From a virus, in the IMG/VR virus record IMGVR_UViG_3300046535_002009, positions 46,061-110,060 of that record: 64,000 nt of DNA, one strand, 5' to 3'. The notes under the pieces are model-generated. The model made no database searches. It was not told where the DNA came from and saw nothing but the letters and a program-made list of their open reading frames with translations. Within the stretch, counting starts at the first letter, position 1; every line of letters begins with the position of its first letter. Position numbers and translations under genes: made by a program. Below are positions 1-64,000 of this stretch, in pieces.

Positions 1-2
1 GG

Positions 3-152
3 TCATGGTGGGCAGCGGAACCGGCACCGGTCTTCATCGCCGAGCCGGGCAGCTGGCTCGCCCGGACGATCCCCACCCTGCCCACGCTCGCACCGGCGCC
101 GCCCTGCGGCGTCGGCCACTCGCTGGCACCGCACCAGTCCGCCCCGGCCTGA
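3..152 (+). CDS. C-terminal end of a gene running in from the left (partial, unknown)
   Basis: Only the last 49 codons are visible, in the frame starting at base 3 and ending with TGA at 150-152. The peptide is plausible protein (WWAAEPAPVFIAEPGSW, then a proline-rich tail with one cysteine), unlike the arginine-rich readings of the other frames. It lies 12 bp upstream of the next gene and is probably the preceding member of the same rightward operon. No function can be assigned from this fragment. Confidence 0.5.
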   Translation, partial: SWWAAEPAPVFIAEPGSWLARTIPTLPTLAPAPPCGVGHSLAPHQSAPA

Positions 153-164
153 GAAGGACCAGTC

Positions 165-428
165 ATGCCCACCACACCCGGGCCTGCGCAGGCCTCCCCC
201 CGCTGCGACTACTCCGACCTCCCCGTCGACAGCTGCGCCCACTGCCGCGGCAACCGGCTATTCCCCGAGGTCCGGCGCGTCCGCACCGGCGTCGTCGGCC
301 GACCCATCACTGCCCGCTTCCCGGGCCGCTGCGCCTGCGGCGAGGCCTACCCGCCCGGCACCACCATCCGATCGCTCGACGGCTCCTGGGTCGCCGACTG
401 CTGCGCGACCGAGGCGGACGAGACGTGA
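165..428 (+). CDS. small cysteine-rich (zinc-ribbon-like) protein, 87 aa
   Basis: The start is fixed by a strong ribosome binding site (GAGAAGGA at 151-158) in front of ATG 165. The protein carries CxxC-type pairs (the first ends in SCAHC near residues 24-27, then CACG, then CC near the end), which suggests bound zinc. The stop codon overlaps the GTG start of the next gene (GTGA), so the two are translationally coupled. Such small zinc proteins are common in Streptomyces phage and plasmid early operons; the precise role is unknown. Confidence 0.75.
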   Translation: MPTTPGPAQASPRCDYSDLPVDSCAHCRGNRLFPEVRRVRTGVVGRPITARFPGRCACGEAYPPGTTIRSLDGSWVADCCATEADET

Positions 429-769
429 CCGCTTCCCACAACTACGGCCCTGGCTTCCGCGGTTGGGGACACGACTATGCCATCACCGAGGTGATCGACG
501 GCGGCCGCCAGCTGCGGGCCTGCGGCTGGGGCCCGCTCGGCGGCTCCCGGATCGCGGAGGGCGACTTCATTCTGCTGCAGGCCGGTACGACGGACACCCG
601 GTACCAGGTCGTCAGCGTCGAGTACGTCACCGACCCGGCGGACATGTGGTTCGCCGTCCTGAAGTTCGCACCCCGCTCCGGCCCGGCCGAGCCCTCGACC
701 GCCAGCTCGGCACTCGCCACCTCAGCCGTTCACCCCAGCCCAACATCGCAGCCAAGGAGTACCCCATGA
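425..769 (+). CDS. hypothetical protein, 114 aa, possible PUA/ASCH-like fold
   Basis: GTG at 425 overlaps the previous stop. The central part alternates short beta-like stretches (HDYAITEVIDGG, EGDFILLQAG, YQVVSVEYV, MWFAVLKFAP), a pattern seen in small beta-barrel RNA-binding folds such as ASCH/PUA. That fold assignment is a guess from the strand pattern only. The C-terminal 30 residues are Ser/Pro-rich and probably disordered. Its stop overlaps the ATG of the next gene by 4 bp, so it belongs to the same coupled operon. Confidence 0.7.
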   Translation: MTASHNYGPGFRGWGHDYAITEVIDGGRQLRACGWGPLGGSRIAEGDFILLQAGTTDTRYQVVSVEYVTDPADMWFAVLKFAPRSGPAEPSTASSALATSAVHPSPTSQPRSTP

Positions 770-1059
770 GCGCCGCAACCACCGTCCTTCCCCAGCACGA
801 TGAGCTCCTCAGCCGTCTCACCGCGGTCGACAGCGAACCGCACATGGTGGAGCGGTTCTACCCGCACATCCTCACGTCTGCCGGACAGGAGAAGACCGGC
901 CTCGGCGTCGCGCTGGCGCTCACCCTTGCCGCCTCCGACTACACCGACGGCATGCCGCCGGTCCTGGCCCGTGTCGTCCTGCTCCGGCTGCCAAGTTTCG
1001 TGCGCGCCATCGTTGACGACCCCCAGGTCCAGGCCGAGGCCCTCGCTGGCCTTCGGTAG
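766..1059 (+). CDS. hypothetical protein, 97 aa, mainly helical
   Basis: ATG 766 overlaps the preceding TGA (ATGA), and AAGGAG at 754-759 is a good ribosome binding site. The sequence is rich in Ala and Leu and predicts as several helices, with no cysteine cluster and no clear membrane segment. No family was recognised. Its place in a coupled rightward operon of small proteins suggests an accessory early phage function, but nothing more specific can be said. Confidence 0.7.
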   Translation: MSAATTVLPQHDELLSRLTAVDSEPHMVERFYPHILTSAGQEKTGLGVALALTLAASDYTDGMPPVLARVVLLRLPSFVRAIVDDPQVQAEALAGLR

Positions 1060-1120
1060 GTGCGACCTTCAGAAACACGACAGCCCAACCCGCGAGTAAC
1101 AACCAGTGGAGGAATTGATC

Positions 1121-1720
1121 ATGCACGACATTGCCGACCCCAACCGCCACCCCCACGCCGCACTGCTGCTCCTTGCCGAAGCCATGGGACCCGCCAGCCC
1201 GAGCGGCGCAATCGAGGCCCAGGAGAGGCGCGGCCAGCAGGACCTGGTCCGGTCCGAGCTCCTGCCCTCCGACCTGCGCGGGACAGAAGCCGCGTTCGAG
1301 GAGCTCGGCTTCATCCTCGGCGACGTCCAGGCCGACGACCCGCTGTTCCGCCAGGTGACCCTTCCGGCCGGCTGGGCCCGGGAAGCATCGGACCACGCTA
1401 TGTGGTCGTACATCATCGACCCGCTCGGTCGGCGCCGGGTCTCGATCTTCTACAAGGCCGTGTACTACGACCGGAGCGCGCACGCCGCGGTCGTCACGCT
1501 GCACAGCTACCTGACCAGCTGTGCGTGGGACAACCGCCTGCCGGTCCTGGACGACGCCTGGGCCACGCCCGCCGAGGTGCTCCAGATCGCCGAGGCTGGG
1601 CAGGAGGAGCAGGCTGCGGAAGCCGCACGCTGGTCAAAGCAGGGTGCGAAGGACCTCGCGCAGGAGGCCGCGGCGCGCTCCGCCACATACTCGCGGATCG
1701 CCGACACGGCACGCCAGTGA
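1121..1720 (+). CDS. hypothetical protein, 199 aa
   Basis: A GTG at 1106 is possible, but GGAGGAAT at 1108-1115 is a clear ribosome binding site for ATG 1121, so that start is used. The middle third is rich in aromatic residues (WSYIIDPLGRRRVSIFYKAVYYD), as in a compact globular domain; the C-terminal 50 residues are Ala/Glu/Arg-rich and helical. The 61-bp gap to the upstream gene is the largest in this operon. The stop overlaps the next GTG. Family not recognised. Confidence 0.75.
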   Translation: MHDIADPNRHPHAALLLLAEAMGPASPSGAIEAQERRGQQDLVRSELLPSDLRGTEAAFEELGFILGDVQADDPLFRQVTLPAGWAREASDHAMWSYIIDPLGRRRVSIFYKAVYYDRSAHAAVVTLHSYLTSCAWDNRLPVLDDAWATPAEVLQIAEAGQEEQAAEAARWSKQGAKDLAQEAAARSATYSRIADTARQ

Positions 1721-2424
1721 GCACGGACGACGCCGCGCAGGAACTCGCCACGCTGCGCCGTCGCTTGGAGGTGATGGCCGCAGCCTGGGAGGAGCAGCTC
1801 CCTGAGACCGTCCAGACGGCGACGGTGGTCGAGGCGCTGCGCCTCACCGTCGCTCGCCCGGCCAGCCGCTCCGGTCTGGTTGCCGAGCAGCGAGTGCGCG
1901 CGTACCTCGCCGAGTTCCCGGACACCGCCAACCTCGGCCCCGAGATCGCATACGGCCCAGCCTGGAACACACCGGGCTGGCCCCACGACTTCTACCCACT
2001 GACCCGGGCAGACGTCGATGCCGTCCTGGCCGAGCTGGCCTCCACCCGCGCGGAGGCGGAGGTGCTGTACGAGGCCCGCTTGAACGAGCCCGTCCTTCGG
2101 CACTGCGTCTACCCGGGATGCCTCGCCGAGTTCGACATGGCCGCGGCCCTGGCTGGCCGGCCGACACGGCCCTCGTGGTCCGGGGATGGCTGGCTGACCG
2201 TCGGGCACCTCTTCGCGCACGTCTGCCCTGAGCACGCGCCGCTGCTCCGTACCGGCGACGGCCCAGGACCGCACCTGCCTCAGTGGGAGCGGGGCGAGGA
2301 GACCCGGCTCGTGTGCGCCTGCGCCTGGCGGTCCGGGCCCGTCCGGTGGCGTGGGTTCGGCATCGAGGCGTGGAAGGACCATCTCCTGGCGGTCGAACAG
2401 GGAGCAGCGCCGTGGCCGAGCTGA
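1717..2424 (+). CDS. hypothetical protein with cysteine/histidine pairs, 235 aa
   Basis: GTG 1717 overlaps the stop of the previous gene. An N-terminal helical segment (about residues 1-60) is followed by a region with a CxxxxC pair (HCVYPGC) and later HLFAHVCPEH and CACAW, which could bind one or two zinc ions. The aromatic-rich end (RWRGFGIEAWKDHLLAVEQ) resembles the tail of small zinc-finger helices. The combination is typical of uncharacterised actinophage proteins; no function can be named. Confidence 0.75.
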   Translation: MSTDDAAQELATLRRRLEVMAAAWEEQLPETVQTATVVEALRLTVARPASRSGLVAEQRVRAYLAEFPDTANLGPEIAYGPAWNTPGWPHDFYPLTRADVDAVLAELASTRAEAEVLYEARLNEPVLRHCVYPGCLAEFDMAAALAGRPTRPSWSGDGWLTVGHLFAHVCPEHAPLLRTGDGPGPHLPQWERGEETRLVCACAWRSGPVRWRGFGIEAWKDHLLAVEQGAAPWPS

Positions 2425-2618
2425 TCACCTGGTGCCGGATCATGCGCACCGGTCCGGCGTGCGCGGTCCCGTGCGACGACTGCCGGGCCACCAGCCGCCG
2501 CCTGGCCCTCGCCCAGCAGGCCGGCACCGTGAAGCCCTGGACTCTCGCGGACGCGATCGCCGAGCTCGACGGCACCGACCCTCGCCCCACCACCGACACC
2601 ACCGAAGGTGCGCCGTGA
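2412..2618 (+). CDS. small zinc-knuckle-like protein, 68 aa
   Basis: GTG 2412 lies 13 bp inside the preceding gene, in another frame. The N-terminal half carries three cysteines in a CxxxxxxxC...CDDC arrangement (WCRIMRTGPACAVPCDDC), compatible with a zinc knuckle. The C-terminal half is acidic and Thr/Pro-rich, probably unstructured. The stop overlaps the GTG of the PadR gene. Start choice is uncertain because no strong ribosome binding site is visible. Confidence 0.6.
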   Translation: MAELITWCRIMRTGPACAVPCDDCRATSRRLALAQQAGTVKPWTLADAIAELDGTDPRPTTDTTEGAP

Positions 2619-2878
2619 CCATCCGCATGACCAAGCTGACCTGGCGAGTCCTGGCCGCGATCCACGCCCGGCCGGAGCCGACCTACGGCGGCGAGCTACG
2701 GGAGGAGACAGGCATCCAGTCCGGCACCCTGTACCCGCTCCTGGTCCGGCTGGAGGGAGCCGGCCTGCTGACCTCCCGGTGGGAGGAGCCCGCGGAGTAC
2801 GAGGCCTTCAGCCGGCCCCGCCGCCGCTACTACGCCCTCACCGAGGCTGGCCGGGCGGCCGCCGGGACGAAGGCCTGA
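2615..2878 (+). CDS. PadR-family winged-helix transcriptional regulator, 87 aa
   Basis: The whole protein is a winged helix of the PadR type: YGGELREETGIQSGTLYPLL holds the recognition helix and RRRYYALTEAG is the characteristic wing and following strand. It lacks the C-terminal dimerisation domain of longer PadR proteins, so it is the short form. GTG 2615 overlaps the previous stop and the gene runs directly into the DUF6011 gene. It may control this operon or the facing cassette at 3254-6208; neither is shown by the sequence. Confidence 0.8.
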   Translation: MTIRMTKLTWRVLAAIHARPEPTYGGELREETGIQSGTLYPLLVRLEGAGLLTSRWEEPAEYEAFSRPRRRYYALTEAGRAAAGTKA

Positions 2879-3288
2879 TGTCGACGGGCCCGGTCGTGGC
2901 CTCTGGTGACGAACAGCTGCCCCTTGCGGACCCTCCCCGGCCGGCCGGGGCGGCGCGGCGAGTGGAGTGCCGCCGCTGCCACCGGGCACTGACCGACCCG
3001 GACTCCCGGCTGCGCCGCATCGGCCCGGACTGCGAGCACCTGATCGCGGCCGCGCGTCGGCACGACATCGACCAGGACCCGCTACCCGGGCTGGAGTGGC
3101 GCGATAGCCGGGACGCTTCATGCCCCCTGAGCTCTCTTGCCGCCCCTGAGGACCAGCTGTACAACGCCATGCTGGCCTGGGACGGGTCAGCGGCATTCAC
3201 AGAGACCTCCACCCGGGCCTCCCCGCCCTCCCGGAAGAGAGCGGGGCTCGCACTCAACGACTGGTCACTCGAAAGACTCGCTGGCTGA
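2878..3288 (+). CDS. DUF6011-type zinc protein with an unusual C-terminal extension, 136 aa
   Basis: Residues about 27-52 match the DUF6011 pattern: CRRCHRALTDPDSRLRRIG followed by PDCEH, a likely single zinc site. In relatives the protein usually ends shortly after; here about 55 further residues follow (from SCPLSSLAAPED on). The 3' end overlaps the convergent gene at 3254-3655 by 35 bp, so the extension may be a by-product of the rearrangement that placed the leftward cassette here. ATG 2878 overlaps the PadR stop. Confidence 0.75.
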   Translation: MSTGPVVASGDEQLPLADPPRPAGAARRVECRRCHRALTDPDSRLRRIGPDCEHLIAAARRHDIDQDPLPGLEWRDSRDASCPLSSLAAPEDQLYNAMLAWDGSAAFTETSTRASPPSRKRAGLALNDWSLERLAG

Positions 3289-3655
3289 TGTTTGCCTCGA
3301 CGAGAGTCGTCTCCCCCACCTGCGTCCAGTTCCGCCAATATGCCGCGCCGCCATGGTTCTCGCCCATGCACTGGCAGTCGCAGTCGTCGCCTTCCGCGTC
3401 GCGGCAACGGATATCGCATCTGCTGTTCGTCCGAAAGTCGATCGCCACCTCGACCACCCCGAAGCGATCTGCCAGGGCCTCGACTGTCGCGCGCATGTGC
3501 TGGCGCGAGATCTCCCAGCATTTCTCCGCCCCGTTCCAGTCCGGCCGCACCAGGCTGCCGAGGGTGCGGTGGATGAAGGCTCGGTTACCCACGGCGTACG
3601 GCATGCGGACCCGGATCCGCCCGGTGCCGACCGGCCGGTAAACCGTGGCAATCAC
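3254..3655 (-). CDS. hypothetical third gene of the HNH-helicase cassette, 133 aa
   Basis: GTG at 3655-3653 overlaps the TAG of the gene upstream by 1 bp. The N-terminal half is basic and mixed alpha/beta (IRVRMPYAVGNRAFIHRTLG); residues around 75-95 hold four cysteines (RCDIRCRDAEGDDCDCQC), a probable metal site, and a tryptophan-rich stretch follows. It is always read together with the two preceding genes, so it probably acts in the same process. Family not recognised. Confidence 0.7.
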   Translation of the reverse strand: MIATVYRPVGTGRIRVRMPYAVGNRAFIHRTLGSLVRPDWNGAEKCWEISRQHMRATVEALADRFGVVEVAIDFRTNSRCDIRCRDAEGDDCDCQCMGENHGGAAYWRNWTQVGETTLVEANISQRVFRVTSR

Positions 3656-4239
3656 TAGGCCTCCTCGCTGAGAATGCGTACGAGGTCGACAATGGCCGCG
3701 CTAGACAGGTGCTTCCGCAGGACGCGCGCCGTGGCGTCAGTGTCCTCCACCGGCACGCTGACTGCTCGCCTCCGGAAGCCCGCCTGCACCATGGCGGCGT
3801 GCGCGGACAGGTGCCCCGCGAGGACCTCGGCATGCAGCTCGGGGGCGTCCTTGCGGAGGCGGCGAAGGGCCGAGGTCTGAGAGTTCCCGTCCGGCTGGGC
3901 AAGGTTGACATTGTCACCCTTGCTTCGGTCGCCCCCGTGCGGAGCCTGAAGGGCCTGGTCGAGCAGGTCGAGCGCCACCGGATCGTCCGCGACCACCCGC
4001 TGGACGAGCGCCACCGACGCCCCGAGCCCCTTCAGCGGCGGCGTGGTCACAAAGTCGGCGAAGCTCGCGTGCTCCACCAACTCGCCCCGCACGGTGACGA
4101 AGGACCGCCAGGACCCATCAGCGAGCAGCCGGCGCAGGAGCTCCGGAGCGTTCTCCAGCCCGCTCCCGCCCCGCTCCAGCGCAGAGGACAGCGCCTCAAC
4201 GAGGGTTCCCCGTGCGCGCCCCTCCTCCCGCGCGGTCAC
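3655..4239 (-). CDS. hypothetical second gene of the HNH-helicase cassette, 194 aa
   Basis: GTG 4239 overlaps the helicase stop by 4 bp. Residues about 118-160 carry a motif familiar from bacterial mobile-element proteins of unknown function: ALRRLRKDAPELHAEVLAGH followed by LSAHAAMVQAGFRRR, a helix-turn-helix-like unit. A helical N-terminal region precedes it. DNA binding is plausible, and coupling to an HNH-helicase gene suggests a targeting or regulatory subunit. This role is inferred from context only. Confidence 0.7.
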   Translation of the reverse strand: MTAREEGRARGTLVEALSSALERGGSGLENAPELLRRLLADGSWRSFVTVRGELVEHASFADFVTTPPLKGLGASVALVQRVVADDPVALDLLDQALQAPHGGDRSKGDNVNLAQPDGNSQTSALRRLRKDAPELHAEVLAGHLSAHAAMVQAGFRRRAVSVPVEDTDATARVLRKHLSSAAIVDLVRILSEEA

Positions 4240-6158
4240 TGAGCCTCCCGAAGCATCTGCTCCACGAATTCCAGTCCGCGCTGCAGCTGCTGGACGCTCG
4301 CGTCAGCGCGCTTCCGCACGCCCATGACCTGGTTCACCCGCCACTGCAGCTCCGGGTGCTCCAGCCCAAGCTTGAACACCGCGTGGCGCGAGCGCTTCGT
4401 CAGCTGGTCGGCCAAGGCCTTCCGCCTCTTGTGCAGGGGCTCGTCCGCGGCCCCGATCGCCACCCTGCTGCCCTGCGGCGGGATGGGCATCGGCACCGTG
4501 CCGACCTTGGTCAGCTCGCCGAGCTCCTCGCGGACGAGCTTGCGCATCGAGGCGAGCACGCTCGGCGGGAAGTCGTGCTTCTTAAGCAGTTCCTCCGCGC
4601 GCTCGTTCTCCTCCACGGTCCACTCGGTGCCGGCATGGATCGCGCCGTGGAACGTGGGCTGGGACGCGGCGAGGGGGATCCGGGCGAACAGGTCCAGCAT
4701 CTGTTGGCCGTTGCCGTCGCTCAGCTCGCGCTCGATCTCCTCCTCCTGGAGGTCGAGCTCGTGCCGGATCTCCTGCTCGATCTGCGCCGCCATGATCCGG
4801 AGGCCCGAGAGCGCTGGCGCGAACACCGTGGCGATCTGCTCGTCAGCCTTGCCTTGGCGCCGGACGAACCGGCCGACCGCCTGGCGGAAGAACATCTCCG
4901 TCTTCGTCTTCGTGGCGTACACCCCGAGGGCCAGGCGCGGGACGTCGACGCCTTCCGACACCATCCGGACAGCGACCAGCCAGCGCTGGCTGCCCTCGGA
5001 GAACCGGTCGATGCCGAGCTTCGCCTCGGGGCCGTCCTCGGAGAGCACCACGACGGGGTCCTCGCCGGTGATGTCCTTCAGTATCTTGGCGTAGGCCTTC
5101 GCCTGCGGGGCCCGGTAGGCGATGACCAGGCCGCCAGCCCGCGGCGCCTCCTCCCGCATCGCCGTGAGCGTGCTGTCCGCCTTCAGTAGCAGGCCCTTCA
5201 TCCAGCCCGTGGCCGGGTCCAGCGCGGTCTCCAGGACGGCGGACACGTCGCCGCGCTGCAGTTCGGCCGACAGGTTGGCGCTGGAGGTCACCGACCCGGA
5301 GTCCATCCACTTCATCTCGCCGTCGTAGAAGTGGAAGTCGACCTGGCGGCAGACGTCGTCCCGGATGGCCTGGCCATAGCTGTATGTGTAGTCAGCGATA
5401 GAGCGCGGCACTCCGTCGCTGTCCTTCTCATACCGCACGAAGGGGATCGGGTTGTTGTCCGACCGGAACGGCGTGCCGGACAGGGCCAGGCGGCGCGACG
5501 CCTCGGAGAAGGCGTGCTTGACCGCGGCACCCCACGCCTTCTCATCGCCGGCATGGTGGACCTCGTCGAGGATCACCAGGGTCTTCTGCTGGCAGCCGAG
5601 GCGGTGGAGGTCAGGCTGCGAGGCGACCTGGGCATAGGTGACGGCCGCGCCGCGGTAGTCCGCCGGGTTCTCCAGGCCGTCGCTGTTCTTCGTCGTGGGG
5701 TCGATCTCGAAGCCGCACTCGTGTGCGGCCGTCGCCCATTGCATCTTGAGGTGCTCGCTCGGCACGACGATGACGATGCGCCTGACCACCCCGCTGTCCA
5801 TCAAGTCGCTGGCTAGCCGGAGCGCGAACTTGGTCTTCCCGGCGCCCGGGGTGGCGACCACGAGGAAGTCCCTGGCATTGCGCGTGACATAGGTGGTCAG
5901 GGCAGCGCGCTGCCATTCGCGGGGGTCGGGGCCAGTCCATGCCATGTGCGTCGAGCCCTTCTTCAGGTTGCAGTCCGGGCAGAGCGCTTGCCCGTTGATC
6001 ACGTCAGTAGGGCCGCCGGCAGACCATGGGGTGATGTGGTCGCCGTGCCAGCCCGGGAGGAGCCGGGTCCCGCACTTCGTGCAGGTGCCACCCGAGGCGA
6101 GGTACATCGCCACGCGCTCGGAAGAGTTGAACCGGCGGCGGGTGGGGTCCGGAGTCAC
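4236..6158 (-). CDS. HNH endonuclease fused to a DEAD/DEAH-type SF2 helicase, 640 aa
   Basis: Residues about 20-70 form an HNH nuclease domain: CTKC (26-29), the catalytic-type DH pair in HGDHITPW (about 38-45), an Asn near 55, and CPDCN (60-64). From residue 75 a superfamily 2 ATPase follows: Walker A ATPGAGKT (102-109), DEVH (198-201), SGTPFR (227-232), and a motif VI-like FFRQAVGRFVRR near 440-450. The last 150 residues are charged and helical. Two in-frame GTG codons lie at 6161 and 6158; the second overlaps the stop of a 17-codon upstream reading frame. Nuclease-helicase fusions of this kind occur in phage defence and in mobile elements; the substrate is unknown. Confidence 0.85.
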   Translation of the reverse strand: MTPDPTRRRFNSSERVAMYLASGGTCTKCGTRLLPGWHGDHITPWSAGGPTDVINGQALCPDCNLKKGSTHMAWTGPDPREWQRAALTTYVTRNARDFLVVATPGAGKTKFALRLASDLMDSGVVRRIVIVVPSEHLKMQWATAAHECGFEIDPTTKNSDGLENPADYRGAAVTYAQVASQPDLHRLGCQQKTLVILDEVHHAGDEKAWGAAVKHAFSEASRRLALSGTPFRSDNNPIPFVRYEKDSDGVPRSIADYTYSYGQAIRDDVCRQVDFHFYDGEMKWMDSGSVTSSANLSAELQRGDVSAVLETALDPATGWMKGLLLKADSTLTAMREEAPRAGGLVIAYRAPQAKAYAKILKDITGEDPVVVLSEDGPEAKLGIDRFSEGSQRWLVAVRMVSEGVDVPRLALGVYATKTKTEMFFRQAVGRFVRRQGKADEQIATVFAPALSGLRIMAAQIEQEIRHELDLQEEEIERELSDGNGQQMLDLFARIPLAASQPTFHGAIHAGTEWTVEENERAEELLKKHDFPPSVLASMRKLVREELGELTKVGTVPMPIPPQGSRVAIGAADEPLHKRRKALADQLTKRSRHAVFKLGLEHPELQWRVNQVMGVRKRADASVQQLQRGLEFVEQMLREAQ

Positions 6159-6208
6159 CACGCGGTGGCGGTCGGCTGGCGGAGGGCGTTAGGTTGGGCC
6201 TGAGCCAT
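6155..6208 (-). CDS. possible 17-codon leader peptide of the HNH-helicase gene
   Basis: ATG 6208-6206 opens a reading frame encoding MAQAQPNALRQPTATAW that stops with TGA at 6157-6155, overlapping the helicase GTG. An AGGAG lies about 11 bases before the ATG. The helicase start has no ribosome binding site of its own, so translation of this leader could deliver ribosomes to it. Whether the peptide matters or only its translation does cannot be told. It could also be coincidental. Confidence 0.4.
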   Translation of the reverse strand: MAQAQPNALRQPTATAW

Positions 6209-6436
6209 GGGAGATCGCACTCCTCTGGTCGGCGCCCTCGGCGGGGATCGCGAGTTCCCGCCCGAGGGCATCACTGTGCCTGCACTGGTTCGCAGATGAA
6301 CCAGACAGAGAAACATTACTCCGAGTGGACGACAATCTGACTAGTTGTCACTCTGTGCCACATGCGCACTTGAGCGACTGAAGTGGTCGGCACTGAGTGT
6401 CGTATCGGGAAGTGATGCGGCGACACCCCGTATCCA
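6209..6436. promoter_or_regulatory. leader and promoter region of the HNH-helicase cassette
   Basis: This 228-bp stretch is clearly richer in A/T than its surroundings. It holds an imperfect inverted repeat at 6234-6269 (GCCCTCGG against CCGAGGGC) in the untranslated leader, a TAATGT -10-like element on the minus strand at 6318-6313, and a palindrome GACAA-N9-TTGTC at 6331-6349 that could be an operator. No convincing -35 hexamer is visible. The stop of the lipoprotein gene lies at its right edge. Confidence 0.4.
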
Positions 6437-6979
6437 TCAGGCGATGGCCTTCTCGTAGACCTTCGCCTGGTCTGGCGTCAGCAGATGGGAGACGCGGACG
6501 ACGACCGCGCCATGCTGGTAGATGTAGTCCGGCCTGATGAGCCCGCCGAGGGCCTGCTGCGCCCCGTCGACGTACTTGACCCAGACGGTGGCGTCGTCCG
6601 CGTTGGGGAAGACCTCGACGGTACCGCCGTAGGAGATGCTGTCACGCCGGTCCTTGGTGGCGTCCTCCTTGGCCTGGGGGCTGTCGGCGACGCGGGTGTC
6701 GTCGAACGCGGTCTTGCTCAGGTACTGGTGCGGGCGGCCGAGCCGGCCATTGGGGTCGCTGGTCGCGTCATAGGTGATGGTGAGCTTGACCGGCAGGCCC
6801 TTGGTGGTGAGCTGCCGGGTGATGCCGGCGGCGTCGGTGGCCTTGGCCGGCGGGGCCGGCGCGGGTGCTGCGCTGCTCTTGGCGGCGGCCGGCGTGCCGG
6901 TGCCCGCGGACATGGTGGTGCAGGCGGTGGAGGCTGCGAGGACGGCGGCGGCGAGGGTGAGGGTGGTGCGGACGCGCAT
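6437..6979 (-). CDS. secreted lipoprotein, 180 aa
   Basis: The N-terminus is a lipoprotein signal: MRVRTTLTLAAAVLAASTAC, with the lipobox cysteine at residue 20. An Ala/Pro/Ser-rich linker of about 30 residues leads to a folded domain with several beta-like segments (VKLTITYDA, TVEVFPNADDATVWVKYVDG, AVVVRVSHLL). It should be anchored outside the cytoplasmic membrane. ATG 6979 has GGGGAGA in front. In a temperate phage such a lipoprotein might alter the lysogen surface or exclude superinfection; that is inference, and a host-type lipoprotein is equally possible. Confidence 0.8.
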   Translation of the reverse strand: MRVRTTLTLAAAVLAASTACTTMSAGTGTPAAAKSSAAPAPAPPAKATDAAGITRQLTTKGLPVKLTITYDATSDPNGRLGRPHQYLSKTAFDDTRVADSPQAKEDATKDRRDSISYGGTVEVFPNADDATVWVKYVDGAQQALGGLIRPDYIYQHGAVVVRVSHLLTPDQAKVYEKAIA

Positions 6980-7074
6980 GGTCTCCCCTGAGTGGTTGTG
7001 AGGCGCCGACCGTATCGGTGTCGTCACACAGCGCGCACAGGCGTTGCCGAGTCGTGACCGCTGATGGTGGGCGT

Positions 7075-7782
7075 TCAGTACGCTGCGGCCCGCACGCCGT
7101 CCGGGATGCCGGCGGCGAGGATCCCGCCGTCGACCGCGGTGACGGTGCCGCGCTCGTCCGGGAGGAGAACCTCCAGCGTTCGGCCGGCACCCGGTGCTCC
7201 GCGGCCGGACGCCCGGATGTGGACCCGGCGGGACATGAGCTGGCCGTGGCCGTCGCCGAGCCCGGTGCACTCGCGGGCGGCCACGTCGAGCTGCAGGTGC
7301 GCGCCGGGCCAGGGGCCGGGGGTGAGGAGCACGGTGCCGTGCTGGCGCAGCCGGGCGCCGAGGCGGCTGGCCGTGGCCGGCGAGGGGCCGACCGGGCCCA
7401 GGAGGAGGATCTCGACCGCGGGGAGCAGCCCGGCGCAGACGTCGGGCCACTGGTCGCCAGGGGTGTCGGCGAGCAGGAGCCGGTCGAGGTCGATGCCGTA
7501 GCCGGCGGCCGCGGCCAGGCCGAGGTCGGGGAGGGCGACAGCGGCGGTCCAGACGTCGGGCCGGTGGACGGCGGGTCCGGCCGCGAGGGCGAGGAGCAGG
7601 CCGGGGTCGCGGACGACGGCGACAGTGCCGCGCTGGAGGCCGCCGTGCGGGAGGAGGGTCGCGAGTTCCGGCTGGACGGGCAGGGTCTGTGCGGCCTCGG
7701 CCCGGGCGCGGGCGGCCGGGGAGGTGGCTTCGAGGAGGTCGGTGAGGGCGGGGCGCTCGCGCGGCTCGGCGGGGGCGGTCAT
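7075..7782 (-). CDS. imuA': ImuA'-like (RecA-fold) SOS mutagenesis protein, 235 aa
   Basis: The protein resembles actinobacterial ImuA', a degenerate RecA/SulA-like partner of the translesion polymerases ImuB and DnaE2. Typical segments are LLPHGGLQRGTVAVV (Walker A position, not a canonical P-loop), AVALPDLGLAAAAGYGIDL, and AGLLPAVEILLLGP. The start at 7782 overlaps the stop of the preceding gene by 4 bp. No ImuB or DnaE2 gene lies nearby, so the gene is an orphan here, and would have to work with host polymerases. It is probably damage-inducible through the SOS box at 8139-8154. Confidence 0.7.
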   Translation of the reverse strand: MTAPAEPRERPALTDLLEATSPAARARAEAAQTLPVQPELATLLPHGGLQRGTVAVVRDPGLLLALAAGPAVHRPDVWTAAVALPDLGLAAAAGYGIDLDRLLLADTPGDQWPDVCAGLLPAVEILLLGPVGPSPATASRLGARLRQHGTVLLTPGPWPGAHLQLDVAARECTGLGDGHGQLMSRRVHIRASGRGAPGAGRTLEVLLPDERGTVTAVDGGILAAGIPDGVRAAAY

Positions 7783-8129
7783 CGCTCGGCCCGGGCGTGG
7801 ACGGCGCCGGGGTCGGAGACCTGTGGCTGGACGGGCTGGAGGGCGACGCCCTTGTGGTGGACCCAGACCGGGTCGTCGTCGGGGCCGGTCTGGAGGCGGG
7901 CGGCCCAGTAGCCGGGCCCGAGCTGGCGCCAGCCGGTGAGGACGGTGGGGTGCCAGGTGCCGCCGCGGCGGACCCAAACGGCGAGGAGGTCATCGACGAT
8001 GTCGGAGTCGGCGGTGGCGAGTTCGGCTTCGGTGAGGGGCACGATGTCGCGCCAGTCCCGCGCCACGGCGTTGGTGGCGAACGGGCTGGGTGGGCGTGCG
8101 GGTCTCACGTGCTCAGGATGCAGCACCAT
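7779..8129 (-). CDS. hypothetical SOS-operon protein, 116 aa
   Basis: ATG 8129 is chosen; an in-frame TTG at 8144 lies inside the SOS box and is unlikely. The domain around residues 50-100 is tryptophan-rich (VWVRRGGTWHPTVLTGWRQL, then YWAARLQ), as in small beta-barrel proteins. It precedes imuA' in the same transcript with a 4-bp overlap. The start codon sits only 10 bases from the LexA-type box, so the mRNA may be leaderless. Function unknown. Confidence 0.7.
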   Translation of the reverse strand: MVLHPEHVRPARPPSPFATNAVARDWRDIVPLTEAELATADSDIVDDLLAVWVRRGGTWHPTVLTGWRQLGPGYWAARLQTGPDDDPVWVHHKGVALQPVQPQVSDPGAVHARAER

Positions 8130-8138
8130 CGTTCGAAT

Positions 8139-8154
8139 TCGCAAACACGTTCGA
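8139..8154 (-). promoter_or_regulatory. probable LexA (SOS) box
   Basis: The plus strand reads TCGCAAACACGTTCGA. The actinobacterial LexA consensus is TCGAAC-N4-GTTCGA; the right half matches fully and the left half at four of six positions. It stands immediately upstream of the operon holding imuA', a gene that belongs to the LexA regulon in mycobacteria and Streptomyces. The agreement of site and target is the main support. Confidence 0.65.
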
Positions 8155-8158
8155 ATGA

Positions 8159-8365
8159 CTATTCGGGGGTGTCGCCGACCCGGCGCCCCGGCGCCAGCTG
8201 CATGAAGAAGGCGAGCGCGTCGGGCGCGGCGGCGTGCATCGCCTGCTCCTCGGCCTCGGACTCACGCGGCCGGTCGTAGCACGGCCATGAGCACGACCCG
8301 TACGGAGTCCAGGGCACGGTCTGCCCGCATCCGTCGCAGGTCATCAGCGGAATCTCAAGGGCCAT
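8159..8365 (-). CDS. small zinc-ribbon protein, 68 aa
   Basis: ATG 8365 is preceded by AGGGG at nine bases, better than the in-frame ATG at 8374. The protein has a CDGCGQ...CSWPC arrangement (two CxxC-like pairs about 15 residues apart), then an acidic helix (RESEAEEQAMH). Single zinc ribbons of this size are common in Streptomyces. It lies just beyond the SOS box but on the other side of it, so it is probably not part of the imuA' transcript. Confidence 0.65.
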   Translation of the reverse strand: MALEIPLMTCDGCGQTVPWTPYGSCSWPCYDRPRESEAEEQAMHAAAPDALAFFMQLAPGRRVGDTPE

Positions 8366-8543
8366 GTCGACCATCCCCTCGCACGGGTCGCCCTGCCACC
8401 GTACGCCCGCAACCCGCGGCGCAGCCCGGGCCGCCGCCAACCCCTCGTGTGACAAATCGTCATCGGATCTCCGGTTCCGCGCAGGGTGACAGTGCCGACG
8501 CGTACGGTGCCGGGCAGCAGACCCACGTCCCCGGGGGGACCGC

Positions 8544-10019
8544 ATGACGACCACCGAACAGAAGCCCGCGTCCACGGCCGTGCCGGCACCTGCCCGGCCG
8601 AGCTGGGCCAGGCTCGCCCCGCCGCCCGCGGCCCGCCGGTGGTGGCGGCCGGCGACCGCCCCCCACATCGCCCTCGCCTCGGCCTTCATGGCCGCCTACA
8701 CGCTGGTCTCGGCGCTGCGATACGCCCGCTTCGACTTCAGGTCGTGGGACCTGGCGATCTTCACCGAGGAGGTCAAGGCCTACGCCCACCTGCGGGTGCC
8801 GATCGTCCCGGTGAAGGGCGACGGCTTCAACGTCCTCGGCGACCACTTCAGCCCCATCACCGCCGCCATCGCCCCCCTCTTCCGGATCTGGCCCAGCGCC
8901 TTCCTGCTGCTCCTCGTCCAGGCCGCCCTGTTCGCCTGGTCCACCGGCGTCGTCTCCGACACGGCAGCCCGCCTCCTGGGCCGCTCCCGCGGCCTGTGCA
9001 TCGGCATCGGCTACGGCCTCTCCTTCGGCCTGCAGCGCGCCATCGACGTCGACTTCCACGAGGTCGCCTTCGCCGTGCCCCTGGTCGCGGTCGTCTGCCG
9101 GCAGCTGCTCGCGCGCCGCTGGCACCGCGCCGTGTGGTGGTCGCTCCCGCTGCTCCTGGTGAAGGAGGACCTCGGGATGACGGTCGCCGCCGTCGGCCTG
9201 CTCCTGCTCATCCAGGGCCGGCGCCGGGTGGCCGGCCCCGTCCTCATCGTGCTCGGGGCCACGGCCACGGTCGCGCTCGTGTGGTGGGTCGTCCCGCACT
9301 TCAACCCGACCAGCCAGTACGCCTACTGGGACCGCTACGGCGGCCGGCACCCCCACGTCTGGACCCTGCTCTGGGCCGCGGTGAAGCGCCTGCAGACGTG
9401 GACGACACTCGGCTGGACCCTCGGCATCACCGGCCTCCTCGCCGCCCGCTCCCCACTCCTGGCCCTCGCTGCGCCCACCCTGCTGTGGCGCCTCACCTCG
9501 ACGTACGACGCCTTCCGCGGCACGGGCTGGCAGTACTCGGCGGTCCTGATGCCGATCGCGTTCCTCGCCGCGGCCGACGCCGCGCTGCGCATCCGGTCCT
9601 CCCGCCGCGTGTGGTTGTGCCAGTTCTCCGACCGGACGGTGACCTCGCTGCCGGCCGTCGCCCTGGCCTGTATGGCCGGCATGACGTACGGCCTCGGCGG
9701 GCTCGCCCAGGCCAGCGCATGGTCGGGCGGGCACGTGGCCGAGGCCCGGCGGGCCGCTCTCGACCGGATCCCCGACGGCGCGACCGTGGAGGCGACGACG
9801 GACGTCCTGGCCGGCCTGGCCGGGCGGTCGGACGTCTACTGGTACGGCGGGTCGAAGATCCGGCCTCCGCAGTACATCGTCTTCGACAAGAACGACTGGG
9901 ACTCCGCGCCGCTCGGCGACCAGGCCGCGCACGTCGCGCAGGATCTGCACCCGGGCTCGACCTACCGGGTGGTGTTCAGCCGCGACAAGGTCACGGTCGT
10001 CCGGCTCCTGGCCGGCTGA
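8544..10019 (+). CDS. DUF2079 polytopic membrane protein, 491 aa
   Basis: The N-terminal half holds the DUF2079 signature (YARFDFRSWDLAIFTEEVKA, then the conserved GDHFSPI), followed by about nine hydrophobic membrane segments. A hydrophilic C-terminal domain of about 110 residues with an Asp/Glu-rich surface follows the last segment and probably faces the outside. The DUF2079 family is related to GT-C glycosyltransferases, but activity is unproven. It is transcribed alone between leftward genes and is of a kind usual in Streptomyces chromosomes, so it is likely cargo. Confidence 0.85.
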   Translation: MTTTEQKPASTAVPAPARPSWARLAPPPAARRWWRPATAPHIALASAFMAAYTLVSALRYARFDFRSWDLAIFTEEVKAYAHLRVPIVPVKGDGFNVLGDHFSPITAAIAPLFRIWPSAFLLLLVQAALFAWSTGVVSDTAARLLGRSRGLCIGIGYGLSFGLQRAIDVDFHEVAFAVPLVAVVCRQLLARRWHRAVWWSLPLLLVKEDLGMTVAAVGLLLLIQGRRRVAGPVLIVLGATATVALVWWVVPHFNPTSQYAYWDRYGGRHPHVWTLLWAAVKRLQTWTTLGWTLGITGLLAARSPLLALAAPTLLWRLTSTYDAFRGTGWQYSAVLMPIAFLAAADAALRIRSSRRVWLCQFSDRTVTSLPAVALACMAGMTYGLGGLAQASAWSGGHVAEARRAALDRIPDGATVEATTDVLAGLAGRSDVYWYGGSKIRPPQYIVFDKNDWDSAPLGDQAAHVAQDLHPGSTYRVVFSRDKVTVVRLLAG

Positions 10020-10028
10020 CCGCGGTGG

Positions 10029-11309
10029 TCAGCCTGCCCGCTCCTCGCTGAGGATCTCGGAGTACCGGCCGTGGACGCCGAAGCCTCGCAGGAGCGGACC
10101 CACCATGCGGTTGACGACGCCGCCCGGCGCGGTGGCGAGTTCGGCCCGGGTGGCCGCGGTGGCCTGGTGGTAATCGTCGCGGTCGTATCGAGACGGGTAG
10201 CTCGTTCCCCAGGACTGCATCATCGAGTAGGGCACGCGTCCCTTGAGCCGGGACGCGCCGACGGCGAAGGACCAGGCTCCCTGGTGTCCGGTGATGTCGG
10301 CGACCTCCTCGACGACGGCAACGAGCCGTCGAGCGAGAGAGGGCGCAGCAGCGTCGAGGACGACCTGCTGCCCGCCTGCTCGGTCCATGTGGTCCGAGAA
10401 CCGGCTGAAGTACAGCCGGAGACCGCCGTCCTCGAACACCTGCAGCTCGACGACGTCCTCGTCCTCCGCCCGCTCGGGCTGCCAGATTCGGCCTTGCCCG
10501 AGGTTCGGCGTGGCCCTGGCGACGCCGCCGGAGCGCCGGAAGCTGTTGCTTGCGTGGAGCAGCTCCGGGTGCACTTCGTTGCCCTGGAGCACCTGGTTCA
10601 CCTCGGGGGTGTAGGACTTCTGGACCAGGTGCGCGAGCTTGAGGTTCCAGTCGGGTGCGCTGGTGAAGTCGAGCAGCATGTCTCGCCTCCCGGCGATGGG
10701 CTGCGCAACGAGGAACAGGTGTGACTGCTCGCCGATGTCGCCGAGGGGATCGCGCTTCATCTCGTCGCTGAGGATGGCCAGGACGTCCTCGTCCGTTGAG
10801 CGGCGTCGGGCGTGGAGGCGTGCGACGTCCGGGTCCCTGAGGATGTGCTTGGTCGTGTCGCCGCGCCCGTGGTACTTGCCGTCCACCATGTGCGGTGCCT
10901 GGGGGCTCATCGGCACGTGGACCACGAGGTACCCGTGGGAGGTGTCTGCGTTGCTGGGGATCGGCTTGATGACGACGCTGATCGGGGGGTCGGGTATCGA
11001 TCGGGCAACCTGGTCGACTCGCTCGGCGAGGCCCCCGAGGGGCTGCGGTGCGAGGCTGAAGGTGCGGGCGGACTTGTCCTCGTCGATGCCGATGAGCAGG
11101 GTGCCGCCCTCGTTGGCGAAGGAGGCGAGATCGCGTGCCAGCTCCCGGTTGTCGCTCTTGCTGGCCAGCTCCCGCTTCGCGTCGAGGTAGCTCGACTCCT
11201 CGATGAGCCCGCCGTCGATGGCGGCCTGCAGGTCGGCTTCGGTCTGGGGAGTCCAGCGGGGGTTGTCCGGGGAGAGGTAGATCGTGGTCAAGTGCACCTC
11301 GCGCTTCAT
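10029..11309 (-). CDS. AlbA_2 (Schlafen-type) putative nucleic-acid-binding protein, 426 aa
   Basis: Residues about 35-160 form an AlbA_2/Schlafen domain: YLDAKRELA, then LARDLASFANEGGTLLIGID, and a YHGRGDTTKH segment near 150. The rest (about 260 residues) is an unrecognised mixed domain. The frame extends back to a TTG at 11375; ATG 11309 is preferred because the extra 22 codons show weaker GC bias and no ribosome binding site, but this is not certain. AlbA_2 proteins occur among defence-associated and regulatory proteins. It converges with the DUF2079 gene, 9 bp apart. Confidence 0.75.
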   Translation of the reverse strand: MKREVHLTTIYLSPDNPRWTPQTEADLQAAIDGGLIEESSYLDAKRELASKSDNRELARDLASFANEGGTLLIGIDEDKSARTFSLAPQPLGGLAERVDQVARSIPDPPISVVIKPIPSNADTSHGYLVVHVPMSPQAPHMVDGKYHGRGDTTKHILRDPDVARLHARRRSTDEDVLAILSDEMKRDPLGDIGEQSHLFLVAQPIAGRRDMLLDFTSAPDWNLKLAHLVQKSYTPEVNQVLQGNEVHPELLHASNSFRRSGGVARATPNLGQGRIWQPERAEDEDVVELQVFEDGGLRLYFSRFSDHMDRAGGQQVVLDAAAPSLARRLVAVVEEVADITGHQGAWSFAVGASRLKGRVPYSMMQSWGTSYPSRYDRDDYHQATAATRAELATAPGGVVNRMVGPLLRGFGVHGRYSEILSEERAG

Positions 11310-11440
11310 GTCGCCGCTGCTGCGTCCTTGCAGCAGTGCGAGTATGCGCCGGAGGTCCGACAGATCGCGCTCCAATATCCGTACGGAACGCGTCCGAGGT
11401 CAGCCAGCCTCGGCGGCCGCGCGGCTTAATGCCCGCGGCG

Positions 11441-11686
11441 TCACGGCGCAGCATCAATCGGCGCCTGCTGCTCTTCTGGTGGCGTGCTCTCCTGCTTGGC
11501 GGCGGCCAGCAGCGCGGCCTCCAGCTGCTCAACGCGCTGCTGCAACTCGGCGCTGCGGCGGCGGGCTTGGCCGAGTTCGTTCTCGAGGGTGGTGCGGTCC
11601 TGTTCCGCGCGGTGGCAGCGGTCGGCGAGCTGCCGCTCGTACGCGCCCGGGCCGCCCGGCTGCGGCAGGTACATCGCGTTCGTCAT
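11441..11686 (-). CDS. coiled-coil protein, 81 aa
   Basis: GAGGAGTG is well spaced before ATG 11686. After a Pro/Gly-rich start, residues about 20-65 form a long amphipathic helix with heptad-spaced Leu and Ala (ELQQRVEQLEAALLAAAKQ), predicting a coiled coil. It is the last gene of the coupled leftward run that starts at 14248. Structural or partner-binding role; no family recognised. Confidence 0.7.
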   Translation of the reverse strand: MTNAMYLPQPGGPGAYERQLADRCHRAEQDRTTLENELGQARRRSAELQQRVEQLEAALLAAAKQESTPPEEQQAPIDAAP

Positions 11687-11880
11687 CTGTGGGCACTCCT
11701 CGAGGAGCGGGACTTCTTGGCGCGGGGCTGGACCCGCCCCCGGGGCGGATCGGCGGCCGGTGTGGGCGGGGCCGGGCGGCACTGGTTCTCGTCGAGGCAG
11801 CAGCAGTCGCCCCGGTCCCGGAAGCAGCAGACAGGCAGCGCGGGGTCGCAGGCACCCGGGTGGTCGTGGCGATGGCTCAT
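11683..11880 (-). CDS. small cysteine-rich basic protein, 65 aa
   Basis: Seven cysteines lie in residues 11-35 (VCCFRDRGDCCCLDENQC), enough for a binuclear or knotted zinc site. The C-terminal 25 residues are Arg/Lys/Ser-rich and could bind nucleic acid. It overlaps both neighbours by 4 bp, so it is translated as part of the chain. Confidence 0.65.
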   Translation of the reverse strand: MSHRHDHPGACDPALPVCCFRDRGDCCCLDENQCRPAPPTPAADPPRGRVQPRAKKSRSSRSAHR

Positions 11881-12137
11881 CCGGTCTGCGCCGCGTTGCA
11901 GTTCCCGCCGTCCGCGTAGCCCCAGGAGTGTCCGAGCGGGAGCTCCTCGTGGGGGCGGCCGCACCCGGGGCACAGCCAGGTGCCGGCCGCGTGCTGCGCC
12001 TCGGCCTGTCGGAACGCAGCCGTCTGCCGGAGCACGCTGTCCGACAGCGGGTCGCGCGGCTGTACATGCTCGTGATCCATCCCGGCCAGGAGGCAGCTGA
12101 GGATCGGGCAGCGTGCCCTCTGCGGGTACCCGCTCAA
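11877..12137 (-). CDS. zinc-finger-like small protein with TTG start, 86 aa
   Basis: The TTG at 12137-12135 overlaps the upstream stop (TTGA) and has GAAGGAGG seven bases in front, the best ribosome binding site of this run, so the rare start is accepted over ATG 12080. The C-terminal part contains WLCPGCGRPHEELPLGH, a CxxC-x-H type site, and ends with a single late cysteine. Role unknown. Confidence 0.65.
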   Translation of the reverse strand: MSGYPQRARCPILSCLLAGMDHEHVQPRDPLSDSVLRQTAAFRQAEAQHAAGTWLCPGCGRPHEELPLGHSWGYADGGNCNAAQTG

Positions 12138-12328
12138 GGCTGAGCCTCCTTCTTCTCGGCCGCGGCGGCGCGTCGGGACCGTGTGGCCGCAGCACCGCGC
12201 TGGCGGCGCAGCCGGCCAATGCCGGACCGTAGCGTCGCCGCTTCCTCGGGGGTGAGCTGGTAGAGCTCGGCCCGGTCGACGAGTCGGTCCACCGCGTCGT
12301 CGTCGGGCACGGGCTGGCGGCGGGTCAC
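12134..12328 (-). CDS. small basic helical protein, 64 aa
   Basis: GTG 12328 overlaps the previous stop (GTGA). The middle is predicted helical (VDRLVDRAELYQLTPEEAAT), and the C-terminal half is strongly basic (RLRRQRGAAATRSRR). Too short and featureless for a family call; retained because of tight coupling on both sides. Confidence 0.6.
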   Translation of the reverse strand: MTRRQPVPDDDAVDRLVDRAELYQLTPEEAATLRSGIGRLRRQRGAAATRSRRAAAAEKKEAQP

Positions 12329-12486
12329 GGCGCGGCCGGGGCGGGCCTGGACGGCATCTCGTACAGGGCCTCGGTCGATTCCGGGTGCTGGATCTCGTCG
12401 ATGAGGTGGTCCTGCTCCGGGTTGCCGGTGTGCGGGAGCTCGGTGACAGCGCGGCTGTGGGCGTCGTCGTACTGCTGCTGGGTCAC
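12325..12486 (-). CDS. small acidic protein, 53 aa
   Basis: GTG 12486 overlaps the stop of the XRE gene. The sequence is polar and acidic (QQQYDDAHSRAVTELPHTG), with a Pro/Ala tail, and is predicted to be partly disordered. Its existence rests on the unbroken chain of GTGA overlaps rather than on a family match. Confidence 0.55.
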   Translation of the reverse strand: MTQQQYDDAHSRAVTELPHTGNPEQDHLIDEIQHPESTEALYEMPSRPAPAAP

Positions 12487-12725
12487 GGAAGGGTCCTCTC
12501 GGTGGTCTGGGTGAAGGTCTGGGTCTGGCCGAGCGGGCCAAGCCAGGCGAGGAGGCTGACAAGGGTGTCGGCGTTGACGCCGACCAGGTCCTGACGAAGC
12601 TCGGCGAACAGGCTGGAGGCGACTCCGGTCTCCCGGGCGACGGCCCGCCAGGAGATCCCTCGCTGCTCCCGGCGGGTGTCGAGGGCCTGCCACAGGGCAC
12701 GCCGGTCCAGGCGGTGGCTCGTCAT
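12483..12725 (-). CDS. XRE-type HTH protein, 80 aa
   Basis: Residues about 8-60 form a Cro/CI-like helix-turn-helix (ISWRAVARETGVASSLFAEL, with the following VNADTLVSLLAWLG helix). There is no dimerisation domain beyond it. Located in the middle of the leftward chain, it is a candidate local regulator, perhaps acting on the chain's own promoter. ATG 12725 overlaps the upstream stop. Confidence 0.75.
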   Translation of the reverse strand: MTSHRLDRRALWQALDTRREQRGISWRAVARETGVASSLFAELRQDLVGVNADTLVSLLAWLGPLGQTQTFTQTTERTLP

Positions 12726-13099
12726 ACCGGACGTCCGCTGGGGTGGGCGGCGCGGCGTCGGATGCGGCAGGCGCCTTCCCGTGAGCAGACCATGGTGGGC
12801 TCGGCATGGTGGCCGGGGTCGAGGCGCCGGAACTGGCTGATGCCGACGCGGCCGCAGCGGGCGCAGGTCCGCTCGTTGGCCTTCTCCGGGAGGTACTCGA
12901 TCGCGTAGGCGGGGTGGGTGGTGAGGATCCGGCGTTCGCCGTCGAGTTGGATCCGCAGGTGGCTTTCGTGGAAGCCGACGATCGTGCCGAGCTGACGGCC
13001 GGCGCGAGGGTTGCCGCTGTAGGCGACGCGCCGGTACCGCTCGACCAGCGGCAGGTTGTAGGTGGCCCTGATCCACGCGGCGGAGCTGGCGGCGCTCAC
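12722..13099 (-). CDS. hypothetical protein with C-terminal zinc site, 125 aa
   Basis: GTG 13099 overlaps the preceding stop. The N-terminal part carries a basic, beta-rich segment (GTIVGFHESHLRIQLDGERR); residues about 85-112 hold RTCARCGRVGISQF and VCSREGAC, two CxxC-like half-sites for one zinc. The tail is Arg-rich. Possibly nucleic-acid-binding; not recognised. Confidence 0.65.
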   Translation of the reverse strand: MSAASSAAWIRATYNLPLVERYRRVAYSGNPRAGRQLGTIVGFHESHLRIQLDGERRILTTHPAYAIEYLPEKANERTCARCGRVGISQFRRLDPGHHAEPTMVCSREGACRIRRRAAHPSGRPV

Positions 13100-13290
13100 C
13101 GGCGGACCCTCTCGCCCCGGCGGCTGGCGGCGTTGCGGACGGAGCGTTCGGCATCGCGCAGGACCGTGGTGCGCCACCACCAGGACCAGGCGGCAGCCAT
13201 CGCGCGCTCGGTGTGCCGGTCCGCGAGGTACAGCAGGCCGAGGAGCGCCCAGACCGCAACCGTCAGCAGGAGCAGCTCGGTGAGGGTCAC
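13096..13290 (-). CDS. small single-span membrane protein, 64 aa
   Basis: Residues 3-23 form one hydrophobic helix (LTELLLLTVAVWALLGLLYL), followed by a basic, tryptophan-rich cytoplasmic tail (AWSWWWRTTVLRDAERSVR). GTG 13290 overlaps the stop of the 35-aa gene upstream. Two consecutive tiny membrane proteins here suggest a membrane-linked function, but none can be named. Confidence 0.65.
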   Translation of the reverse strand: MTLTELLLLTVAVWALLGLLYLADRHTERAMAAAWSWWWRTTVLRDAERSVRNAASRRGERVRR

Positions 13291-13394
13291 CGCTCGTCCT
13301 CGCGGGTTCCGACGCGGGCCGCGCCAAGGAGAACGGCCAGGGCGATGACGGCGAGCACGATAACGACGGCGACGCACAGGACGGCCTTGATCAT
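13287..13394 (-). CDS. tiny membrane protein, 35 aa
   Basis: ATG 13394 to TGA 13287 encodes a peptide that is almost entirely one membrane helix (AVLCVAVVIVLAVIALAVLL) with a charged end (GTREDER). Both ends overlap neighbours by 4 bp, which is the reason to accept so short a gene. Too short for usual gene finders. Confidence 0.6.
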   Translation of the reverse strand: MIKAVLCVAVVIVLAVIALAVLLGAARVGTREDER

Positions 13395-14248
13395 GACGGG
13401 TTCACCTCGTAGGAGAGGACCAGGTCGGCGCCGTCCTGGGCCATGGTGACGACGGCCGGGTTGACGCCGTGGGCCGCCGCAGCCCGGGACGCGGTCCGGG
13501 TCAGCGCGGGGAAGTCCCGGACCGGGACGGGCAACGGCACGCGCAGCTGCACGGTGACCGTGTGCGGCGGGGCGTCCGGCTCGGCGTCGTCGCCGAGGTC
13601 CGGCGGCAGGTAGGTCCGGCCGCGGTTGTAGTGCGGGATCGGGTCCGGCATGGGGATCACCACGCGGGAGTCGCGGTCGAGTTCGTTGCCGTCCGCGTCG
13701 TAGAAGGTCGCCCGGTCCTGCTCGTGGCGCTCACGCCACGCGATCAGGTCGACCTCGGCCAGGCCGGCCGGCGCGGTCTCGCCGCCGTACCAGTCCTCGG
13801 TGATGCCCGCGGCGCGGAGCTCCGTCCCGTCCATCTCGCCGACGAGGACCTCCCGGCCGGCGATCACGTCGTAGGCCTCGGGCTGCGGCAGGTGCCGGTA
13901 GGCGGCCACCAGCTGCTCCAGGCACTCGACGAACTGGAGCTGCCAGTCGATCGGCATGGACTGGGCGAGAGTGCGGGGCACGACGAAGTGCGTGCTGTAG
14001 GAGAGGCCGGCGTGCGCGTGGACGGGCCCGTCCGTGTGGTTGCGCGGTGGCATGGTGGGTCCTCGGAGGGGCTGGGGTGGGCGGGAGCCGCTGGCGGTCT
14101 CGGGGAGCGCAGGCCGGCCAACGATCTGGCGCCGTGCCCGTTCAGCGGCTGCACGCAGCGCGTCGTTGGCCGTTCCGGGCGTGACCGAGTCCGCGAGCAG
14201 GTGGTCGAAGTGCTCCGGGCTGACCGTGGTCACCTCTGGGTCGGTCAC
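13391..14248 (-). CDS. hypothetical protein, 285 aa
   Basis: GTG 14248 overlaps the upstream stop, so the full frame is preferred over the internal ATG 14053, although that ATG has GAGGA in front and could give a shorter 220-aa product. The central region is acidic with a conserved-looking EDWYGGETAPAGLAEVD stretch; the end (TVTVQLRVPLPVPVRDFPAL) looks like a small ferredoxin-like beta-alpha domain. First substantial gene of the chain. Family not recognised. Confidence 0.7.
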   Translation of the reverse strand: MTDPEVTTVSPEHFDHLLADSVTPGTANDALRAAAERARRQIVGRPALPETASGSRPPQPLRGPTMPPRNHTDGPVHAHAGLSYSTHFVVPRTLAQSMPIDWQLQFVECLEQLVAAYRHLPQPEAYDVIAGREVLVGEMDGTELRAAGITEDWYGGETAPAGLAEVDLIAWRERHEQDRATFYDADGNELDRDSRVVIPMPDPIPHYNRGRTYLPPDLGDDAEPDAPPHTVTVQLRVPLPVPVRDFPALTRTASRAAAAHGVNPAVVTMAQDGADLVLSYEVNPS

Positions 14249-14640
14249 GGCTGGGGTTCCTCGGGGAACAGCTCGGCCGCCCGGGCGTGCGGGCAGGTCG
14301 CCTCGGTGTAGAACCAGAAGTGCGCCTGGCAGTAGCCGTGATGGTCGTGCCGGCAGGGATCCGGGTCGCGCAGCTCATCGATAAGTTCGCGGAGTTGGTC
14401 GCCGTCCCAGACGACTCGGGTCCGGCCGTCGTGGCCGTGCACACGGATGGCGTCCTCGATCGAATTCCACAGCACGGTGGACGCCGTGCTGGTGCTCCAG
14501 CGCAGAGCGACGGTGCCGTCGGGAAACTGGATGCCGTGGGCGACGGGCCCGGTGCCGGAGACGCCAGTGACGTCCTCGTCGCGCTGGAGGGTGAACAGGC
14601 GGCCGGTGGGCCGGGGTTCAGTGGTGGGCTGGTCGGGCAT
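14245..14640 (-). CDS. hypothetical protein with C-terminal Cys/His cluster, 131 aa
   Basis: ATG 14640 has GGGAGAA seven bases ahead. The N-terminal 60 residues are beta-rich (TGPVAHGIQFPDGTVALRW). The C-terminus has a run of His and Cys (PCRHDHHGYCQAHFWF, then ATCPHAR) that probably binds zinc. This composition is common in Streptomyces phage proteins that match Streptomyces hypotheticals; the role is unknown. Confidence 0.7.
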   Translation of the reverse strand: MPDQPTTEPRPTGRLFTLQRDEDVTGVSGTGPVAHGIQFPDGTVALRWSTSTASTVLWNSIEDAIRVHGHDGRTRVVWDGDQLRELIDELRDPDPCRHDHHGYCQAHFWFYTEATCPHARAAELFPEEPQP

Positions 14641-14657
14641 GGGTGGTTCTCCCGGGG

Positions 14658-14891
14658 TCAAGCCGCAGCGGCGTTCAGGCCGCAGGCGGCGAGGAGTTCG
14701 TCGACCTCGTCGTCGCTGAGGTCGGGGCGGGTGATGTCGTCGAGGCCGTCGCCGATGCCGTTGGCGATCTGGCGCCATCGGTCGGCCTTGTCCGGGTCGC
14801 GTCGCTCGCAGCGGTCCGCGGCGGTCAAGAGGATGTCGACGAGGTCGGCGGCGTCGGCCGTGGTGTCGAGGTGAAGTTCGAGGCGGAGCAT
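14658..14891 (-). CDS. small acidic helical protein, 77 aa
   Basis: ATG 14891 to 14658. The first strand (MLRLELHLDTTADAADLVDI) is followed by two helices; the C-terminal half is acidic (DDITRPDLSDDEVDELLAA). It is the first gene left of the strong hairpin at 15018-15054, so its transcription may start locally or depend on read-through. No family recognised. Confidence 0.65.
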   Translation of the reverse strand: MLRLELHLDTTADAADLVDILLTAADRCERRDPDKADRWRQIANGIGDGLDDITRPDLSDDEVDELLAACGLNAAAA

Positions 14892-15017
14892 GGCGGCCTC
14901 CGGTGAGCGGGTGGGACGGCGCGGGCGGGCGGCCGGGGCCGGTGCGGAGGGCGCTCGAATCATCGTGCGCCTGATCCGCCGGAAGGCCCAGGGACGGATG
15001 CGCGTAGTAGCACCTAC

Positions 15018-15054
15018 GGGTGGCCAGCCGGGAAAGGTATCCGGCTGGCCACCC
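15018..15054 (-). terminator. strong stem-loop, 14-bp perfect stem
   Basis: GGGTGGCCAGCCGG and CCGGCTGGCCACCC pair perfectly around a 9-base loop, 32 bp beyond the stop of the leftward gene at 15086. No U-run follows, as is usual for actinobacterial terminators. A second small palindrome (TCCGAA-A-TTCGGA, 15061-15073) lies between it and the gene. Confidence 0.65.
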
Positions 15055-15085
15055 GGGTGTTCCGAAATTCGGACACCTGGGCCGG

Positions 15086-16093
15086 TCATGAACCGCCGTA
15101 GGCGCCGAGGACAGTGACGGGGACGACGCGGAACCCGGTGCTGCTCTCGCCGTTGTCGGCCTTGACCCACATGACCCAACGGTCGGGGTCCTCCTGGTCC
15201 TCGTACCAGGTGTAGTCGGTGCCGTCGCCGTGCTCGGCCCGGTGGTCGTCGCGGCAGTGCGCCTGGGCGTCCTCTCGGGCGGTGTAGGTGTCGAGCGGGA
15301 TCCCGCCGCGCTCGGCGCGCCATACGGTGACCGCGAGCCCGTCGACGTCGAGTCTCAGGGCGGCGGCGATGGTGGCCGCGAGCTTCGTCGCTTCGTCCTC
15401 GTCCATCGCGAGGACGATGGTCCGGCCGTCGAGGAGGCGCAGCGGCGCGTGCAGGGACGCTCCGAGCTCGGTCTCGGGCCACTGCAGCTCACCGGTCCAG
15501 CGAGCGGTCACCGGGGCGCTGACCGTGTCCGGGGCGGCCTGGCGCTGCGCCTGGTGGGCGAGCTGCCGGTGGAGGATGTCGACCTCGTTGAGGAGGTCGG
15601 CGATCGCGGCCTCGGCCAGGGAGTTGGCCACGTACTCCGGGACCTGCCCCGAGTAGAGGCGATCCAGGCGGGCGCGGGCGTTCGCCTCGGCCCGCTCGAT
15701 GAGTTCGGCCCGGGTGCGCCGCTCCCCCGTGTCGAGGCGGGCGCGCTCCTCGCGTAGCTTGTCGACGATCTCGCGCTCCATGGCGACGCTGAGTCGGGCC
15801 GTGTGCCGGCCGTGCGAGAGGTAGCCGACGAGGGTGTCCTTCTTCTGGTGGAAGTAGAAGCGCTTGCCCTCGTGGTCGGCGATGCGGTCCCAGGCGTTGC
15901 GCTGCTCGTCGGGAACGTCGCCGTGCCAGAACAGGTCGCGGTGGTGGTGCTCGCGGCGGGCGACGGCGCCGAGCGCCTCGCAGGCGGCCATCCAGTGCGC
16001 GGTGTCGACTGGGTGGCCGTCGGCCTGGAGCTGGGCGGCACGGGCGGCGAGGCCGGCCGGGGTGGGCAGGTACTCGGGGGCTTCGGTGTCCAT
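15086..16093 (-). CDS. hypothetical helical protein, 335 aa
   Basis: A His-rich segment near residue 48 (REHHHRDLFWHGDVP) is followed by long charged helices (residues about 105-190, REERARLDTGERRTRAELIE) and a C-terminal mixed domain (residues 200-335) ending with a strand pair (RWVMWVKADNG, GFRVVPVTVL). No catalytic motif was recognised. It stands alone between two strong hairpins (15018 and 16114), which suggests its own promoter or a regulated read-through. Confidence 0.75.
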   Translation of the reverse strand: MDTEAPEYLPTPAGLAARAAQLQADGHPVDTAHWMAACEALGAVARREHHHRDLFWHGDVPDEQRNAWDRIADHEGKRFYFHQKKDTLVGYLSHGRHTARLSVAMEREIVDKLREERARLDTGERRTRAELIERAEANARARLDRLYSGQVPEYVANSLAEAAIADLLNEVDILHRQLAHQAQRQAAPDTVSAPVTARWTGELQWPETELGASLHAPLRLLDGRTIVLAMDEDEATKLAATIAAALRLDVDGLAVTVWRAERGGIPLDTYTAREDAQAHCRDDHRAEHGDGTDYTWYEDQEDPDRWVMWVKADNGESSTGFRVVPVTVLGAYGGS

Positions 16094-16113
16094 GGGTGGT
16101 GCCTTCCTGATGG

Positions 16114-16142
16114 GCCCGCCCCGGCGGGGTGCCGGGGCGGGC
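16114..16142 (-). terminator. GC-rich stem-loop, 11-bp perfect stem
   Basis: GCCCGCCCCGG pairs with CCGGGGCGGGC around a 7-base loop, in the 73-bp gap between the genes ending at 16167 and starting at 16093. It would end or attenuate leftward transcription coming from the 16167-17806 group. Confidence 0.6.
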
Positions 16143-16166
16143 GGTGGCGGTGGTTCGCGTGGGTGG

Positions 16167-16412
16167 TCAGCCGGCGTGGGCCGTGCGGCCGGCTGCCTGG
16201 TTCCACTCGGCGAAGGCCTTCCTCTGCATGCCGGCCGAGTCGTACGCGGCCATGGCGGTTGCTGCTGCCGCAGCGAGGGTGGCGTGCACCTGTGCGGCGG
16301 CGATGAGCCGGTCCGCCTCCGGGTTGGTCCCCTCGTAGGTGGTCGCCTTGCTCGCGAATGCGAGCTGGACGAGCTGCTCAGCTTCGGAGTAGTGCTCGGG
16401 CCCGGTGGCCAT
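16167..16412 (-). CDS. hypothetical Ala-rich helical protein, 81 aa
   Basis: ATG 16412 has AAGGAC eight bases ahead. The protein is three helices (SEAEQLVQLAFASKATTYEG, then AAQVHATLAAAAATAMAAYD) with a tryptophan near the end. Proteins with this SEAE...A...GTNPEAD...LAAQVHATLA pattern recur in Streptomyces mobile elements, but no function is known. It overlaps the upstream gene's stop by 1 bp. Confidence 0.7.
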   Translation of the reverse strand: MATGPEHYSEAEQLVQLAFASKATTYEGTNPEADRLIAAAQVHATLAAAAATAMAAYDSAGMQRKAFAEWNQAAGRTAHAG

Positions 16413-16657
16413 CAGGTGTTGTCCTTCGGGGTGGTGAAGCGGGGCGGGGTGCCGGCGGCCGCCCGGAGGGCGTCGACTCGGGCGGCGAGCCGCAGGATGT
16501 GGAGGGCATTGCGGGTGAGTGCCTGAGCCGGGGCCTCGACGGGTTCGCGGCGGACGATCCCGGCGGCGAACTTCTGGGTCTGGCTGGCGACGGCCATCGC
16601 GGCGCGGGCGAGGTCGTTCTCGGCGCGCTCGACAGCCGCGGTCAGGTCGGTGCTCAC
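16412..16657 (-). CDS. hypothetical helical protein, 81 aa
   Basis: GTG 16657 overlaps the upstream stop (GTGA). The protein is almost wholly alpha-helical and Ala-rich (VERAENDLARAAMAVASQTQ), with a basic middle (VRREP). It has the same length as its downstream neighbour but no clear sequence similarity. Unknown function. Confidence 0.65.
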   Translation of the reverse strand: MSTDLTAAVERAENDLARAAMAVASQTQKFAAGIVRREPVEAPAQALTRNALHILRLAARVDALRAAAGTPPRFTTPKDNT

Positions 16658-17169
16658 TCGGGCCGCCCGGTGTCCGGCGCCTCGGTGGTGGGGCGCAGCT
16701 GCGCCCAGGCGGCGAGGATGGCGGGCAGCGCCGGGCACCAGGCGCCGGTGTCCCACATGCCGGCGCGGTAGCTGCTGCTGGCGCAGTCCTTCGGCCAGAG
16801 ACCACACGCGCACTGGTCGTCGTGGTGATAGGCGTTGAGGGCCTGGTCTGCCACGTCGCCGAGGAACTCCAGCTCGGCGCGGGTGAGGACGACCGGGTCG
16901 GGCGGGGTGGGCTGGTAGCCGTCGATGTCGGTGCCGTCGGGGTGCTGGGCGTCGACGCCGCGAGGCGACCAGCGGAGCCGGTACTCGCCGAACGGGAAGT
17001 CCGCGGTGAGTTGCTGAAGGCCTGCCGGGCCGGTGATGCCGAGGAGCCGGCCGAGGCGGCAGCGGGGGTGGCACTCGTCGGGGTGGGTGAGGGTACGGCT
17101 GACGCCGTGGTCGCTGCTGATGGCGAACCGGTGCCAGGGCCCGGCCGTGAGGTGGTCGATGTCGATCAC
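16654..17169 (-). CDS. hypothetical protein, 171 aa, possible metal site
   Basis: GTG 17169 overlaps the stop of the next gene. A beta-rich N-terminal half (AGPWHRFAISSDHGV, ECHPRCRLGRLLGITG) is followed by a helical part with YHHDDQCACGLWPKDC near residues 125-140. Two Cys/His groups could each bind zinc. Such CACGLWPKDC-like segments occur in Streptomyces phage hypotheticals. Confidence 0.65.
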   Translation of the reverse strand: MIDIDHLTAGPWHRFAISSDHGVSRTLTHPDECHPRCRLGRLLGITGPAGLQQLTADFPFGEYRLRWSPRGVDAQHPDGTDIDGYQPTPPDPVVLTRAELEFLGDVADQALNAYHHDDQCACGLWPKDCASSSYRAGMWDTGAWCPALPAILAAWAQLRPTTEAPDTGRPE

Positions 17170-17486
17170 AGGTCCCAGTCCTCCGGGAGGTTGGCCGCCA
17201 CCAGGTCGGTGACCCAGGCGGGATAGGTGTCGGGGTTCCACAGCTCGCGGGTGACGGCCGAGGCGGGAAGGCCGAGTTGGCCGGAGACGAGGCGACGGCG
17301 GCCGGAGACCTTCACCCGGGCCTGGCCCGGCCGGTAGGCAGGGGGCCGGTCCTCGGGACGCAGCCACCGGTAGGTGATCTCGACGGTCTCCGGCACGACC
17401 GTGGGCGAGTACGGGACCGGCAGGTCGGGCACGTCGGTCACCCGGAAGGTCAGCGTGCGGGTCTCCTCTGCCCGGGTGGCGCTCAC
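17166..17486 (-). CDS. hypothetical protein, 106 aa; paralogue of the next gene
   Basis: The end of the protein (YPAWVTDLVAANLPEDWDL) matches the end of the 17483-17806 product (RPAWIGDLVKDNLPAWW), and both have an internal VEITYR / ITIRYS strand. The two probably arose by duplication. GTG 17486 overlaps the stop of that paralogue. The fold looks like a small beta sandwich with a terminal helix. Confidence 0.65.
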   Translation of the reverse strand: MSATRAEETRTLTFRVTDVPDLPVPYSPTVVPETVEITYRWLRPEDRPPAYRPGQARVKVSGRRRLVSGQLGLPASAVTRELWNPDTYPAWVTDLVAANLPEDWDL

Positions 17487-17806
17487 GCGGTCCACCACGC
17501 CGGGAGGTTGTCCTTGACAAGGTCGCCGATCCAGGCTGGCCGCTCGTCCCGGGGGACGGTGGACCAGACCTCGACGCTGTCGCCGAGAGGGCTGACAGTG
17601 CCGTCCGGGTCGCGGTAGTTGCCGCGGACGTGCACCTCGATCAGCCGCGTGACGGCGTAGGCCTCGTGCTGCGAGTACCGGATGGTGATCCGGTTCGGGA
17701 CGATGCGGTCGCGGCCGGAGGTGACGTCGGGGGCGCCGTTCGGCAGGTCGAGGAGGAGGCGCTGCTCCTCGCTGCGGGGGACGGTGGCGACGGTTGCGGT
17801 GGTCAT
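17483..17806 (-). CDS. hypothetical protein, 107 aa; paralogue of the previous gene
   Basis: ATG at 17806 starts the frame. Residues 40-75 alternate strands (IVPNRITIRYSQHEAYAVTR, LIEVHVRGNYRDPDG), ending with the shared motif PAWIGDLVKDNLPAWW. The gene follows a strong hairpin at 17826-17855 and seems to begin a new transcription block of five coupled genes running to 16167. Confidence 0.65.
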   Translation of the reverse strand: MTTATVATVPRSEEQRLLLDLPNGAPDVTSGRDRIVPNRITIRYSQHEAYAVTRLIEVHVRGNYRDPDGTVSPLGDSVEVWSTVPRDERPAWIGDLVKDNLPAWWTA

Positions 17807-17825
17807 CGTGTGTCTCTCGGGTCGG

Positions 17826-17855
17826 GCCGGGCCGCCCATTGCGGGGCGGCCCGGC
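17826..17855 (-). terminator. GC-rich stem-loop, 12-bp perfect stem
   Basis: GCCGGGCCGCCC pairs with GGGCGGCCCGGC around the hexaloop ATTGCG, directly after the stop of the leftward gene at 17861. Its position fits a terminator for the 17861-19551 genes. Confidence 0.6.
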
Positions 17856-17860
17856 GGCGG

Positions 17861-18466
17861 TCAGAGCGCGTTGTAGGCCTGGATGCGGGCGATGTCCCGG
17901 CCGGGCAGGGCGGTGGCGGGGTCGTGCGGGTCCATGCGGGCGGTGCCGCAGGCGGCGCAGGAGACGGCGCCTCGGGGCGTGGCGTCCCACCAGTTGTGGT
18001 CGTCGTAGGGTTCGCCGGTCGGGCACTTCTCGGCGGCCCAGCGGCGGTGCATGAGCTCGCGGCAGGGCTCGCAGATGACGGCGATCTCGCAACTGCCCTT
18101 CTTCCAGAGGCGGAAGTACGGGACGCCGTTGGCGAGTTCGGTGGGGCAGGTGGCGCAGCGGTCGGGCAGCGGCAGGGGCTCGCGGGGGGTCTGGTGCCAG
18201 AGGTGGACCGGGACGCCGTTGAGGGTGAAGTCCGCGCTCATGTCGGCCGGGTTCGGGTAGCTGACCTCGGCGGCCAGGACGATGCGGAGCTGGTGGCCGA
18301 TGTGGTCGGGGTCCGGGTGCTCAGGGTCGAGGGTGACGGAGATCTGCCAGCCGTCGTCGGAGCGCTGCATCTCGTAGTGGATCAGCTGCTCCGGGTCGAG
18401 GCAGTCGATCTCGTGGTCGAGGATGCGGGCGAGGACGTCGGCGGCCGCGGTGAGGTTCGCGGGCAA
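17861..18466 (-). CDS. hypothetical protein with two zinc-ribbon motifs, about 201 aa
   Basis: The start is uncertain: the frame is open further upstream but has no ATG or GTG; TTG 18466 with GGAG six bases ahead is the best choice. The first 100 residues form an alpha/beta domain (DGWQISVTLDPEHPDPDHIG). Then come CATCPTEL, EIAVICEPCRELMHRRW and SCAACGTARM, probably two zinc sites. The final WWDATPRGAVSCAACG pattern is typical of small Streptomyces zinc proteins. Confidence 0.6.
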   Translation of the reverse strand: MPANLTAAADVLARILDHEIDCLDPEQLIHYEMQRSDDGWQISVTLDPEHPDPDHIGHQLRIVLAAEVSYPNPADMSADFTLNGVPVHLWHQTPREPLPLPDRCATCPTELANGVPYFRLWKKGSCEIAVICEPCRELMHRRWAAEKCPTGEPYDDHNWWDATPRGAVSCAACGTARMDPHDPATALPGRDIARIQAYNAL

Positions 18467-18479
18467 CTGGGGCTCCAGG

Positions 18480-18767
18480 TCAGTGGTAGGCGTACGCGCG
18501 CCGCTCGGCGGCGTCGTCGTGGTCGGCGTAGGTGGTGCGGCAGTCGCCGCAGTACAGGTCGTCGTTGAGGCCCGGCCGCAGCTCGTCCTCGTCGTCGTGT
18601 CCGCAGGCGACGCAGGCCGGCGGGGCCAGGTGGAGCTCCGCCTCGATCCAGATGCGGGTGACGGCGCAGGAGGCATCGCGCGTGATGTGCTGCCCGCGCG
18701 CGGCGCGACCGTGCTGGGCTTCGGCGTTCAGGACCGCGGTGCTCAGGGCCCTTCGGGGCGGGTACAT
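18480..18767 (-). CDS. zinc-ribbon protein, 95 aa
   Basis: ATG 18767 has GGAG in front. After an N-terminal helix, two CxxC pairs form a ribbon: PACVACGHDDEDEL and YCGDCRTTYADHD, about 20 residues apart. The acidic C-terminus ends in RRAYAYH. It probably binds one zinc; partner unknown. Confidence 0.65.
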   Translation of the reverse strand: MYPPRRALSTAVLNAEAQHGRAARGQHITRDASCAVTRIWIEAELHLAPPACVACGHDDEDELRPGLNDDLYCGDCRTTYADHDDAAERRAYAYH

Positions 18768-18867
18768 CGGGGCTCCGATCTGGTGCTGGTGGCGGTGGTT
18801 GGTGCCCGCCGCGGCGTTGCACGCGCGGCGCCGGCGGTCCGGGGGGCGGGTCCGGTCGGGCTGGGTG

Positions 18868-19551
18868 TCAGTCGAGGTCGACGACCAGGGCGGTGGCGTT
18901 GTCGGCGCGCTCTCCGCCGAGGCGGATGGCGGTGCGCACGATGAGGGAGGCGGTGTCCGCTGCCTGGCCGCGGCGGTAGTCGGCGAGGTTGTGCCCGTGG
19001 TCTTCGATGGGCTCGTAGGCGCCGTCGGAGGCGAGGAGGAGACGGCCGCGGGCAGGTACGACGGCGAGGCCGACAGGGCTGTCCGCTGCCGGGTATCCGA
19101 TGCAGGAGGTGACGATGTTGCGGGTGTACCGGCCGGGCTCAAGGCCCATGTCGAGGAGCTGTTGGCGCCGATTGTGGTCCGTGGTGAGGCGCAGCGCGGG
19201 GCCGGCCTCCGGGAGGAGGTAGGCGCGGACGTCACCGGACCAGGCGACGGTGAGGGTGCCGTTGTCGACGGTGGCGACGGCGGCGCAGGCGGAGGGGAGT
19301 TGGTTGAACTGCCCGGCCTGATCCTGTGCGGCCTCGGCGCGGGCCCGGGCGGTGGCGAGGGCGTACTCCGCGCCGTGGTGGGTCGCCTCACGGGCGACCC
19401 GGCTGGCCGTGAGGCGGGTCCAGCGGCGCACCTGCGGGTTGGAGCCGATGCCGTCGAGGAGGACGAAAGCCGGCATGCCCGTGAGGTTGACGCGGGCGGC
19501 GTCGCATTGGTGGCTGCGGCTACCGGTGAACTGGAGGATGGCGGGGAGCAT
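18868..19551 (-). CDS. PP2C-type serine/threonine phosphatase, 227 aa
   Basis: The start at 19551 has GAAGGAGA at the ideal distance. PP2C metal-binding motifs are in order: FVLLDGIGS near residue 30 (Asp of motif 2), TLTVAWSGDVRAYLL near 110, RLLLASDGAYEP near 178, and DNATALVVDL at the end. The family removes phosphate from Ser/Thr in Mn- or Mg-dependent fashion and usually opposes Hanks-type kinases. No kinase gene is in the window, so a host protein is the likely target. The protein is slightly shorter than the usual 240-260 residues, and the first motif lacks the second Gly-Gly. Confidence 0.8.
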   Translation of the reverse strand: MLPAILQFTGSRSHQCDAARVNLTGMPAFVLLDGIGSNPQVRRWTRLTASRVAREATHHGAEYALATARARAEAAQDQAGQFNQLPSACAAVATVDNGTLTVAWSGDVRAYLLPEAGPALRLTTDHNRRQQLLDMGLEPGRYTRNIVTSCIGYPAADSPVGLAVVPARGRLLLASDGAYEPIEDHGHNLADYRRGQAADTASLIVRTAIRLGGERADNATALVVDLD

Positions 19552-19756
19552 GCGCGGGTCTCCTTCGGGATCGGGTGGTGCGGTCCAGCGGCCGGGGTGG
19601 TCACGGCCGCCGGGCCCGGCTGGGGGTCCCCGGCCGGGGCCCAGGGGGTGGCTCCGACCGGGGAGTGCTGCGGCGTTGCGCAGCGGGGTGGCGCCCCAGG
19701 GGGTGGGCGCCGGGCCCGGCGGGCCGGGGGATGCCCGCCGGGGGTCTGTGGGCCCG

Positions 19757-20152
19757 TCAGGCCGCCTCCGGGAAGAGGACGAGGGCGACGGGGCGGGTGG
19801 CCTTGTAGGTGCGCAGGCCCTGGATGAGGGCCTTGTCGTCGGGGGCGTAGACGTAGACGTGGATCCACCGGCCGGTGGTGTGGTGCTGGACCCAGGCCTT
19901 GAGGGGGTCGCGGCCGTGGGTGGCGCGGTAGGCCTTGACGACGTGGCGGCCATACCACGACTGCTTGCCGTCGGGGAGCTCGATGAAGAGGCGGTCGAGC
20001 ATCTCGCTGGTGCGGATGAGCCAGCCGATCTCCAGGGCCTCGTTGAGGGCGGCGCCGTTGAGGATCCGGCAGTAGGCCGCGCGGGGCATCTGGACGGCGG
20101 CGCGGATCGCGGTGGTGGTCCGGCTGATGAACTTGCGGACGGTCGCCTTCAC
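19757..20152 (-). CDS. hypothetical basic protein, 131 aa, first gene of the leftward block
   Basis: GTG 20152 follows AAGGGGGG at five bases. The N-terminus is a basic helix (VKATVRKFISRTTTAIRAAV), the middle mixed (IGWLIRTSEMLDRLFIELPD), and the end beta-rich (WIHVYVYAPDDKALIQ). It is the first gene to the left of the GTAGCTAC operator array, so it is probably controlled by the regulator at 20314. Family unknown. Confidence 0.7.
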   Translation of the reverse strand: MKATVRKFISRTTTAIRAAVQMPRAAYCRILNGAALNEALEIGWLIRTSEMLDRLFIELPDGKQSWYGRHVVKAYRATHGRDPLKAWVQHHTTGRWIHVYVYAPDDKALIQGLRTYKATRPVALVLFPEAA

Positions 20153-20194
20153 GGTTGCCCCCCTTGGATGTTAGGTGGGCCCCTCGCCCTCCTT

Positions 20195-20295
20195 GTAGCT
20201 ACGAAACTACGCCTCTCGTAGCTACAAAGCAAGAGGGTTCGTCGAAATTTCGTAGCTACAACAGCGGGACGGTGGGATTGCCCGGTCGTAGCTAC
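20195..20295. promoter_or_regulatory. four GTAGCTAC palindromic operators between divergent genes
   Basis: GTAGCTAC occurs at 20195-20202, 20218-20225, 20252-20259 and 20288-20295. The first three share the 12-mer TCGTAGCTACAA (the first inverted); the last is a perfect 16-bp palindrome, GGTCGTAGCTACGACC. The fourth sits in the spacer of a likely rightward promoter (TTGCCC at 20278, 17 bp, TTACCG at 20301). A half-site (ACTAC) lies near 20206. The array separates the genes at 20152 and 20314. Confidence 0.7.
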
Positions 20296-20313
20296 GACCG
20301 TTACCGTTCGCCC

Positions 20314-20544
20314 ATGGCAGACGACGACTACGACAAGCCCCGACAGTTCCGCGCACCGGACGACGAGTGGGTGCCCTTCGAAGCCGCGACGAAGGCCGTC
20401 CACCCCAGCGGACGCAGCCCCCGTGCGGGCGTGCTCCGCGAGTTCATGCGCTGGTACATGCGCCGTCCCGGCGCCAAACTCCCCACGCGCCCGGACGCCG
20501 GCCCATGGTCTGTCCCCGCCGACGAAGCCACCGCCGCCGGCTGA
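20314..20544 (+). CDS. small putative ribbon-helix-helix repressor, 76 aa
   Basis: The protein starts with a charged arm, then a strand (RQFRAPDDEW) and two helices (VPFEAATKAV; RAGVLREFMRWYMRRPG), in the order of a MetJ/Arc ribbon-helix-helix fold. It lies 18 bp from the last of four palindromic operators, with the ATG about 8 bp from a -10-like element, so it is probably autoregulated. It is the natural candidate to bind GTAGCTAC. This is inferred from position and fold. Confidence 0.65.
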   Translation: MADDDYDKPRQFRAPDDEWVPFEAATKAVHPSGRSPRAGVLREFMRWYMRRPGAKLPTRPDAGPWSVPADEATAAG

Positions 20545-20606
20545 CACGGCCAACCCCACCCGCCGCCGGCCCGCTGCGCCGCGCGGCGCTTCGTGCTGCC
20601 CGCCCG

Positions 20607-20849
20607 TCACGGCCGCTCCCCCACCCACTGGTACGCCCAGTCCGCGCCGGCTGCCGACAGGGCCTCCGCCCGCCGGTACACGCCGCGCCGCAGCGGCAGC
20701 GGCTCGCCGACCTCGGCCTGGAGGAAGTCGTTCACCGAGGGCGGGATCGCCACGAGGAACTCGTACGGTGGGAACACCGGGTCGCCGGGGAGCACCAGGA
20801 GCAGGCCGTCCTGCGGGCCGCCGTACAGCTCGATCCGTACACCGCTCAC
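20607..20849 (-). CDS. hypothetical protein, 80 aa
   Basis: GTG 20849 overlaps the stop of the SLOG gene. The N-terminus (VRIELYGGPQDGLLLVLPG) is familiar from short Streptomyces mobile-element proteins with the YGGPQDG motif; a helix and a tryptophan-containing end follow. It is the last gene of the large leftward early operon and converges with the repressor at 20314. Confidence 0.65.
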   Translation of the reverse strand: MSGVRIELYGGPQDGLLLVLPGDPVFPPYEFLVAIPPSVNDFLQAEVGEPLPLRRGVYRRAEALSAAGADWAYQWVGERP

Positions 20850-21331
20850 AGCTGGATCACCTCCACCGGGATGCTGGCCGCCGCTGCGAGGCGCGCGCAC
20901 CCGCGGGTGCCGTACGAGCGCTGCCACGGGAAGGCGAGCATCCGGTGCGCACCGGCAGCGACCATCGCCGCGTTGCGCCGCGGGCCCGCCCCGGGGCAGT
21001 AGTCCGGCAGCCGACCGGGGTGGTGAACATCCCCGGGCCGCTTCACCCGGCGGTGCGGTCGCCGAGGACACGACGGGGCGCAGCTGTCCCAGTCGGCCGG
21101 CCACGGCTCCGCCGACACGAGGAAGCCGTAGCCCTGCAGTTCCCGGGCCCAGCGGTCCGCGTACCGGTCCGCGCCTTCCGGGCAGTCGCCGTGCACGACC
21201 ACCAGGTGGCCGCCACGCGGCAGCGCCTTCCACTTCGCGACCAGGTGCCTTCGCACCTCGCACTCCAGCGACCATGGCAGCTCCCGGCCGCCGGCCACCA
21301 ACAGGCGCCAGATCGGCGCGACGCTGTTCAC
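20846..21331 (-). CDS. SLOG-family (YspA/DUF2493-like) nucleotide-binding protein, 161 aa
   Basis: A Rossmann-like SLOG domain covers most of the protein: LLVAGGRELPW at the start, HLVVVHGDCPEGADRYADRW with the glycine loop, and ARRLAAAASIPVEVIQL-like end. SLOG proteins bind nucleotide-derived ligands and several act in defence signalling. Here the domain has a basic insertion (RRPHRRVKRPGDVHHPGR) before PRRNAAMVAAG. GTG 21331 overlaps the next gene's stop. Confidence 0.75.
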   Translation of the reverse strand: MNSVAPIWRLLVAGGRELPWSLECEVRRHLVAKWKALPRGGHLVVVHGDCPEGADRYADRWARELQGYGFLVSAEPWPADWDSCAPSCPRRPHRRVKRPGDVHHPGRLPDYCPGAGPRRNAAMVAAGAHRMLAFPWQRSYGTRGCARLAAAASIPVEVIQL

Positions 21332-21564
21332 TCCGGGTCCTGCGGGTCGTAGATCCGGGTCGGGCCCGCGGGCCCTTCCATGTGCCGCTCGCAGACCGGC
21401 AGCCACTCCCCCAGGTCGCGATACAGGCGCCAGCCGACGGCCGGCCTGCTGCACCCGCCGCCGTCGCAGGACTGCCCGTGCGTCGGCTCATTCGGAGCGG
21501 CCGGTCGGAGGCGGACGGGTCGGTGCCGAGCAGCGCCAGGCCGTCGTGCCGGACGCCCGCTCAT
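21328..21564 (-). CDS. small Cys/Arg-rich protein, 78 aa
   Basis: ATG 21564 overlaps the stop of the HTH gene (ATGA). The first 30 residues are basic and disordered; then CDGGGCSRPAVGWRLYRD and VCERHMEG give a C-x4-C...CxxH zinc site. Similar C...CxRPA motifs are common in actinobacterial phage proteins. Function not known. Confidence 0.6.
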   Translation of the reverse strand: MSGRPARRPGAARHRPVRLRPAAPNEPTHGQSCDGGGCSRPAVGWRLYRDLGEWLPVCERHMEGPAGPTRIYDPQDPE

Positions 21565-21899
21565 GCCTGGGCCCCGCAGGTCCTGCAGGCGAACCCGGCC
21601 GGCGGGTCGTCCTCACACACTCGGCAGCTCGGTGCTCCGAGCAGGACGGCCGGCTCGACGCCGAGGACCGCCGCGAGTCCGCACAGCACGTCGACGCTCA
21701 TCGCCACATGGGCGCCGCTGCCGGACCGGCCGGTCTCCAGCCGGGTGAGGTGCTGCGTCGACATCGGCATCCCGAGCGCGGTCAGCTCTTGCGCGACGTC
21801 CGCCGCGGTCCGGCCGGCCCGGCGCCGCAGCCGCCGCACGTTTCGGCCGGCGAGCCGGGACGCCGCGGTGCCGCTCTCGGTCTTCCGGTGCCCGCTCAC
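21561..21899 (-). CDS. XRE-type HTH protein with C-terminal zinc ribbon, 112 aa
   Basis: Residues about 20-85 form a Cro/CI-like HTH (RTAADVAQELTALGMPMSTQ followed by HLTRLETGRSG). The final 20 residues hold CRVCEDDPPAGFACRTCG, a compact zinc ribbon. GTG 21899 overlaps the previous stop. It could regulate the distal part of the early operon. Confidence 0.75.
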   Translation of the reverse strand: MSGHRKTESGTAASRLAGRNVRRLRRRAGRTAADVAQELTALGMPMSTQHLTRLETGRSGSGAHVAMSVDVLCGLAAVLGVEPAVLLGAPSCRVCEDDPPAGFACRTCGAQA

Positions 21900-22168
21900 C
21901 GCTGCGCCCCGGGCCAGGTCTCGTCCATGCGGGCTGCGAGGCGCCGCGCGGCGTTCGGTGTCGCGCCGTCCTTCAGCCGCCACGCCGTGTGGTCGCGTGT
22001 CCGTTCGCCCGCGCGTAGTTCCCGGCTGAGCTTCACCACGACCTCCGAGACGGCGTACACCGTCGCGTCCGGCGCGTGGACCTCGGCCCACTCCAGGAGC
22101 ACGTCACGCATCGCCCGCTCCCGCTCGCTCAGCTGCCAGGGGAGCCGGTTCGGCCGCTGCTCGGTCAT
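21896..22168 (-). CDS. hypothetical helical protein, 90 aa
   Basis: ATG 22168 overlaps the preceding stop. Three helices dominate (QLSERERAMRDVLLEWAEVH, VSEVVVKLSRELRAGERTR), with a final NAARRLAARMDETW helix. No motif recognised; charged and probably soluble. Confidence 0.6.
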   Translation of the reverse strand: MTEQRPNRLPWQLSERERAMRDVLLEWAEVHAPDATVYAVSEVVVKLSRELRAGERTRDHTAWRLKDGATPNAARRLAARMDETWPGAQR

Positions 22169-22542
22169 GCCTCGTCTCCCTCGGCCGGCTCCAGGCGGCG
22201 GGCGATCCGGTACGGCAGGCGCAGCCCGGCCCGCGCGAACTCCTCGGCCAGGAGGCGGAGGTACTCGCCGCGGTGGGCGTCGGTGAGGCGCTCGATGGCA
22301 CGCTGGCCGGCCTCGGCCTGGAGGTTGCGCCGGGTCCGGTGCTCGCGGGCGCTGCGCTGGCTCTGCGGGGCCCGGGTGGGCCGGGTGCGCTTGTGCGTGA
22401 GGTGGTAGGCGCCGCAGCTGCAGACGTACACCTGGAGGCGGCGGTCGGGGTCCTGCCGGAGCTGGGACCGGATGGACTCGTAGGCGGCCCCACGGTGGGC
22501 GTAGGCGCGCTTGTCTGGGGTCGGGCAGAGGCGGGTGGGCAT
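22165..22542 (-). CDS. hypothetical protein with CxC zinc motif, 125 aa
   Basis: ATG 22542 begins the frame. Near residues 35-50, QVYVCSCGAYHLTHK contains a CxCxxxH site typical of small zinc knuckles in phage proteins. The rest is strongly basic and helical (RRNLQAEAGQRAIERLTD). A nucleic-acid-binding accessory protein of the replication block is plausible. Confidence 0.65.
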   Translation of the reverse strand: MPTRLCPTPDKRAYAHRGAAYESIRSQLRQDPDRRLQVYVCSCGAYHLTHKRTRPTRAPQSQRSAREHRTRRNLQAEAGQRAIERLTDAHRGEYLRLLAEEFARAGLRLPYRIARRLEPAEGDEA

Positions 22543-22622
22543 CGGCAGTCCTGGCGGTGTCGTCGGGGCTCTGTGCGGCCGTGTGCAGGCTCGGCGCGGC
22601 TCGTGTTGTGGGGCGGCTCGGT

Positions 22623-22853
22623 TCAGGTGCGTCGGCGCTGCGTGTCGGGCAGGGCGGGCGGGAGGTCGGCGGCTTCGTAGCGGGTGGCGTGGGCCTTGCT
22701 AAGAAGCTGGCCGGAGGGCCGGTGGCAGGGCTTGCCGGGGGCGGCTCCGCAGTGCTGGCAGGCGATGTGGAGGACGGGGTCTCGGTGGCGGCGGAGGGCG
22801 TCGCGGAGGGACGGGGGGCAGGGCTCGCCTTGGCCTGGGCGTTGGGGGTTCAC
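22623..22853 (-). CDS. zinc-finger protein, 76 aa, paralogous end to its neighbour
   Basis: GTG 22853 overlaps the stop of the upstream gene. The core IACQHCGAAPGKPCHRPSG is a CxxC-x6-C site also present (with changes) in the C-terminus of that upstream gene, so the small gene may be a duplicated zinc module. The ending SKAHATRYEAADL is typical of the same fold. Probably binds DNA or a replisome partner. Confidence 0.7.
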   Translation of the reverse strand: MNPQRPGQGEPCPPSLRDALRRHRDPVLHIACQHCGAAPGKPCHRPSGQLLSKAHATRYEAADLPPALPDTQRRRT

Positions 22854-23497
22854 GGGGTGGTGTCTTCCTCGGCGGTGGTGTTGCCGGCTCGGGCCTTGGC
22901 GAGGTCGGTGCGGCTGGGGTGGGGGTCGGCGTGTTTGCGTGGGGGTTTGCCTGGGCGGCCGCTGGTGCAGGAGCGGCCGGGTAGGGCGTGGCACTTGGGG
23001 CAGCCGACGGCGAAGGGGTTGGCGACGCCGGGGACTTGGGGCGGGGGTGGTGCTTCGCCGATGGCGGCGAGGGCGGCTTGGAGGCGGCGGCCCTGGGGGC
23101 CTGCTTCGAGTTCGAGCGGGCGCCGGTTCGCCGGGTTGAGCTGGTGGGCTGGGGGGACGGGGCGGCCGTCGCCGGCGGCGGCAAGGAGCCTGCGGAGGTT
23201 GCGGATGCCCTCGATGGGGGTCTCGTCCGGGTTGCCGGCGTACTGGAGGTTCGCGCGGTCGATGCGCGGTGCGCGTGCCTCGGCGCGGATCTGCCGGACG
23301 TGGAAGGGGAGGATCCAGCGGCGTCCGTCGAGGTCGCCTCGCCGGGTGTAGTAGATCGTGACGGCGGCGAGGGCGTCCTCGTCGAGGGGGATGTCGTGCA
23401 GGGCTGCGGCCCAGGCTTCTGCGGCGGCCTTCGACGGCATGCGGTTGTCGAAGGCGGCGGCTCTGGCCAGGAGGTCGAGTGCCTCGTCTCGGTTCAC
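22850..23497 (-). CDS. probable helicase-loader-like replication protein with zinc finger, 215 aa
   Basis: The first 80 residues (LLARAAAFDNRMPSKAAAEA, then YYTRRGDLDGRRWILPFHV) resemble the helical N-terminal domain of phage loader/inhibitor proteins (G40P gp39 type). The C-terminus holds GCPKCHALPGRSCTSG, a zinc motif matching that in the next gene. GTG 23497 overlaps the stop of the replication initiator. The assignment rests on this position and helix pattern and is moderate. Confidence 0.65.
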   Translation of the reverse strand: MNRDEALDLLARAAAFDNRMPSKAAAEAWAAALHDIPLDEDALAAVTIYYTRRGDLDGRRWILPFHVRQIRAEARAPRIDRANLQYAGNPDETPIEGIRNLRRLLAAAGDGRPVPPAHQLNPANRRPLELEAGPQGRRLQAALAAIGEAPPPPQVPGVANPFAVGCPKCHALPGRSCTSGRPGKPPRKHADPHPSRTDLAKARAGNTTAEEDTTP

Positions 23498-24564
23498 GCG
23501 GGGTACTCCTCGTGGTCGCTCTTGAGGGCGAGCCAGCCGGCGACCCGGTCGTCGGTGGTGCTGTAGGCGGGGCGCTGCTGGCTGGGCTGGCGTCCGGCGG
23601 CGAGGCGTAGCTGGTCGTACTTCTCGCGGAGCTTGGGCATCGAGAGGACGTTGCCGCGCCAGAAGTCGTCTGCCTGGCACCAGCGGATCGCGTTGCACAG
23701 CTGCTCGGGGGTACGGCCGTCGATGTCGATGGCGCGGCGGGCGGCGTCGCGCCAGGCCTGCGTGATGCGGGGCCGCTTGGAGCCGTTGGCCTCGATGAGG
23801 TCGGCGAGGAGCGTGCACGCTTCTTCGACGTCGGGCCGGAGCGGCTCCGGGGTGCGCGTGGCGACGGCGTGGTTCGGACGAGGGTTCTTCCCTGCTCCCT
23901 GCTCCCTGCTCCCTGCTCCCTGATCAGGAGTGAGGATCTCGGGAACCTCTCCGGAGACCTTCGTGAGGGTTTCACGAGGTTCTCCGTAGGCGCCGTGACC
24001 TGCGCTGTTGTCGCGCTGTGGGGTCGGGGTGGGGGTCGCGGTGGGGAGTTGGAAGATCGTGGCGCCTGCACCGTGCCCGTGGTCCTCCGAGGGGTTTCCG
24101 GAGGGTGCCGGGGAGGTCCCGGAGAGGGCCGTGTCGATCTTCGTGAAGGCCTCCGGAGGATTTCGGGAGGGCTTCTGTGGGCGCTCCGGGTTCTTCGTGC
24201 GCCATTCGGCGAACTCTCCAGGTTCGTCGTGAGGGCAGGGCGGGATCTTCGGCTTCGCGGGGTGCTGCGGGCGCTGGTGCTCGGTCCAGTTCGGGCAGTG
24301 CAGGAAGCGCCGGCCGTCGACGTCGTAGCGGCACACGGAGCCGCTGTCGGCCATGAGGTCAAGCCAGGTGTCGACGTCCTCGGCCTGGATGCCGCGGTCT
24401 CTGGGGAAGCAGTCCGCGGCGATCAGGAGCCCGTCGTCGACGCCGCGGCCGTGGTCGTCGAGGTAGCCCCAGAGCAGAACGAAGAAGTAGCGGACGGGCA
24501 TGGGCCACGCGGAGACCGTGAGGGAGGTGCGCAGCTCGGGCTTGATCGCACGGATGCGGGCCAT
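23494..24564 (-). CDS. phage replication initiation protein (O/DnaD-like), 356 aa
   Basis: The N-terminus MARIRAIKPEL and the following winged-helix-like domain (residues 1-105, with LLWGYLDDHGRGVDDGLLIA) are typical of phage replisome organisers. A long linker rich in Pro, Ser and Gly (about 110-235) holds a 7-bp DNA repeat. A DnaD-like helical domain follows (DIDGRTPEQLCNAIRWC, about 265-320). It probably opens the phage origin and recruits the helicase through the loader encoded next. ATG 24564 follows a hairpin terminator. Confidence 0.75.
   Translation of the reverse strand: MARIRAIKPELRTSLTVSAWPMPVRYFFVLLWGYLDDHGRGVDDGLLIAADCFPRDRGIQAEDVDTWLDLMADSGSVCRYDVDGRRFLHCPNWTEHQRPQHPAKPKIPPCPHDEPGEFAEWRTKNPERPQKPSRNPPEAFTKIDTALSGTSPAPSGNPSEDHGHGAGATIFQLPTATPTPTPQRDNSAGHGAYGEPRETLTKVSGEVPEILTPDQGAGSREQGAGKNPRPNHAVATRTPEPLRPDVEEACTLLADLIEANGSKRPRITQAWRDAARRAIDIDGRTPEQLCNAIRWCQADDFWRGNVLSMPKLREKYDQLRLAAGRQPSQQRPAYSTTDDRVAGWLALKSDHEEYPA
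23891..23925. repeat. tandem 7-bp repeat (CCTGCTC)x4 plus one degenerate copy
   Basis: Four exact copies of CCTGCTC run from 23891 to 23918, and CCTGATC completes a fifth. The array lies in the linker of the replication gene and is read as Gly-Ser-Arg-Glu-Gln-Gly-Ala units. Because 7 is not a multiple of 3, loss or gain of one unit would shift the frame. Confidence 0.85.
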
Positions 24565-24603
24565 CAGGTGGTGGTCCTTCGGGTCGTGGGGCGGGAATGC
24601 GTG

Positions 24604-24630
24604 CCCGGGCGGTGGTGTGCCGCCCCGGGG
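24604..24630 (-). terminator. GC-rich stem-loop before the replication gene
   Basis: CCCGGGCGG pairs with CCGCCCCGGG (one bulged base) around a 7-base loop, in the 70-bp gap between the genes at 24635 and 24564. Weak to moderate evidence. Confidence 0.45.
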
Positions 24631-24634
24631 CGGG

Positions 24635-24763
24635 TCAGCTGGTGCGGCGAGCGCGGGCGCGGCAGCGCGCGATGTCAGCGCTGGTGAGCGGGCGGCGGGT
24701 CCGGCCGCCGCGTAGGCAGTAGAGGCGGCGCAGGGCGCTCCGGCTGGGCCAGGCGTGGGTCAT
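24635..24763 (-). CDS. small basic protein, 42 aa
   Basis: ATG 24763 overlaps the lipoprotein stop (ATGA). The peptide is very basic (SRSALRRLYCLRGGRTRRPL, then RCRARARR). It could be a nucleic-acid-binding peptide; it is kept because of coupling and GC-biased codons. Confidence 0.5.
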   Translation of the reverse strand: MTHAWPSRSALRRLYCLRGGRTRRPLTSADIARCRARARRTS

Positions 24764-25032
24764 CGCCCGGCGCAACGAGGGTCGTTGGGGACGACGGCGA
24801 CTGCCCCGTACGGGCTGTTGCCGTGGTACGTGGTGTAGACGCGGTTCGGGCCGTCGCACTTGGAGGCGACGTTGTTGAAGCCGTCGGGCATGGTGACGAC
24901 GTCCGCGGGCTGGTTGTTCATCCCGGCCCGGGGGGCGTCCTTGAACGGCTCGGTGGCCTTGTCCATGCAGCCGGTAAGGGTCAGGGCGAGGACGGCGATT
25001 CCTGCGGCGGCGAGGGCTCTGGTGGTGCGCAT
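24760..25032 (-). CDS. phage lipoprotein, 90 aa
   Basis: ATG 25032 has GAAGGA nine bases ahead. The signal peptide ends in a clear lipobox (AVLALTLTGC, Cys at residue 22). The mature part is about 69 residues with conserved-looking DVVTMPDGFNNVASKCDG and YTTYHGNSPYGAVAVVPND segments. Small lipoproteins like this recur in Streptomyces prophages; superinfection exclusion is a reasonable guess, not shown here. Confidence 0.8.
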   Translation of the reverse strand: MRTTRALAAAGIAVLALTLTGCMDKATEPFKDAPRAGMNNQPADVVTMPDGFNNVASKCDGPNRVYTTYHGNSPYGAVAVVPNDPRCAGR

Positions 25033-25091
25033 GTGGCGTTCCTTCGGGGAAGGCACGGTCGGCGTCCGACCGGGCCGGATGACTGGGTGGG

Positions 25092-25340
25092 TCAGCGTTT
25101 GGTGGGCGGCCCGTAGGGGCTCTGCCAGGCCGGCCGGTCGGTTCGGCGGGCGGGCTTGCCATTGGTGTCGAGCAGGCCTGCGGTCTTGAGGGCTTCGAGG
25201 TGCGCGGTCAGCTGACGGGCTGCGGCCTGCACCGCGGGGAGAAGCGCCTGGGCGAACTCTGTGATCGCGGCGCTGAGAGCTGCTCCTGCACGGAGCAGCG
25301 CCTCGCGTTCGGCGTCGGTGAGGGCGCTGGGCGTGTTCAC
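25092..25340 (-). CDS. small helical protein, 82 aa
   Basis: GTG 25340 overlaps the stop of the 51-aa gene upstream. One long amphipathic helix (LRAGAALSAAITEFAQALLP, then VQAAARQLTAHLEALKTAG) and a basic tail ending PYGPPTKR. It resembles a coiled-coil oligomerisation unit. Unknown role. Confidence 0.6.
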   Translation of the reverse strand: MNTPSALTDAEREALLRAGAALSAAITEFAQALLPAVQAAARQLTAHLEALKTAGLLDTNGKPARRTDRPAWQSPYGPPTKR

Positions 25341-25492
25341 CGCAGTGTCTTCTCGGTGCGGTCGGCTGCCTGGCCGGTGCAGCAGGCGCGGGCGCAGCGG
25401 CCGCGGTCGGCCCAGGCCCGGGCGATGCGGCAGACGGCGATGGTTGCGCAGATCGTGACGACGACCAGCAGGTTGGCGAGGTACTCGTTCAT
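25337..25492 (-). CDS. tiny membrane protein with Cys tail, 51 aa
   Basis: ATG 25492 follows GAAGGAT. The peptide has one hydrophobic helix (YLANLLVVVTICATIAVCR) and a cytoplasmic tail with Cys residues (RGRCARACCTGQ). Tight coupling on the left supports the call. Its neighbours are also membrane proteins. Confidence 0.65.
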   Translation of the reverse strand: MNEYLANLLVVVTICATIAVCRIARAWADRGRCARACCTGQAADRTEKTLR

Positions 25493-25510
25493 CGGGATCC
25501 TTCCGGTGGG

Positions 25511-25535
25511 GCCCGGCCGGGGTGTCCGGCCGGGC
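25511..25535 (-). terminator. stem-loop, 10-bp perfect stem
   Basis: GCCCGGCCGG pairs with CCGGCCGGGC around GGTGT, immediately after the stop of the leftward membrane protein gene at 25544. Compact, GC-only stem without a U-run. Confidence 0.55.
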
Positions 25536-25543
25536 GGGGCTGG

Positions 25544-26038
25544 CTAGTTGGTGGTGGGTACGGGCGCGAGGACACGCTTGCGGCGGCGGGGCCGGGTGGC
25601 GAGGTGGTGCGCGGCCATCCAGACGGCGCTGGGGGCGAGGGACGCGACGATGCCGATCACGGTGTTGACGGGGCCGTGGCCCGCGGCGTTGGCGAGCAGC
25701 GCGCCACTGGGGGCGAGGAGGGCGCCGGCGAAGCTGATCGGTCCCATCACGGTGAACGCGAGGTCGAGGGCGACGCCGAGGTTGGCCCAGCCGGTCCGGA
25801 CGTCGACCGGGTCGACCTTCTTGAAGTCGTCCATCGCCATGTCGGCGACGCTGCGGCGGGTGATCAGGGAGGCGCCGGCGAAGAGGAGGACTGCCAGGAC
25901 CAGCAGGTAGGCCAGGTACGTCAGCTGGTGGACGACGAGGGCCAGGAGGATGATCGCGCCTTCGGCGAGCATGGCGCGGTGCAGCGGGCGGCACCAGCGG
26001 TGGGGGCAGCTACGGGTCGGGGTGTGCGGCTTGCGCAT
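25544..26038 (-). CDS. membrane protein with three spans, 164 aa
   Basis: After a basic N-terminus with Cys and His (RSCPHRWCRPLHR), hydrophobic segments cover about residues 26-56 (one or two helices), 92-112 and 118-142, separated by a hydrophilic loop (DMAMDDFKKVDPVDVRTG). A basic tail ends the protein (RPRRRKRVL). GGGAG precedes ATG 26038. It lies next to a VWA protein gene, which might act with it. No family recognised. Confidence 0.7.
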   Translation of the reverse strand: MRKPHTPTRSCPHRWCRPLHRAMLAEGAIILLALVVHQLTYLAYLLVLAVLLFAGASLITRRSVADMAMDDFKKVDPVDVRTGWANLGVALDLAFTVMGPISFAGALLAPSGALLANAAGHGPVNTVIGIVASLAPSAVWMAAHHLATRPRRRKRVLAPVPTTN

Positions 26039-26053
26039 GGAGAACTCCCGCTT

Positions 26054-26194
26054 TCAGAGAAGGTCGTCGAGGATGAAGTCGCCGAACCAGACGAGGACGG
26101 CGGCGACGGCCGCCCAGTGGGGGCTGCCGGTGGCGGCCCATGTGATGAGCCCGGCGAGGGCGGCGCCTGCTGTGCCAGCGAGGAAGCGAGTCAC
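26054..26194 (-). CDS. tiny membrane protein, 46 aa
   Basis: GTG 26194 overlaps the VWA stop. Almost the whole peptide is hydrophobic with two potential spans (FLAGTAGAALAGLITWAATG, then WAAVAAVLVWFGDFIL). It may anchor or partner the VWA protein. Confidence 0.6.
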   Translation of the reverse strand: MTRFLAGTAGAALAGLITWAATGSPHWAAVAAVLVWFGDFILDDLL

Positions 26195-26928
26195 CGGACG
26201 ATCCCGGCCGCCCGGGCTGCGGCGAGCCAGGTCGGGTATTCGGCGAGGAGCCGGTCGTAGAGGTCGGCGTCGGTCATGCGGCGGGGGTTGCGGCCGACGG
26301 CGAAGAAGCCAGCGTTGTCGACGGTGCGGCCGCGCATGGTGTCGAGGCCGCGGAGGAACGCGAACTCGCCTGATTCCTGGGGGCCGAAGCCGATGAACTG
26401 CCAGAAGATCGGCAGGTTGCTGGCCTCGCGGAGTACGAGCTGGGTGTCGGCGGCGTCGGTGCAGGCCCCGTCGGTCTGGAAGATGACGAACGCGGGCGTG
26501 GTGCTTCCGCGGTGGGCGTCCATGACCTTGCGCATGGCGGGCGCGTAGCGGGTGCCGCCCCAGGTGATGCCGCCGGTGCGGCGGAGGTTGTCGACGGCTC
26601 CGCGGTGGGAGCCGATTCTGACCTCCATCGGGTCGTAGGCGCGGCTCTGGAAGAACACGACGGGGACGGTGCCGTCGTCGTCGAGGTTTGCGGCCAGGCC
26701 GAGGCTCTGCTCGGCGAGGTGCTGAACGTCGCCGGCGGCGTAGTGGTCGTCCATGGAGCCGGAGTGGTCCAGGACGAGGTAGACGTCGGCGTGTTCGGTG
26801 TTGAGGCCGCGCTTGGTAAGGGAGACGCCGGCGGCCTTGACGAGGCTGACGAGCTCGGGGGCGTGGTCCTGGATGGTGTCGGGGGTGATCGGGGTGGGGC
26901 TGGCGGTCTTGCGGCTGAACAGGCCCAT
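26191..26928 (-). CDS. VWA-domain protein (metal-binding adhesion-type fold), 245 aa
   Basis: The MIDAS motif DHSGS is at residues 54-58 within VYLVLDHSGSMDDHY, with a second acidic loop FQTDGACTD near 138. The fold continues through TPAFVIFQTDG and NLPIFWQFIGFG. Bacterial phage-type VWA proteins of this length resemble the TerF/tellurium-type group. No AAA ATPase partner lies next to it. The start at 26928 has GAAGGAC ahead. It may bind a protein partner or membrane target. Confidence 0.8.
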   Translation of the reverse strand: MGLFSRKTASPTPITPDTIQDHAPELVSLVKAAGVSLTKRGLNTEHADVYLVLDHSGSMDDHYAAGDVQHLAEQSLGLAANLDDDGTVPVVFFQSRAYDPMEVRIGSHRGAVDNLRRTGGITWGGTRYAPAMRKVMDAHRGSTTPAFVIFQTDGACTDAADTQLVLREASNLPIFWQFIGFGPQESGEFAFLRGLDTMRGRTVDNAGFFAVGRNPRRMTDADLYDRLLAEYPTWLAAARAAGIVR

Positions 26929-26954
26929 GGCGGGGTGTCCTTCGGTGGGGAGGG

Positions 26955-27839
26955 TCACGCGGCGCGTGTGCGTCGGCGGAGTTTGCGCTCGCGGGCCGCG
27001 TCGCGGACGGCGCGGCGGCAGCGCGGGCACGTCGGTGTGCCGATCTGGGTGTGGTCGTAGTAGCCGCCGGGGGTGCCGCAGCGGGCGGTCCAGTCCGGGG
27101 CGGCGGCGGGGTCGTCGATGGTGTCGTCGTCCCAGGCGAGGGGGACGGCCCAGGCGTGGCGGGCGGCGATGGCAAGGGCACCGGTGCGGTCGCGGGTGCG
27201 GACGCCGTGTTCCGCGGGGTCTGCGGCCCACAGCCGGTCGTACAGCTCGTGGACGAGCCGGGCCCGGCTGGAGGTGACACGGGGTCGGCGGCCGTGGGCG
27301 AGGTGCCACAGCTCTTCGCCGTGGGTTCCGCCGAGCCGGGCGAGGACGCGGATGGGCCAGCCGGAGGCGACGAGCGCCTGGACGCGCCGTCGGGAGCCGG
27401 TGCCGTCGACGACGGCTCGGCCGCCGGGCGGCACGCGGGGGATGGCGACGGAGCGGACGGCCCGGGCGTTCTCCTCCCGCATGCGGACCGAGGGCCGTTG
27501 GGCGCCGGCGCGAACGAGGAGTCGGCGCACGACCTTCTCGCTGACGGCGGCCTGCGCTGCGATCTGCTGGTAGGTCATGCCGGCGCGGACGAGGGCCTGC
27601 GCGTGGAGGCGGACGGGCTCCGCGGAAACGTAGGGCTGCCAACGGCCGTAAGCGACCTGGCGGCGCTTGGTGGCGGACCACGCGGTGGAAGCGAGCGTGC
27701 AGCGGCGGCAGCGGCAGCCGTGGTGGGTGTAGGTGGAGTGGCGACCGTGGGTGAGCTGTTCGGTGGGGTTTCCGCCGGTGACGGTGAGGGTGGAGTTGTC
27801 GGTCACTGCGGTCGCCTCTCGGTGGTGCGGGTGGTTCAT
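26955..27839 (-). CDS. HTH protein of a four-gene paralogous array (copy 1), 294 aa
   Basis: The N-terminal part has a Cys/His motif (GCRCRRCT) like that in phage WhiB/HNH-type proteins, then an HTH (MTYQQIAAQAAVSEKVVRRL, residues about 88-110). The shared C-terminal module starts at GSRRRVQALVASGWPIRVLA and ends in WAVPLAWDDDTIDDPAAAP; a final zinc pair (CPRCRR) follows. ATG 27839 overlaps the upstream stop; GTG 27806 is the alternative. Likely DNA-binding. Confidence 0.7.
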   Translation of the reverse strand: MNHPHHREATAVTDNSTLTVTGGNPTEQLTHGRHSTYTHHGCRCRRCTLASTAWSATKRRQVAYGRWQPYVSAEPVRLHAQALVRAGMTYQQIAAQAAVSEKVVRRLLVRAGAQRPSVRMREENARAVRSVAIPRVPPGGRAVVDGTGSRRRVQALVASGWPIRVLARLGGTHGEELWHLAHGRRPRVTSSRARLVHELYDRLWAADPAEHGVRTRDRTGALAIAARHAWAVPLAWDDDTIDDPAAAPDWTARCGTPGGYYDHTQIGTPTCPRCRRAVRDAARERKLRRRTRAA

Positions 27840-29116
27840 GCAGCAGCTGCGGTTGTGCGCGTCTCAACGGAGCGGCACCGGGCGCAGAGCGGGGTGCCGG
27901 TGAGCCGGTGGAGTGCCGGTCCGCGTGGTCGGCCGCAGTGGCCGGTGGAGTCGGGGCTGGCTGCGGGGTCGTCGATGGTGTCGTCGTCCCACGCGAGGGG
28001 GACGGCCCACTCGGCCCGGGTGGCCCGGTCGCGGGCGAGGGCCGCGCGGTCGGCGGGCACGCCGTGCCGGGTCGGGTCCTGGTCCCAGAGGCGGTTGTAG
28101 AGCGCGGCCACCGATTCGTTGGAGGTGAATGCCGGGTTGTCGCCCAGGAGGTTGGTGCGCAACTCGCTCGGCGGGCAGCCGAGGCGGGCGGCGAGGTGCG
28201 GGATCGGCCAGCCGCCGAGGACCAGGGCCTGCAGGCGCCGCTGGGAGCCGATCGCGGAGAGCGTGCGCGACGGCCGCTCGGGCTCGGGCTGGCCTGGCCG
28301 GACCGCCATGAGCTTCTGGGCGTTGGAGGCCCGGAGCTGCTTGGCGGGTTGCCGGCCGGAGCACGGACGGCCGTAGATGAGGTACTCGACGGTGCCGTGG
28401 CTGACGCCGGCGGCGCGCGCGATGGCCTTCGCGCTCATGCCGCCGGAGCGAAGGAGTTCGACGTGGGCGCGCGCCGGTTGTGCGTCGACCATCGTGGGGC
28501 GGCGCGTCTGTGCGGCAGCGGCGGGGGCGGCCGTCCTCAGTGGGGCGGGCTCTGCGGAGGCGGAGCGGCGTGACTCCTGGTCACGGGTGGACCGGCAGAC
28601 CTCGCAGTACCGGACGGTTCCGTCGTCGCGGAAGCGGCCGTGGACGGCCAGGTCGTGGCCGTGCTTGCAGCGTTCGACCCGGCGGCGGATGCCGCGGACC
28701 TCTGCGAGGACCTGGCGGCACTTGTGCCGGGTCTCGAAGTCGTCCATGTGGTCGGGGGAGATGCAGGCGCGGTCACCGCAGCCGGGCCGTGTGACGCCGG
28801 TGGGCCAGCGGCCGTGCCTGATCTTGAAAGCGACACGGCGGGCCGTGTACTCGCGGCCGGCATGCCGCAGAATTGGGCTGTTGTCGGCGTTCGTGGTGGG
28901 ACCGGCCCAGTACCGGTGGCCGTCCGGCCCTTCCTCACAGAGCGCCCACCACGCCGCTTCGAGGGTCGTAGTGGTGCGGTGGCTGACGGGCAGGCCCATG
29001 TCGGCGCGGAGCGCTGCCACCGACGTGGCGTGGGTGCGCAGATGGCGGGCAACGGACCGGTTCGACCATCCGGCCGCGATCAACTCTCGGGCCTGCTCGG
29101 CCTTCTGCGCCTTCAC
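27836..29116 (-). CDS. HTH protein of the paralogous array (copy 2), with HNH-like insert, 426 aa
   Basis: Several modules are visible: an N-terminal HTH (WSNRSVARHLRTHATSVAAL), an HNH_3-like stretch (GCGDRACISPDHMDDFETR near 117-135) with a CKHGH and CEVCR zinc site, a second HTH (MSAKAIARAAGVSHGTVEYL), and the shared C-terminal module (GSQRRLQALVLGGWPIPHLA to WAVPLAWDDDTIDDPAASP). The longest member of the array. GTG 29116 overlaps the upstream stop. Confidence 0.7.
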   Translation of the reverse strand: MKAQKAEQARELIAAGWSNRSVARHLRTHATSVAALRADMGLPVSHRTTTTLEAAWWALCEEGPDGHRYWAGPTTNADNSPILRHAGREYTARRVAFKIRHGRWPTGVTRPGCGDRACISPDHMDDFETRHKCRQVLAEVRGIRRRVERCKHGHDLAVHGRFRDDGTVRYCEVCRSTRDQESRRSASAEPAPLRTAAPAAAAQTRRPTMVDAQPARAHVELLRSGGMSAKAIARAAGVSHGTVEYLIYGRPCSGRQPAKQLRASNAQKLMAVRPGQPEPERPSRTLSAIGSQRRLQALVLGGWPIPHLAARLGCPPSELRTNLLGDNPAFTSNESVAALYNRLWDQDPTRHGVPADRAALARDRATRAEWAVPLAWDDDTIDDPAASPDSTGHCGRPRGPALHRLTGTPLCARCRSVETRTTAAAA

Positions 29117-29913
29117 TCCTGTGCTCCCTTCCAGCTGGCGGCCTTCCAGCGCTCGATGGTTCGTTCGGCGACGCCGACGCGCGCGCCGATGGCGGCCGAG
29201 GTGAGTCCGCGGCGGTGGAGGCGGCGTGCCTCCGCGATCCGCTCCGCGCGGGTGGTGCCCTCCTCCGCGGGCACCTCGGCCGGGTCGGGCTCGGCGGTGT
29301 CCGGACGGGCAGCCGGGTCGTCGATGTCGGCGCCCCACGCCAGGGGCCCGTGCCATCCGGCTCTGGCGGCCTTCATGCGGGACCGGGTCGAGGGTCCAGG
29401 TACCAGCGCCCACTGCCGGTAGAGGGCTGTGATTGCCCGCGCGGTGTCGATGTGGACCCGGGGGTTCGGGCGCTGGTTGGGGATGCCGTTGGTGATGCGG
29501 CTGATCGACGTCTCGTCGATGGGCAGCCGGCTGGCCAGCAGCGGGCGGGTGTAGCCGAAGGCGATGAGCGCCCGGAGGCGGCGTTGACTGCCGGTGGCGT
29601 CGACGAAGAACGTGACTGGCGTGTTGGGGAGTTGTGCCTGCTCGATGCGGCGGGCAACGCTCCGGTGAGTGGTGGGGTTCTCGTTGTTGGCCAGCTCGGT
29701 GATCTGCGAACGTGCGACGCCGGTCGCTTCGGCGATGGCGCTGACGGTGTGGCCGGCGTCGACCCAGGTCCGCACGCGTTCGACGGTGGGGCCAGCAGGG
29801 ATGCGCCGCTTGCCCTCCTTCGAGGTCCTGTATCGCCATGACTTGCAGTAGCGGCGGTTGTACTCCCGAGACCGGCCGGTGGCAGGGGCGGGCGCCTGCT
29901 CCAGGACGGTCAT
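29113..29913 (-). CDS. HTH protein of the paralogous array (copy 3), 266 aa
   Basis: An HTH near residues 55-75 (HTVSAIAEATGVARSQITEL) precedes the shared module (GSQRRLRALIAFGYTRPLLA to GPLAWGADIDDPAARP), and a further HTH ends the protein (RGLTSAAIGARVGVAERTIE). The first 40 residues are basic (REYNRRYCKSWRYRTSKEGK). ATG 29913 overlaps copy 4's stop. Confidence 0.7.
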   Translation of the reverse strand: MTVLEQAPAPATGRSREYNRRYCKSWRYRTSKEGKRRIPAGPTVERVRTWVDAGHTVSAIAEATGVARSQITELANNENPTTHRSVARRIEQAQLPNTPVTFFVDATGSQRRLRALIAFGYTRPLLASRLPIDETSISRITNGIPNQRPNPRVHIDTARAITALYRQWALVPGPSTRSRMKAARAGWHGPLAWGADIDDPAARPDTAEPDPAEVPAEEGTTRAERIAEARRLHRRGLTSAAIGARVGVAERTIERWKAASWKGAQE

Positions 29914-30677
29914 GCTGCCGTCCCCTCGCGGCCGGAGCCGGCGGCGCGCGGCCCAGCGGCCGGGTCGTCGATGTCCGACCCCCAGGCGGAGGGCGGCAGC
30001 CACCCGCGCTGGGCCGCCCGCTCCCGCGTGCGGGAGGAGGGGCCCGGGATGTCGGTCCACTGCTCGTACAGGTCCCGGATCTCGGCTGCCCGGGCGATGT
30101 TGACGAGCGTGGTGAACCCGGTCGCGTACCGGCTGATAGCCCCGGGGTTCGTGCCGAGGGCCGCGGCGATGGACTCCAGCGGATACCCGACGGCCTGGAG
30201 CGCCTGGATACGGCGACGGCTGCCGACGGCGCTGATGTGACCCGACCCTTCCACGACCGGCGGATTCGGCTCGGCGCCGGCCACGGGCCGTGCGATCGCC
30301 GTCAGTTCGATGACTCCGCTGGCCATCGCCAGCGCGACGGCGTGCGCCCGGCAGGTCGCTCCGCTCACCTGGTAGAAGCGGTGCAGGTGGGACTTGATCG
30401 TGTTCTCGGTCAGGCCCATCTGCCGGGCGATCTGGGCGTTGGAGAGGCCGTTCGCGGCGCCCGTGAGGATCAGCCGCTGCTGGTGTGAGGCCTCCCCGGA
30501 GCGCAGGCGGCAGGAGGCCTCCGGGCCGAGGTCCGGCTTCGCGGCCCGGATCACCGCAGCGCTCAGGATGTCGGCGTGCCGGACGGTGATCGGCAGGTCG
30601 TGGGTGTCGGCGGCCTTCAGCATCGCGCCGTGGATCCGGCGCTGCATGAGGCCGTAGCCGCGGGGCGCCGGGATCAT
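29910..30677 (-). CDS. LuxR-type HTH protein of the paralogous array (copy 4), 255 aa
   Basis: The N-terminal half has a GerE/LuxR-type HTH (LSNAQIARQMGLTENTIKSH, about residues 78-97) after a helical lead-in; the shared C-terminal module runs from GSRRRIQALQAVGYPLESIA to PPSAWGSDIDDPAAGP. The sequence after its HTH (HAVALAMASGV) also matches the single-domain LuxR protein at 32352 (HAVAIAMQRGL). ATG 30677 overlaps the RuvC-like gene's stop. Confidence 0.7.
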   Translation of the reverse strand: MIPAPRGYGLMQRRIHGAMLKAADTHDLPITVRHADILSAAVIRAAKPDLGPEASCRLRSGEASHQQRLILTGAANGLSNAQIARQMGLTENTIKSHLHRFYQVSGATCRAHAVALAMASGVIELTAIARPVAGAEPNPPVVEGSGHISAVGSRRRIQALQAVGYPLESIAAALGTNPGAISRYATGFTTLVNIARAAEIRDLYEQWTDIPGPSSRTRERAAQRGWLPPSAWGSDIDDPAAGPRAAGSGREGTAA

Positions 30678-31231
30678 GCCGTCACCTCAGGGATGTCGGG
30701 CCACACGGCGCGCTCGATGGCGACTCGGTTGACCTGCGGTACGACGGTCAGGGGCTGACCCAGCCAGTCGAGTCCGGCTGCCATGAGCGCGACGGCGTCG
30801 GCACGGTTGTCGTTGCCTGCCGTCTCGAACTGCGGCCAGCGGCGGGCGACGGCGTCGATGACGGCTCCCTTGTCGCCGCTGCCCTTGCCGCAGGCGTACT
30901 GGGCGCGCTGCCGCGGGTCCATGAGTCCGATCGGGACACCGTCGTCGCTCAGCGCGTCGTAGAGCGCCCACCAGAGCCAGCCGCGCTCGTGGGCGCCGCC
31001 GGCCGAGCGTGACAGGGCCGCGGTCTCCATGACGACCAGGCGCGGGTGTCCGACCGCGAGGAGGATCTCGTCCCGGACGTTGCGCATCGCGGTACGCCGC
31101 AAGCCGTGGGGGATCTTGGTGATGGGGTTCTTCTTGTCGGTGTACCCGATGGTCCTCGTCCAGCCGCTGGAGGAGGCCAGGCCGGTCGCGGTGAGGGACG
31201 GGTCGAGTCCGACGACGGTGAGGGCCTCCAT
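30674..31231 (-). CDS. RuvC-like Holliday junction resolvase, 185 aa
   Basis: An RNase H-type fold with the expected acidic residues: VVGLDPSLTATG (Asp10), VVMETAALS (Glu69) and GNDNRADAVALM (Asp141 and Asp145). This is the usual phage RuvC length. Such enzymes cut branched DNA before packaging or during recombination-dependent replication. It sits within the recombination part of the early operon (DnaQ-like exonuclease and RecB-like nuclease upstream). ATG 31231 overlaps the preceding stop by 1 bp. Confidence 0.85.
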   Translation of the reverse strand: MEALTVVGLDPSLTATGLASSSGWTRTIGYTDKKNPITKIPHGLRRTAMRNVRDEILLAVGHPRLVVMETAALSRSAGGAHERGWLWWALYDALSDDGVPIGLMDPRQRAQYACGKGSGDKGAVIDAVARRWPQFETAGNDNRADAVALMAAGLDWLGQPLTVVPQVNRVAIERAVWPDIPEVTA

Positions 31232-31623
31232 CAGGCACCGCCGACGAGGGAGAGGTGCCGGCCTTCGGCGGCGGTCCAGCTGCGAGGCGGCTCGTTCGCC
31301 GGGGCGTGGACGACCTTGATCACGGGGATCTCGATGGTCTCGGCCCGGGACCGGTCGAGCGCGCGCAGCGTCGCGGCCAGCTCGTCGGCGAGCTGCCTGT
31401 GGGCGATACGCACCTGGTTGTTGTCGAGGCGGACGTCGAGGAGCTGCCGGAACTGGCTCTCGATGAGCTGATCGGCGCCGGCCAGGCGGTCACGCAGGAC
31501 GCGGCAGTCGGCCCGGGCGGCGTCGCGTTCGACGGTGAGCTGGGCAATGCGGTCGTCGGCACGGTGCCGGCCGCAGGATGCGTAGGGGTTGAGCAGGCGC
31601 CGGAGCGCGGCAGGGAGCTTCAT
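31231..31623 (-). CDS. coiled-coil protein, 130 aa
   Basis: ATG 31623 (AGGA seven bases ahead) or the adjacent GTG 31626 starts the frame. Residues about 20-90 are a long charged helix (RIAQLTVERDAARADCRVLR), with a final mixed segment (EIPVIKVVHAPANEPP). Similar heptad-type helix occurs in the neighbour at 31829, suggesting partnership or common origin. Confidence 0.65.
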   Translation of the reverse strand: MKLPAALRRLLNPYASCGRHRADDRIAQLTVERDAARADCRVLRDRLAGADQLIESQFRQLLDVRLDNNQVRIAHRQLADELAATLRALDRSRAETIEIPVIKVVHAPANEPPRSWTAAEGRHLSLVGGA

Positions 31624-31832
31624 CACGGGTTCCTGGTGGTGGAGCAGTGGTGGCAGGTCATGGCCCCGTTCCGGTGCAGGAAGTGGGGCTGTTCACCGGG
31701 GCAGGTGCCGGTGCAGGGCGCGAAGGCCGAGGCGAGGGGCCAGCCGGGGGCGACCGGCCTCAGGCCGTGCGCCCGCTGTGGGAGGGCCGCCGCGGTGAGC
31801 AGCGCGGCGGCCAGCGCCCGGACGGTGGTCAT
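31623..31832 (-). CDS. small exported or membrane protein with Cys motif, 69 aa
   Basis: The N-terminus resembles a signal peptide (TTVRALAAALLTAAALPQRA), and the rest contains PCTGTCPG and TCHHC, a possible zinc site or disulphide cluster. Overlaps both neighbours by 4 bp or less. Export cannot be proven from this sequence. Confidence 0.55.
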   Translation of the reverse strand: MTTVRALAAALLTAAALPQRAHGLRPVAPGWPLASAFAPCTGTCPGEQPHFLHRNGAMTCHHCSTTRNP

Positions 31833-32341
31833 GCGGCGGCTGTGAGCGGCGCGAAGTCGGCGTCGATGTTGGCCTGCTGGAGGAGGTGGACCTTCTCCTC
31901 CAGCTGCGCGGAGTGCTCGCGCTCCCGGCGGAGCTCGGCGGCGAGCCGGACGCTCTCCGGGGTCGGCTGGGCCGGCCGTACCGCGCGGTCCGCGCAGTCC
32001 TCGCGGTCGTCGATGATGCGCTGCAGGGCGGCGGCCGTGCTGGCCAGGCGGACGATCTCGGCCCGGTACCGGGCGCAGGCCCGGGCGAGCCGGCCGATGC
32101 GGTGCCCGTACCCGGCGGCCTTGTTCCGCAACTCGTCGACGTCGTACGACGCGAGGACCTTCTTGGTGATGAGGGAGCGGGCGTTGTCCCGCTCGTCCGT
32201 CACCTGGTTGATCCTGCGGGTGAGCTGTCGCCCGAGGGACCGGGCGGTGTCCCGCTCCTCGGTGACCTCTGTCAACCGGTCGCTGAGACGCGCGCAGCGG
32301 TCCTCCAGCTCGGCGATGCGGCGGCGGTGCTTTCCGAACAT
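31829..32341 (-). CDS. coiled-coil protein, 170 aa
   Basis: GAGGAGG is ideally placed before ATG 32341. Most of the protein is heptad-patterned helix (RIAELEDRCARLSDRLTEV; SVRLAAELRREREHSAQLEE), with a short mixed middle (LASYDVDELRNKAAGYGHR). Structural or scaffold role in the replication block is possible. Confidence 0.7.
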   Translation of the reverse strand: MFGKHRRRIAELEDRCARLSDRLTEVTEERDTARSLGRQLTRRINQVTDERDNARSLITKKVLASYDVDELRNKAAGYGHRIGRLARACARYRAEIVRLASTAAALQRIIDDREDCADRAVRPAQPTPESVRLAAELRREREHSAQLEEKVHLLQQANIDADFAPLTAAA

Positions 32342-32351
32342 GGGAGCCTCC

Positions 32352-32609
32352 TCAGGCAGCAAGATCGGTGGGGGTGGACAGGTCGGCCGTGAAGGCGAGC
32401 AGGCCACGCTGCATCGCGATGGCGACGGCGTGCGGGGTGGTCCTGGCTCCCAGGCGGCGGCGCATGGTTCCTGCCTGGGTGCGGACGGTCTGGTGCGACA
32501 CGCGGTGGAGTGCTGCGACCTGGCGGAGGGTGAAGCCCTCGGCGAGGCCGTGGAGTACCCGCATCTCGGCGACGGACAGCTCACCGGGCGGGATCGGGTA
32601 CGTGCTCAC
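32352..32609 (-). CDS. single-domain LuxR/GerE-type HTH protein, 85 aa
   Basis: The protein is just a GerE HTH: LSVAEMRVLHGLAEGFTLRQ, VSHQTVRTQAGTMRRRLG, then HAVAIAMQRGL. No receiver domain is present, so activity would depend on amount or partners. GTG 32609 overlaps the exonuclease stop. It shares features with copy 4 of the HTH array. Confidence 0.75.
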   Translation of the reverse strand: MSTYPIPPGELSVAEMRVLHGLAEGFTLRQVAALHRVSHQTVRTQAGTMRRRLGARTTPHAVAIAMQRGLLAFTADLSTPTDLAA

Positions 32610-33448
32610 GCTGCCGTCTTCTCTTCCTCGGCCGGGACGAGTGGCCAGCGGCCGTCGATCACGGCGTGGGGGTCGCGGCTGGCGCCGGCCTTCGGGCTGC
32701 GCAGGTAGGCCTCGAAGGACGTGGCCTGTTCGATGGCCCAGTGGACCTGCCGGGCGTGCAGCTCCTCGGCGGTGATGCCGCCGACCTCGTCGAACTGCTC
32801 GCTTCGCTCGGCCCGGACGAAGTCGGGGCGCTGGATGCGGGGCTTGGACCCGATGGCGCCGATCTTCCAGGCGATCTGCCAGGCCTTCAGCGCGTCGTAC
32901 TCGGCGCCGTGGGCGGCTTCCTCGTCCCAGGGGAGGTCGTAGACCGCGGCGAGGGTGCGGAGTTGGCGGGCGCCCTGCTCCTTGGAGACCCGCTTGCGGT
33001 ACGGCAGGACGTGCTTGTCGAGGACCATCGTGTCGACGACCGGGCCGAGGGTGCGGCCGAGGGTCTCGACGAGGCCGGCGCCGGTGTGCCGCCTGGCCTC
33101 GTGGTTGAGGAGGTTGAGGTCGTAGCTGCCGATGTTGTGGCCGACCAGGACGATGCCGGAGCGGACGGCGTCGAGGACGGCGGTCACGATCTGGGGTACG
33201 GCTTCGTCGGCGGGGGTTCCGTGCTCGGCGAGGTAGAAGCCGGTGAGGCCGTGGACGGCGGCCGCCGCGTCGGGCATGGGCACGCCCGGGTTGACGGTCC
33301 AGGTGTGCTTCGCCGGGGGCTGGTTGCCGCCGATGAGGATGAGCGCGGCCTGGGCGATCCGGTCCTTGGTGACGTCGGTGCCGGTCGTCTCAAGGTCGAA
33401 GGCGGCCATGCGTCGGGTGTGCCAGGCGGCGGGTCGGTAGGTGTTCAC
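32606..33448 (-). CDS. DnaQ-like DEDD 3'-5' exonuclease, 280 aa
   Basis: ExoI motif AAFDLETTGTD gives Asp18 and Glu20; ExoII is LVGHNIGSYDLNLLNHEARR (Asp near 107); ExoIII is AAHGAEYDALKAW, with the HxxxxxD spacing of DEDDh enzymes. About 80 extra C-terminal residues are helical. The role is likely proofreading or end-processing in phage DNA replication. GTG 33448 follows GGGGG. Confidence 0.85.
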   Translation of the reverse strand: MNTYRPAAWHTRRMAAFDLETTGTDVTKDRIAQAALILIGGNQPPAKHTWTVNPGVPMPDAAAAVHGLTGFYLAEHGTPADEAVPQIVTAVLDAVRSGIVLVGHNIGSYDLNLLNHEARRHTGAGLVETLGRTLGPVVDTMVLDKHVLPYRKRVSKEQGARQLRTLAAVYDLPWDEEAAHGAEYDALKAWQIAWKIGAIGSKPRIQRPDFVRAERSEQFDEVGGITAEELHARQVHWAIEQATSFEAYLRSPKAGASRDPHAVIDGRWPLVPAEEEKTAA

Positions 33449-33477
33449 GGGGCCCCCCTTTCGGTGGAGGGTCGGGC

Positions 33478-33510
33478 GGGGCCGCCGCCGCGCGGCGGGG
33501 CGGCGGCCCC
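33478..33510 (-). terminator. GC-rich stem-loop, 12-bp stem
   Basis: GGGGCCGCCGCC pairs with GGCGGCGGCCCC around a 9-base loop, in the only gap (67 bp) of this part of the early operon, after the 33-aa membrane protein. Partial read-through would tune expression of the downstream exonuclease and resolvase. Confidence 0.55.
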
Positions 33511-33515
33511 GAAGT

Positions 33516-33617
33516 TCAGCGGGGCGGGTGGTGCTTTCCGAGGAGGAGAGCGGCGAGGGATACGGCGGCCCAAGCGACGACGAGCGCCCAGAACACGGTC
33601 ACGGCGGTGTCGATCAC
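33516..33617 (-). CDS. tiny membrane protein, 33 aa
   Basis: GTG 33617 overlaps the stop of the directionality-factor gene. One hydrophobic helix (VFWALVVAWAAVSLAALLL) and a basic end (GKHHPPR). It resembles the 35-aa peptide at 13287. Accepted because of the GTGA overlap. Confidence 0.55.
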   Translation of the reverse strand: MIDTAVTVFWALVVAWAAVSLAALLLGKHHPPR

Positions 33618-34630
33618 TCGGCACCGTCCGGCTCTTCGGTCGGCCAGTCCTCGTCGTGCTCCTCGATGACCTCGGCGTCGATCGCGCCGTCGGCGTCGGG
33701 CTCCGGCTCCCCCGCGGCGGGCTTGCCCCGACGCTCGGACTCGGCCTTAACCTCGGCGGCTCGGCGCTTCAGCAGCTCCTTCAGCTCCGGAGTGAGGTCG
33801 CGGTTGCGGTCGGCCAGGCGCCAGGTGTCCTGGACGTCCTCGACGTGGAGGGCAGCGGCGGCCAGGGCCACGTAGTCGGGCCGGGCGGCCTCCAGGGCGA
33901 GCCGGGGCGCAGCCGAGGGGTTGAGGGCGATCTCGGTGGGGATCGGCCCGGACAGGGCCTGGCGCGGGGTCAGGCCGCGTACCTCCACGACCACGACCGG
34001 GAAGTGCTTCGTCTTGCCCTCGGCGACCCGCATCCGGGGCTCGATCCGCATCGTCACCGGGACGAGGCCGCGACCGCCGGTCCCGGCGAGGACCATGTCG
34101 ACGGTCCCGGCCATCTCACTCGCGGCGTAGAACGAGTGGGTCTCGCAGAGCCAGGTACCCAGGCCCGGGACGTCCGGCAGGACGACGGAGATCCGGGTGG
34201 TCGCCGAGCACACGGTGCCCTTGGGCCGCAGGTGCCAGTCCTCGCCGCACTCGGCGGCGCAGAGGCACGGCCTGCGACTGATCAGCTCGGTCTCGCCGTT
34301 GCACCGCCGCTGGCAACCGCCCTTGGTCCAGAGCTCGTTGTACTGGGACAGCGGGTCGCCCGGGGGCAGGAGCGCATCGACCTGCTCGGCGTTGGTGATG
34401 AGCCGCCACTGCTCGGGCCCGTTGCCCTGCGGCTGCCAGCGGGTCACCTTGCCGCCCCACAGCTCGGCGGCGACGTGGAGCTTCTCGTCGGTATGGCTGG
34501 TCAGGACCCAGGTCTTCGACTTGACCGGGACGGGCCGCTTGCCCGGGTCCTTGTGCGGCACGGACCACCCGGTCCGCATCTTGCCGAGGGTGACGGCCCG
34601 GCGCTGCGTGTTGAGGATCCGGCCGCCCAT
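33614..34630 (-). CDS. phiC31 gp3-like recombination directionality factor, 338 aa
   Basis: The pattern of phiC31 gp3-like factors is present in order: MGGRILNTQRRAVTLGKMR, LWGGKVTRW, SQYNELWTKGGCQRRCNG, a Cys-rich PCLCAAECG, and VLPDVPGLGTWLCETHSFYA with AGTVDMVLAG. In phiC31 gp3 binds the serine integrase and switches it from integration to excision. The matching partner here is the integrase at 37722. The C-terminal 70 residues are acidic. ATG 34630 (or GTG 34633) follows GAAGG. Confidence 0.75.
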   Translation of the reverse strand: MGGRILNTQRRAVTLGKMRTGWSVPHKDPGKRPVPVKSKTWVLTSHTDEKLHVAAELWGGKVTRWQPQGNGPEQWRLITNAEQVDALLPPGDPLSQYNELWTKGGCQRRCNGETELISRRPCLCAAECGEDWHLRPKGTVCSATTRISVVLPDVPGLGTWLCETHSFYAASEMAGTVDMVLAGTGGRGLVPVTMRIEPRMRVAEGKTKHFPVVVVEVRGLTPRQALSGPIPTEIALNPSAAPRLALEAARPDYVALAAAALHVEDVQDTWRLADRNRDLTPELKELLKRRAAEVKAESERRGKPAAGEPEPDADGAIDAEVIEEHDEDWPTEEPDGAE

Positions 34631-35463
34631 CACGCCGCCTTCAGGAAGTCGGGCTCCGCGGCCTCGGGAGGCAGCAGCGCGGGGTGCGAGCCGGGGAGTT
34701 CGTGGAGCCACTGGGTGGTGACCAGGGCGCCGCGGAAGGCCCGCCAGGCGGCCTTGTCACCGGGCATGTCGACGAGCGCGTGCGAGCGCTGGCGCAGGTT
34801 GAGGATGCCGGTGCGCTGGATTGCGGGGACCGGCTCGGAGGTGTCGTCCGGGAGGATCACGACCTCGCAGAAGCGCAGCGCCGCGAGCTGCATCGCGAAC
34901 TCCGGGTAGACGCTCTTGGCGGGCCGGGTGGAGCTGGTCTTGAAGTCGATCAGCCACAACTCCCGGCGGCCGCCCGGGCCGGTCGGCAGCCAGATCATGA
35001 GGTCGGCGGTGCCCGCGTAGCCCAGGGTCCGGTGCATGCAGGTGATCTCGGTGGAGACGACGTCGCGGGTGATGTCGACACCCCACGCGGTCATCCACTT
35101 CACGAGCTGCCGGGCGTACGACTCCACCTCCGGGTCGGCCGGGTGGGGCGTGCCGAGCATGATCGCCTGCGCCCTGAGGTGGACGCGGCTGCCCAGGTCG
35201 GCAGCCCGCTCGCGGACGTCGCGGTGGACCTGCTTGATCTCCCGGACGAGCTCGGCCCGATCGGTGATCGCCCGGCGGGCGACCATGATGCGGCGCTCCA
35301 GCATCCACTCGATCGTCTCCCGGACCGCCCAGGGCATCAGCGCGTGGTGCTTGGAGACGGAGGAGTCGATCACGTTGGTGACGCTGACGAGGTCGGGGCC
35401 GCCGGCCGGGTCGGAGTAGTACCGGCCGTTCTCGGTGTCGCGGGCGAGCCTGGGATCGGTCAC
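34630..35463 (-). CDS. PD-(D/E)XK exonuclease, RecB/Cas4-like, 277 aa
   Basis: The nuclease core is GYAGTADLMIWL (Asp), followed by LWLIDFKTSSTRP with the DxK pair; the helix before it has a conserved Glu (VVSTEITCMHRTLG). Phage members of this family degrade or resect DNA ends during recombination or supply a recombinase's substrate. It overlaps both neighbours and lies beside the directionality factor. No single-strand annealing protein was seen. Confidence 0.8.
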   Translation of the reverse strand: MTDPRLARDTENGRYYSDPAGGPDLVSVTNVIDSSVSKHHALMPWAVRETIEWMLERRIMVARRAITDRAELVREIKQVHRDVRERAADLGSRVHLRAQAIMLGTPHPADPEVESYARQLVKWMTAWGVDITRDVVSTEITCMHRTLGYAGTADLMIWLPTGPGGRRELWLIDFKTSSTRPAKSVYPEFAMQLAALRFCEVVILPDDTSEPVPAIQRTGILNLRQRSHALVDMPGDKAAWRAFRGALVTTQWLHELPGSHPALLPPEAAEPDFLKAA

Positions 35464-35651
35464 AGGTCTACCGCCCCGTTCTTCTGCAGCGGCAGGTAGC
35501 GCAGCGGCTGGACGCCGTCGAGCGGGGCCGCGAAGGCGCGGTTGGACCGACGGGCCTGGCGTCGGTCGCGGAGTTCGCAGACCACCGCGGCGATCCCGGC
35601 GAGGCCGAGGATCAGCACGCCGGCGATCAGCAGGCGGGTGTTGTCGTTCAT
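35460..35651 (-). CDS. small single-span membrane protein, 63 aa
   Basis: ATG 35651 overlaps the upstream stop. A hydrophobic N-terminal helix (LLIAGVLILGLAGIAAVVC) is followed by a basic segment (LRDRRQARRSNRAF) that should stay in the cytoplasm. Function unknown. Confidence 0.65.
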   Translation of the reverse strand: MNDNTRLLIAGVLILGLAGIAAVVCELRDRRQARRSNRAFAAPLDGVQPLRYLPLQKNGAVDL

Positions 35652-35989
35652 GCGGCCACGGCCTCGGTCGTCACGAGCCCGGGATAGACGGCGGCGTCGG
35701 AAGAGAGCCGGAGGTCAAGCGGGACGTCCATCCAGCTGGCGCGCAGGTGCACCTGGACGCGCGGTCCGTTGGCGCCCTGGATCCGCAGGCGGTCAACCGT
35801 GACGGCGCCGATGCGCCGCTCGAACCAGGCGATCGCCTCGCGGGCGTCGTCCTCGGCGGTGGTGCCGAGCAGGCCCTCGAAGTTGGGGTCGACGTGCCAG
35901 GTGAGGCGCGGTGCGCCGGGGAGCTGCAGGAGTGCCACGAGGGCCAGGGCCTGACTCGTGTCGGTGCGGTGAGTAGAGTTGGCGGGCAT
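35648..35989 (-). CDS. hypothetical protein, 113 aa
   Basis: ATG 35989 has GGGAGG at a good distance. The protein is alpha/beta (LTWHVDPNFEGLLGTT, AIAWFERRIGAVTVD, RVQVHLRASWMDVPLDL). Proteins with this organisation are found in Streptomyces phages near the directionality factor. It is the first gene left of the hairpin at 36030. Confidence 0.65.
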   Translation of the reverse strand: MPANSTHRTDTSQALALVALLQLPGAPRLTWHVDPNFEGLLGTTAEDDAREAIAWFERRIGAVTVDRLRIQGANGPRVQVHLRASWMDVPLDLRLSSDAAVYPGLVTTEAVAA

Positions 35990-36029
35990 GGCCTGCCTCC
36001 CTGTGTGAACGGTCGGGTGTGGTGGGCCG

Positions 36030-36064
36030 GGGCCGTCCCCCTGGTTGCGAGCCGGGGACGGCCC
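36030..36064 (-). terminator. stem-loop, 11-bp perfect stem
   Basis: GGGCCGTCCCC pairs with GGGGACGGCCC around a 13-base loop, just after the short gene ending at 36075. It would limit leftward transcription from the early promoter until antitermination or derepression makes enough message. Confidence 0.6.
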
Positions 36065-36074
36065 ACTTCGGGCC

Positions 36075-36263
36075 CTATGCCGCCGTGAGCTGGGCGGTCT
36101 GTCGTGCGGTGCGCTTGGCCATCACTCGCTCCATCGCGGGGGCGAGGACGGTGCGGAGTTCGGCGAGGAGTTCGGGCGTGGGCGGCGGAGCTGCTGCAAC
36201 TGCGCAGCGAATTTCGGCCACAGTCGCTTCGCCGAGTAGGGCGAGTCGCTGAGCCCTCGTCAC
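36075..36263 (-). CDS. small helical protein, 62 aa
   Basis: GTG 36263 overlaps the Cro-like gene's stop. Mostly helical (RAQRLALLGEATVAEIRCAV; AELRTVLAPAMERVMAKR). Second gene from the leftward early promoter; may act in the lysis-lysogeny choice. Unknown family. Confidence 0.65.
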   Translation of the reverse strand: MTRAQRLALLGEATVAEIRCAVAAAPPPTPELLAELRTVLAPAMERVMAKRTARQTAQLTAA

Positions 36264-36475
36264 TTCGCTTCTGCCGATGCGTAGTAGTCGTCCAGCTTCT
36301 GCTTGTACGCGTCGGCGATCTTTCGGACGGTGGCCGTCGTGGGCTCGGTCTTGCCCCGCAGAAGGCGGCTGACGTGCCCACGATTAAGGCCGGTGCGTCG
36401 GGCGATGAGGGTTGCGCTGGTGTCACCCGCACCCTTGGTGGTGTCCCGGAAGAGGGCGCTGTCGAAGTCGGACAT
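36260..36475 (-). CDS. Cro-like XRE HTH protein, 71 aa
   Basis: The protein is a single XRE HTH (ATLIARRTGLNRGHVSRLLR, followed by TATVRKIADAYKQ). GGAGGTGA stands seven bases before ATG 36475. As the first gene leftward from a shared control region with the repressor at 36709, its position is that of a phage cro. It probably binds the same operators. Confidence 0.8.
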   Translation of the reverse strand: MSDFDSALFRDTTKGAGDTSATLIARRTGLNRGHVSRLLRGKTEPTTATVRKIADAYKQKLDDYYASAEAK

Positions 36476-36516
36476 AGGTCACCTCCCTGGGCGTTGCCCC
36501 AGTGACTGCTGGTGTC

Positions 36517-36701
36517 TGACAGGAACCATAGCCCAAACTGCTGCGCTTTGACAGCAACCCGGAAATGGAGATTCCCGCAGGTCGACACGCCAGGACATGC
36601 GACACCTGCGGTATCGACGACATAGCCGGATCCGCATGCACGTGCACGGCGGCTGACCTGTACTGTTGCTAGCTGACAGCAGCGCACCCCGGCGCTAACC
36701 T
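36517..36701. promoter_or_regulatory. immunity operators and divergent early/repressor promoters
   Basis: Three related sites on the plus strand: TGACAGGAA (36517-36525), TGACAGCAA (36549-36557) and TGACAGCAG (36674-36682). The first two flank a leftward -10 (TATGGT, minus strand 36530-36525), the second covering its -35 region. The third overlaps a rightward promoter: CTGACA (36673), 17 bp, TAACCT (36696), which would start transcription at the ATG of the repressor (leaderless). Confidence 0.65.
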
Positions 36702-36708
36702 CCGAGCC

Positions 36709-37167
36709 ATGGACGGTGCCCACCGCATGGAACCAGGACCCCAGGCCCTCGCCGACTACGTGCGCGAACACGCGCCGGCGGCCGGCTACACGCTCACCGA
36801 GTGGGGCGAGCCGGCACGCCTTGCCCGCGACTCCGGCATGGACACTGGCACCCTGACGCGCATCCTCAAAGGTGAACGCGTCCCGCGCCCCGCACAGCTC
36901 TGGCCGCTGAGCCAGGCACTCGGCCGGCCCTTCATGGAGGTCATGGTCGTATCCGGAACAGTTCCCCCCGAATCGGTCGCGCATATGCCACAACCCGCAG
37001 TAGCATCAACGCCTATCACTGCTGATGCTCTGGCAGATGAGTGGGGCGTCCACGCCGAAGGCGACCGCGCATACATCGCGGAGACCCTCAAGCGCCTGCG
37101 CGAACACGCCAAGTCCCAGAAGGCCCGACAGAAGCCGGAGCACGGGAGCAGCGCCGCGAACGGATAA
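36709..37167 (+). CDS. probable immunity repressor (XRE HTH), 152 aa
   Basis: An HTH lies at about residues 38-62 (ARLARDSGMDTGTLTRILKG, then VPRPAQLWPLSQALG). A linker and a C-terminal helical tail (AETLKRLREHAKSQKARQ) follow. It is divergent from the Cro-like gene and reads from a promoter whose -10 is eight bases from the ATG, so the message is probably leaderless, as for many actinophage repressors. A second ATG at 36727 is possible. Confidence 0.75.
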   Translation: MDGAHRMEPGPQALADYVREHAPAAGYTLTEWGEPARLARDSGMDTGTLTRILKGERVPRPAQLWPLSQALGRPFMEVMVVSGTVPPESVAHMPQPAVASTPITADALADEWGVHAEGDRAYIAETLKRLREHAKSQKARQKPEHGSSAANG

Positions 37168-37180
37168 CTGGGGGCCGCCC

Positions 37181-37720
37181 GTGAAGAAGTACCGCTCCGC
37201 CATCGCTATTGCCGCCGCTGCTGTGGCCGGCATGCTGCTGACGGCCGAGGCCCCCATCGTGGGCGGCGCCATCCTCGGCGCCGCCGCGACCGCCATCGTC
37301 ACGCTCGCCCTCCAACTTCGGCAGGCCGACGCCCGCCGCACGGAGTACACCGCGCGCGAGGCAGCCCTGCGCGCCAGCGAACAGCGCGTGGCCGCCGACG
37401 ACTTCCGCCTCCGCATCGCCCTCCGCGAGCAGGAAGCTCTCCGTAGGCGCTACGACGCCGGACTGGGCACCCTCGTCTCCCAGCGCGAGCGTCTGCGACT
37501 CAACATGGAGGAGCGCCTCGTCTCGGAGATGGCAGCCGTCAACGCCCGGCACGCCCACGAGCTGGCCCGCGCGAAGGCCGACGCGTTCGAGGACGGCGCC
37601 ATGGCCGTCATCTACGACCGGCTCGGCGCCCCCATCGCCCCCGTCGACACCCCGGCAGTCAGCGCCGACGTGATCCCCCTCGCCGGCCGCCGCCCGGCCG
37701 CCGCCACGCCTTCACGCTGA
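37181..37720 (+). CDS. membrane-anchored coiled-coil protein, 179 aa
   Basis: GTG 37181 is 13 bp beyond the repressor stop, so the two are probably co-transcribed in the lysogen. Two hydrophobic stretches (SAIAIAAAAVAGMLLTAEA, GGAILGAAATAIVTLAL) are followed by a long charged helix (residues about 50-135; REAALRASEQRVAADDFRL). A lysogen-expressed membrane protein next to the repressor is a candidate superinfection-exclusion factor, by analogy only. It converges with the integrase. Confidence 0.7.
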   Translation: MKKYRSAIAIAAAAVAGMLLTAEAPIVGGAILGAAATAIVTLALQLRQADARRTEYTAREAALRASEQRVAADDFRLRIALREQEALRRRYDAGLGTLVSQRERLRLNMEERLVSEMAAVNARHAHELARAKADAFEDGAMAVIYDRLGAPIAPVDTPAVSADVIPLAGRRPAAATPSR

Positions 37721-37721
37721 C

Positions 37722-39254
37722 CTACGTCGCGACGGGCTCCAGGACCTTGGGCCACTCCTCGAACCCAGGCTGCCCGAAGAAGATCAGGTTCACCCGGGGC
37801 CCAACCGGCTGGCCGTGACCCTTCCTCAACGCCGGCAAGACCTCGACCCGCAGGACCTTGCGGATGACGTGGCGCTTCTGCTCAAGGACGAGCTCCTCCT
37901 CGTCGTTCCACATCTCGTCCAGCGCATCCGGATCCATCCCGATGAGACGGTCCAGCAGCGGGTCACCCACCGACAGAAGCCCCTTCACGATGGCCTCGGA
38001 CGCCCGGGCCAGCGGGATCAGCCGCTGCTCCAGCTCGGCGAGCGAGGCGACGGTCAGGCCGGGCAGGCCGGTCACCGGGTCGAACTCGGTCGCCCGCGCC
38101 CGCGCGTCTCGGAGCTGCTCGGTGATCGCCTTCAGCTTGGCCCGCTCCCGTTCCAGTTCACCGCTCGACGCCTGTCGGCGCATCGCCGCGGCTGCCTTCT
38201 CGGAGGACAGCCACTGCAGCAGGGCCTCCTCGACGTAGGCCTCCAGGAGCTGCTTCATGATGGACAAGTGCTCCACGCGGCACCGGTAGAGCGCGCCACG
38301 GCGGTACTTGGGCTGTGCCAGCCGCACCGTCATCGTGCTGTTGCGGATGTCCACGTCGGCACGGCAGAGCGAGCAGAGCGCGATCCCGGACAGCAGGTGC
38401 TCGACGCCGGTCGTGTGGGTCGTCCTGCGGTCCGGGTCGTCGAGCATCCGCTGGACACGCCAGAAGACGTCCTCGTCGACGAGCCCCTTCCAGGCAGCCG
38501 GATACTCGGTGTCGTGGTGGACTCGGATCCCGATGTACGCCCTGTTCTGCAGGATCGCGCGGATGCCCTGGTCCGTCATCAGCGGGCGGCGGGGCAGCAT
38601 GAAGGCGACGAGGCGCTTGATGGAGATCTTCTGGTCCGCCATGTTGAACAGCTTGACGAGTACGGGCGCTTCGTCCGGGTGGGCGACCTGCCCGAGAAGT
38701 TCGCCAGTGTCCGGGTCATAGACCCGCTTGAAGCCGAAAGGCGGGGTGCCGGTCATCCAGCCCCGCTGGGCGCTGAGGCGTGCGGTCCGGACGTTGCGGG
38801 CGATGATCGTGTCGCCCTCGCCCTCGGACTCCACGGCGTCCCGGGCGGTCTCGCGCCGGTCGGATGCCTTGGTGAGGTCGTAGACCCGGCCGTCGTAGCA
38901 CCAGAGGACGCCGGTCTCCATGCACAGCGCGCGGAGCCTCACGTACCCGTCGAGCGTGCGGTTCGTGCGGGACCTCTCGGCGTACACGATCACGTCGATT
39001 TTGCCCGCGCGGACGTCTTCGACCATACGCTCGTACTCGTCACGGACCTTCGTGGCGCGACTGCTTGCCGAACGGTCGCGGTCCTCGTAGAAGTCGACAA
39101 TCTCCCAGCCGCGCTCGTTGCACTCGGCGCGGCACTCGGCGAACTGGTCCTTGATGGATCGTCCGCGGTAGCGCGGGTCTCGAGATGCCCGACCATACAC
39201 AGCGGCCCGCAGCGGGCGAGTCGCCTGCGCGGGCACCGAGTACAGGTAGTTCAT
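37722..39254 (-). CDS. int: large serine integrase, 510 aa
   Basis: The catalytic domain starts at RAAVYGRASRDPRYRGRS, with the nucleophile Ser24 and the conserved Arg residues; VIVYAERSRTNR holds the second active-site arginine. The recombinase domain contains GWMTGTPPFGFKRV, and RAYIGIRVHH marks its end; the zinc ribbon is CSLCRADVDIRN with a later RCRVEH. A coiled coil follows (GELERERAKLKAITEQLRD). Length is normal for phiC31/TG1-type integrases (500-610). Its start is 34 bp from the predicted attP. It integrates phage DNA at a chromosomal attB, and needs the gp3-like factor to excise. Confidence 0.9.
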   Translation of the reverse strand: MNYLYSVPAQATRPLRAAVYGRASRDPRYRGRSIKDQFAECRAECNERGWEIVDFYEDRDRSASSRATKVRDEYERMVEDVRAGKIDVIVYAERSRTNRTLDGYVRLRALCMETGVLWCYDGRVYDLTKASDRRETARDAVESEGEGDTIIARNVRTARLSAQRGWMTGTPPFGFKRVYDPDTGELLGQVAHPDEAPVLVKLFNMADQKISIKRLVAFMLPRRPLMTDQGIRAILQNRAYIGIRVHHDTEYPAAWKGLVDEDVFWRVQRMLDDPDRRTTHTTGVEHLLSGIALCSLCRADVDIRNSTMTVRLAQPKYRRGALYRCRVEHLSIMKQLLEAYVEEALLQWLSSEKAAAAMRRQASSGELERERAKLKAITEQLRDARARATEFDPVTGLPGLTVASLAELEQRLIPLARASEAIVKGLLSVGDPLLDRLIGMDPDALDEMWNDEEELVLEQKRHVIRKVLRVEVLPALRKGHGQPVGPRVNLIFFGQPGFEEWPKVLEPVAT

Positions 39255-39262
39255 GGCCAGTC

Positions 39263-39289
39263 AGCATAGGGGGCTACCCCTGACAGCAA
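39263..39289 (-). promoter_or_regulatory. integrase promoter with an immunity-type operator
   Basis: TATGCT (minus strand, 39268-39263) lies nine bases before the integrase ATG. Upstream the minus strand reads TTGCTGTCA (complement of TGACAGCAA, 39281-39289), identical over nine bases to the operator at 36549-36557. Spacing to the -10 is shorter than usual, so the exact -35 is unsure. Repressor control of the integrase is suggested. Confidence 0.45.
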
Positions 39290-39339
39290 TACCCCTCTTT
39301 AACAAATCTGCGTGCGCCGCTTTTGGAAAAGGGGGTATT
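39288..39339. other. attP: probable phage attachment site attP for the serine integrase
   Basis: Two inverted arms, AATACCCCTCTTT (39288-39300) and AAAAGGGGGTATT (39327-39339), match at 11 of 13 positions and are separated by 26 bp, 52 bp in all. Large serine integrases use attP sites of about 50 bp with inverted arms contacted by the zinc-ribbon domain. The centre falls at 39313-39314 (TG). The site lies next to the integrase start, the usual place. No host sequence was available to find attB. Confidence 0.55.
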
Positions 39340-39381
39340 TAAACGTGCAGGTCAGGTCGATAGGGCGCGGTACGCAGCACA

Positions 39382-39415
39382 AAGGGCCGTTCACCTGGCG
39401 GGGTGAACGGCCCTT
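39382..39415 (-). terminator. strong terminator, 14-bp perfect stem
   Basis: AAGGGCCGTTCACC pairs with GGTGAACGGCCCTT around a 6-base loop; on the minus strand the stem ends in CCCTTTG. It stands 11 bp beyond the stop of the gene at 39426 and shields the attP/integrase region from its transcription. Confidence 0.75.
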
Positions 39416-39425
39416 CGGGCACCGG

Positions 39426-39833
39426 TCAGGTCGTGCCGGTGGAGCACACGAAGATCATGACGGCCAGCGATCCGCACAGCCGGTTGACGAGTTCGCCGAG
39501 CTGCGCATGGGAGGCCTGGACGAGGTCCACGCTCTCGGACCAGTCGAGCTCGTCGAGCTGCTTGCGCGGTGCACAGCCGGACAGCCTGATCATGTCGGCC
39601 AGGGCCCCACGGAGGCGCTCGACCAGATGGATCAGATCCCCATCGTCCGCGGAGTGGAGGTCGGTCCTTTCGGCCTCGCGGAGGTCGGCTCGCGCCATGG
39701 CGATCCGCTCGACGGCGAAGTCCGGGCGCGGGAAGGTCGGGCGTTCTGTGGTCACCGGGCTGAAGGGCTGGAAGCCGACGGGGGAGGCGAGCGCGGCCGA
39801 GCCGCGCTGAGGGAACGGCAGAGGATTCGTCAT
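39426..39833 (-). CDS. hypothetical helical protein, possibly DUF6415-like, 135 aa
   Basis: ATG 39833 has GGAG eight bases ahead. The N-terminal third is Pro-rich; the rest is helical (VERIAMARADLREAERTDLH, LIHLVERLRGALADMIRLSG, AQLGELVNRLCGSLAVM). The spacing resembles DUF6415 proteins of Streptomyces, which have unknown function; the match is by eye. First gene of the accessory block right of the integrase. Confidence 0.6.
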   Translation of the reverse strand: MTNPLPFPQRGSAALASPVGFQPFSPVTTERPTFPRPDFAVERIAMARADLREAERTDLHSADDGDLIHLVERLRGALADMIRLSGCAPRKQLDELDWSESVDLVQASHAQLGELVNRLCGSLAVMIFVCSTGTT

Positions 39834-39909
39834 TCGGACTCTCCGTCCCCGACGGCCGGACCGTTGCAGGTGCGCTTACGCGCCTGGCGGCCCGGCCGAC
39901 GTGCTGGGG

Positions 39910-40089
39910 TCAGCCGCCCCAGTTCGTGTCCATCGGCTGGTACGGAGTCGTGTCCGTGTCGCCCGGAGTGGGCACGGCGATCTTCACGGTCGGCGAACTT
40001 GCGGAGCTCAGCTCCTCGGCCTGCGCGGCGGCGGCCGGCAGGGCAATCAGCGCGGCTGCAGCGAGCAGCACGCTTGCGGTCTTCTTCAT
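39910..40089 (-). CDS. short secreted peptide precursor, 59 aa
   Basis: GAGGAG is four bases before ATG 40089. Residues 1-24 are a classical signal peptide (MKKTASVLLAAAALIALPAA, then AAQA as cleavage site). The mature peptide would be about 35 residues, polar, and end in PYQPMDTNWGG. It has no lipobox and no cysteine. The gene lies back to back with a TrmB/LuxR-like regulator gene. A signalling role is inferred from this arrangement. Confidence 0.65.
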   Translation of the reverse strand: MKKTASVLLAAAALIALPAAAAQAEELSSASSPTVKIAVPTPGDTDTTPYQPMDTNWGG

Positions 40090-40356
40090 GATTCTCCTCT
40101 GTGTTCCCTCCGGTGCCGCTGGGGCGGCACTGGGTGGTCATAGGACATGTGGCGACGCGCGCCCGTGTCAACATCCGCCCCGTTTCGGTTGAGTGACAGA
40201 CTGCCGATGCCTTCGCGCGGAAGGCGTGGGGCCCGGTCCGACGTGGTTGATGGTTCATCCACCCGCTCCGCAACGATCGCGCACGGATAGTTGCCGGACA
40301 AGACGATCTGTGGTGCATTTATCTGCGACTGCATAAAGACGCAGAAGGGCTGAAGA
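40090..40356. promoter_or_regulatory. divergent control region of the peptide and regulator genes
   Basis: This 267-bp region separates the two genes. It holds two TGCAT elements (TGCATTTAT at 40313, TGCATAAAG at 40330) close to the regulator's start that could be binding sites for its HTH, and a GC-rich segment near the peptide gene. No promoter could be placed with confidence. Confidence 0.35.
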
Positions 40357-41322
40357 GTGAGCGACCTTGGTGTCGTGCCGGCGAGCGCGGTGATCCCTGA
40401 CGATGCACGGGAGTTGTACGCCCGGATGGCTGGCTTGGGGGAGCAGCCCGGGCCCGATGACGACGCATCGCTGCATCTGCTGCTCAGCCTTGGCCTGGTC
40501 CGGCAGGACGTCAGCGAGGGCTACCTGCTCGTCGATCCGCAGTACGTGGGCGCTCGCTGGGAGGGCTCGTTCTACACCAGCGCGGCACGGATGCTGGAGC
40601 AGGCGGCGACCGTCTCCGAGGCGCTTCGCCCCCTTCGGCATGCGTTCGACAATCGTTCGTCCGAGTCTGCCGGCCTGATCGAGTACCACCGGGGGTCGGA
40701 GGCCATCAACTGGCGGGTGGGGCAGGTACTCGGAGGCTGTTCGAGTGAGCTGCTGGTGTGCCAGCCCGGTGGTCCGCGGCGGCCGGAGATCCTCCAGGAG
40801 ACCGCACAGCGGGACCTGGAGACGCTGAACCGTGGCGTGGCGATGAAGACGATCTACCACGACCACGCGCGAGCTGGCGCGTCCATCGACGACTGGGTCA
40901 AGGTCATGACCGACGCCGGGGCGGAGATCCGGACCCTCGACGAGAAGTTCGAGCGGATGTTCATCATCGACCGGCGGATCGCGGTCGTCCCGGGGGACGA
41001 CATCCTCACGACGAGCTCGGACGCAGTCGCCTACATCGTGAACGACAGTGGGGTGGCACGGTTCCTGGCCCGCCAGTTCGAGCGGGACTGGAACCGTGCC
41101 CGCGCTTGGAGCGAGACGGCGAAGGCGGAGGTGTCGCTGACCGGTCGGCAGGCCGCCGTCCTGCGAGGGCTCGCGGCGGGTGACGGCCAGCAGCTCATTG
41201 CCCGCCGCCTGAAGATCAGCCAGCGGACGATGGCTGACACGATCTCCGAGCTGAAGGCGCTGTACAACGTCACGTCGCTGTTCCAGCTTGCGTGCAGCTG
41301 GACCTCGGCGGGTGGCGTGTAG
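40357..41322 (+). CDS. TrmB-like transcriptional regulator with LuxR-type HTH, 321 aa
   Basis: GTG 40357 has AGAAGGG eight bases ahead. The first 90 residues are helical (LLSLGLVRQDVSEGYLLVDP is typical of a small winged-helix N-terminus). Residues about 105-235 resemble the PLD-like effector domain of TrmB proteins (ELLVCQPGGPRRPEILQ, MFIIDRRIAVVPGDD). A GerE-type HTH ends the protein (LTGRQAAVLRGLAAGDGQQ, ISQRTMADTISELKALYNV). Streptomyces has many such regulators beside small secreted peptides. Its ligand is unknown; the adjacent peptide is the prime candidate. Confidence 0.75.
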   Translation: MSDLGVVPASAVIPDDARELYARMAGLGEQPGPDDDASLHLLLSLGLVRQDVSEGYLLVDPQYVGARWEGSFYTSAARMLEQAATVSEALRPLRHAFDNRSSESAGLIEYHRGSEAINWRVGQVLGGCSSELLVCQPGGPRRPEILQETAQRDLETLNRGVAMKTIYHDHARAGASIDDWVKVMTDAGAEIRTLDEKFERMFIIDRRIAVVPGDDILTTSSDAVAYIVNDSGVARFLARQFERDWNRARAWSETAKAEVSLTGRQAAVLRGLAAGDGQQLIARRLKISQRTMADTISELKALYNVTSLFQLACSWTSAGGV

Positions 41323-41324
41323 CG

Positions 41325-41537
41325 TCAGCTCTCCCCGCCTCCTCTCAGGGCCGCGGCCAGCCGATGGGCTGTCTCGGCAGTCGCGGAGCCGAGGTTCACC
41401 AGGGAGAAGTCGGACATGATTCCGATCATGTCCACGCCCAGCGACGGCAGGATGATGCCCTGCTCCCTGAGCGCCTCTCGCAGATCCTCGACTGCGTCCT
41501 GGGCTTCCTTCCATGCATCCGGTACCGACTCAGCCAC
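41325..41537 (-). CDS. small hypothetical protein, 70 aa; paralogue of 41909-42115
   Basis: GTG 41537 is the likely start. The motif LREALREQGIILPSLGVD followed by VNLGSATAETAHRLAAALR also appears in the 68-aa protein at 41909. Two helices with a short strand are predicted. The pair brackets an XRE regulator gene. No catalytic feature. It converges with the TrmB-like gene two bases apart. Confidence 0.65.
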   Translation of the reverse strand: MAESVPDAWKEAQDAVEDLREALREQGIILPSLGVDMIGIMSDFSLVNLGSATAETAHRLAAALRGGGES

Positions 41538-41593
41538 GTCGTTGCTTCTCTCTGTACTTGGCCTGGATACATCGCATACCCAGGCTGATTGAT

Positions 41594-41610
41594 TTACCAC
41601 GCGGTGGTAA
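41594..41610. promoter_or_regulatory. 17-bp palindrome, likely operator of the XRE gene
   Basis: TTACCAC-GCG-GTGGTAA is a perfect palindrome in the 88-bp gap between the divergent genes starting at 41537 and 41626. It is 15 bp before the XRE start codon. Autoregulation by the XRE protein is the simplest reading. Confidence 0.6.
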
Positions 41611-41625
41611 GGACTGAAAGGGGTT

Positions 41626-41886
41626 ATGGGCCCTAGTCGTGGAGGGGTGCCCACCGATGATCTTCCCGACTACGTCCGACATCACCGCTGGCTGCTCGGC
41701 AGCCGACTGCGCCAGACGCGCCTAGAACAGGAGTTGACCCAGGAGGACCTGGCCCGCATGACCGGCGTGGACAGCAAGACCATCAGCCGGACCGAGAACG
41801 GGCACCACAACGTGGGGATCGATCTGGTCGCACGGCTGGCGCATGCCCTCGGCGTTCCGAGCTGGACGCTGTTCGAGGAACGCTGA
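41626..41886 (+). CDS. XRE-family HTH regulator, 86 aa
   Basis: GAAAGGGG precedes ATG 41626. A canonical XRE HTH covers residues about 23-80: LGSRLRQTRLEQELTQEDLA, then MTGVDSKTISRTENGHH. The protein has no further domain. It is divergent from one of two small paralogous genes and directly followed, in the other direction, by the second. Confidence 0.85.
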   Translation: MGPSRGGVPTDDLPDYVRHHRWLLGSRLRQTRLEQELTQEDLARMTGVDSKTISRTENGHHNVGIDLVARLAHALGVPSWTLFEER

Positions 41887-41908
41887 CCCAGGGCCGGTTG
41901 GCTACCGG

Positions 41909-42115
41909 CTAGCTTGCGGGCCGGAGAGCCTCGGCCAGGAGGTGGATTTCGCGCGCGACCGCGCGCCCCAGGTCGACCATCCACTCCCCCGGTCGCGCCC
42001 TGGACGGACGCACCTCCAGGGACGGTAGGACGATCCCATGTTCAGACAAGGCGGACTTCAGCTCACGGAGCGCACGTTCGGCCTCCACCTTGCTGGTCGG
42101 CTCGTCGGCGGTCAC
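41909..42115 (-). CDS. small hypothetical protein, 68 aa; paralogue of 41325-41537
   Basis: It contains LRELKSALSEHGIVLPSLEV and VDLGRAVAREIHLLAEALR, matching the other paralogue at most hydrophobic positions. GTG 42115 overlaps the preceding stop. Probably a partner or antagonist in the same regulatory unit as the XRE gene; unproven. Confidence 0.65.
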   Translation of the reverse strand: MTADEPTSKVEAERALRELKSALSEHGIVLPSLEVRPSRARPGEWMVDLGRAVAREIHLLAEALRPAS

Positions 42116-42333
42116 CGGCGGATCTGCCTGTTCCGGTAGGCCTCGTCGAACGAGTCCCAGACCACGAGGTGGCCGTCCTCGGCGTACGGATGGCCGTCGG
42201 GCTGAAGGACGTACCAGCCGCGACCCGGTCCTCTGTAGGGCTCGACGCCCTGGCCCTCGATCTTCTCGGGCAGCACCGGGGCCGGCACGGGCTGGCAGAG
42301 GCGTCGGCTGTCGGTGCGTCGAGGCTCGATCAT
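42112..42333 (-). CDS. hypothetical protein, 73 aa
   Basis: ATG 42333 (or GTG 42336). Aromatic, strand-rich second half (GRGWYVLQPDGHPYAEDG, VVWDSFDEAYRNRQ). Conserved-looking single-domain protein of unknown role in a three-gene leftward unit. Confidence 0.6.
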   Translation of the reverse strand: MIEPRRTDSRRLCQPVPAPVLPEKIEGQGVEPYRGPGRGWYVLQPDGHPYAEDGHLVVWDSFDEAYRNRQIRR

Positions 42334-42566
42334 CACAGGCCACCGTCCCGGCCCGCCGTGGCTGCGGCGCGGCGGGCGACGAGGCAGCGGGTGCAGGTCA
42401 CGGTCTCCCAGTCGTGCGCGACGCCGCACACGCCGGGCGTGGAGACGACGCCGTCCGGGTGGAGCGGCGGGTCGGCGTCACCGCAGTGAAAGCACGCCCG
42501 GCCGTGGAGGCGCGCGGGGCTGATGTCCTCGTCGACCAGCGGCAAGGAACGGTCGGTATCTGTCAC
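42333..42566 (-). CDS. small zinc-binding protein, 77 aa
   Basis: GTG 42566 is chosen. RACFHCGDADPP and VTCTRCLVARR, 28 residues apart, form two CxxC pairs; a CGVAHDWE element lies between. Probably one zinc. First gene of the unit ending at 41909. Confidence 0.65.
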   Translation of the reverse strand: MTDTDRSLPLVDEDISPARLHGRACFHCGDADPPLHPDGVVSTPGVCGVAHDWETVTCTRCLVARRAAATAGRDGGL

Positions 42567-42622
42567 ACCGTCATCGTCCCCGGGTGGAACAAGCAGAAGT
42601 GCTACAGCCTGTGGCACATCGG

Positions 42623-43807
42623 TCAGACAGCTTTCGCCCAGCGGGCGAAGGCGAGGAGCCGCTCGTCGCGGCCACGGTCGAGTCGGACCATCGTGGCCAG
42701 CTCTGCCCGTACCTGGCCGTGCTCACGGACGTGCTGGGGCGCGATCGCCCGGGCGGCCTGGAGGGAGTCGAGGGCGTGGCCGGGCCGCCCGAGCTGCATC
42801 TGGGCTCGGCCCAGGTCGATGTAGTAGTGGCTGCGCCGCTCGGCGCCGAGGCTCGGAGGCGGGGCCCAGGAGCGGGCGGCGGCGACGGCGCCTAGGAGGT
42901 CCTGCGGCTCTCCGAGTTCCACGGCGACCGACAGGCGGTGAATCTCGACGGAGTGGGGGCCCACCGCGGTGCCGTCGTAGAGACGCTCCGGAAACGTCCG
43001 GGCCAGCGTGCCGGCCTCGGTCAGGTGGGCGCGCGCGGTGTCTGCGTCTCGCATGCGGCCGGCGACGACGGCGGCTCGCATGTGCAGCGCGGCCGCGGCT
43101 GCGGCGAGGGGACCGGTGCGAGGGGAAGGCATCCGGTCGGCGGCGGCCTGAAGAGCGCGCAGGCCGGGGGCGAGCTGGCCGCTGGCGAAGAACACCTCCG
43201 TCCTGACGTATGCGGCGGCGGCGGCCAGCGCGGGGTCCTCGGCGATGGAGGAAGCCCAGCGCATCAGCTCGACGAGCCTTCCCGACAGGTCCCGGTATCC
43301 GTGCTTGTAGGCGACGGCGTCCGCGCTGCGGACCGCGAGCGCTAGCAGGTGCGCGGCCCGTTGACGGTCGGCGCCGGCGGCCTGGTCGACGGCGCGGAAC
43401 AGCTCGGCCAGGAGCGGCGCGATCGTCTCTGCAAGCTGGCCGTAGCGGGAGTTGACCCGGTCGTCTGTGGCCGCATGGACGGCGGCTGCGAGCTGGGCGA
43501 GGGGCCGGACAGGGCCGTCGTCCGGCAGGTCGTAGGCGGCGATCACGGACTGGAGGCCGGGGATTGCGAGGTGCACTCGGCTCTCGGTGCGGCCGGGGCC
43601 GCCGAGGAGTTCGTCCGCCGTGGTCTTGAGGTGGCGAGCGAGCGCGTCCAGCACGCTGTCGCTCGGGGACCGCTCGCCGTCCTCGACCTTGCGGATCATG
43701 CTGGTCGAGACGCCGGATCGCTCCTCCAGCGCCCGGCGGCTCAGACCGCACGCGCTCCGGGCGGCCTTGATGCGCAGTCCGACTTCGGTGGCGATACGAC
43801 CGGGCAT
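42623..43807 (-). CDS. XRE-family regulator with TPR-like C-terminal region, 394 aa
   Basis: An XRE HTH (LRIKAARSACGLSRRALEER, then SGVSTSMIRKVEDGERS) occupies residues about 8-65. About 300 residues of helical pairs follow, of the TPR kind seen in Streptomyces regulators (AAAAAYVRTEVFFASGQLAP; YIDLGRAQMQLGRPGHALD). ATG 43807 is used; GTG 43837 is in frame. This architecture is very common in Streptomyces chromosomes, often paired with small neighbours, here with a HAD hydrolase upstream. Confidence 0.8.
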   Translation of the reverse strand: MPGRIATEVGLRIKAARSACGLSRRALEERSGVSTSMIRKVEDGERSPSDSVLDALARHLKTTADELLGGPGRTESRVHLAIPGLQSVIAAYDLPDDGPVRPLAQLAAAVHAATDDRVNSRYGQLAETIAPLLAELFRAVDQAAGADRQRAAHLLALAVRSADAVAYKHGYRDLSGRLVELMRWASSIAEDPALAAAAAYVRTEVFFASGQLAPGLRALQAAADRMPSPRTGPLAAAAAALHMRAAVVAGRMRDADTARAHLTEAGTLARTFPERLYDGTAVGPHSVEIHRLSVAVELGEPQDLLGAVAAARSWAPPPSLGAERRSHYYIDLGRAQMQLGRPGHALDSLQAARAIAPQHVREHGQVRAELATMVRLDRGRDERLLAFARWAKAV

Positions 43808-43910
43808 GGGCGAGGGCTCCGTTCCGTGCGACACCACGACGGTACCGGCGGGCCCGGACGTGGTGTGCCGGAACGGCCCGGCGGCTCGGGAGTGCCCAGG
43901 CGGCGGCTGG

Positions 43911-44555
43911 TCACTGGGCTGAGGTGATCACCTCTGCGAGGTCGTGCAGCGAGTTGACACGCCAGTCGGCGGCCGCCGCCTCCGAGCTGTCCGCCCATAG
44001 GTGCCCGAGTGGCCCGCGGCGCAGGTGGGCCGCGCGCATGCCGGCGGCCAGTGCGGGGTGGATGTCGTTCGCCGGGTGGTCGCCGACGTAGAGGATCTCG
44101 TGGCGCTGGCCCGGTGCCCAGTCGGCGACCCGGTCGAAGAACTCCGGCGACGGCTTGGCTACTCCCCACTCGGCAGAGGTGACGATGCCGTCCGCGGGTA
44201 GGTTCATTGCGCGCAGCAGGTTCCCGGCCCGGTGGTTCTGGTTGCCGGCGATGCCTACCCAGACGCCGATGTCGCGCAGCCGTTGTAGGGCCGGTCGGAC
44301 GTCGGGGTAGAGGTCGGTCCGGTCGAGGAACTCGTCCTGGCCTGCTGCCCGGCGTGCCTCCCACTCTTCGGCCACGTCGCACCCGGGCTTGATGATGCGG
44401 ATTGCGTCCGCGTTGTCGCGGCCCTGGGCGACGACCGCGCCCACGAGGGCGGACATGGTGTGTGCGGGGACGCCGAGCCAGCGGGCCCAGTCAGCCCAGT
44501 AGCGGGCGTCGCTGACGAGGGTTTCCCCGATGTCGAGGACCACGGATTTGATCAC
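43911..44555 (-). CDS. HAD-superfamily hydrolase, 214 aa
   Basis: Motif I SVVLDIGETLV has Asp8, but the usual second Asp (two residues on) is Gly, which differs from phosphatases such as YjjG (DxD) and may limit phosphatase activity. Motif II is near GIAGNQNHRAGNLLRAMN, motif III is AKPSPEFFDRV (Lys) and motif IV YVGDHPANDI (Gly-Asp and Asp). The cap is helical (residues about 20-80). Substrate unknown. GTG 44555. Separate from the XRE-TPR gene by about 100 bp. Confidence 0.8.
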   Translation of the reverse strand: MIKSVVLDIGETLVSDARYWADWARWLGVPAHTMSALVGAVVAQGRDNADAIRIIKPGCDVAEEWEARRAAGQDEFLDRTDLYPDVRPALQRLRDIGVWVGIAGNQNHRAGNLLRAMNLPADGIVTSAEWGVAKPSPEFFDRVADWAPGQRHEILYVGDHPANDIHPALAAGMRAAHLRRGPLGHLWADSSEAAAADWRVNSLHDLAEVITSAQ

Positions 44556-44616
44556 GCGGCGAGCCTACCCAGGTGTCGGCAGCGGATGCCTTCCCGGTCG
44601 CTCGTAGGATGGCGAG

Positions 44617-44856
44617 ATGCCTGGACCTGCTGCCCTTCCTCTGCCTGATGACCTGGTCGCCCTTGGCCGTACGCGTCGGGCTGCTGAGCTCGCAATGGAG
44701 GCTGCGGCCCGCGACGGCGGGGACGTCGAGGCGGCTCGGCAGGCCTTCGTCGAGGCTGGCTTGGCGGTCCGCGCGCATCCGATCTGGCAGGAAGCGCGAC
44801 GCGCTGGTTGCCACCACCAGACCGCTCAGGCGCTCACGGATGCCGTGCGGGACTGA
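44617..44856 (+). CDS. conserved small protein, 79 aa
   Basis: The N-terminus MPGPAALPLPDDLVALGRT resembles a small Streptomyces protein family often beside regulator genes. The rest is helical, ending in CHHQTAQALTDAVRD. It runs convergent to the collagen-like gene, 12 bp away. Marks the right end of the accessory block. Confidence 0.65.
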   Translation: MPGPAALPLPDDLVALGRTRRAAELAMEAAARDGGDVEAARQAFVEAGLAVRAHPIWQEARRAGCHHQTAQALTDAVRD

Positions 44857-44868
44857 GACGTCCAGGAC

Positions 44869-45426
44869 CTATTTGCGGTTCTTCACCGCGGGGGTGGGGG
44901 TGGCCTGGCTGCACTGGTACTGCGGAGCCGTGGGGTCGAAGGGGTCGGCGCGGGTGCAGCTGTAGGTCTGGCCGCCGGTGGTGAACGTCCAGCTGTAGGG
45001 CGGCTGGCCGGCGGTGCCGGGCGGTCCTTGTGGCCCGGGTGAGCCGTCGGCGCCGGGGCTTCCTGCCGGGCCGGGGAGGGTGGAGTTGGTGCCGTCGCGG
45101 CCAGCGGGGCCGCTGGGTCCGGTCGGGCCGGTCGGTCCTGGGATCGGGGTGGGGGTGGGTGCGTCGCGGCCGGCCGGGCCCTGGGGTCCCTCCGGTCCCT
45201 GGGGGCCGGTGAGTCCGGCGTCGCCGCGGCTGCCGGGCGGGCCGGCGACGGGGGATGCGCCGAGTTGCTGGACCTGGCGGGCGAGGCCGTCGCGGGCCTC
45301 GTTGGCGGAGCGGAGGTCGGCGGACAGCTGGACGGTCTGGACGGCAAGCCATGCCATGAAGATCAGCATCAGCACCGCGGTGAAGAGGGCCACGGTCTCG
45401 GCCCGGGCCGGGAATCGGCGGTTCAT
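44869..45426 (-). CDS. membrane-anchored collagen-like protein, 185 aa
   Basis: An N-terminal membrane helix ([20 protein letters not shown]) and a short coiled coil ([20 protein letters not shown]) lead into Gly-X-Y triplets from about residue 60 to 140 ([19 protein letters not shown]), with a TPTPIPGP break. The last 40 residues are globular with two Cys ([16 protein letters not shown]). Collagen-like stalks are frequent in phage fibres and Streptomyces phages. The placement after holin genes suggests surface or lysis association. Confidence 0.8.
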
Positions 45427-45776
45427 GAGGCGGTCACCGCCCAGATCGCGACGGCTGCGGAGAGCAGCGCCAGGAGGACGGGGACGACCATCTGGTAGAG
45501 GCGGGCCTGGCGTTCGCGTTCGCGGCGTGCTGCCTCGGCGAGCTTGTACGCCTCGAAGGCGTCCTCCAGGACCTTGATGTCGGAGCGGGCGGCCTGGAGG
45601 TCGCGGGTCAGGTCGGTGATCCGCTGGTCGGTGTGGGCGGACTGGAGGGTGTAGACGTCGGTGGACACGACGCGGTCGAGGCGGGCGTTGATCCCCTGGA
45701 TCATGCCCTGGAGGTCAGCGCGCAACGCCCCCACCATGCGTCCGAGCTCTCCCACCGTCAGGTCGTCGTCGGCCAC
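45423..45776 (-). CDS. coiled-coil membrane protein, holin-accessory-like, 117 aa
   Basis: GGAGGTGGAGAGAA is just ahead of GTG 45776. Helix ([20 protein letters not shown]), coiled coil ([19 protein letters not shown]), then one C-terminal membrane span ([18 protein letters not shown]). This single-span type is common beside holin genes of actinophages. Its stop overlaps the collagen-like start. Confidence 0.7.
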
Positions 45777-45871
45777 TTCTCTCCACCTCCGTCCGTGGTC
45801 GCTGTTCCGGGTCTCGACATGGAGCCGCGCCGGCCGGGCCGGTGCTCGGCGCCGGTCGGCGCGGCAGTCAT

Positions 45872-46270
45872 TCACTCGCTCCGGGTGTAGGTGACGGCGG
45901 CCGGTGCGGGCGGTGCGACCGGGGCGGTGATCTGGGTGCGGGTGTACAGGGCTGCGGCGATGGCCACGGCGGACATGACGAGGGCCTGCAGGTCGGCGCT
46001 CCAGTGGAGGCCGTATCCGACGGCCAGGGCGATGGCTGCCTGGAAGAGGCCGAGGACGGCGGCGATGCCACCGTCGTGGGCGATGCGGGCGATGATGACG
46101 CCGATGATCGCCGCGGCGAAGGCGTTGATCGCGGACTGCTGGTCGACGGTGACGTGTGCGCCGAACGCGACGGCGAGCTTGACGATGACGGCGACGAGGG
46201 CGAGGTAGGCGGCGGGTTCGCGGCCGAGGATGGTGGTGACGGGGTTGCGGTCGGGGGTGGTGGTGCCCAT
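45872..46270 (-). CDS. holin-like membrane protein, 132 aa
   Basis: Three to four hydrophobic spans: AAYLALVAVIVKLAVAFGA, AINAFAAAIIGVIIARIA, AVLGLFQAAIALAVGYGL, LVMSAVAIAAALYTRTQ. The soluble tail is Pro/Ala-rich. Located next to the endolysin gene, it fits a holin that makes the membrane permeable and lets the lysin reach the wall. Confidence 0.7.
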   Translation of the reverse strand: MGTTTPDRNPVTTILGREPAAYLALVAVIVKLAVAFGAHVTVDQQSAINAFAAAIIGVIIARIAHDGGIAAVLGLFQAAIALAVGYGLHWSADLQALVMSAVAIAAALYTRTQITAPVAPPAPAAVTYTRSE

Positions 46271-46284
46271 GGCGGGGGTGCTCC

Positions 46285-47172
46285 TCAGCGGGTGCGGGGC
46301 TTGGTCTTGGTCATGGCCCAGGTGCGGGCGCCGAGCTTGCCGTCGACATCGCCGACGCTGTAGCCCTGCGCGTTGCACTCGGTCTGGAATGCGCGGCAGA
46401 CGGCCTCGGACTTGGGGCCGTAGTCGCCGTCGACGGTGATGGTCCAGCCGCGCCAGGCCATGTAGGCCTGCCACATGCGGACGCGGTCGCTCGCGGTGAA
46501 GTTGACGATGAGGTGGCCGTCGTAGGTGGCGTAGGCCGGCGCCGGTGTGCTCGGCGGCGGGGCGGGTGTCGGCGGTGCCGGGGTGGGCGCGGCGGCGAAC
46601 AGGGGCGGCATGGGGCCGGGGTCGGTGTGGTCGTTCTCGGGCACCTGCGAGTGGCCGTAGTGGCCGCTGCGGGTGGACCAGACCGTGGCGTCGCGGTGCG
46701 CGGTCCAGGTGGGCTCGCCCATGGGCCAGACGTCCGGGACGCCCCAGGACCGGAGCCAGGCCATGATCTTGTCGAGGCCGGCGCTGGGGGTGTCGCGGAG
46801 GGTGGGGTAGACCCGGCCGTCGACCCGGCAGTACGGGAAGAACAGGCTCTCGATCTGGATGCAGACGTTGCCCTTGCGGTTGGTCTCCACCCCGCCGGGG
46901 GCGTTGACCACGGACTTGCTGCGGGAGGTCGCGGCGAAGTACTGCACGGTGCGGCCGGTGAACGGGTCCCACAGCAGGTGGGGAGCGGCGCCGGCGCCGT
47001 CGCTGGCGAAGTAGCGGGCGAGGGTGTCGAAGGGCAGCAGGTCGGCCGGTGCGGCCGCGGTGGCGTTGCGGTCCCAGGTGATGTGCCAGATCGTGCGGGA
47101 GCCGCCGTCTCCGGCCATGGGGGCGTCGTCGAGTTGGCGGCGCTCGGCGCCGGGCAGGTAGAGGTCGGCCAT
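46285..47172 (-). CDS. endolysin: amidase-like domain plus peptidoglycan-binding domain, 295 aa
   Basis: The N-terminal domain (residues about 1-185) resembles an N-acetylmuramoyl-L-alanine amidase (Amidase_2 type): IWHITWDRN holds the first zinc His, and YGHSQVPENDHTDPG matches the conserved His...DPG end. A Pro/Ala linker (TPAPPTPAPPPSTPAP) leads to a PG_binding_1 domain (WQAYMAWRGWTITVDGDYGP, SEAVCRAFQ). It would cut the peptidoglycan at lysis. No signal peptide, so export depends on the holin. The start overlaps the peptidase stop by 1 bp. Confidence 0.75.
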   Translation of the reverse strand: MADLYLPGAERRQLDDAPMAGDGGSRTIWHITWDRNATAAAPADLLPFDTLARYFASDGAGAAPHLLWDPFTGRTVQYFAATSRSKSVVNAPGGVETNRKGNVCIQIESLFFPYCRVDGRVYPTLRDTPSAGLDKIMAWLRSWGVPDVWPMGEPTWTAHRDATVWSTRSGHYGHSQVPENDHTDPGPMPPLFAAAPTPAPPTPAPPPSTPAPAYATYDGHLIVNFTASDRVRMWQAYMAWRGWTITVDGDYGPKSEAVCRAFQTECNAQGYSVGDVDGKLGARTWAMTKTKPRTR

Positions 47173-48068
47173 CAGATGCCCTTCCGGGTGCGCCAGGTGT
47201 CCATGGCGGCGAGGAGGTCGTGGTCGGCGTCCTGCGGGGCAGGGACGGGGACCGGGGTGGGCGGCGCCGGCGCGGCCCAGGTGAAGGCGGTGACGTCGCC
47301 CTCCTCGGAGAGGAGCGTCTGCAGGTCGGTGCCTGTCAGGTAGCCGCGGCCCTCAAGCCCCCAGCCGGTGCCCCAGGAGTTGGTGATCCAGAAGCCGTCG
47401 GTGGTGGCGTCCCAGCGGGGGATCTCGACCTCGTGTCCGCCGGCCAGGCCGGACGACTTCACGATGGGGATCCGGCCGTCGGCGTCGGTCGACTCCATGG
47501 AGGTGTACCAGTGGACGCCGATGATGATCGGGCCGGCCTGCAGGGCGGAGCGGGCGGCGGCCAGGCTGAACGCATGGCTGTACTTGGTGATCAGGCCGAG
47601 GGCCTGGAGGGCCTTGCCCGCGCCCACGCCGTTGGAGCCGGTGTCGGTCGGAGGGAAGGTGCCGGGGTAGCCGTCGAGGATCGTCTCCAGGCTGTACAGG
47701 CGCAGGGCGAAGGCCTCGTCGAGCTGGTAGGTCCCGGCGGTGAACAGGCCGTGAGAGTTGGCGGCCCCGGCCTCGGTGATGGTGACGGTGGTGGCGGCGG
47801 TGCGACCGGCGCTGTCGGTGCCCAGCGCGCCGACTGCCGCGTTCGCGGTGCAGCTGCCGACCTGGCCTTGGTCCAGCACGGGGATGCGTCGGGTCCAGTC
47901 CACGGACTGGAGCGCGGACTTGGGCAGGACGCCGACGGTGAACGCGAGGGAGCGGGGGTCGTGGCGGGCGTGCCGGCCGTAGGTGCGGATCGAACGGGGG
48001 CGTGCCGCCTCCACGCTCGTGTCGGCGGTTGTCCGCCCGGTGGCGGGATCGTGCTCGGGCTGGGCCAT
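47172..48068 (-). CDS. papain-like (C1) cysteine peptidase, 298 aa
   Basis: Catalytic features are in order: VLDQGQVGSCTANAA with the oxyanion Gln69 (in GQVGSC) and nucleophile Cys73, a His in LAGGHEVEIPRWD near 210, and Asn in WITNSWGTGWGLEGRGYL near 230. Papain-like proteases are known from some actinophage virions and lysis regions. There is no signal or pro-peptide obvious. A linker of prolines and an end helix follow (APPTPVPVPAPQDADHD). Might attack host wall or surface proteins. Confidence 0.8.
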   Translation of the reverse strand: MAQPEHDPATGRTTADTSVEAARPRSIRTYGRHARHDPRSLAFTVGVLPKSALQSVDWTRRIPVLDQGQVGSCTANAAVGALGTDSAGRTAATTVTITEAGAANSHGLFTAGTYQLDEAFALRLYSLETILDGYPGTFPPTDTGSNGVGAGKALQALGLITKYSHAFSLAAARSALQAGPIIIGVHWYTSMESTDADGRIPIVKSSGLAGGHEVEIPRWDATTDGFWITNSWGTGWGLEGRGYLTGTDLQTLLSEEGDVTAFTWAAPAPPTPVPVPAPQDADHDLLAAMDTWRTRKGI

Positions 48069-48378
48069 GTGGGCTCCTGTGGAGGGAGGTGGTCAGCGCG
48101 GGCCCGATGCAGGTCAGAGCGCCTTTCCGTGACCCTCCATCCCGGACCGGCACTGCCTTCCCGCACCGGGCCCGCATCGCCACAGTCACCACCGGCCCCA
48201 CTGACACCGCGACGCCCGCCACCGCCCTGACCTGCGTTTACAGGACAAACCGGACCGGAACCTAGGGTCTGGCCCGCGACCGGGTACTCCGAGGGCCCGC
48301 CGCACGGTGGGGCCTCGCTTCGCAGGCGCGGGCCCCACCGCCGCCTGCGAACCGCCTGCGTGAACAGGAGTGCCGGGC
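48069..48378. other. 310-bp divergent intergenic region with RNA structure
   Basis: The region holds control signals for the leftward peptidase gene and rightward cluster. The right part (48305-48351) can form two interlocking 10-bp stems; the left part contains a GGTCAG...CTGACC-rich stretch. No clear -35/-10 pair was seen. No gene of useful length was detected. Confidence 0.5.
48305..48351 (+). promoter_or_regulatory. possible pseudoknot or attenuator in the leader of the glycosyltransferase cluster
   Basis: Stem A pairs CGGTGGGGCC (48305-48314) with GGCCCCACCG (48331-48340); stem B pairs TTCGCAGGCG (48319-48328, in the loop of A) with CGCCTGCGAA (48342-48351). Both are perfect. They can coexist as an H-type pseudoknot or compete. 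A second CGCCTGCG lies at 48353-48360. The start codon of the cluster's first gene is 28 bp from stem B. Confidence 0.5.
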
Positions 48379-49386
48379 ATGCCGCCCTTCGAGCCGCCCC
48401 TCCTTGACGCCTTCGGCATGAAGGCCGACTCCTCCGGCTGCGGCGTCATCCGCATCGAGCTGCCGATGGACGCCCTGAAGGGCGAGGGCTACGCGACCGC
48501 CTACGCCGAGGGCGCCCACAACAAGCTCCGCACCCGGGTCCTGATCGGCCAGCGGGTCTGCAACGACACCGCTTCGCCGGGCTGGCAGGACATGGCCCGG
48601 GCCGCGAACCGGCCCAAGCTCGTCTTCGAGCTCGATGACGACCTGTGGAACATCGACAGCAGCAACGTGATCGCTCACCGCTACTTCGGCGACCCGGCCG
48701 TCCGCAGCCGCCTGGAGGCGAACATCCGGGTCGCGGACGAGGTGACCGTCACCATGGAGCCCCTGGCCGACCTGGTGCGTCCGCTCAACCCGAACGTCCG
48801 CGTCATCCCGAACTACCTGCCCTCGTGGCTTCTGGAGCACGATCGGCCGCGGTCGGCGGAGGGCACGGTGACGGTCGGCTGGGCGGGCTCGACGACGCAC
48901 CTGATGGACGTGCAGGAGCTCGGCGGCCACCTGCGGCAGGTCATGGCCCGCAACCGTCACGTCGAGCTGCACCTGATCGGCTCGGACTACCGCAAGGCGA
49001 TGGGTGCCGGCACGCAGGACCGGGTCCGGTTCAGCGGCTGGTCCGCGTCACCCGCGGACTACTGGCGGGCCGTCGACTTCGACGTCATGCTCGCGCCACT
49101 GCGCGCCCACCAGTTCAACGCCAGCAAGAGCCCGCTGCGCCCGCTGGAGGCGGCGTTCCTCGGCATCCCCGTGATCGCCTCCGACTACGGCCCCTACGGC
49201 GCGTTCGTCCGCCACGGGCAGACCGGCTTCCTTGTGCGTCGCGACCACGAGTGGGGCCGGTACCTGCGCGACCTCGTCAACGACCCGGCGATGCGGGCCG
49301 AGATGGGCGCCGCAGCCCGCCGCCAGGCCGCGGACTGGACGATCGAGGGCAACCTCGACGCGTGGCGGAAGGTGCTCGCGCCGTGA
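48379..49386 (+). CDS. GT4-type glycosyltransferase, 335 aa
   Basis: AGGAG eight bases ahead fixes ATG 48379. GT-B fold features: RVADEVTVTMEPLADLVR in the N-terminal domain, NVRVIPNYLP in the hinge, then VGWAGSTTH, DFDVMLAPLR, and the donor-binding SPLRPLEAAFLGIPVIAS (E-x7-E-like). It transfers sugar from a nucleotide donor. First gene of a rightward cluster of nine. A target on the phage virion or host surface is possible. Confidence 0.8.
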   Translation: MPPFEPPLLDAFGMKADSSGCGVIRIELPMDALKGEGYATAYAEGAHNKLRTRVLIGQRVCNDTASPGWQDMARAANRPKLVFELDDDLWNIDSSNVIAHRYFGDPAVRSRLEANIRVADEVTVTMEPLADLVRPLNPNVRVIPNYLPSWLLEHDRPRSAEGTVTVGWAGSTTHLMDVQELGGHLRQVMARNRHVELHLIGSDYRKAMGAGTQDRVRFSGWSASPADYWRAVDFDVMLAPLRAHQFNASKSPLRPLEAAFLGIPVIASDYGPYGAFVRHGQTGFLVRRDHEWGRYLRDLVNDPAMRAEMGAAARRQAADWTIEGNLDAWRKVLAP

Positions 49387-49781
49387 CCGCGGGGACAGCC
49401 ATCGGCATCCTTCTCGCCCACCTGGCCGGCGACTACCTCCTGCAGTCGCACTGGATGGCGACGGAGAAGACCAGCCGCTGGTGGCCGGCCGCGGCACATG
49501 CCGCCACGTACGGCCTTCCGTACCTGGCGGTCACCCGCTCGCCCGCGGCTCTTGCGGTCATCGTCATCACCCACGCCGTGATCGACCGGTACCGCCTGGC
49601 CCGGCACGTGTGCTGGGCAAAGAACCTCGTCGGGCCGGCGCGGCACCGGCGGCCGTGGGCCGACTGCTCGGCCACCGGCTACCCGCCCGAGGCTCCGGCC
49701 TGGCTCGCCGTCTGGCTGCTCATCGTCGCGGACAACTCCATCCACCTGCTCATCAACACGGCCGCCGTGGCCTGGCTGTGA
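49383..49781 (+). CDS. DUF3307-like membrane protein, 132 aa
   Basis: GTG 49383 overlaps the glycosyltransferase stop. It begins AIGILLAHLAGDYLLQSHWM, the DUF3307 signature, and a second HAVIDRYRLARH element matches the same family. Several spans are predicted (AWLAVWLLIVADNSIHLLIN). Function of the family is unknown; phage copies are known. Confidence 0.75.
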   Translation: MTAGTAIGILLAHLAGDYLLQSHWMATEKTSRWWPAAAHAATYGLPYLAVTRSPAALAVIVITHAVIDRYRLARHVCWAKNLVGPARHRRPWADCSATGYPPEAPAWLAVWLLIVADNSIHLLINTAAVAWL

Positions 49782-49787
49782 GGACCC

Positions 49788-50501
49788 ATGTCTGACCTCT
49801 GCATCGTCGTTCCGACCCGCGGCCGCCCGGGCAACCTTCGCGAGCTCTGGGCGGCATTCCGCGAGACCTGCACCAGCCGTACCATGCTGCTGGCCTACGC
49901 CGACGAGGACGACCCGGAGCTGCCCGGCTACCGCGCCCTGGCCGAGGAGGTCCAGGCGGCCGGGCCAGCGCCCGGCCCGGAGTTCTTCCTCGTGATCGGC
50001 GCGCGGCTTCGGCTGGGCCCGACCCTCAACCTGGCCGTGAAACACTGGGCTTGGTCGTGGCCGCGCATGGGCTTCATGGGCGACGACCACCGGCCGCGGA
50101 CCGGCGGCTGGGACACGCGGTACGTCGAGGCCCTGGACGAGCTCGGGACCGGCCTGGTCTACGGCAACGACCTGATCCAGGGCCCGAACCTGCCGACCCA
50201 GGCAGCGATGACCTCGGACATCCTCCTGGCCACCGGGCACATGGTCCCGCCCGGCCTGATCCACCTCTACGCCGACAACGCGTGGCTGGCCCTCGGTCAA
50301 GCCCTCGGCGCCATCACCTACCTGCCCGACGTCATCGTCGAGCACTGCCACCCGATCGCCGGCCGGGCCGCGTGGGACGCCGGCTACGCCGAGGCCAACG
50401 ACGACGCCCGGTCCGACGCCGACCGGGCGGTCTTCGAGCAGTGGCGGGCGAACGACCTCACCGACTGGGTCCGAAAGATCAGGGAGTACCCCCGTGGCTG
50501 A
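49788..50501 (+). CDS. GT-A type glycosyltransferase, 237 aa
   Basis: LCIVVPTRGRPGNLRELWAA is the nucleotide-sugar binding start of GT2-like enzymes; GFMGDDHRPRTGGWD supplies the DxD-like acidic motif; DVIVEHCHP fits the later acceptor-site region. Similar to phage-encoded GT2 proteins. Six bp after the membrane protein gene. Confidence 0.8.
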   Translation: MSDLCIVVPTRGRPGNLRELWAAFRETCTSRTMLLAYADEDDPELPGYRALAEEVQAAGPAPGPEFFLVIGARLRLGPTLNLAVKHWAWSWPRMGFMGDDHRPRTGGWDTRYVEALDELGTGLVYGNDLIQGPNLPTQAAMTSDILLATGHMVPPGLIHLYADNAWLALGQALGAITYLPDVIVEHCHPIAGRAAWDAGYAEANDDARSDADRAVFEQWRANDLTDWVRKIREYPRG

Positions 50502-50649
50502 CGACAAGCAGGCCGCCGCCGAACAGGCCATCCGAGACTTCGACTTCTGGGACTACGGGCTCAACGAGGTTGACCCGGGGGGCGAGTACGCCGAGTGGGT
50601 CACCCCGCTCGCCGCTGCGGTGGTCAAGGCGATCGAGGGCGCGGCATGA
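50494..50649 (+). CDS. small acidic protein, 51 aa
   Basis: GTG 50494 is 8 bp inside the previous gene; TGA 50647-50649 overlaps the methyltransferase ATG (ATGA). The peptide is acidic and aromatic (AIRDFDFWDYGLNEVDPGG, YAEWVTPLAAAVVKAI). Retained because both ends are coupled. Could be a small partner of the next enzyme. Confidence 0.6.
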   Translation: MADDKQAAAEQAIRDFDFWDYGLNEVDPGGEYAEWVTPLAAAVVKAIEGAA

Positions 50650-51281
50650 CGGAGCACCGGCTCTTCGACGGCGACGTCCCGCACGTCTCCACCGCCGAGT
50701 TCCACGCTGGCCGCGAGCGGGCCCCGCACCTGGAGCAAGCCGTTCACCGACCCCGTCTGGAGATGGCCGCCTCGCTGGTGCGCCAGGCACTGGACCTCAT
50801 CCCATCGAACTGGCCGCACAGCAGGGACCCAGAGGCGAGCCCCTGGCCCGGGGTCTCCGACCTCGGCTGCGGCGACGGCGGGCTTCTCTCACTCCTGCCC
50901 GGCTCGCCTACCGCCACGTGCTGGGGCTACGACTTCCAGCCTTCGAACAAGGCCGGATGGGCCGAGCGCCAGGTGCTCGCCAAGCAGCGAGACGTCTTCG
51001 GAGCCGACCGAGACAAGGTCCACCTCGGCACCATTTCCGTCTGCACCGAGGTGCTCGAACACCTCGCTGACCCCCACGAGGTCGTGCGGTGGATTGGGAG
51101 CCGATCCCGGTTCCTTGTCGCGTCATCCCCATGGAACGAGACCCCCGAGTCCCACGACGAGTGCCACGCCTGGGCGTGGGACCACGACGGCTACCGCGCC
51201 CTCATCGAACAGGGCGGATACCGCGTGCTGGCCCACGAGACCGTCGGCCAGTTCCAGCTCATCCTCGGGGAGCACCCGTGA
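50646..51281 (+). CDS. SAM-dependent methyltransferase, 211 aa
   Basis: Class I fold: motif I VSDLGCGDGGLL (residues about 71-82), acidic motif II around CWGYDFQ, and CTEVLEHLADPHEVVRW, typical of Methyltransf_11/23. The C-terminal strand region ends YRVLAHETVGQFQLI. Substrate unknown; together with glycosyltransferases it probably modifies a glycan or lipid-linked sugar. Confidence 0.8.
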   Translation: MTEHRLFDGDVPHVSTAEFHAGRERAPHLEQAVHRPRLEMAASLVRQALDLIPSNWPHSRDPEASPWPGVSDLGCGDGGLLSLLPGSPTATCWGYDFQPSNKAGWAERQVLAKQRDVFGADRDKVHLGTISVCTEVLEHLADPHEVVRWIGSRSRFLVASSPWNETPESHDECHAWAWDHDGYRALIEQGGYRVLAHETVGQFQLILGEHP

Positions 51282-52360
51282 ACCTGCGTCTGCACGTGAT
51301 CGACCACGAGACGCAGGACGGCCACGAGGCCGGCACCCTGCTGAACCGCTCCTTCTACCTCAACGACGTACCGAGGCTGATCCTCCTGTGCCGGCTGCTC
51401 GGGCACCGGGGCGTGGTCGACGGCTACGGCTCCGGGACGGACGGGCGCCAGGCGCGCTGGGTGGCCTGCCACCGGTGCGGTGTCCGGCCGCAGCCCCAGG
51501 GCGATCTGGACCCGACGCAGTGGCAGCTCGGCCAGCGCTACCGCGGGCCGTTCGTTCCAGCTGTCCCGCCGACGCCGCCGAAGACCCTGGCCTCCGCCGT
51601 CAGGTACATCGCGCCCAAGGTGGCGGGCCCGTGGCCGGTCCACCCGACGACCGAGATCAGCGGCCAGCTCGTCATCGGGCGTGGCACGTTCCGCAGCCTC
51701 GGGGTGGAGCTCAAGGTCGGCAATGACAGCAGCGAGAACGCCCTCGCGTGCAGCCTTCGGCTTGGCCGGCTCGGGGCCCTGTACCTGAGCTTCGGCAGTC
51801 TCGGCCGCCGGGTGCAGCGGCGCCTCAACTCCGGGACGTACGAGTCTCGGGTGATCGAGGTCAGCGTCCACGACGGCCGTCTGGGGTGGAAGGTGTGGGC
51901 GCCCCGGGACTCGTGGACCAGGGGCACCCCGCGGTGGATGGACGGCAGTACGGCTCTCGACCCGCGGGACCGGTGGCTAGGCCCGGTGCGGTACTCGTAC
52001 GAGGACGTCGGCCCGAAGCGTCCCGGCCGGGTGGTCATGCCCGAAGGCGACGCGCACGAGGTCACCTTGCAGCTTCAGCAGCAGCGCAAGGGCCGTCGGC
52101 GCGGCCGGCCGGTCGAGTCCTGGACCGTCGACTGGAGCGGCAAGATCCCGTTCCGGGACGGGTCATGGAAGGGCGACGACGTCCTCGGCTCCGGCGTCGA
52201 GGTGTCCGCGGCCGCTGTCGACAGCGGCCGGTGGCCGCAGGAGGCATGCGCTCGGATCGCCGCCGACGTGGCCCGGGACCGGGCCCGCTACCGCTGGCAC
52301 GGCGAGTCGACCTTCCCCCAGCCCGACCCCGACGCGGACTTCGACGTGGAGGTCTCCTGA
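51278..52360 (+). CDS. hypothetical protein, 360 aa
   Basis: GTG 51278 overlaps the methyltransferase stop. The start (LRLHVIDHETQDGHEAGTLL) and a zinc-like CHRCGVRPQPQGD precede a beta-rich region (residues about 125-290: ELKVGNDSSENALACSLRLG, RVIEVSVHDGRLGWKVWAPR). Its ends are charged. Looks like a phage protein built on a sheet with a W-rich face; no family recognised. Could be the acceptor or scaffold of the glycan-modifying enzymes. Confidence 0.7.
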   Translation: MNLRLHVIDHETQDGHEAGTLLNRSFYLNDVPRLILLCRLLGHRGVVDGYGSGTDGRQARWVACHRCGVRPQPQGDLDPTQWQLGQRYRGPFVPAVPPTPPKTLASAVRYIAPKVAGPWPVHPTTEISGQLVIGRGTFRSLGVELKVGNDSSENALACSLRLGRLGALYLSFGSLGRRVQRRLNSGTYESRVIEVSVHDGRLGWKVWAPRDSWTRGTPRWMDGSTALDPRDRWLGPVRYSYEDVGPKRPGRVVMPEGDAHEVTLQLQQQRKGRRRGRPVESWTVDWSGKIPFRDGSWKGDDVLGSGVEVSAAAVDSGRWPQEACARIAADVARDRARYRWHGESTFPQPDPDADFDVEVS

Positions 52361-53241
52361 TGCGCGTACTCCTCACCGGCTCCGGCGGGTTCATCGGCCG
52401 GCACCTGCACCGAGAGCTTGACCGGCGCGGGCACACCGTGACGACGTGCGACCTACGGGCCGCGCACCTCGGCGACGCCCTCGACCTGTTCCGCACGCAC
52501 CGCGTCCGATACGACCTCGCGATCCACTGCGCCGCCGTCGTCGGCGGCCGCGCGAGCATCGACGGCTCACCGCTCGGCGTCGGCACGAACCTCGCGCTCG
52601 ACGCGTGGTTCATGCGCTGGCTCGCCGCGACGAAGACCCGCCGGGCGGTCTACTACTCCAGCTCCGCCGCGTACCCGGTCGCGCTGCAGGGCGAGAACAG
52701 CGGCCACAGCCTGGCCGAGAGCGACATCGACCTCGCACTGCCGGGCCGGCCGGACCAGACGTACGGGCTGGCCAAGCTCACCGGCGAGCAGTTGGTCCCC
52801 TACGTCGAGGCCGAAGGCGGCCGCGTCCACGTGCTGCGCCCCATGTCCGGGTACGGCGCGGACCAGTCCCCCGTCTACCCGTTCCCGGCGTTCATCGGGC
52901 GGGCGCTGCGCAGGGACGACCCGTTCGAGATCTGGGGGTCCGGCCGGCAGGTGCGGGACTGGATCCACATCGACGATGTGGTCGGGGCGACGCTGGCCGC
53001 GGTCGAGCAGGACGTGCGCGGGCCGGTCAACCTGGGCACCGGCCGGCCGACGAGCTTCAACGAGCTGGCGGAGCTGGTGTGCCGGGAGGCCGGGTACCGG
53101 CCGGAGTTCAGGCACCGCCTGGACGCCCCCGACGGCGTCCAGTACCGGGTCGCCGACCCGAGCCGGCTGCTCGGCTTCTACACGCCGCAGGTGAGCCTGG
53201 AGGAAGGCGTGCGACGGGCGCTGGAGGCCGGCCGTGGCTGA
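52360..53241 (+). CDS. NAD-dependent sugar epimerase/dehydratase (extended SDR), 293 aa
   Basis: Rossmann glycine motif MRVLLTGSGGFIGRHLHRE; active site YYSSSAAYP (Ser) and YGLAKLTGEQL (Tyr-x3-Lys); later WGSGRQVRDWIHIDDVVG. This is the NDP-sugar epimerase/dehydratase family (GalE/WbpP-like). It makes an activated sugar, likely for the cluster's glycosyltransferases. ATG overlaps the upstream stop by 1 bp. Confidence 0.85.
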   Translation: MRVLLTGSGGFIGRHLHRELDRRGHTVTTCDLRAAHLGDALDLFRTHRVRYDLAIHCAAVVGGRASIDGSPLGVGTNLALDAWFMRWLAATKTRRAVYYSSSAAYPVALQGENSGHSLAESDIDLALPGRPDQTYGLAKLTGEQLVPYVEAEGGRVHVLRPMSGYGADQSPVYPFPAFIGRALRRDDPFEIWGSGRQVRDWIHIDDVVGATLAAVEQDVRGPVNLGTGRPTSFNELAELVCREAGYRPEFRHRLDAPDGVQYRVADPSRLLGFYTPQVSLEEGVRRALEAGRG

Positions 53242-53830
53242 CCCGGGAATCACCGTCGTCATCCCGACGCACACCGCGCGGGTCCGCAACGGCATGGCCA
53301 AGCGGGCCGTGGGCTCCGTACTCGGCCAGACGCTGCCTGCGGCCTCGCTCGTCGTCGAGCACGACCTCGCCAGGGCCGGTGCCGCGGCGACAAGGGACCG
53401 CGGGCTGAGGAAGGTCACCACCGAGTGGACCGCATTCCTCGACAGCGACGACCAGCTGCGGCCCGAGCACCTGGCCGAGCTCGCGGCCTGCGCCAACGAG
53501 AATGGCGCCGACTACTGCTACAGCTGGTACCTGCCCGTGGGGTTCGGGTCAGACCCGCTGCCGCACTTCGGGAAGGCCTTCGACCCGGCGCACCCGACGC
53601 AGACCACCATTACCGTGCTGGTGCGCACGGAGCTGGCGCAGGCGGTGGGTTTCCGGGAGCCGCTGCCCGGGGCGCTGATCGGCGGCGAGCGGTACGGCGA
53701 GGACTTCCAGTTCACCGTGGAGTGCGTCGCAGCCGGTGGCCGCATCGTGCACCTGCCGAAGCGCACGTGGCTGTGGAACTGCCACGGCGCCAACACGTCC
53801 GGCCAGCCCGGCCGCGGCGACGCAGCCTGA
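53234..53830 (+). CDS. GT2 glycosyltransferase, 198 aa
   Basis: GITVVIPTHTARVRNGMAKR opens a GT-A fold; TEWTAFLDSDDQLRPEHLAE holds the DxD-like SDD. GEDFQFTVECVAAGGRIVHL is the typical acceptor/base region (ED motif). Shorter than average (usual 230-300) but complete in the nucleotide domain. GTG 53234 lies 8 bp inside the SDR gene. Confidence 0.75.
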   Translation: MADPGITVVIPTHTARVRNGMAKRAVGSVLGQTLPAASLVVEHDLARAGAAATRDRGLRKVTTEWTAFLDSDDQLRPEHLAELAACANENGADYCYSWYLPVGFGSDPLPHFGKAFDPAHPTQTTITVLVRTELAQAVGFREPLPGALIGGERYGEDFQFTVECVAAGGRIVHLPKRTWLWNCHGANTSGQPGRGDAA

Positions 53831-53844
53831 TCGAGGAGACGAGC

Positions 53845-54048
53845 ATGGCAACCGTGAGCAACGAGCGGGCGCTGGCGGAGTACCAGCGCCGCATCGGGAC
53901 CCTCTACAACGAGATCGTCATGCGGGACGTGGCGATCTCGGAGCTTGAGGAGCGATGCCAGGCAGCCGAGAGCGAGGCCGCCCAGCTTCGCTCCGGCCAG
54001 GCGGACAACTGCCCGCGGGACCTGGCGGAGGGGCCACAGGGCGGGTAG
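53845..54048 (+). CDS. short coiled-coil protein, 67 aa
   Basis: GAGGAGACGAGC precedes ATG 53845. Helical with a heptad run (IGTLYNEIVMRDVAISELEE). Ends the rightward cluster three bases from the convergent tail gene. Possibly a small chaperone or structural peptide. Confidence 0.6.
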   Translation: MATVSNERALAEYQRRIGTLYNEIVMRDVAISELEERCQAAESEAAQLRSGQADNCPRDLAEGPQGG

Positions 54049-54051
54049 CTC

Positions 54052-55113
54052 CTACGCGATGCGGTGAAGTCGCATGTAGCTGTTCGCGTACATGATCGTC
54101 GCGGTGGCGTTGCTCGCCTGCTGGGCCCAGGTGTATTTGAAGGTGCCGGCCGTCCCCGAGGTGACGAGCAGGCCGGACAACCGGCCCGTCATCTTCTTGG
54201 CGTTGTTCGTCACGCCGCCGAGGATGAAGGCGAACGAGCCGATGGACTGTGCGTCGGTGATGACCGGGCTGCTGGTGCCCGTCTGCGTGCCATCCTGTCC
54301 AGCGATGTTCCAGTCGAATGTGGCGCCAGCCGGGCCGAGGAACCCGAGCTTCAGATCCACGGCTGGGTCCGCGCCGTAGATCAGGAGACCGTCTACGGCG
54401 TAGACGGCATTCGCAACGACGCTGAAGGTCAGGTGCGTGTCGTCGGTCTGCGCGGTGGAGTTCGCGATGGACTGGTTGGCTGTCTTGCGGGCGGTGAGCC
54501 ACTGACCGAGGCCGGCGACGCTGAGGTCTCCGCCGATGGTGGTGGAGCCGGTGACGGCAAGGGTGGATCCGACGACGAACGAGTCGTCGGTCTTCAACTG
54601 GTCGACGCCACCGCGGTAGAGGCCGGTGTCACGGGCACCGCTGCCGGAGCCCCAGTCGATGCGGCCGTCGGCGCGGATGGCGACGCGGGCGAAGGTGTCG
54701 CCTGTGACCCTCGCGCCGTAGGAGAGAGCGGTTGCGGCGGCGTGCTCGGTGGCGATCGCCAGGTTGGTGTTGCCGCCGACGAACGTGTTGACGACTCGGA
54801 TGGTGCTGGCGTCAGCGGCGCGGCTGCACCAGATCTGGCCGCCGTACGTGGCGGAGTTGTTCGGGTACTCGACCCAGCCGCCGGACGCCGGCGCGGTGCC
54901 GTTGTGGACGTATGAGCGGTAGGCGTTGTCGGACTCCAGGATGTGCTGGCCGCCGTACGGCGTGGAGGGCCTGGTGCTGGAGGTGACGATGCGGGAGCCC
55001 ATCGCCTGGTCGATGAGGTCGTAGTTGTTGAGCAGGTCCGTGACGACGTTGACCAGCTCGGAGCCGTCGGCGGCGCTCTTGTAGAGGCCGAGTCGGGTGG
55101 TGGTGGTGGACAT
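54052..55113 (-). CDS. tail fibre / receptor-binding protein, 353 aa
   Basis: Begins TTTTRLGLYKSAADGSELVN, typical of actinophage tail fibres. The middle is rich in Gly, Thr and Asn beta repeats (STTIGGDLSVAGLGQWL), and the end resembles a compact beta domain (TATIMYANSYMRLHRIA). Expected at the tail tip or side fibres, contacting the host surface. The 3' end nearly touches the convergent cluster. Confidence 0.75.
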   Translation of the reverse strand: MSTTTTRLGLYKSAADGSELVNVVTDLLNNYDLIDQAMGSRIVTSSTRPSTPYGGQHILESDNAYRSYVHNGTAPASGGWVEYPNNSATYGGQIWCSRAADASTIRVVNTFVGGNTNLAIATEHAAATALSYGARVTGDTFARVAIRADGRIDWGSGSGARDTGLYRGGVDQLKTDDSFVVGSTLAVTGSTTIGGDLSVAGLGQWLTARKTANQSIANSTAQTDDTHLTFSVVANAVYAVDGLLIYGADPAVDLKLGFLGPAGATFDWNIAGQDGTQTGTSSPVITDAQSIGSFAFILGGVTNNAKKMTGRLSGLLVTSGTAGTFKYTWAQQASNATATIMYANSYMRLHRIA

Positions 55114-55598
55114 CAGCTGGCCTCGTTCGACTCTCGGTGGCGGCGGGCTGCGGAACCATCAAGGGGCGGCTGGCGGTGCCGCCGTGCACCGCCGTTGACG
55201 ATGGCGTGGATCTCCCGGATCCGGTCCGGGTGAGTGGTGTGGCGGCGGATGATGTCCAGCGGGTCAGCTGTCCTGGCATTCTGCGGGTGCTGGTGGATGA
55301 CCACCCGGGACTTCGCATCGGTGACGCGAGCCAGATGGACGGCTCGGGCCTGGCTTCGTGTCTCGGTTGTCGGGTTGGCGGCTGTCGTGATGAAGGGCTC
55401 GTGGAGCACGACGTCGAGGATGGTGTCGACGTCCTCGGGGTCGAGGCCGAGTTCGGCTGCGCGCCAGACGATGGTGTCGGCGGGGAAGGCGTAGCCGTGG
55501 AGGAGCCCGTCGTCGCGGCGCAGGTGTACCCGGAAGTACGACGCGCCGCCGCTCTGGATTTCGTGGACTTCCTCGATCGTGAATGACTGGGGGGACAT
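55113..55598 (-). CDS. hypothetical phage tail-region protein, 161 aa
   Basis: ATG 55598 (shared overlap of 1 bp with the fibre gene's start at 55113). A mixed N-terminal domain (ASYFRVHLRRDDGLLHGYAF, AELGLDPEDVDTILDVVLHE) and a basic, His-rich tail (IHQHPQNARTADPLD) follow. Sits between two tail structural genes; may help fibre assembly. Confidence 0.65.
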   Translation of the reverse strand: MSPQSFTIEEVHEIQSGGASYFRVHLRRDDGLLHGYAFPADTIVWRAAELGLDPEDVDTILDVVLHEPFITTAANPTTETRSQARAVHLARVTDAKSRVVIHQHPQNARTADPLDIIRRHTTHPDRIREIHAIVNGGARRHRQPPLDGSAARRHRESNEAS

Positions 55599-55610
55599 CG
55601 GGGCTACTCC

Positions 55611-58406
55611 TTAGACGCGGAAGACCCAGAAGGCGGCGGAGCTTCCAGCGGACGTTGCGCTGCTGAAGCTGAGGGTGAAGCCGGTGCTGTTGGTCCCGGT
55701 GACCTGGCAGGTCTTGAGGGTGCCGGTGTCGGTGAGCGTGGCGACGGGCGCCATGGTGGAGGCCATGGTCGGGCCGTAGCCGAAGCTGAAGTTGGCGAAT
55801 CCGCTGACGTCCTGGAAGCCCGTGAAGATGGCGTCTCGTGAGTCTGCGGTGACGTAGTTGTTCCACTTGCCGCGCATGGTCAGGCGCTCGTTGGAGGCGA
55901 CCGAGATGAACGGGTTGATCACGCCGTCGGTGCAACCGATCGAGGAGACAGAGTTGTTCAGGTTGACGTAGCCGCCGAGAGTCGTCTGGTCGGAGGCCTT
56001 GATCTGTGCCAGCTGGATGTTGTTGTCGGTCATGTATAGCCGCTGGAACATGCTGTTCCCGCCGGCTGTGAAGGAGCCTGAGTTCAGGCCGAGGGCGAGG
56101 TCGGTGCCGCTGAAGCTGAGGCCGTTGAGGTAGCCGTAGTTGGTGCCGCTGCTCGCGTAGAAGCGGATCTCGGGCAGCAGGGTGGCGGTCGGGTTGATCT
56201 CGATGCGGCGGCCGGCAGTGCCGGACCTCAGCTGTCCGATGATGCTGACCGATCCGTCGGCCGCGGCGATGTCCACGGTCTGGGTGCCGGAGGCGTCGTA
56301 GGTCTGCAGGCCCGCTGAGTTGAGCTCGACACGGGCGCCGGTGTCGGCCGTTTTGATGCGGGCGCCGACGACCCAGTCCGCGTTGATGGTGCCGGCGGTG
56401 ACCTTGGAGACGGTCAGGTCGGAGATGTGGGCGTCGTCGATGAGCTGAGCGGTGGCGGAGGCGGCGTCGCTGGGCGCGGACTTGTTGCCAGCGATGTCCA
56501 CCGCGACCACGCGGACGTAGCGGGCTGTGGTCTCCTCGACCTGCACGGTGGCGACGACGGGGATCTTCGCCTGGATCATGCCGGCAGTCGCGGACACCTT
56601 GCCCTTCAGCGTGCTGGTCGACGGCGTGAAGTAGGGCTCGTACTCGACGTGGATCTCCAGGTGGTGGAGGTCCGATTCGAGGTTGAAGGTGCCGCCGGTG
56701 GCCTTGCCCAGGGTGTGGGTGATCTGCAGGGCAATCCGACTGCCGGCGACGGCCGGCGGCGCGGGGGTGCTCGGCGGGATGTTGTCGGCGGTAGCCACGA
56801 ACGTGGTGGTCGCGGACCAGGGCCCGGCGTTGCCGGCCTTGTCGACGGCCCGGATCTGGACGTCGTAGCCGATGCCCGGGGAGAGGTCCTGGAGCTGGAC
56901 GGTGGTGCTGCCCCAGCCTACGTAGACGGTGAGCCACTGCCCGGTGGGGGCGGCGAAGGGCTGCCGCCACTGCTGGAGGTCCATCCACCGGACCTGGGAG
57001 AGCTGCGCCCAGGTCGCCGGGTAGATGAGGTCGGTGTCAACGGCGTAGCGGATCTCGTAGTGGTCGCCGTCGAGGATGCTGGAGCCGTCGGAGTTGTTGG
57101 GGGCGGTCCAGTTGACGATGACGCGGCTGCGGGTGAAGCCCTTGCCGTCGAGGTACGCGCTGCCGGTGAAGGGGGTGACGAGGGTGGGAGTGCCCGGGAT
57201 GGTTGAGTCGGAGGTGGGGCGGGAGCCGATCGGCTCGGCCCCGGAGTTGGCGAACTGCCGGTCGAAGGCTCCGACGGTGACGCTGGTGGTGCCGGTGTCC
57301 TCGAACTTGACGTAGTCGGTGACGTCCGTCCAGGTGCCGTTTCCGGCCCGGTAGGCGATGGTGTAGCCGGTGGTGATGGGCCAGGTGGTCTCGGTGACCT
57401 GGAGGGACATCGGGTTGATGCGCTGTCCGCGGAAGGTGACCTCGCGGACCGGGTCGTAGATGCCCTTGTCGGGGTCGTAGGCGTACACGTAGTCGCCCGG
57501 GCTGAAGGAGCCGTCGATGTCGTAGTCGGCGGTGGTCATGGTGAGCGCGGTGTGCGGGGTGATGTAGTCGGCGAGGGCGACGGCGGCGCGGATGTTCGCG
57601 TTGATCTGGGAGGTCCCGGACTCGGAGACCATGCGGGTCACGGCGAGCTGGTTGCCGTGGATGTCTTTGTAGGGGTTCTGGCCGGGGCCGAGGTTCGCCG
57701 AACCGGTGGCGGCCGAGATGCCGTTGCCCTCGGCGATGAGGACGACCCGGGTGCTGAAGTCCTCGACGTCGCGCGTCAGGTTGATCTGGCCGGGCAGGGC
57801 GATCAAGCTCATGTCCTGGCCGGCGCCGCGCTTGACAATGGCGCAGACGGGGTTGACGACGAAGAGGTTGCCGACGGGCCCGGCGTCGAGGGTGCCGTTG
57901 CCGTTGACTCTCCACGACGTTGGCGTGGTGGTGGAGAAGGTGTCGCAGACGTAGCCGATCGCCTTGCGGGGGGTCTGCCACTGGTGCTTGCCGGTGTAGG
58001 TGCCAGCGACCGGGTAGAGCGTGCCGACGGTGACAGCGCCGGACGCGGGCAGCAGGCCGGTGATCGCGGTGGCGAAGGACGCGGTGGCGAAGGTGGTGGC
58101 GTTCTCGATCACCGCGCCCTTGTCGTCCTCGTCGCCAAGCCAGAACGCCATGCCTGCGCCGCCGACGGTGACCTTGTCGCCCGGGGCCTTGGTGCGGCCG
58201 TCGTCGGCCCGCGCGGTGCTGCGGACGACGCCGACGTAGCGTGCGGCGGTGAGGAGGTTGTCGCCCGCGGTGCGGACGTCGACCCGGCCGGGGACGATCG
58301 CGACGTGGCCGAACTCGACGAGGGCGTCGAGGATGTCCTTCGGGCAGGTCGGGAGGAGTTCCACCTGCCAGGAGCCGAGCGCGGTGAGGACCTCGGTGAC
58401 GGACAT
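55611..58406 (-). CDS. large minor tail protein with fibronectin type III-like domains, 931 aa
   Basis: ATG 58406 overlaps the upstream stop by 1 bp. The first 400 residues form the tail-tip base (gp27/Dit-hub-like features are not certain), with GDYVYAYDPDKGIYDPVREV near 330. Residues about 405-535 and 540-655 are fibronectin III-like (GYDVQIRAVDKAGNAGPWSA; YVRVVAVDIAGNKSAPSDA). A beta-rich C-terminus follows (FYASSGTNYGYLNGLSFSG). Probably the central tail-tip protein that carries fibres. Confidence 0.8.
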   Translation of the reverse strand: MSVTEVLTALGSWQVELLPTCPKDILDALVEFGHVAIVPGRVDVRTAGDNLLTAARYVGVVRSTARADDGRTKAPGDKVTVGGAGMAFWLGDEDDKGAVIENATTFATASFATAITGLLPASGAVTVGTLYPVAGTYTGKHQWQTPRKAIGYVCDTFSTTTPTSWRVNGNGTLDAGPVGNLFVVNPVCAIVKRGAGQDMSLIALPGQINLTRDVEDFSTRVVLIAEGNGISAATGSANLGPGQNPYKDIHGNQLAVTRMVSESGTSQINANIRAAVALADYITPHTALTMTTADYDIDGSFSPGDYVYAYDPDKGIYDPVREVTFRGQRINPMSLQVTETTWPITTGYTIAYRAGNGTWTDVTDYVKFEDTGTTSVTVGAFDRQFANSGAEPIGSRPTSDSTIPGTPTLVTPFTGSAYLDGKGFTRSRVIVNWTAPNNSDGSSILDGDHYEIRYAVDTDLIYPATWAQLSQVRWMDLQQWRQPFAAPTGQWLTVYVGWGSTTVQLQDLSPGIGYDVQIRAVDKAGNAGPWSATTTFVATADNIPPSTPAPPAVAGSRIALQITHTLGKATGGTFNLESDLHHLEIHVEYEPYFTPSTSTLKGKVSATAGMIQAKIPVVATVQVEETTARYVRVVAVDIAGNKSAPSDAASATAQLIDDAHISDLTVSKVTAGTINADWVVGARIKTADTGARVELNSAGLQTYDASGTQTVDIAAADGSVSIIGQLRSGTAGRRIEINPTATLLPEIRFYASSGTNYGYLNGLSFSGTDLALGLNSGSFTAGGNSMFQRLYMTDNNIQLAQIKASDQTTLGGYVNLNNSVSSIGCTDGVINPFISVASNERLTMRGKWNNYVTADSRDAIFTGFQDVSGFANFSFGYGPTMASTMAPVATLTDTGTLKTCQVTGTNSTGFTLSFSSATSAGSSAAFWVFRV

Positions 58407-59626
58407 CAGCGGCCCACCACATAGGTCAACTCGGGTAGAGCGCCGATGTACTGGTTGCGTAGGTCGACAGCGGTGTCGCCGGAGACCGCGGAGCCGCCGC
58501 CGGCGACGACACCGAGCCAGAAGTCGAGGGTGGCGGTGGTCGCCTTGGATACGCCGCCGTTGGCGTGGGCGGTGAAGGACTGGGCGGACCCGGCCGCGAA
58601 CCGGTTGCCGTCCGAGTCGTTGCCGGTGGCGACGACATACCCGGACGCGGCCGCCGAGGTGTTGGTCTCGCTGGTGCGCAGGTATACGGCGAGGGCGGAG
58701 GCGGCGCCGGACTGCAGGTAGCCCTCGACGACGCGGGAGCCGCGACGCAGGGTGAGGTCGAGGGTGGCGCGGCCGGGGTTGCGTGGTGCGGTGAGGCGCA
58801 GGACGCACTGCTCGGGGTCGTTGCGGAGGATGGTGGCGGAGTCCCAGGCGGCGACGCCCGAGCCTGCGACGGTGACGTTCCAGAGCTTGGAGTGCCAGGC
58901 GCCGCCGGTGTAGGCCTGGACGTCGATGACGCCGCCGGTGGCGGTCGGGGCGATGTTGACGAGGCCGTTGCCGAGGGTCCAGCCGGTCGCGGGCAGGGGC
59001 TGGTCGACGCCGTCGACCTCGAAGCCGGTGCCGGTGGCGGCGAGGGTGTCGTTGATGCGGACGCGGCCGGCGAGGTAGCTCGCCGGGTCGCAGCCCCAGC
59101 GGGGCGATGTGCCGGTGGGGACGTTGCGGTAGACGGTCATGGTGCCGTCGGCGGTGGCCCGGGTCATCAGGCTCGGGTTGGTGGCGCCGGTGTAGTACGT
59201 CGTGTGGCCGATCGGCGGGGCGTGCCAGGTCTCGCCGGGCAGGGAGAAGAAGTTGGACCGGACGATCCCGGTGAGCCTGCTCTGGAGGTCGATCTCGCCG
59301 ACGGCGCCGAGGCGGAGCAGGGAGACCTTCCAGGTGGACGTGACGAGGTCGCCGACGTACTCGCGCAGTGCGGCGGAACTGCCCCTCACGGCGTAGTAGC
59401 CGTTCCGCTCCGGCTTGTCGGTCCAGGTCACGGCGATCGGGGTGCCCTGCTCGATGGCGCGGATGTTGTCGTGTCGGGCGACGAGGACCGATCGGGTCAG
59501 GGGCGGTGTGGATTCCTGGCCGTCGAGGTCGAGGGTGTAGCCGTCGCTGCCGCTGCCTTCGGTGACGGTGAAGGTCTCGCGGAGGGCGGTCCGGCCGAGC
59601 TGGACGGTTCCCCAGGTGCCGGCCAT
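58406..59626 (-). CDS. distal tail / minor tail protein, 406 aa
   Basis: It lies directly after the tape measure gene (1-bp overlap), the usual position of the distal tail protein. The N-terminal half is beta-rich (YTLDLDGQESTPPLTR, YYAVRGSSAALREYVGDLV), and the C-terminal half has carbohydrate-binding-like strand patterns (RVVEGYLQSGAASALAVYL). It should form the hexameric ring joining tail tube and tip. Confidence 0.75.
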   Translation of the reverse strand: MAGTWGTVQLGRTALRETFTVTEGSGSDGYTLDLDGQESTPPLTRSVLVARHDNIRAIEQGTPIAVTWTDKPERNGYYAVRGSSAALREYVGDLVTSTWKVSLLRLGAVGEIDLQSRLTGIVRSNFFSLPGETWHAPPIGHTTYYTGATNPSLMTRATADGTMTVYRNVPTGTSPRWGCDPASYLAGRVRINDTLAATGTGFEVDGVDQPLPATGWTLGNGLVNIAPTATGGVIDVQAYTGGAWHSKLWNVTVAGSGVAAWDSATILRNDPEQCVLRLTAPRNPGRATLDLTLRRGSRVVEGYLQSGAASALAVYLRTSETNTSAAASGYVVATGNDSDGNRFAAGSAQSFTAHANGGVSKATTATLDFWLGVVAGGGSAVSGDTAVDLRNQYIGALPELTYVVGR

Positions 59627-62600
59627 CAGCGGGCCCTCCCTCGGTCATAGGCGCGCAGCGCCTCTTTGATCTCGCCGACCATGGCGTTGGCGGCGGCGGT
59701 CCGGTCTGCGGCTGAGGAGAGGTCCCAGGTGCCGGAGATGGTGAGGTTCTGGATGGTGACGGTGGATCCGGCCGCGACCGGGGTGGGGGCGGGCCCGAGG
59801 GCCTGGGCGCCGCCGGTCGTGGGTGCGCCGACGACGGCCCCGGGTGCGGTAAGGGACGGGGTGCCGAAGCCGATGGGCGTGGTGCCGATCTCGCCGGTGA
59901 TGCCCTGCAGTTGGGCCCGGAGGTCGGGTACGCGGGAGGCGATGCCGCCCATGAGGCCTTCGATGAGGAGCTGGCCGGCGGGGCCGAGGATGACGGCGTC
60001 CTTCTCGGCGGGGCCCTTCCAGTCGGGCAGCATGTTGGTGATGTTGGACAGGGCGCGGCGGAGGTCGCTGAGCTTGGACCAGATGCCGTCGATGAGGCCG
60101 GAGATGAGGCGGGAGCCGGCGTTCCACAGGGTGCGGCCGAGGTCGCCGAGAGCGCCGACGATCTTGGCGGGGAGGGTCACGAACTGGTCGATCAGCAAGT
60201 TGATCATTCCCTTGACGACCTGCTTTGCCGAGTCGAACGCGCCGCTGAAGTCCCCGTGGAGGAGCTGGGTGACCATGCGCAGCGCGGGCACCACGATCTG
60301 CTCGACGGTCTTCGCGAGCTCGCCGGCGAAGATGCTGGCGAGCTGGCCGACGAGCTTGATGACCGGCGTCAGGATCGACAGCAGCGGCGGCAGGACCTGA
60401 GCGAGGAGGTTGCCGAGCTGCACGATGACCGGCGCCAGGGCGACCATGATCTGCATGAAGGCGCCACTGAGCTGCTGCAGGGCGGGCTGGAGCGCGGCCA
60501 GGAGCTGGCTAAGGACGGGCAGCAGGGCTGTGTTCCAGGTCAGCCAGAGGTCCATCAGCGGCTGCATGATCACCGGCAGCTGGGCGAGGATCGGCGACAG
60601 GACGCTGGCGATCACCTGACCGAGCTGGGCGACGACGGGCGCGGCCGCCTGGAAGGCGCCGGCCAGGGCCTGGAAGATCGGGCTGATCGCGGGGCCGAGC
60701 TGGGCGATCAGGGTGCCGACGACGGGCAGGAGCGGCGAGACCGCGTTGAGCAGTGAGCCGACCGCCTTCGCCGCGGCGAGGAGGACGGGGCCGAGCGCGG
60801 CGATGATCGGCTGCAGGGCCGCGCCGAGGTTGCTGATGAGCATCTGGACCGGCGGGGCCAAGGCGCTGATGACGGGGCCGAGTTCCTTCAGGGCCATACC
60901 GACCAGCGGGGCGACGGTCGTGGCGAGCTTCTGGAAGGTGGCGAAGAGCGCGGTGAGAGCGCCCTGGACCTCGGGGCTGGCGGTGACCTTGCGCAGCTCG
61001 GCGAAGACCGAGCCGAGCATGCCGAGGGCGTCGCCGCCGGCGGCGCCCGCGGCCTTGAGGACGTTGCCGACGGTGCCGAGGATGTCGCCCAGGAGCTTGC
61101 CGAACTGGCCGACGACGTTGAGCGCGGCGTTGATGGTGTTGGTGAGGCCGCCGCTGGCGAAGGAGTCGCCGAGCTTCTTCCCGAAGGACCCGACCACGTC
61201 CGCGATCAGCTGGGTGACGCGGCCGAAGGCGGGGCCGGCGGCGGCGGTGAGCTGGCCGAACATGGTGATGATCTGCGAGGGGACCTTCTCCAGCGGGGCG
61301 AGTCCGGCCGTGATGCCAGAGAACGCCTGGCGCAGGGTGCCGGTCTTGGAGAGGTTGCCGATCGCGTCGAGGGCGTTCACGGCGACGCGGTTGAGGACCT
61401 CGGCGGTGCCCACGAGTCCGGTGCGCAGGTCGGGGAGGACCTGGTGCGCGACACCGGTCAGCCGGTCGCCCAGGCCCTTGAACAGGGTCTGCTGGACGTC
61501 GAGCTTGAGGGCGTCCCAGGCGGGCTTGAGTGCGATGACGGCGTTGACGAACTCGCGGGCGGCCGGGGCGAGCTTGGCAATCGCGGACGCTGCTCCGCCT
61601 GCCGCGCCGCCGGTCGACTTCATGGCGTCGGCGACGGCCTGCTGCGCCTGCGCGACGCGGATCGCGCCGTCCTCGGCGGCCTCGGCCTGCGAGATGCGGG
61701 CCTCAGAGAGCGCCTGCTCCTTGTCGAGGACGCCTTGCTGTGCGTCGGCGACGCCCTGGACGGCCTGCTGGACCTTCTCGTTGCCGTCGACGCCGGCCTT
61801 GGCGGCGGCGTCGGCCTCGTCCTTGAGGCGCTGCTGCGCGATCTCCTGCTCTTTGAGGTGCTGGACGGCCTGGTCGTAGGCCAGCTGCGCCTGCTGCTTC
61901 TGCAGGTCCGTGGCAGTCGGGTCGGCGAGGGTCTTGTCGAGGTCGGCCTTGGCCTGGTCGACGTCGAGGATCGCCTGGCGGTGGTCGAGTTCGCCGTCGA
62001 CGAGCTGCTGCTGGTAGTCCTCCAGCTGCTGCTGGGCCTCCTTGCGCGCCTTGATGAGGTCGAGCTGGGCCTGCTTCTCGGTGCGCTGGGCGTCGGTGAG
62101 GTCGCGCTCGGCCGCGGCGACGGCCTGGACGGCGTGCCGGTTGGAGTCGGCGGTGTCACGGATCGCGATCTTCAGTGCGGTCTGGGCGTCGGCGAGGGCG
62201 TGGGTGGCTGCGCCCGCGGCGGAGGCGCCACCGGTGGCTGGGGCGAACGCCTGCTTGAAGGCGCCGCCGATTCCGCCGAGGCCGAGCTTCAGCGCGCCGA
62301 AGACCGCGACGAGGGAGCCGAGGGCGGGCGCGGCGATCGCGGCCGCCGGGGCCATGGCGATGATCGCCTGCCCGAGGGAGACGAGCGTGGGGACTGCCGA
62401 GAGGCCGGCGGAGACGAGGGCGGTCATGCGGCCGCCGAGGAGGCTGATTCCGCCGGAGGCGCTGGAGGCGCTGCTGCCGACGCGGCCGATCGATCCGGCC
62501 ACGCCGCCGAGGCCGGGCGCGTCGACGTCGATGCGTACGCGCCGGTTGCGCGCGAGGGCGTCGAGCCTGGCCCGGGTGCCGCCGTCGACGAGATTTGTGC

Positions 62601-63216
62601 GGATGTCGATGGTCTGGTCGCGGGTCAGGCGTTCCAGCTGCCGGAGGTAGGTGGCTTCCTGGATGCGGGGATTGACGGTGACGAACTGGTCGCGGGTGAG
62701 CCGGTCGAGCTGCCGCAGGAACAGGTCGATGTTCCCCATCACCGGGGTGATGGTGATCTTCTGGTCGCGGGTCAGCCGGTCGAGCTGCCGGAGGTAGATG
62801 TCGGTCTGGATCTCCGGGGTGACCTTGACCTTCAGCTTGTTGCCGAGCGCGCTGATCTGGGCCCGGGCCGAGGAGTCGTCGACCTCGGCCTTGAGCTTGA
62901 TCGTGCGCGGCTTGGTGAGGTTCTCCAGGCGCTGGCGGGCGGCGGCGTCGTCGTCGAGGGTGACCTTCAGCCCGACCGTGGCGGCCCGGCCCAGGTCCCG
63001 CAGCCGCTGTTTGGCGACGGTGTCGTCGAGGGCGGCGTTCAGGGTGACGGATTGCGTGCGTACGAGCGCCCGCAGCTGGGTGCGGGCCGCGGCGTCGTCG
63101 AGCTTGACCAGGGCGGAGATGTCGAGCTTCTCGCCCTTCAGCTTGGCGAGGGACGCGTCGTACTTCGCCCGGTCCATGGAGACCTCGACGAAGCCCTCGG
63201 CCACACGGAACGACAT
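59626..63216 (-). CDS. tape measure protein, 1196 aa
   Basis: Length and composition are those of a siphovirus tape measure. Residues about 31-232 hold eight short repeats (for example FLRQLDRLTRDQ). A hydrophobic Gly/Ala region follows (about 240-330), then long coiled coils (about 340-540), and a second half of repeated hydrophobic helices (VAQLGQVIASVLSPILAQLP) with several membrane-like spans. It sets tail length and is released into the host at DNA entry. The start is 63216; the gene follows the chaperone pair, as is usual. Confidence 0.85.
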   Translation of the reverse strand: MSFRVAEGFVEVSMDRAKYDASLAKLKGEKLDISALVKLDDAAARTQLRALVRTQSVTLNAALDDTVAKQRLRDLGRAATVGLKVTLDDDAAARQRLENLTKPRTIKLKAEVDDSSARAQISALGNKLKVKVTPEIQTDIYLRQLDRLTRDQKITITPVMGNIDLFLRQLDRLTRDQFVTVNPRIQEATYLRQLERLTRDQTIDIRTNLVDGGTRARLDALARNRRVRIDVDAPGLGGVAGSIGRVGSSASSASGGISLLGGRMTALVSAGLSAVPTLVSLGQAIIAMAPAAAIAAPALGSLVAVFGALKLGLGGIGGAFKQAFAPATGGASAAGAATHALADAQTALKIAIRDTADSNRHAVQAVAAAERDLTDAQRTEKQAQLDLIKARKEAQQQLEDYQQQLVDGELDHRQAILDVDQAKADLDKTLADPTATDLQKQQAQLAYDQAVQHLKEQEIAQQRLKDEADAAAKAGVDGNEKVQQAVQGVADAQQGVLDKEQALSEARISQAEAAEDGAIRVAQAQQAVADAMKSTGGAAGGAASAIAKLAPAAREFVNAVIALKPAWDALKLDVQQTLFKGLGDRLTGVAHQVLPDLRTGLVGTAEVLNRVAVNALDAIGNLSKTGTLRQAFSGITAGLAPLEKVPSQIITMFGQLTAAAGPAFGRVTQLIADVVGSFGKKLGDSFASGGLTNTINAALNVVGQFGKLLGDILGTVGNVLKAAGAAGGDALGMLGSVFAELRKVTASPEVQGALTALFATFQKLATTVAPLVGMALKELGPVISALAPPVQMLISNLGAALQPIIAALGPVLLAAAKAVGSLLNAVSPLLPVVGTLIAQLGPAISPIFQALAGAFQAAAPVVAQLGQVIASVLSPILAQLPVIMQPLMDLWLTWNTALLPVLSQLLAALQPALQQLSGAFMQIMVALAPVIVQLGNLLAQVLPPLLSILTPVIKLVGQLASIFAGELAKTVEQIVVPALRMVTQLLHGDFSGAFDSAKQVVKGMINLLIDQFVTLPAKIVGALGDLGRTLWNAGSRLISGLIDGIWSKLSDLRRALSNITNMLPDWKGPAEKDAVILGPAGQLLIEGLMGGIASRVPDLRAQLQGITGEIGTTPIGFGTPSLTAPGAVVGAPTTGGAQALGPAPTPVAAGSTVTIQNLTISGTWDLSSAADRTAAANAMVGEIKEALRAYDRGRAR

Positions 63217-63229
63217 CTGTCCTCACCTC

Positions 63230-63550
63230 CTACTCGGTTGCGCGGGTCATGCTCACGACGCCCGGGAACGACAGCCGCAGCTGCGCGAGTTCGACGTGCT
63301 CGGTGTCCGCCGGGCCCGCGGGCGCCTGGCCGGGCCGGGCGGCGGCCGCCGGCCGTTCCTCGGCCTCGGTCTGGGCGATGCGGGCGGCGATGACCCCGTC
63401 GAACGCCGCGAGCCGCTGGGCGAACTGGACGTACCGACGCCCGTCGATCTCCCGCTCCTCCAGGTCGATCCCGTAGATCGCGAGGAAATCTGCATCGAGG
63501 TCGTCGCGGTGGTCGAGGATCCAGCCGACCTGGGCGCACCGCTCCCGCAC
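63230..63550 (-). CDS. tail assembly chaperone, frameshifted part (gpGT-type), 106 codons from GTG 63550
   Basis: The frame continues upstream of GTG 63550 without a stop to the slippery site at 63577-63583, so it is probably translated as the -1 extension of the 63565-63933 product. The sequence (WILDHRDDLDADFLAIYGID, RYVQFAQRLAAFDGVIAAR) matches the T-part of actinophage chaperones. The end is Ala/Pro-rich. The fusion would be about 234 residues. It helps the tape measure protein to fold while the tube assembles. Confidence 0.75.
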   Translation of the reverse strand: MRERCAQVGWILDHRDDLDADFLAIYGIDLEEREIDGRRYVQFAQRLAAFDGVIAARIAQTEAEERPAAAARPGQAPAGPADTEHVELAQLRLSFPGVVSMTRATE

Positions 63551-63564
63551 CGGCGCGGTCCAGC

Positions 63565-63933
63565 TCAGCTCCGGTCTTTTCCCTGTTCGGCCGGACCGGC
63601 GACGTGCGCGACCGCCGCACGCATCACCTGCTCGAACTGCTCGTCATCGATGTCGCCGCTCTGCTCCAGCGCTTCGTAGGCCTCCGGGCCGAGGAGCCGC
63701 TCCAGCAGGCGCTGCGCCGCGAAGTCGTCGCCCTGGGTGCGCTGGAGGCGCAGGAACTCCAGGACGACGGTCTGCGGGACCTTGGCGGGCACGCGGTACT
63801 CGGTGTCGTCGATGTAGAACAGCGGCACGGTGTCCGCGGATCGGCTGGTCGTGATCCGGACCGGTTCGAACGACAGGTCGGTGTCGACGGGCCGGGGCCG
63901 GGTGGCGGTGCTGGTGCGCTTGCGCGGGGGCAT
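63565..63933 (-). CDS. tail assembly chaperone, G-type product, 122 aa
   Basis: ATG 63933. The first 35 residues are basic and disordered; the domain follows (YIDDTEYRVPAKVPQTVVLE, QRLLERLLGPEAYEALEQSG, FEQVMRAAVAHVAGPAEQGK). It ends at TGA 63567-63565, ten bases after a -1 slippery heptamer. Gene order (chaperone, tape measure, distal tail) is that of lambda-like siphoviruses. Confidence 0.8.
   Translation of the reverse strand: MPPRKRTSTATRPRPVDTDLSFEPVRITTSRSADTVPLFYIDDTEYRVPAKVPQTVVLEFLRLQRTQGDDFAAQRLLERLLGPEAYEALEQSGDIDDEQFEQVMRAAVAHVAGPAEQGKDRS
63577..63583 (-). other. programmed -1 frameshift site GGGAAAA
   Basis: On the minus strand the zero-frame codons are CAG GGA AAA GAC, so GGGAAAA fits the X-XXY-YYZ rule in register. 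After slipping back one base the frame reads AGA CCG GAG and stays open into the 63230-63550 frame. It lies ten bases ahead of the zero-frame stop. Confidence 0.8.
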
Positions 63934-63967
63934 GGCGGTCTCCTGGTGCGGGGTGGAGGGTCGGGGA

Positions 63968-63996
63968 GGGGCCCCGCGCCCGCGCGGCCGGGCCCC
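63968..63996 (-). terminator. GC-rich stem-loop upstream of the tail chaperone
   Basis: GGGGCCCCG pairs with CGGGGCCCC-type bases (63968-63976 with 63988-63996), loop of 11. In siphoviruses a terminator often follows the major tail protein gene, which is expected just beyond the window edge. The window ends here, so the context is incomplete. Confidence 0.45.
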
Positions 63997-64000
63997 GGGG

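Follow-up and report, generated by a model that had tools for sequence, protein, structure and literature searches.

The closest described relatives of the proteins considered here form the family phrog_1590. Across 199 distinct members, its usual layout begins with a Cys motif or some other N-terminus, continues with a first HTH (HTH1) and a second HTH with a conserved tail (HTH2 plus tail), and ends with either a third HTH (HTH3; detected by profile in 108 members) or a Cys knuckle (50 members). Our literature search found no papers on the family, and the sources searched gave no function for any member. Its genes mostly occur singly: 160 of about 180 distinct loci are single-copy, about 17 have two copies (some near-identical), one has three (L045), and only the locus described below has four. 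Likewise, the 49 virus records that were searched whole held mostly one copy, a few two and one three, and about 45 of 296 Streptomyces genomes (~15%) have strong matches, mostly single, in a search that scored 6-8 candidates per genome. The question of whether such genes always occur in arrays is thus answered in the negative: arrays are occasional rather than defining, and as a family rule they are ruled out by the predominance of single copies in phages, viral loci and Streptomyces genomes alike.

The window, i.e., the whole stretch of 64,000 bases that was analysed, spans bases 46,061-110,060 of a 110,060-base IMG/VR virus record and has a G+C content of about 72%. At the DNA level, the neighbours of the region are mostly Streptomyces phages and plasmids; a few are phages of Arthrobacter and Mycobacterium. 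The right side of the window encodes a tape measure protein and an endolysin. The integrase is followed by a CI-like/Cro-like switch, and from there a minus-strand block leads by way of exonuclease, DnaQ-like subunit and RuvC-like resolvase genes to the array of the four copies (P4 to P1), then to a gene for a VWA-type protein and, at some distance, one for a replication initiation protein. Landmarks of this stretch are:

37722-39254: integrase, judged from its sequence to be of the serine type; mid-window, beside the CI-like repressor
36709-37167, plus strand: CI-like repressor (phrog_3949, 1e-16), reading away from the presumptive early operon
36260-36475, minus strand: Cro-like HTH protein, head of the presumptive early operon
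30674-31231, minus strand: RuvC-like resolvase, directly upstream of P4 with a 4-base overlap (phrog_159, 2e-33)

The divergent CI-like and Cro-like HTH genes (36260-37167), which adjoin the serine integrase, probably constitute a lysis-lysogeny switch. By analogy with other temperate phages, we read the minus-strand block as a presumptive early (replication/recombination) operon, in which the array sits downstream of this switch and would be expressed early. The genes that flank the array have relatives on plasmids as well: the RuvC-like gene shows about 70% DNA identity both to a gene of Streptomyces phage ZL12 and to genes of ~90-kb plasmids such as pSAM1, and the VWA-type protein directly downstream of the array (26191-26928; phrog_5359) has similar counterparts on several large Streptomyces plasmids.

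The array itself is composed as follows, all features being on the minus strand:

29910-30677: P4, 255 aa; LuxR/GerE-type HTH at the N-terminus plus the shared module, without the usual HTH1
30330-30488: P4 LuxR-type HTH (residues 64-116; PF00196)
29943-30239: P4 shared module (HTH2 plus W/acidic tail)
29113-29913: P3, 266 aa; HTH1, HTH2/tail and C-terminal HTH3, near the common family architecture
29638-29805: P3 HTH1 (residues 37-92)
29299-29607: P3 shared module (residues 103-205)
29119-29250: P3 C-terminal HTH3 (residues 222-265; HTH_23)
27836-29116: P2, 426 aa, GTG start; HTH and HNH-like domain, then HTH1, module and C-terminal Cys knuckle
28565-29107: P2 HNH-like domain with its own N-terminal HTH; the general-base His position is not His
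28301-28501: P2 HTH1 (HTH_38, 2e-7)
27947-28267: P2 shared module
26955-27839: P1, 294 aa; Cys motif HG(x)nGCRCxxC, HTH1, module and C-terminal Cys knuckle, a common A-type member
27693-27749: P1 N-terminal Cys motif, sequence HGRHSTYTHHGCRCRRC
27093-27416: P1 shared module

A prior sequence-only reading had placed four consecutive overlapping genes at 26955-30677, and these coordinates are correct: P4, P3 and P2 each overlap the next gene by 4 bases, and the GC content at third codon positions (0.88-0.93) is of the coding type in all four. That reading also held that no named system resembled the array; in fact, P1-P4 belong to phrog_1590, which is present in hundreds of actinophages. The family profile matches P1 (1e-45), P2 (2e-46, residues 171-391) and P3 (3e-43, profile positions 23-271 of 281) over about 220-250 residues. 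The match to P4 (6e-32) covers only profile positions 114-220, i.e., the module, with HTH1 replaced by the LuxR HTH. P1-P3 share with the family the core of HTH1 and HTH2/tail, and the array has the family's early/replication neighbourhood; P1 fits the layout with Cys motif and knuckle, and P3 that with HTH3, though it is without a clear Cys motif. The locus differs from the rest of the family, which usually has one copy, in its four copies and in the HNH-like and LuxR front ends of P2 and P4. The proposal that the N-terminal parts are all different is accordingly correct for P2, with its extra HNH-like domain, and for P4, but not among P1, P2 and P3, whose HTH1 regions are homologous.

The module common to the four proteins spans about 100 residues, with pairwise identities of 42-51% and z-scores of 17.6-30.6 against shuffled sequence. 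In the four pairs that were run, BLAST yielded E-values from 7e-14 to 2e-40. The similarity of these modules, which the sequence-only reading had noticed and which could have proved undetectable by profile or structure comparison, is therefore far above chance by identity, z-score and BLAST, and all four fall into one profile family: the modules are homologous. An AlphaFold model of P3 built on 80 sequences (mean pLDDT 88.7, pTM 0.63) resolves HTH1 (37-92), HTH2 with its tail (103-205) and HTH3 (222-265). The model indicates that the module, first described as a common C-terminal part, is indeed shared by all four but is not just a C-terminal appendage: it has an HTH of its own (P3 helices 107-142, pLDDT mostly >90), so that it is predicted to comprise HTH2 and an extended W/acidic tail. 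No Pfam or NCBIfam family matched the module in profile searches, and no solved structure matched at E <= 0.001; with regard to an XRE/Cro-CI repressor fold, SinR, C-proteins and AcrIIA15 were among the top structural matches, but with E >= 0.38. The top sequence match among solved structures, 8vd6, is a repeat protein that aligns to HTH1 in weak pieces and is not a convincing homologue. Among viral folds, the closest belong to HTH proteins of actinophages and to one 'antirepressor'.

All 80 aligned sequences agree at R111, R112 and L116 (P3 numbering), in the first helix of HTH2, and the mean entropy is 1.18 bits in that helix against 3.17 bits in the HTH2 recognition helix. No other helix of the family varies as much as this one, while the scaffold is conserved, and this contrast is the one hint at the combinatorial action that the sequence-only reading suggested. 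The RRxxAL motif of helix 1 and the W-(acidic)-IDDP tail (mean entropy 1.09 bits) occur in P1-P4 and in nearly all of the 80 aligned sequences, a figure inflated for the tail since the family searches were seeded with tail peptides and patterns. Among 31 modules recovered by profile search only, with no tail patterns, 30 have RR..AL and nearly all have a W...DDP-like tail.

Residues 4-208 of P2 match phrog_826 (1e-24), a family labelled 'HNH endonuclease'. Its representatives in Streptomyces phages SF3, YDN12 and Vondra align with P2 residues 4-184 at 30-35% identity, with the C...C...H and CxxC positions conserved; unlike them, P2 runs on into a full phrog_1590 protein. HNH families of the HxC type have their general-base His two positions ahead of the first Cys. 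P2, like the other phrog_826-like sequences examined, lacks it: the position is Pro in P2 and A, P, G, S or V in 54 of 54 viral relatives (L291-L344). The Asn position of CxNPxH is Ser in P2 and Ala, Thr or Ser in the relatives, the search pattern itself having selected A/S/T there. Since the general-base position is never His, an active homing endonuclease in P2 is rejected as a likely explanation; a Zn domain that binds DNA is more probable than a nuclease. More generally, the common labelling of this Streptomyces-phage subfamily as active endonucleases looks doubtful. A protein spanning both the HNH-like domain and the module turned up in none of the other viral loci and in none of 296 Streptomyces genomes, for each of which just 6-8 candidates were scored. 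HNH-like genes adjoin module genes in seven loci (L040, L110, L148, L173, L132, L210 and L081), which makes a fusion of neighbouring genes a plausible origin for P2.

The front end of P4 is of a different kind. Its N-terminal HTH matches GerE (PF00196) at 4e-10, with 39.6 bits against a cut-off of 23.5, as well as Sigma70_r4_2 at 2e-10. P4 thereby resembles LuxR/GerE regulators over residues 64-116, but it has no match to a sensor or receiver domain, and its HTH precedes the phrog_1590 module instead of being C-terminal. LuxR and module were not found together in one protein in 394 Streptomyces genomes (6-8 candidates scored per genome) or elsewhere in the sampled viral loci, and a P4-specific scan of viral contigs returned no close relative. 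The same operon encodes a small LuxR/sigma-like HTH protein (32352-32609) belonging to the same PHROG as the P4 N-terminus (phrog_3282), a possible source of the fusion. A comparable substitution is seen in L084 (6213-7007) and L088, in which a WhiB domain is fused straight onto the phrog_1590 module in place of HTH1. As in P4, a transcription-factor domain replaces HTH1 before the same module, the fused domain being WhiB, not LuxR or HNH.

A tree of 199 cores, whose short sequences leave many supports weak, assigns P1 and P2 to clade A (support 0.62) and the other two proteins, P3 and P4, to clade B (0.96), so that the array order P4-P3-P2-P1 reads B-B-A-A. The placement of the two pairs in different clades rules out a fresh fourfold duplication. 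Neighbour pairs of B followed by A recur in L112, L118, L141 and L198, which come from Streptomyces genomes and viral contigs. Because their modules show 81% DNA identity over 104 nt, P1 and P2 may be a younger pair or may have exchanged sequence. A tblastn search with P3 hit 294 actinophage records at one place each, and one with P1 hit 138 records at 170 places; the excess of 32 places fits 32 Brevibacterium AGM phages with two each (gp41 and gp44 in AGM1). The earlier suggestion of duplication with swapped front ends is borne out by the tandem paralogy and by the replacement of the N-terminal part with LuxR in P4, an HNH-like domain in P2 and WhiB elsewhere. With these three front ends on the same module, N-terminal exchange is a real habit of the phrog_1590 family.

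The explanation that we favour as a whole, with a probability of roughly 0.6, is that the carrier is a temperate Streptomyces-type phage and that P1-P4 are tandem, diverged phrog_1590 copies in its early operon, transcription regulators that were duplicated and re-headed and that act at different target sites. Each protein would bind DNA via two or three predicted HTH domains on a common scaffold, consisting of HTH2, with the invariant Arg-Arg in its helix 1, and then the conserved Trp/acidic tail. After release of the CI/Cro-like switch, the proteins would regulate transcription of phage, and possibly host, genes; copies with different targets would have arisen by duplication, by exchange of the N-terminal part (Cys motif with HTH1, HNH-like DNA-binding domain or LuxR HTH) and by drifting recognition helices. 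Transcription regulation is favoured because of the HTH folds, the position downstream of a repressor, which recurs for the relatives in Hilltopfarm and AGM1, the WhiB transcription-factor genes that adjoin some relatives, and the WhiB and LuxR fusions. Relatives also lie among RecE/RecT, DnaQ and RusA genes, a setting like that of the array in the window. Some Gordonia relatives carry the label 'antirepressor', by annotation only. A search of the surrounding 14 kb revealed no clear repeated operator-like sites, the best-supported repeats being paralogous coding sequence. A more elaborate form of this proposal, to which we assign a low probability, envisions a modular regulatory set: the scaffold of RR helix and W/acidic tail would recruit one common partner, be it RNA polymerase, a sigma factor or sister copies, and the swapped N-terminal domains, together with recognition helices that have diverged, would direct each copy to different promoters, possibly as A/B heterodimers.

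We infer a role in transcription rather than in replication or recombination, and the latter is the main rival. The proteins could instead act directly on DNA as origin- or junction-binding or architectural factors, in keeping with their neighbours RuvC, DnaQ, exonuclease and replication initiator in the window and with the RecE/RecT, RusA, endonuclease VII, primase and SSB genes that neighbour the relatives in other phages. We regard this as unlikely since HTH1 gives way to a WhiB or LuxR-type domain in some members, and a single origin would have no need of several tandem copies whose recognition helices have diverged.

Tandem duplication might, on the other hand, have left a mostly redundant array under weak selection, in which one or two copies are functional; most relatives do manage with a single copy, and four are found here alone. 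That all four frames are intact with the conserved residues kept, and that the copies derive from two old clades whose B-then-A pairing recurs independently, makes this less likely still. Equally improbable, in our estimate, is that the copies diversify against host targets in takeover or counter-defence, with copy number and N-termini turning over in an arms race. Such a scenario would agree with the highly variable recognition helices and N-termini, with the patchy copy number and with the inhibition of mycobacterial growth by some overexpressed phage HTH and WhiB proteins, reported for these classes and not for phrog_1590 in particular (PMC11797047). However, we found no host target or link to defence, and the conserved tail and the location of the genes speak for a core role in the phage.

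The family being already known, what is new here is the occurrence of four copies in a row and the architectures of P2 and P4, unseen elsewhere in the samples searched; the four-copy array is a single case. It displays the modularity of the family in one place, with clades A and B side by side and HNH-like and LuxR front ends, in addition to the WhiB versions elsewhere. For a family so widespread in actinophages and Streptomyces genomes, yet lacking an assigned function, the presence of two clades and several front ends on the same module makes this locus a good test bed for the role of the conserved module.
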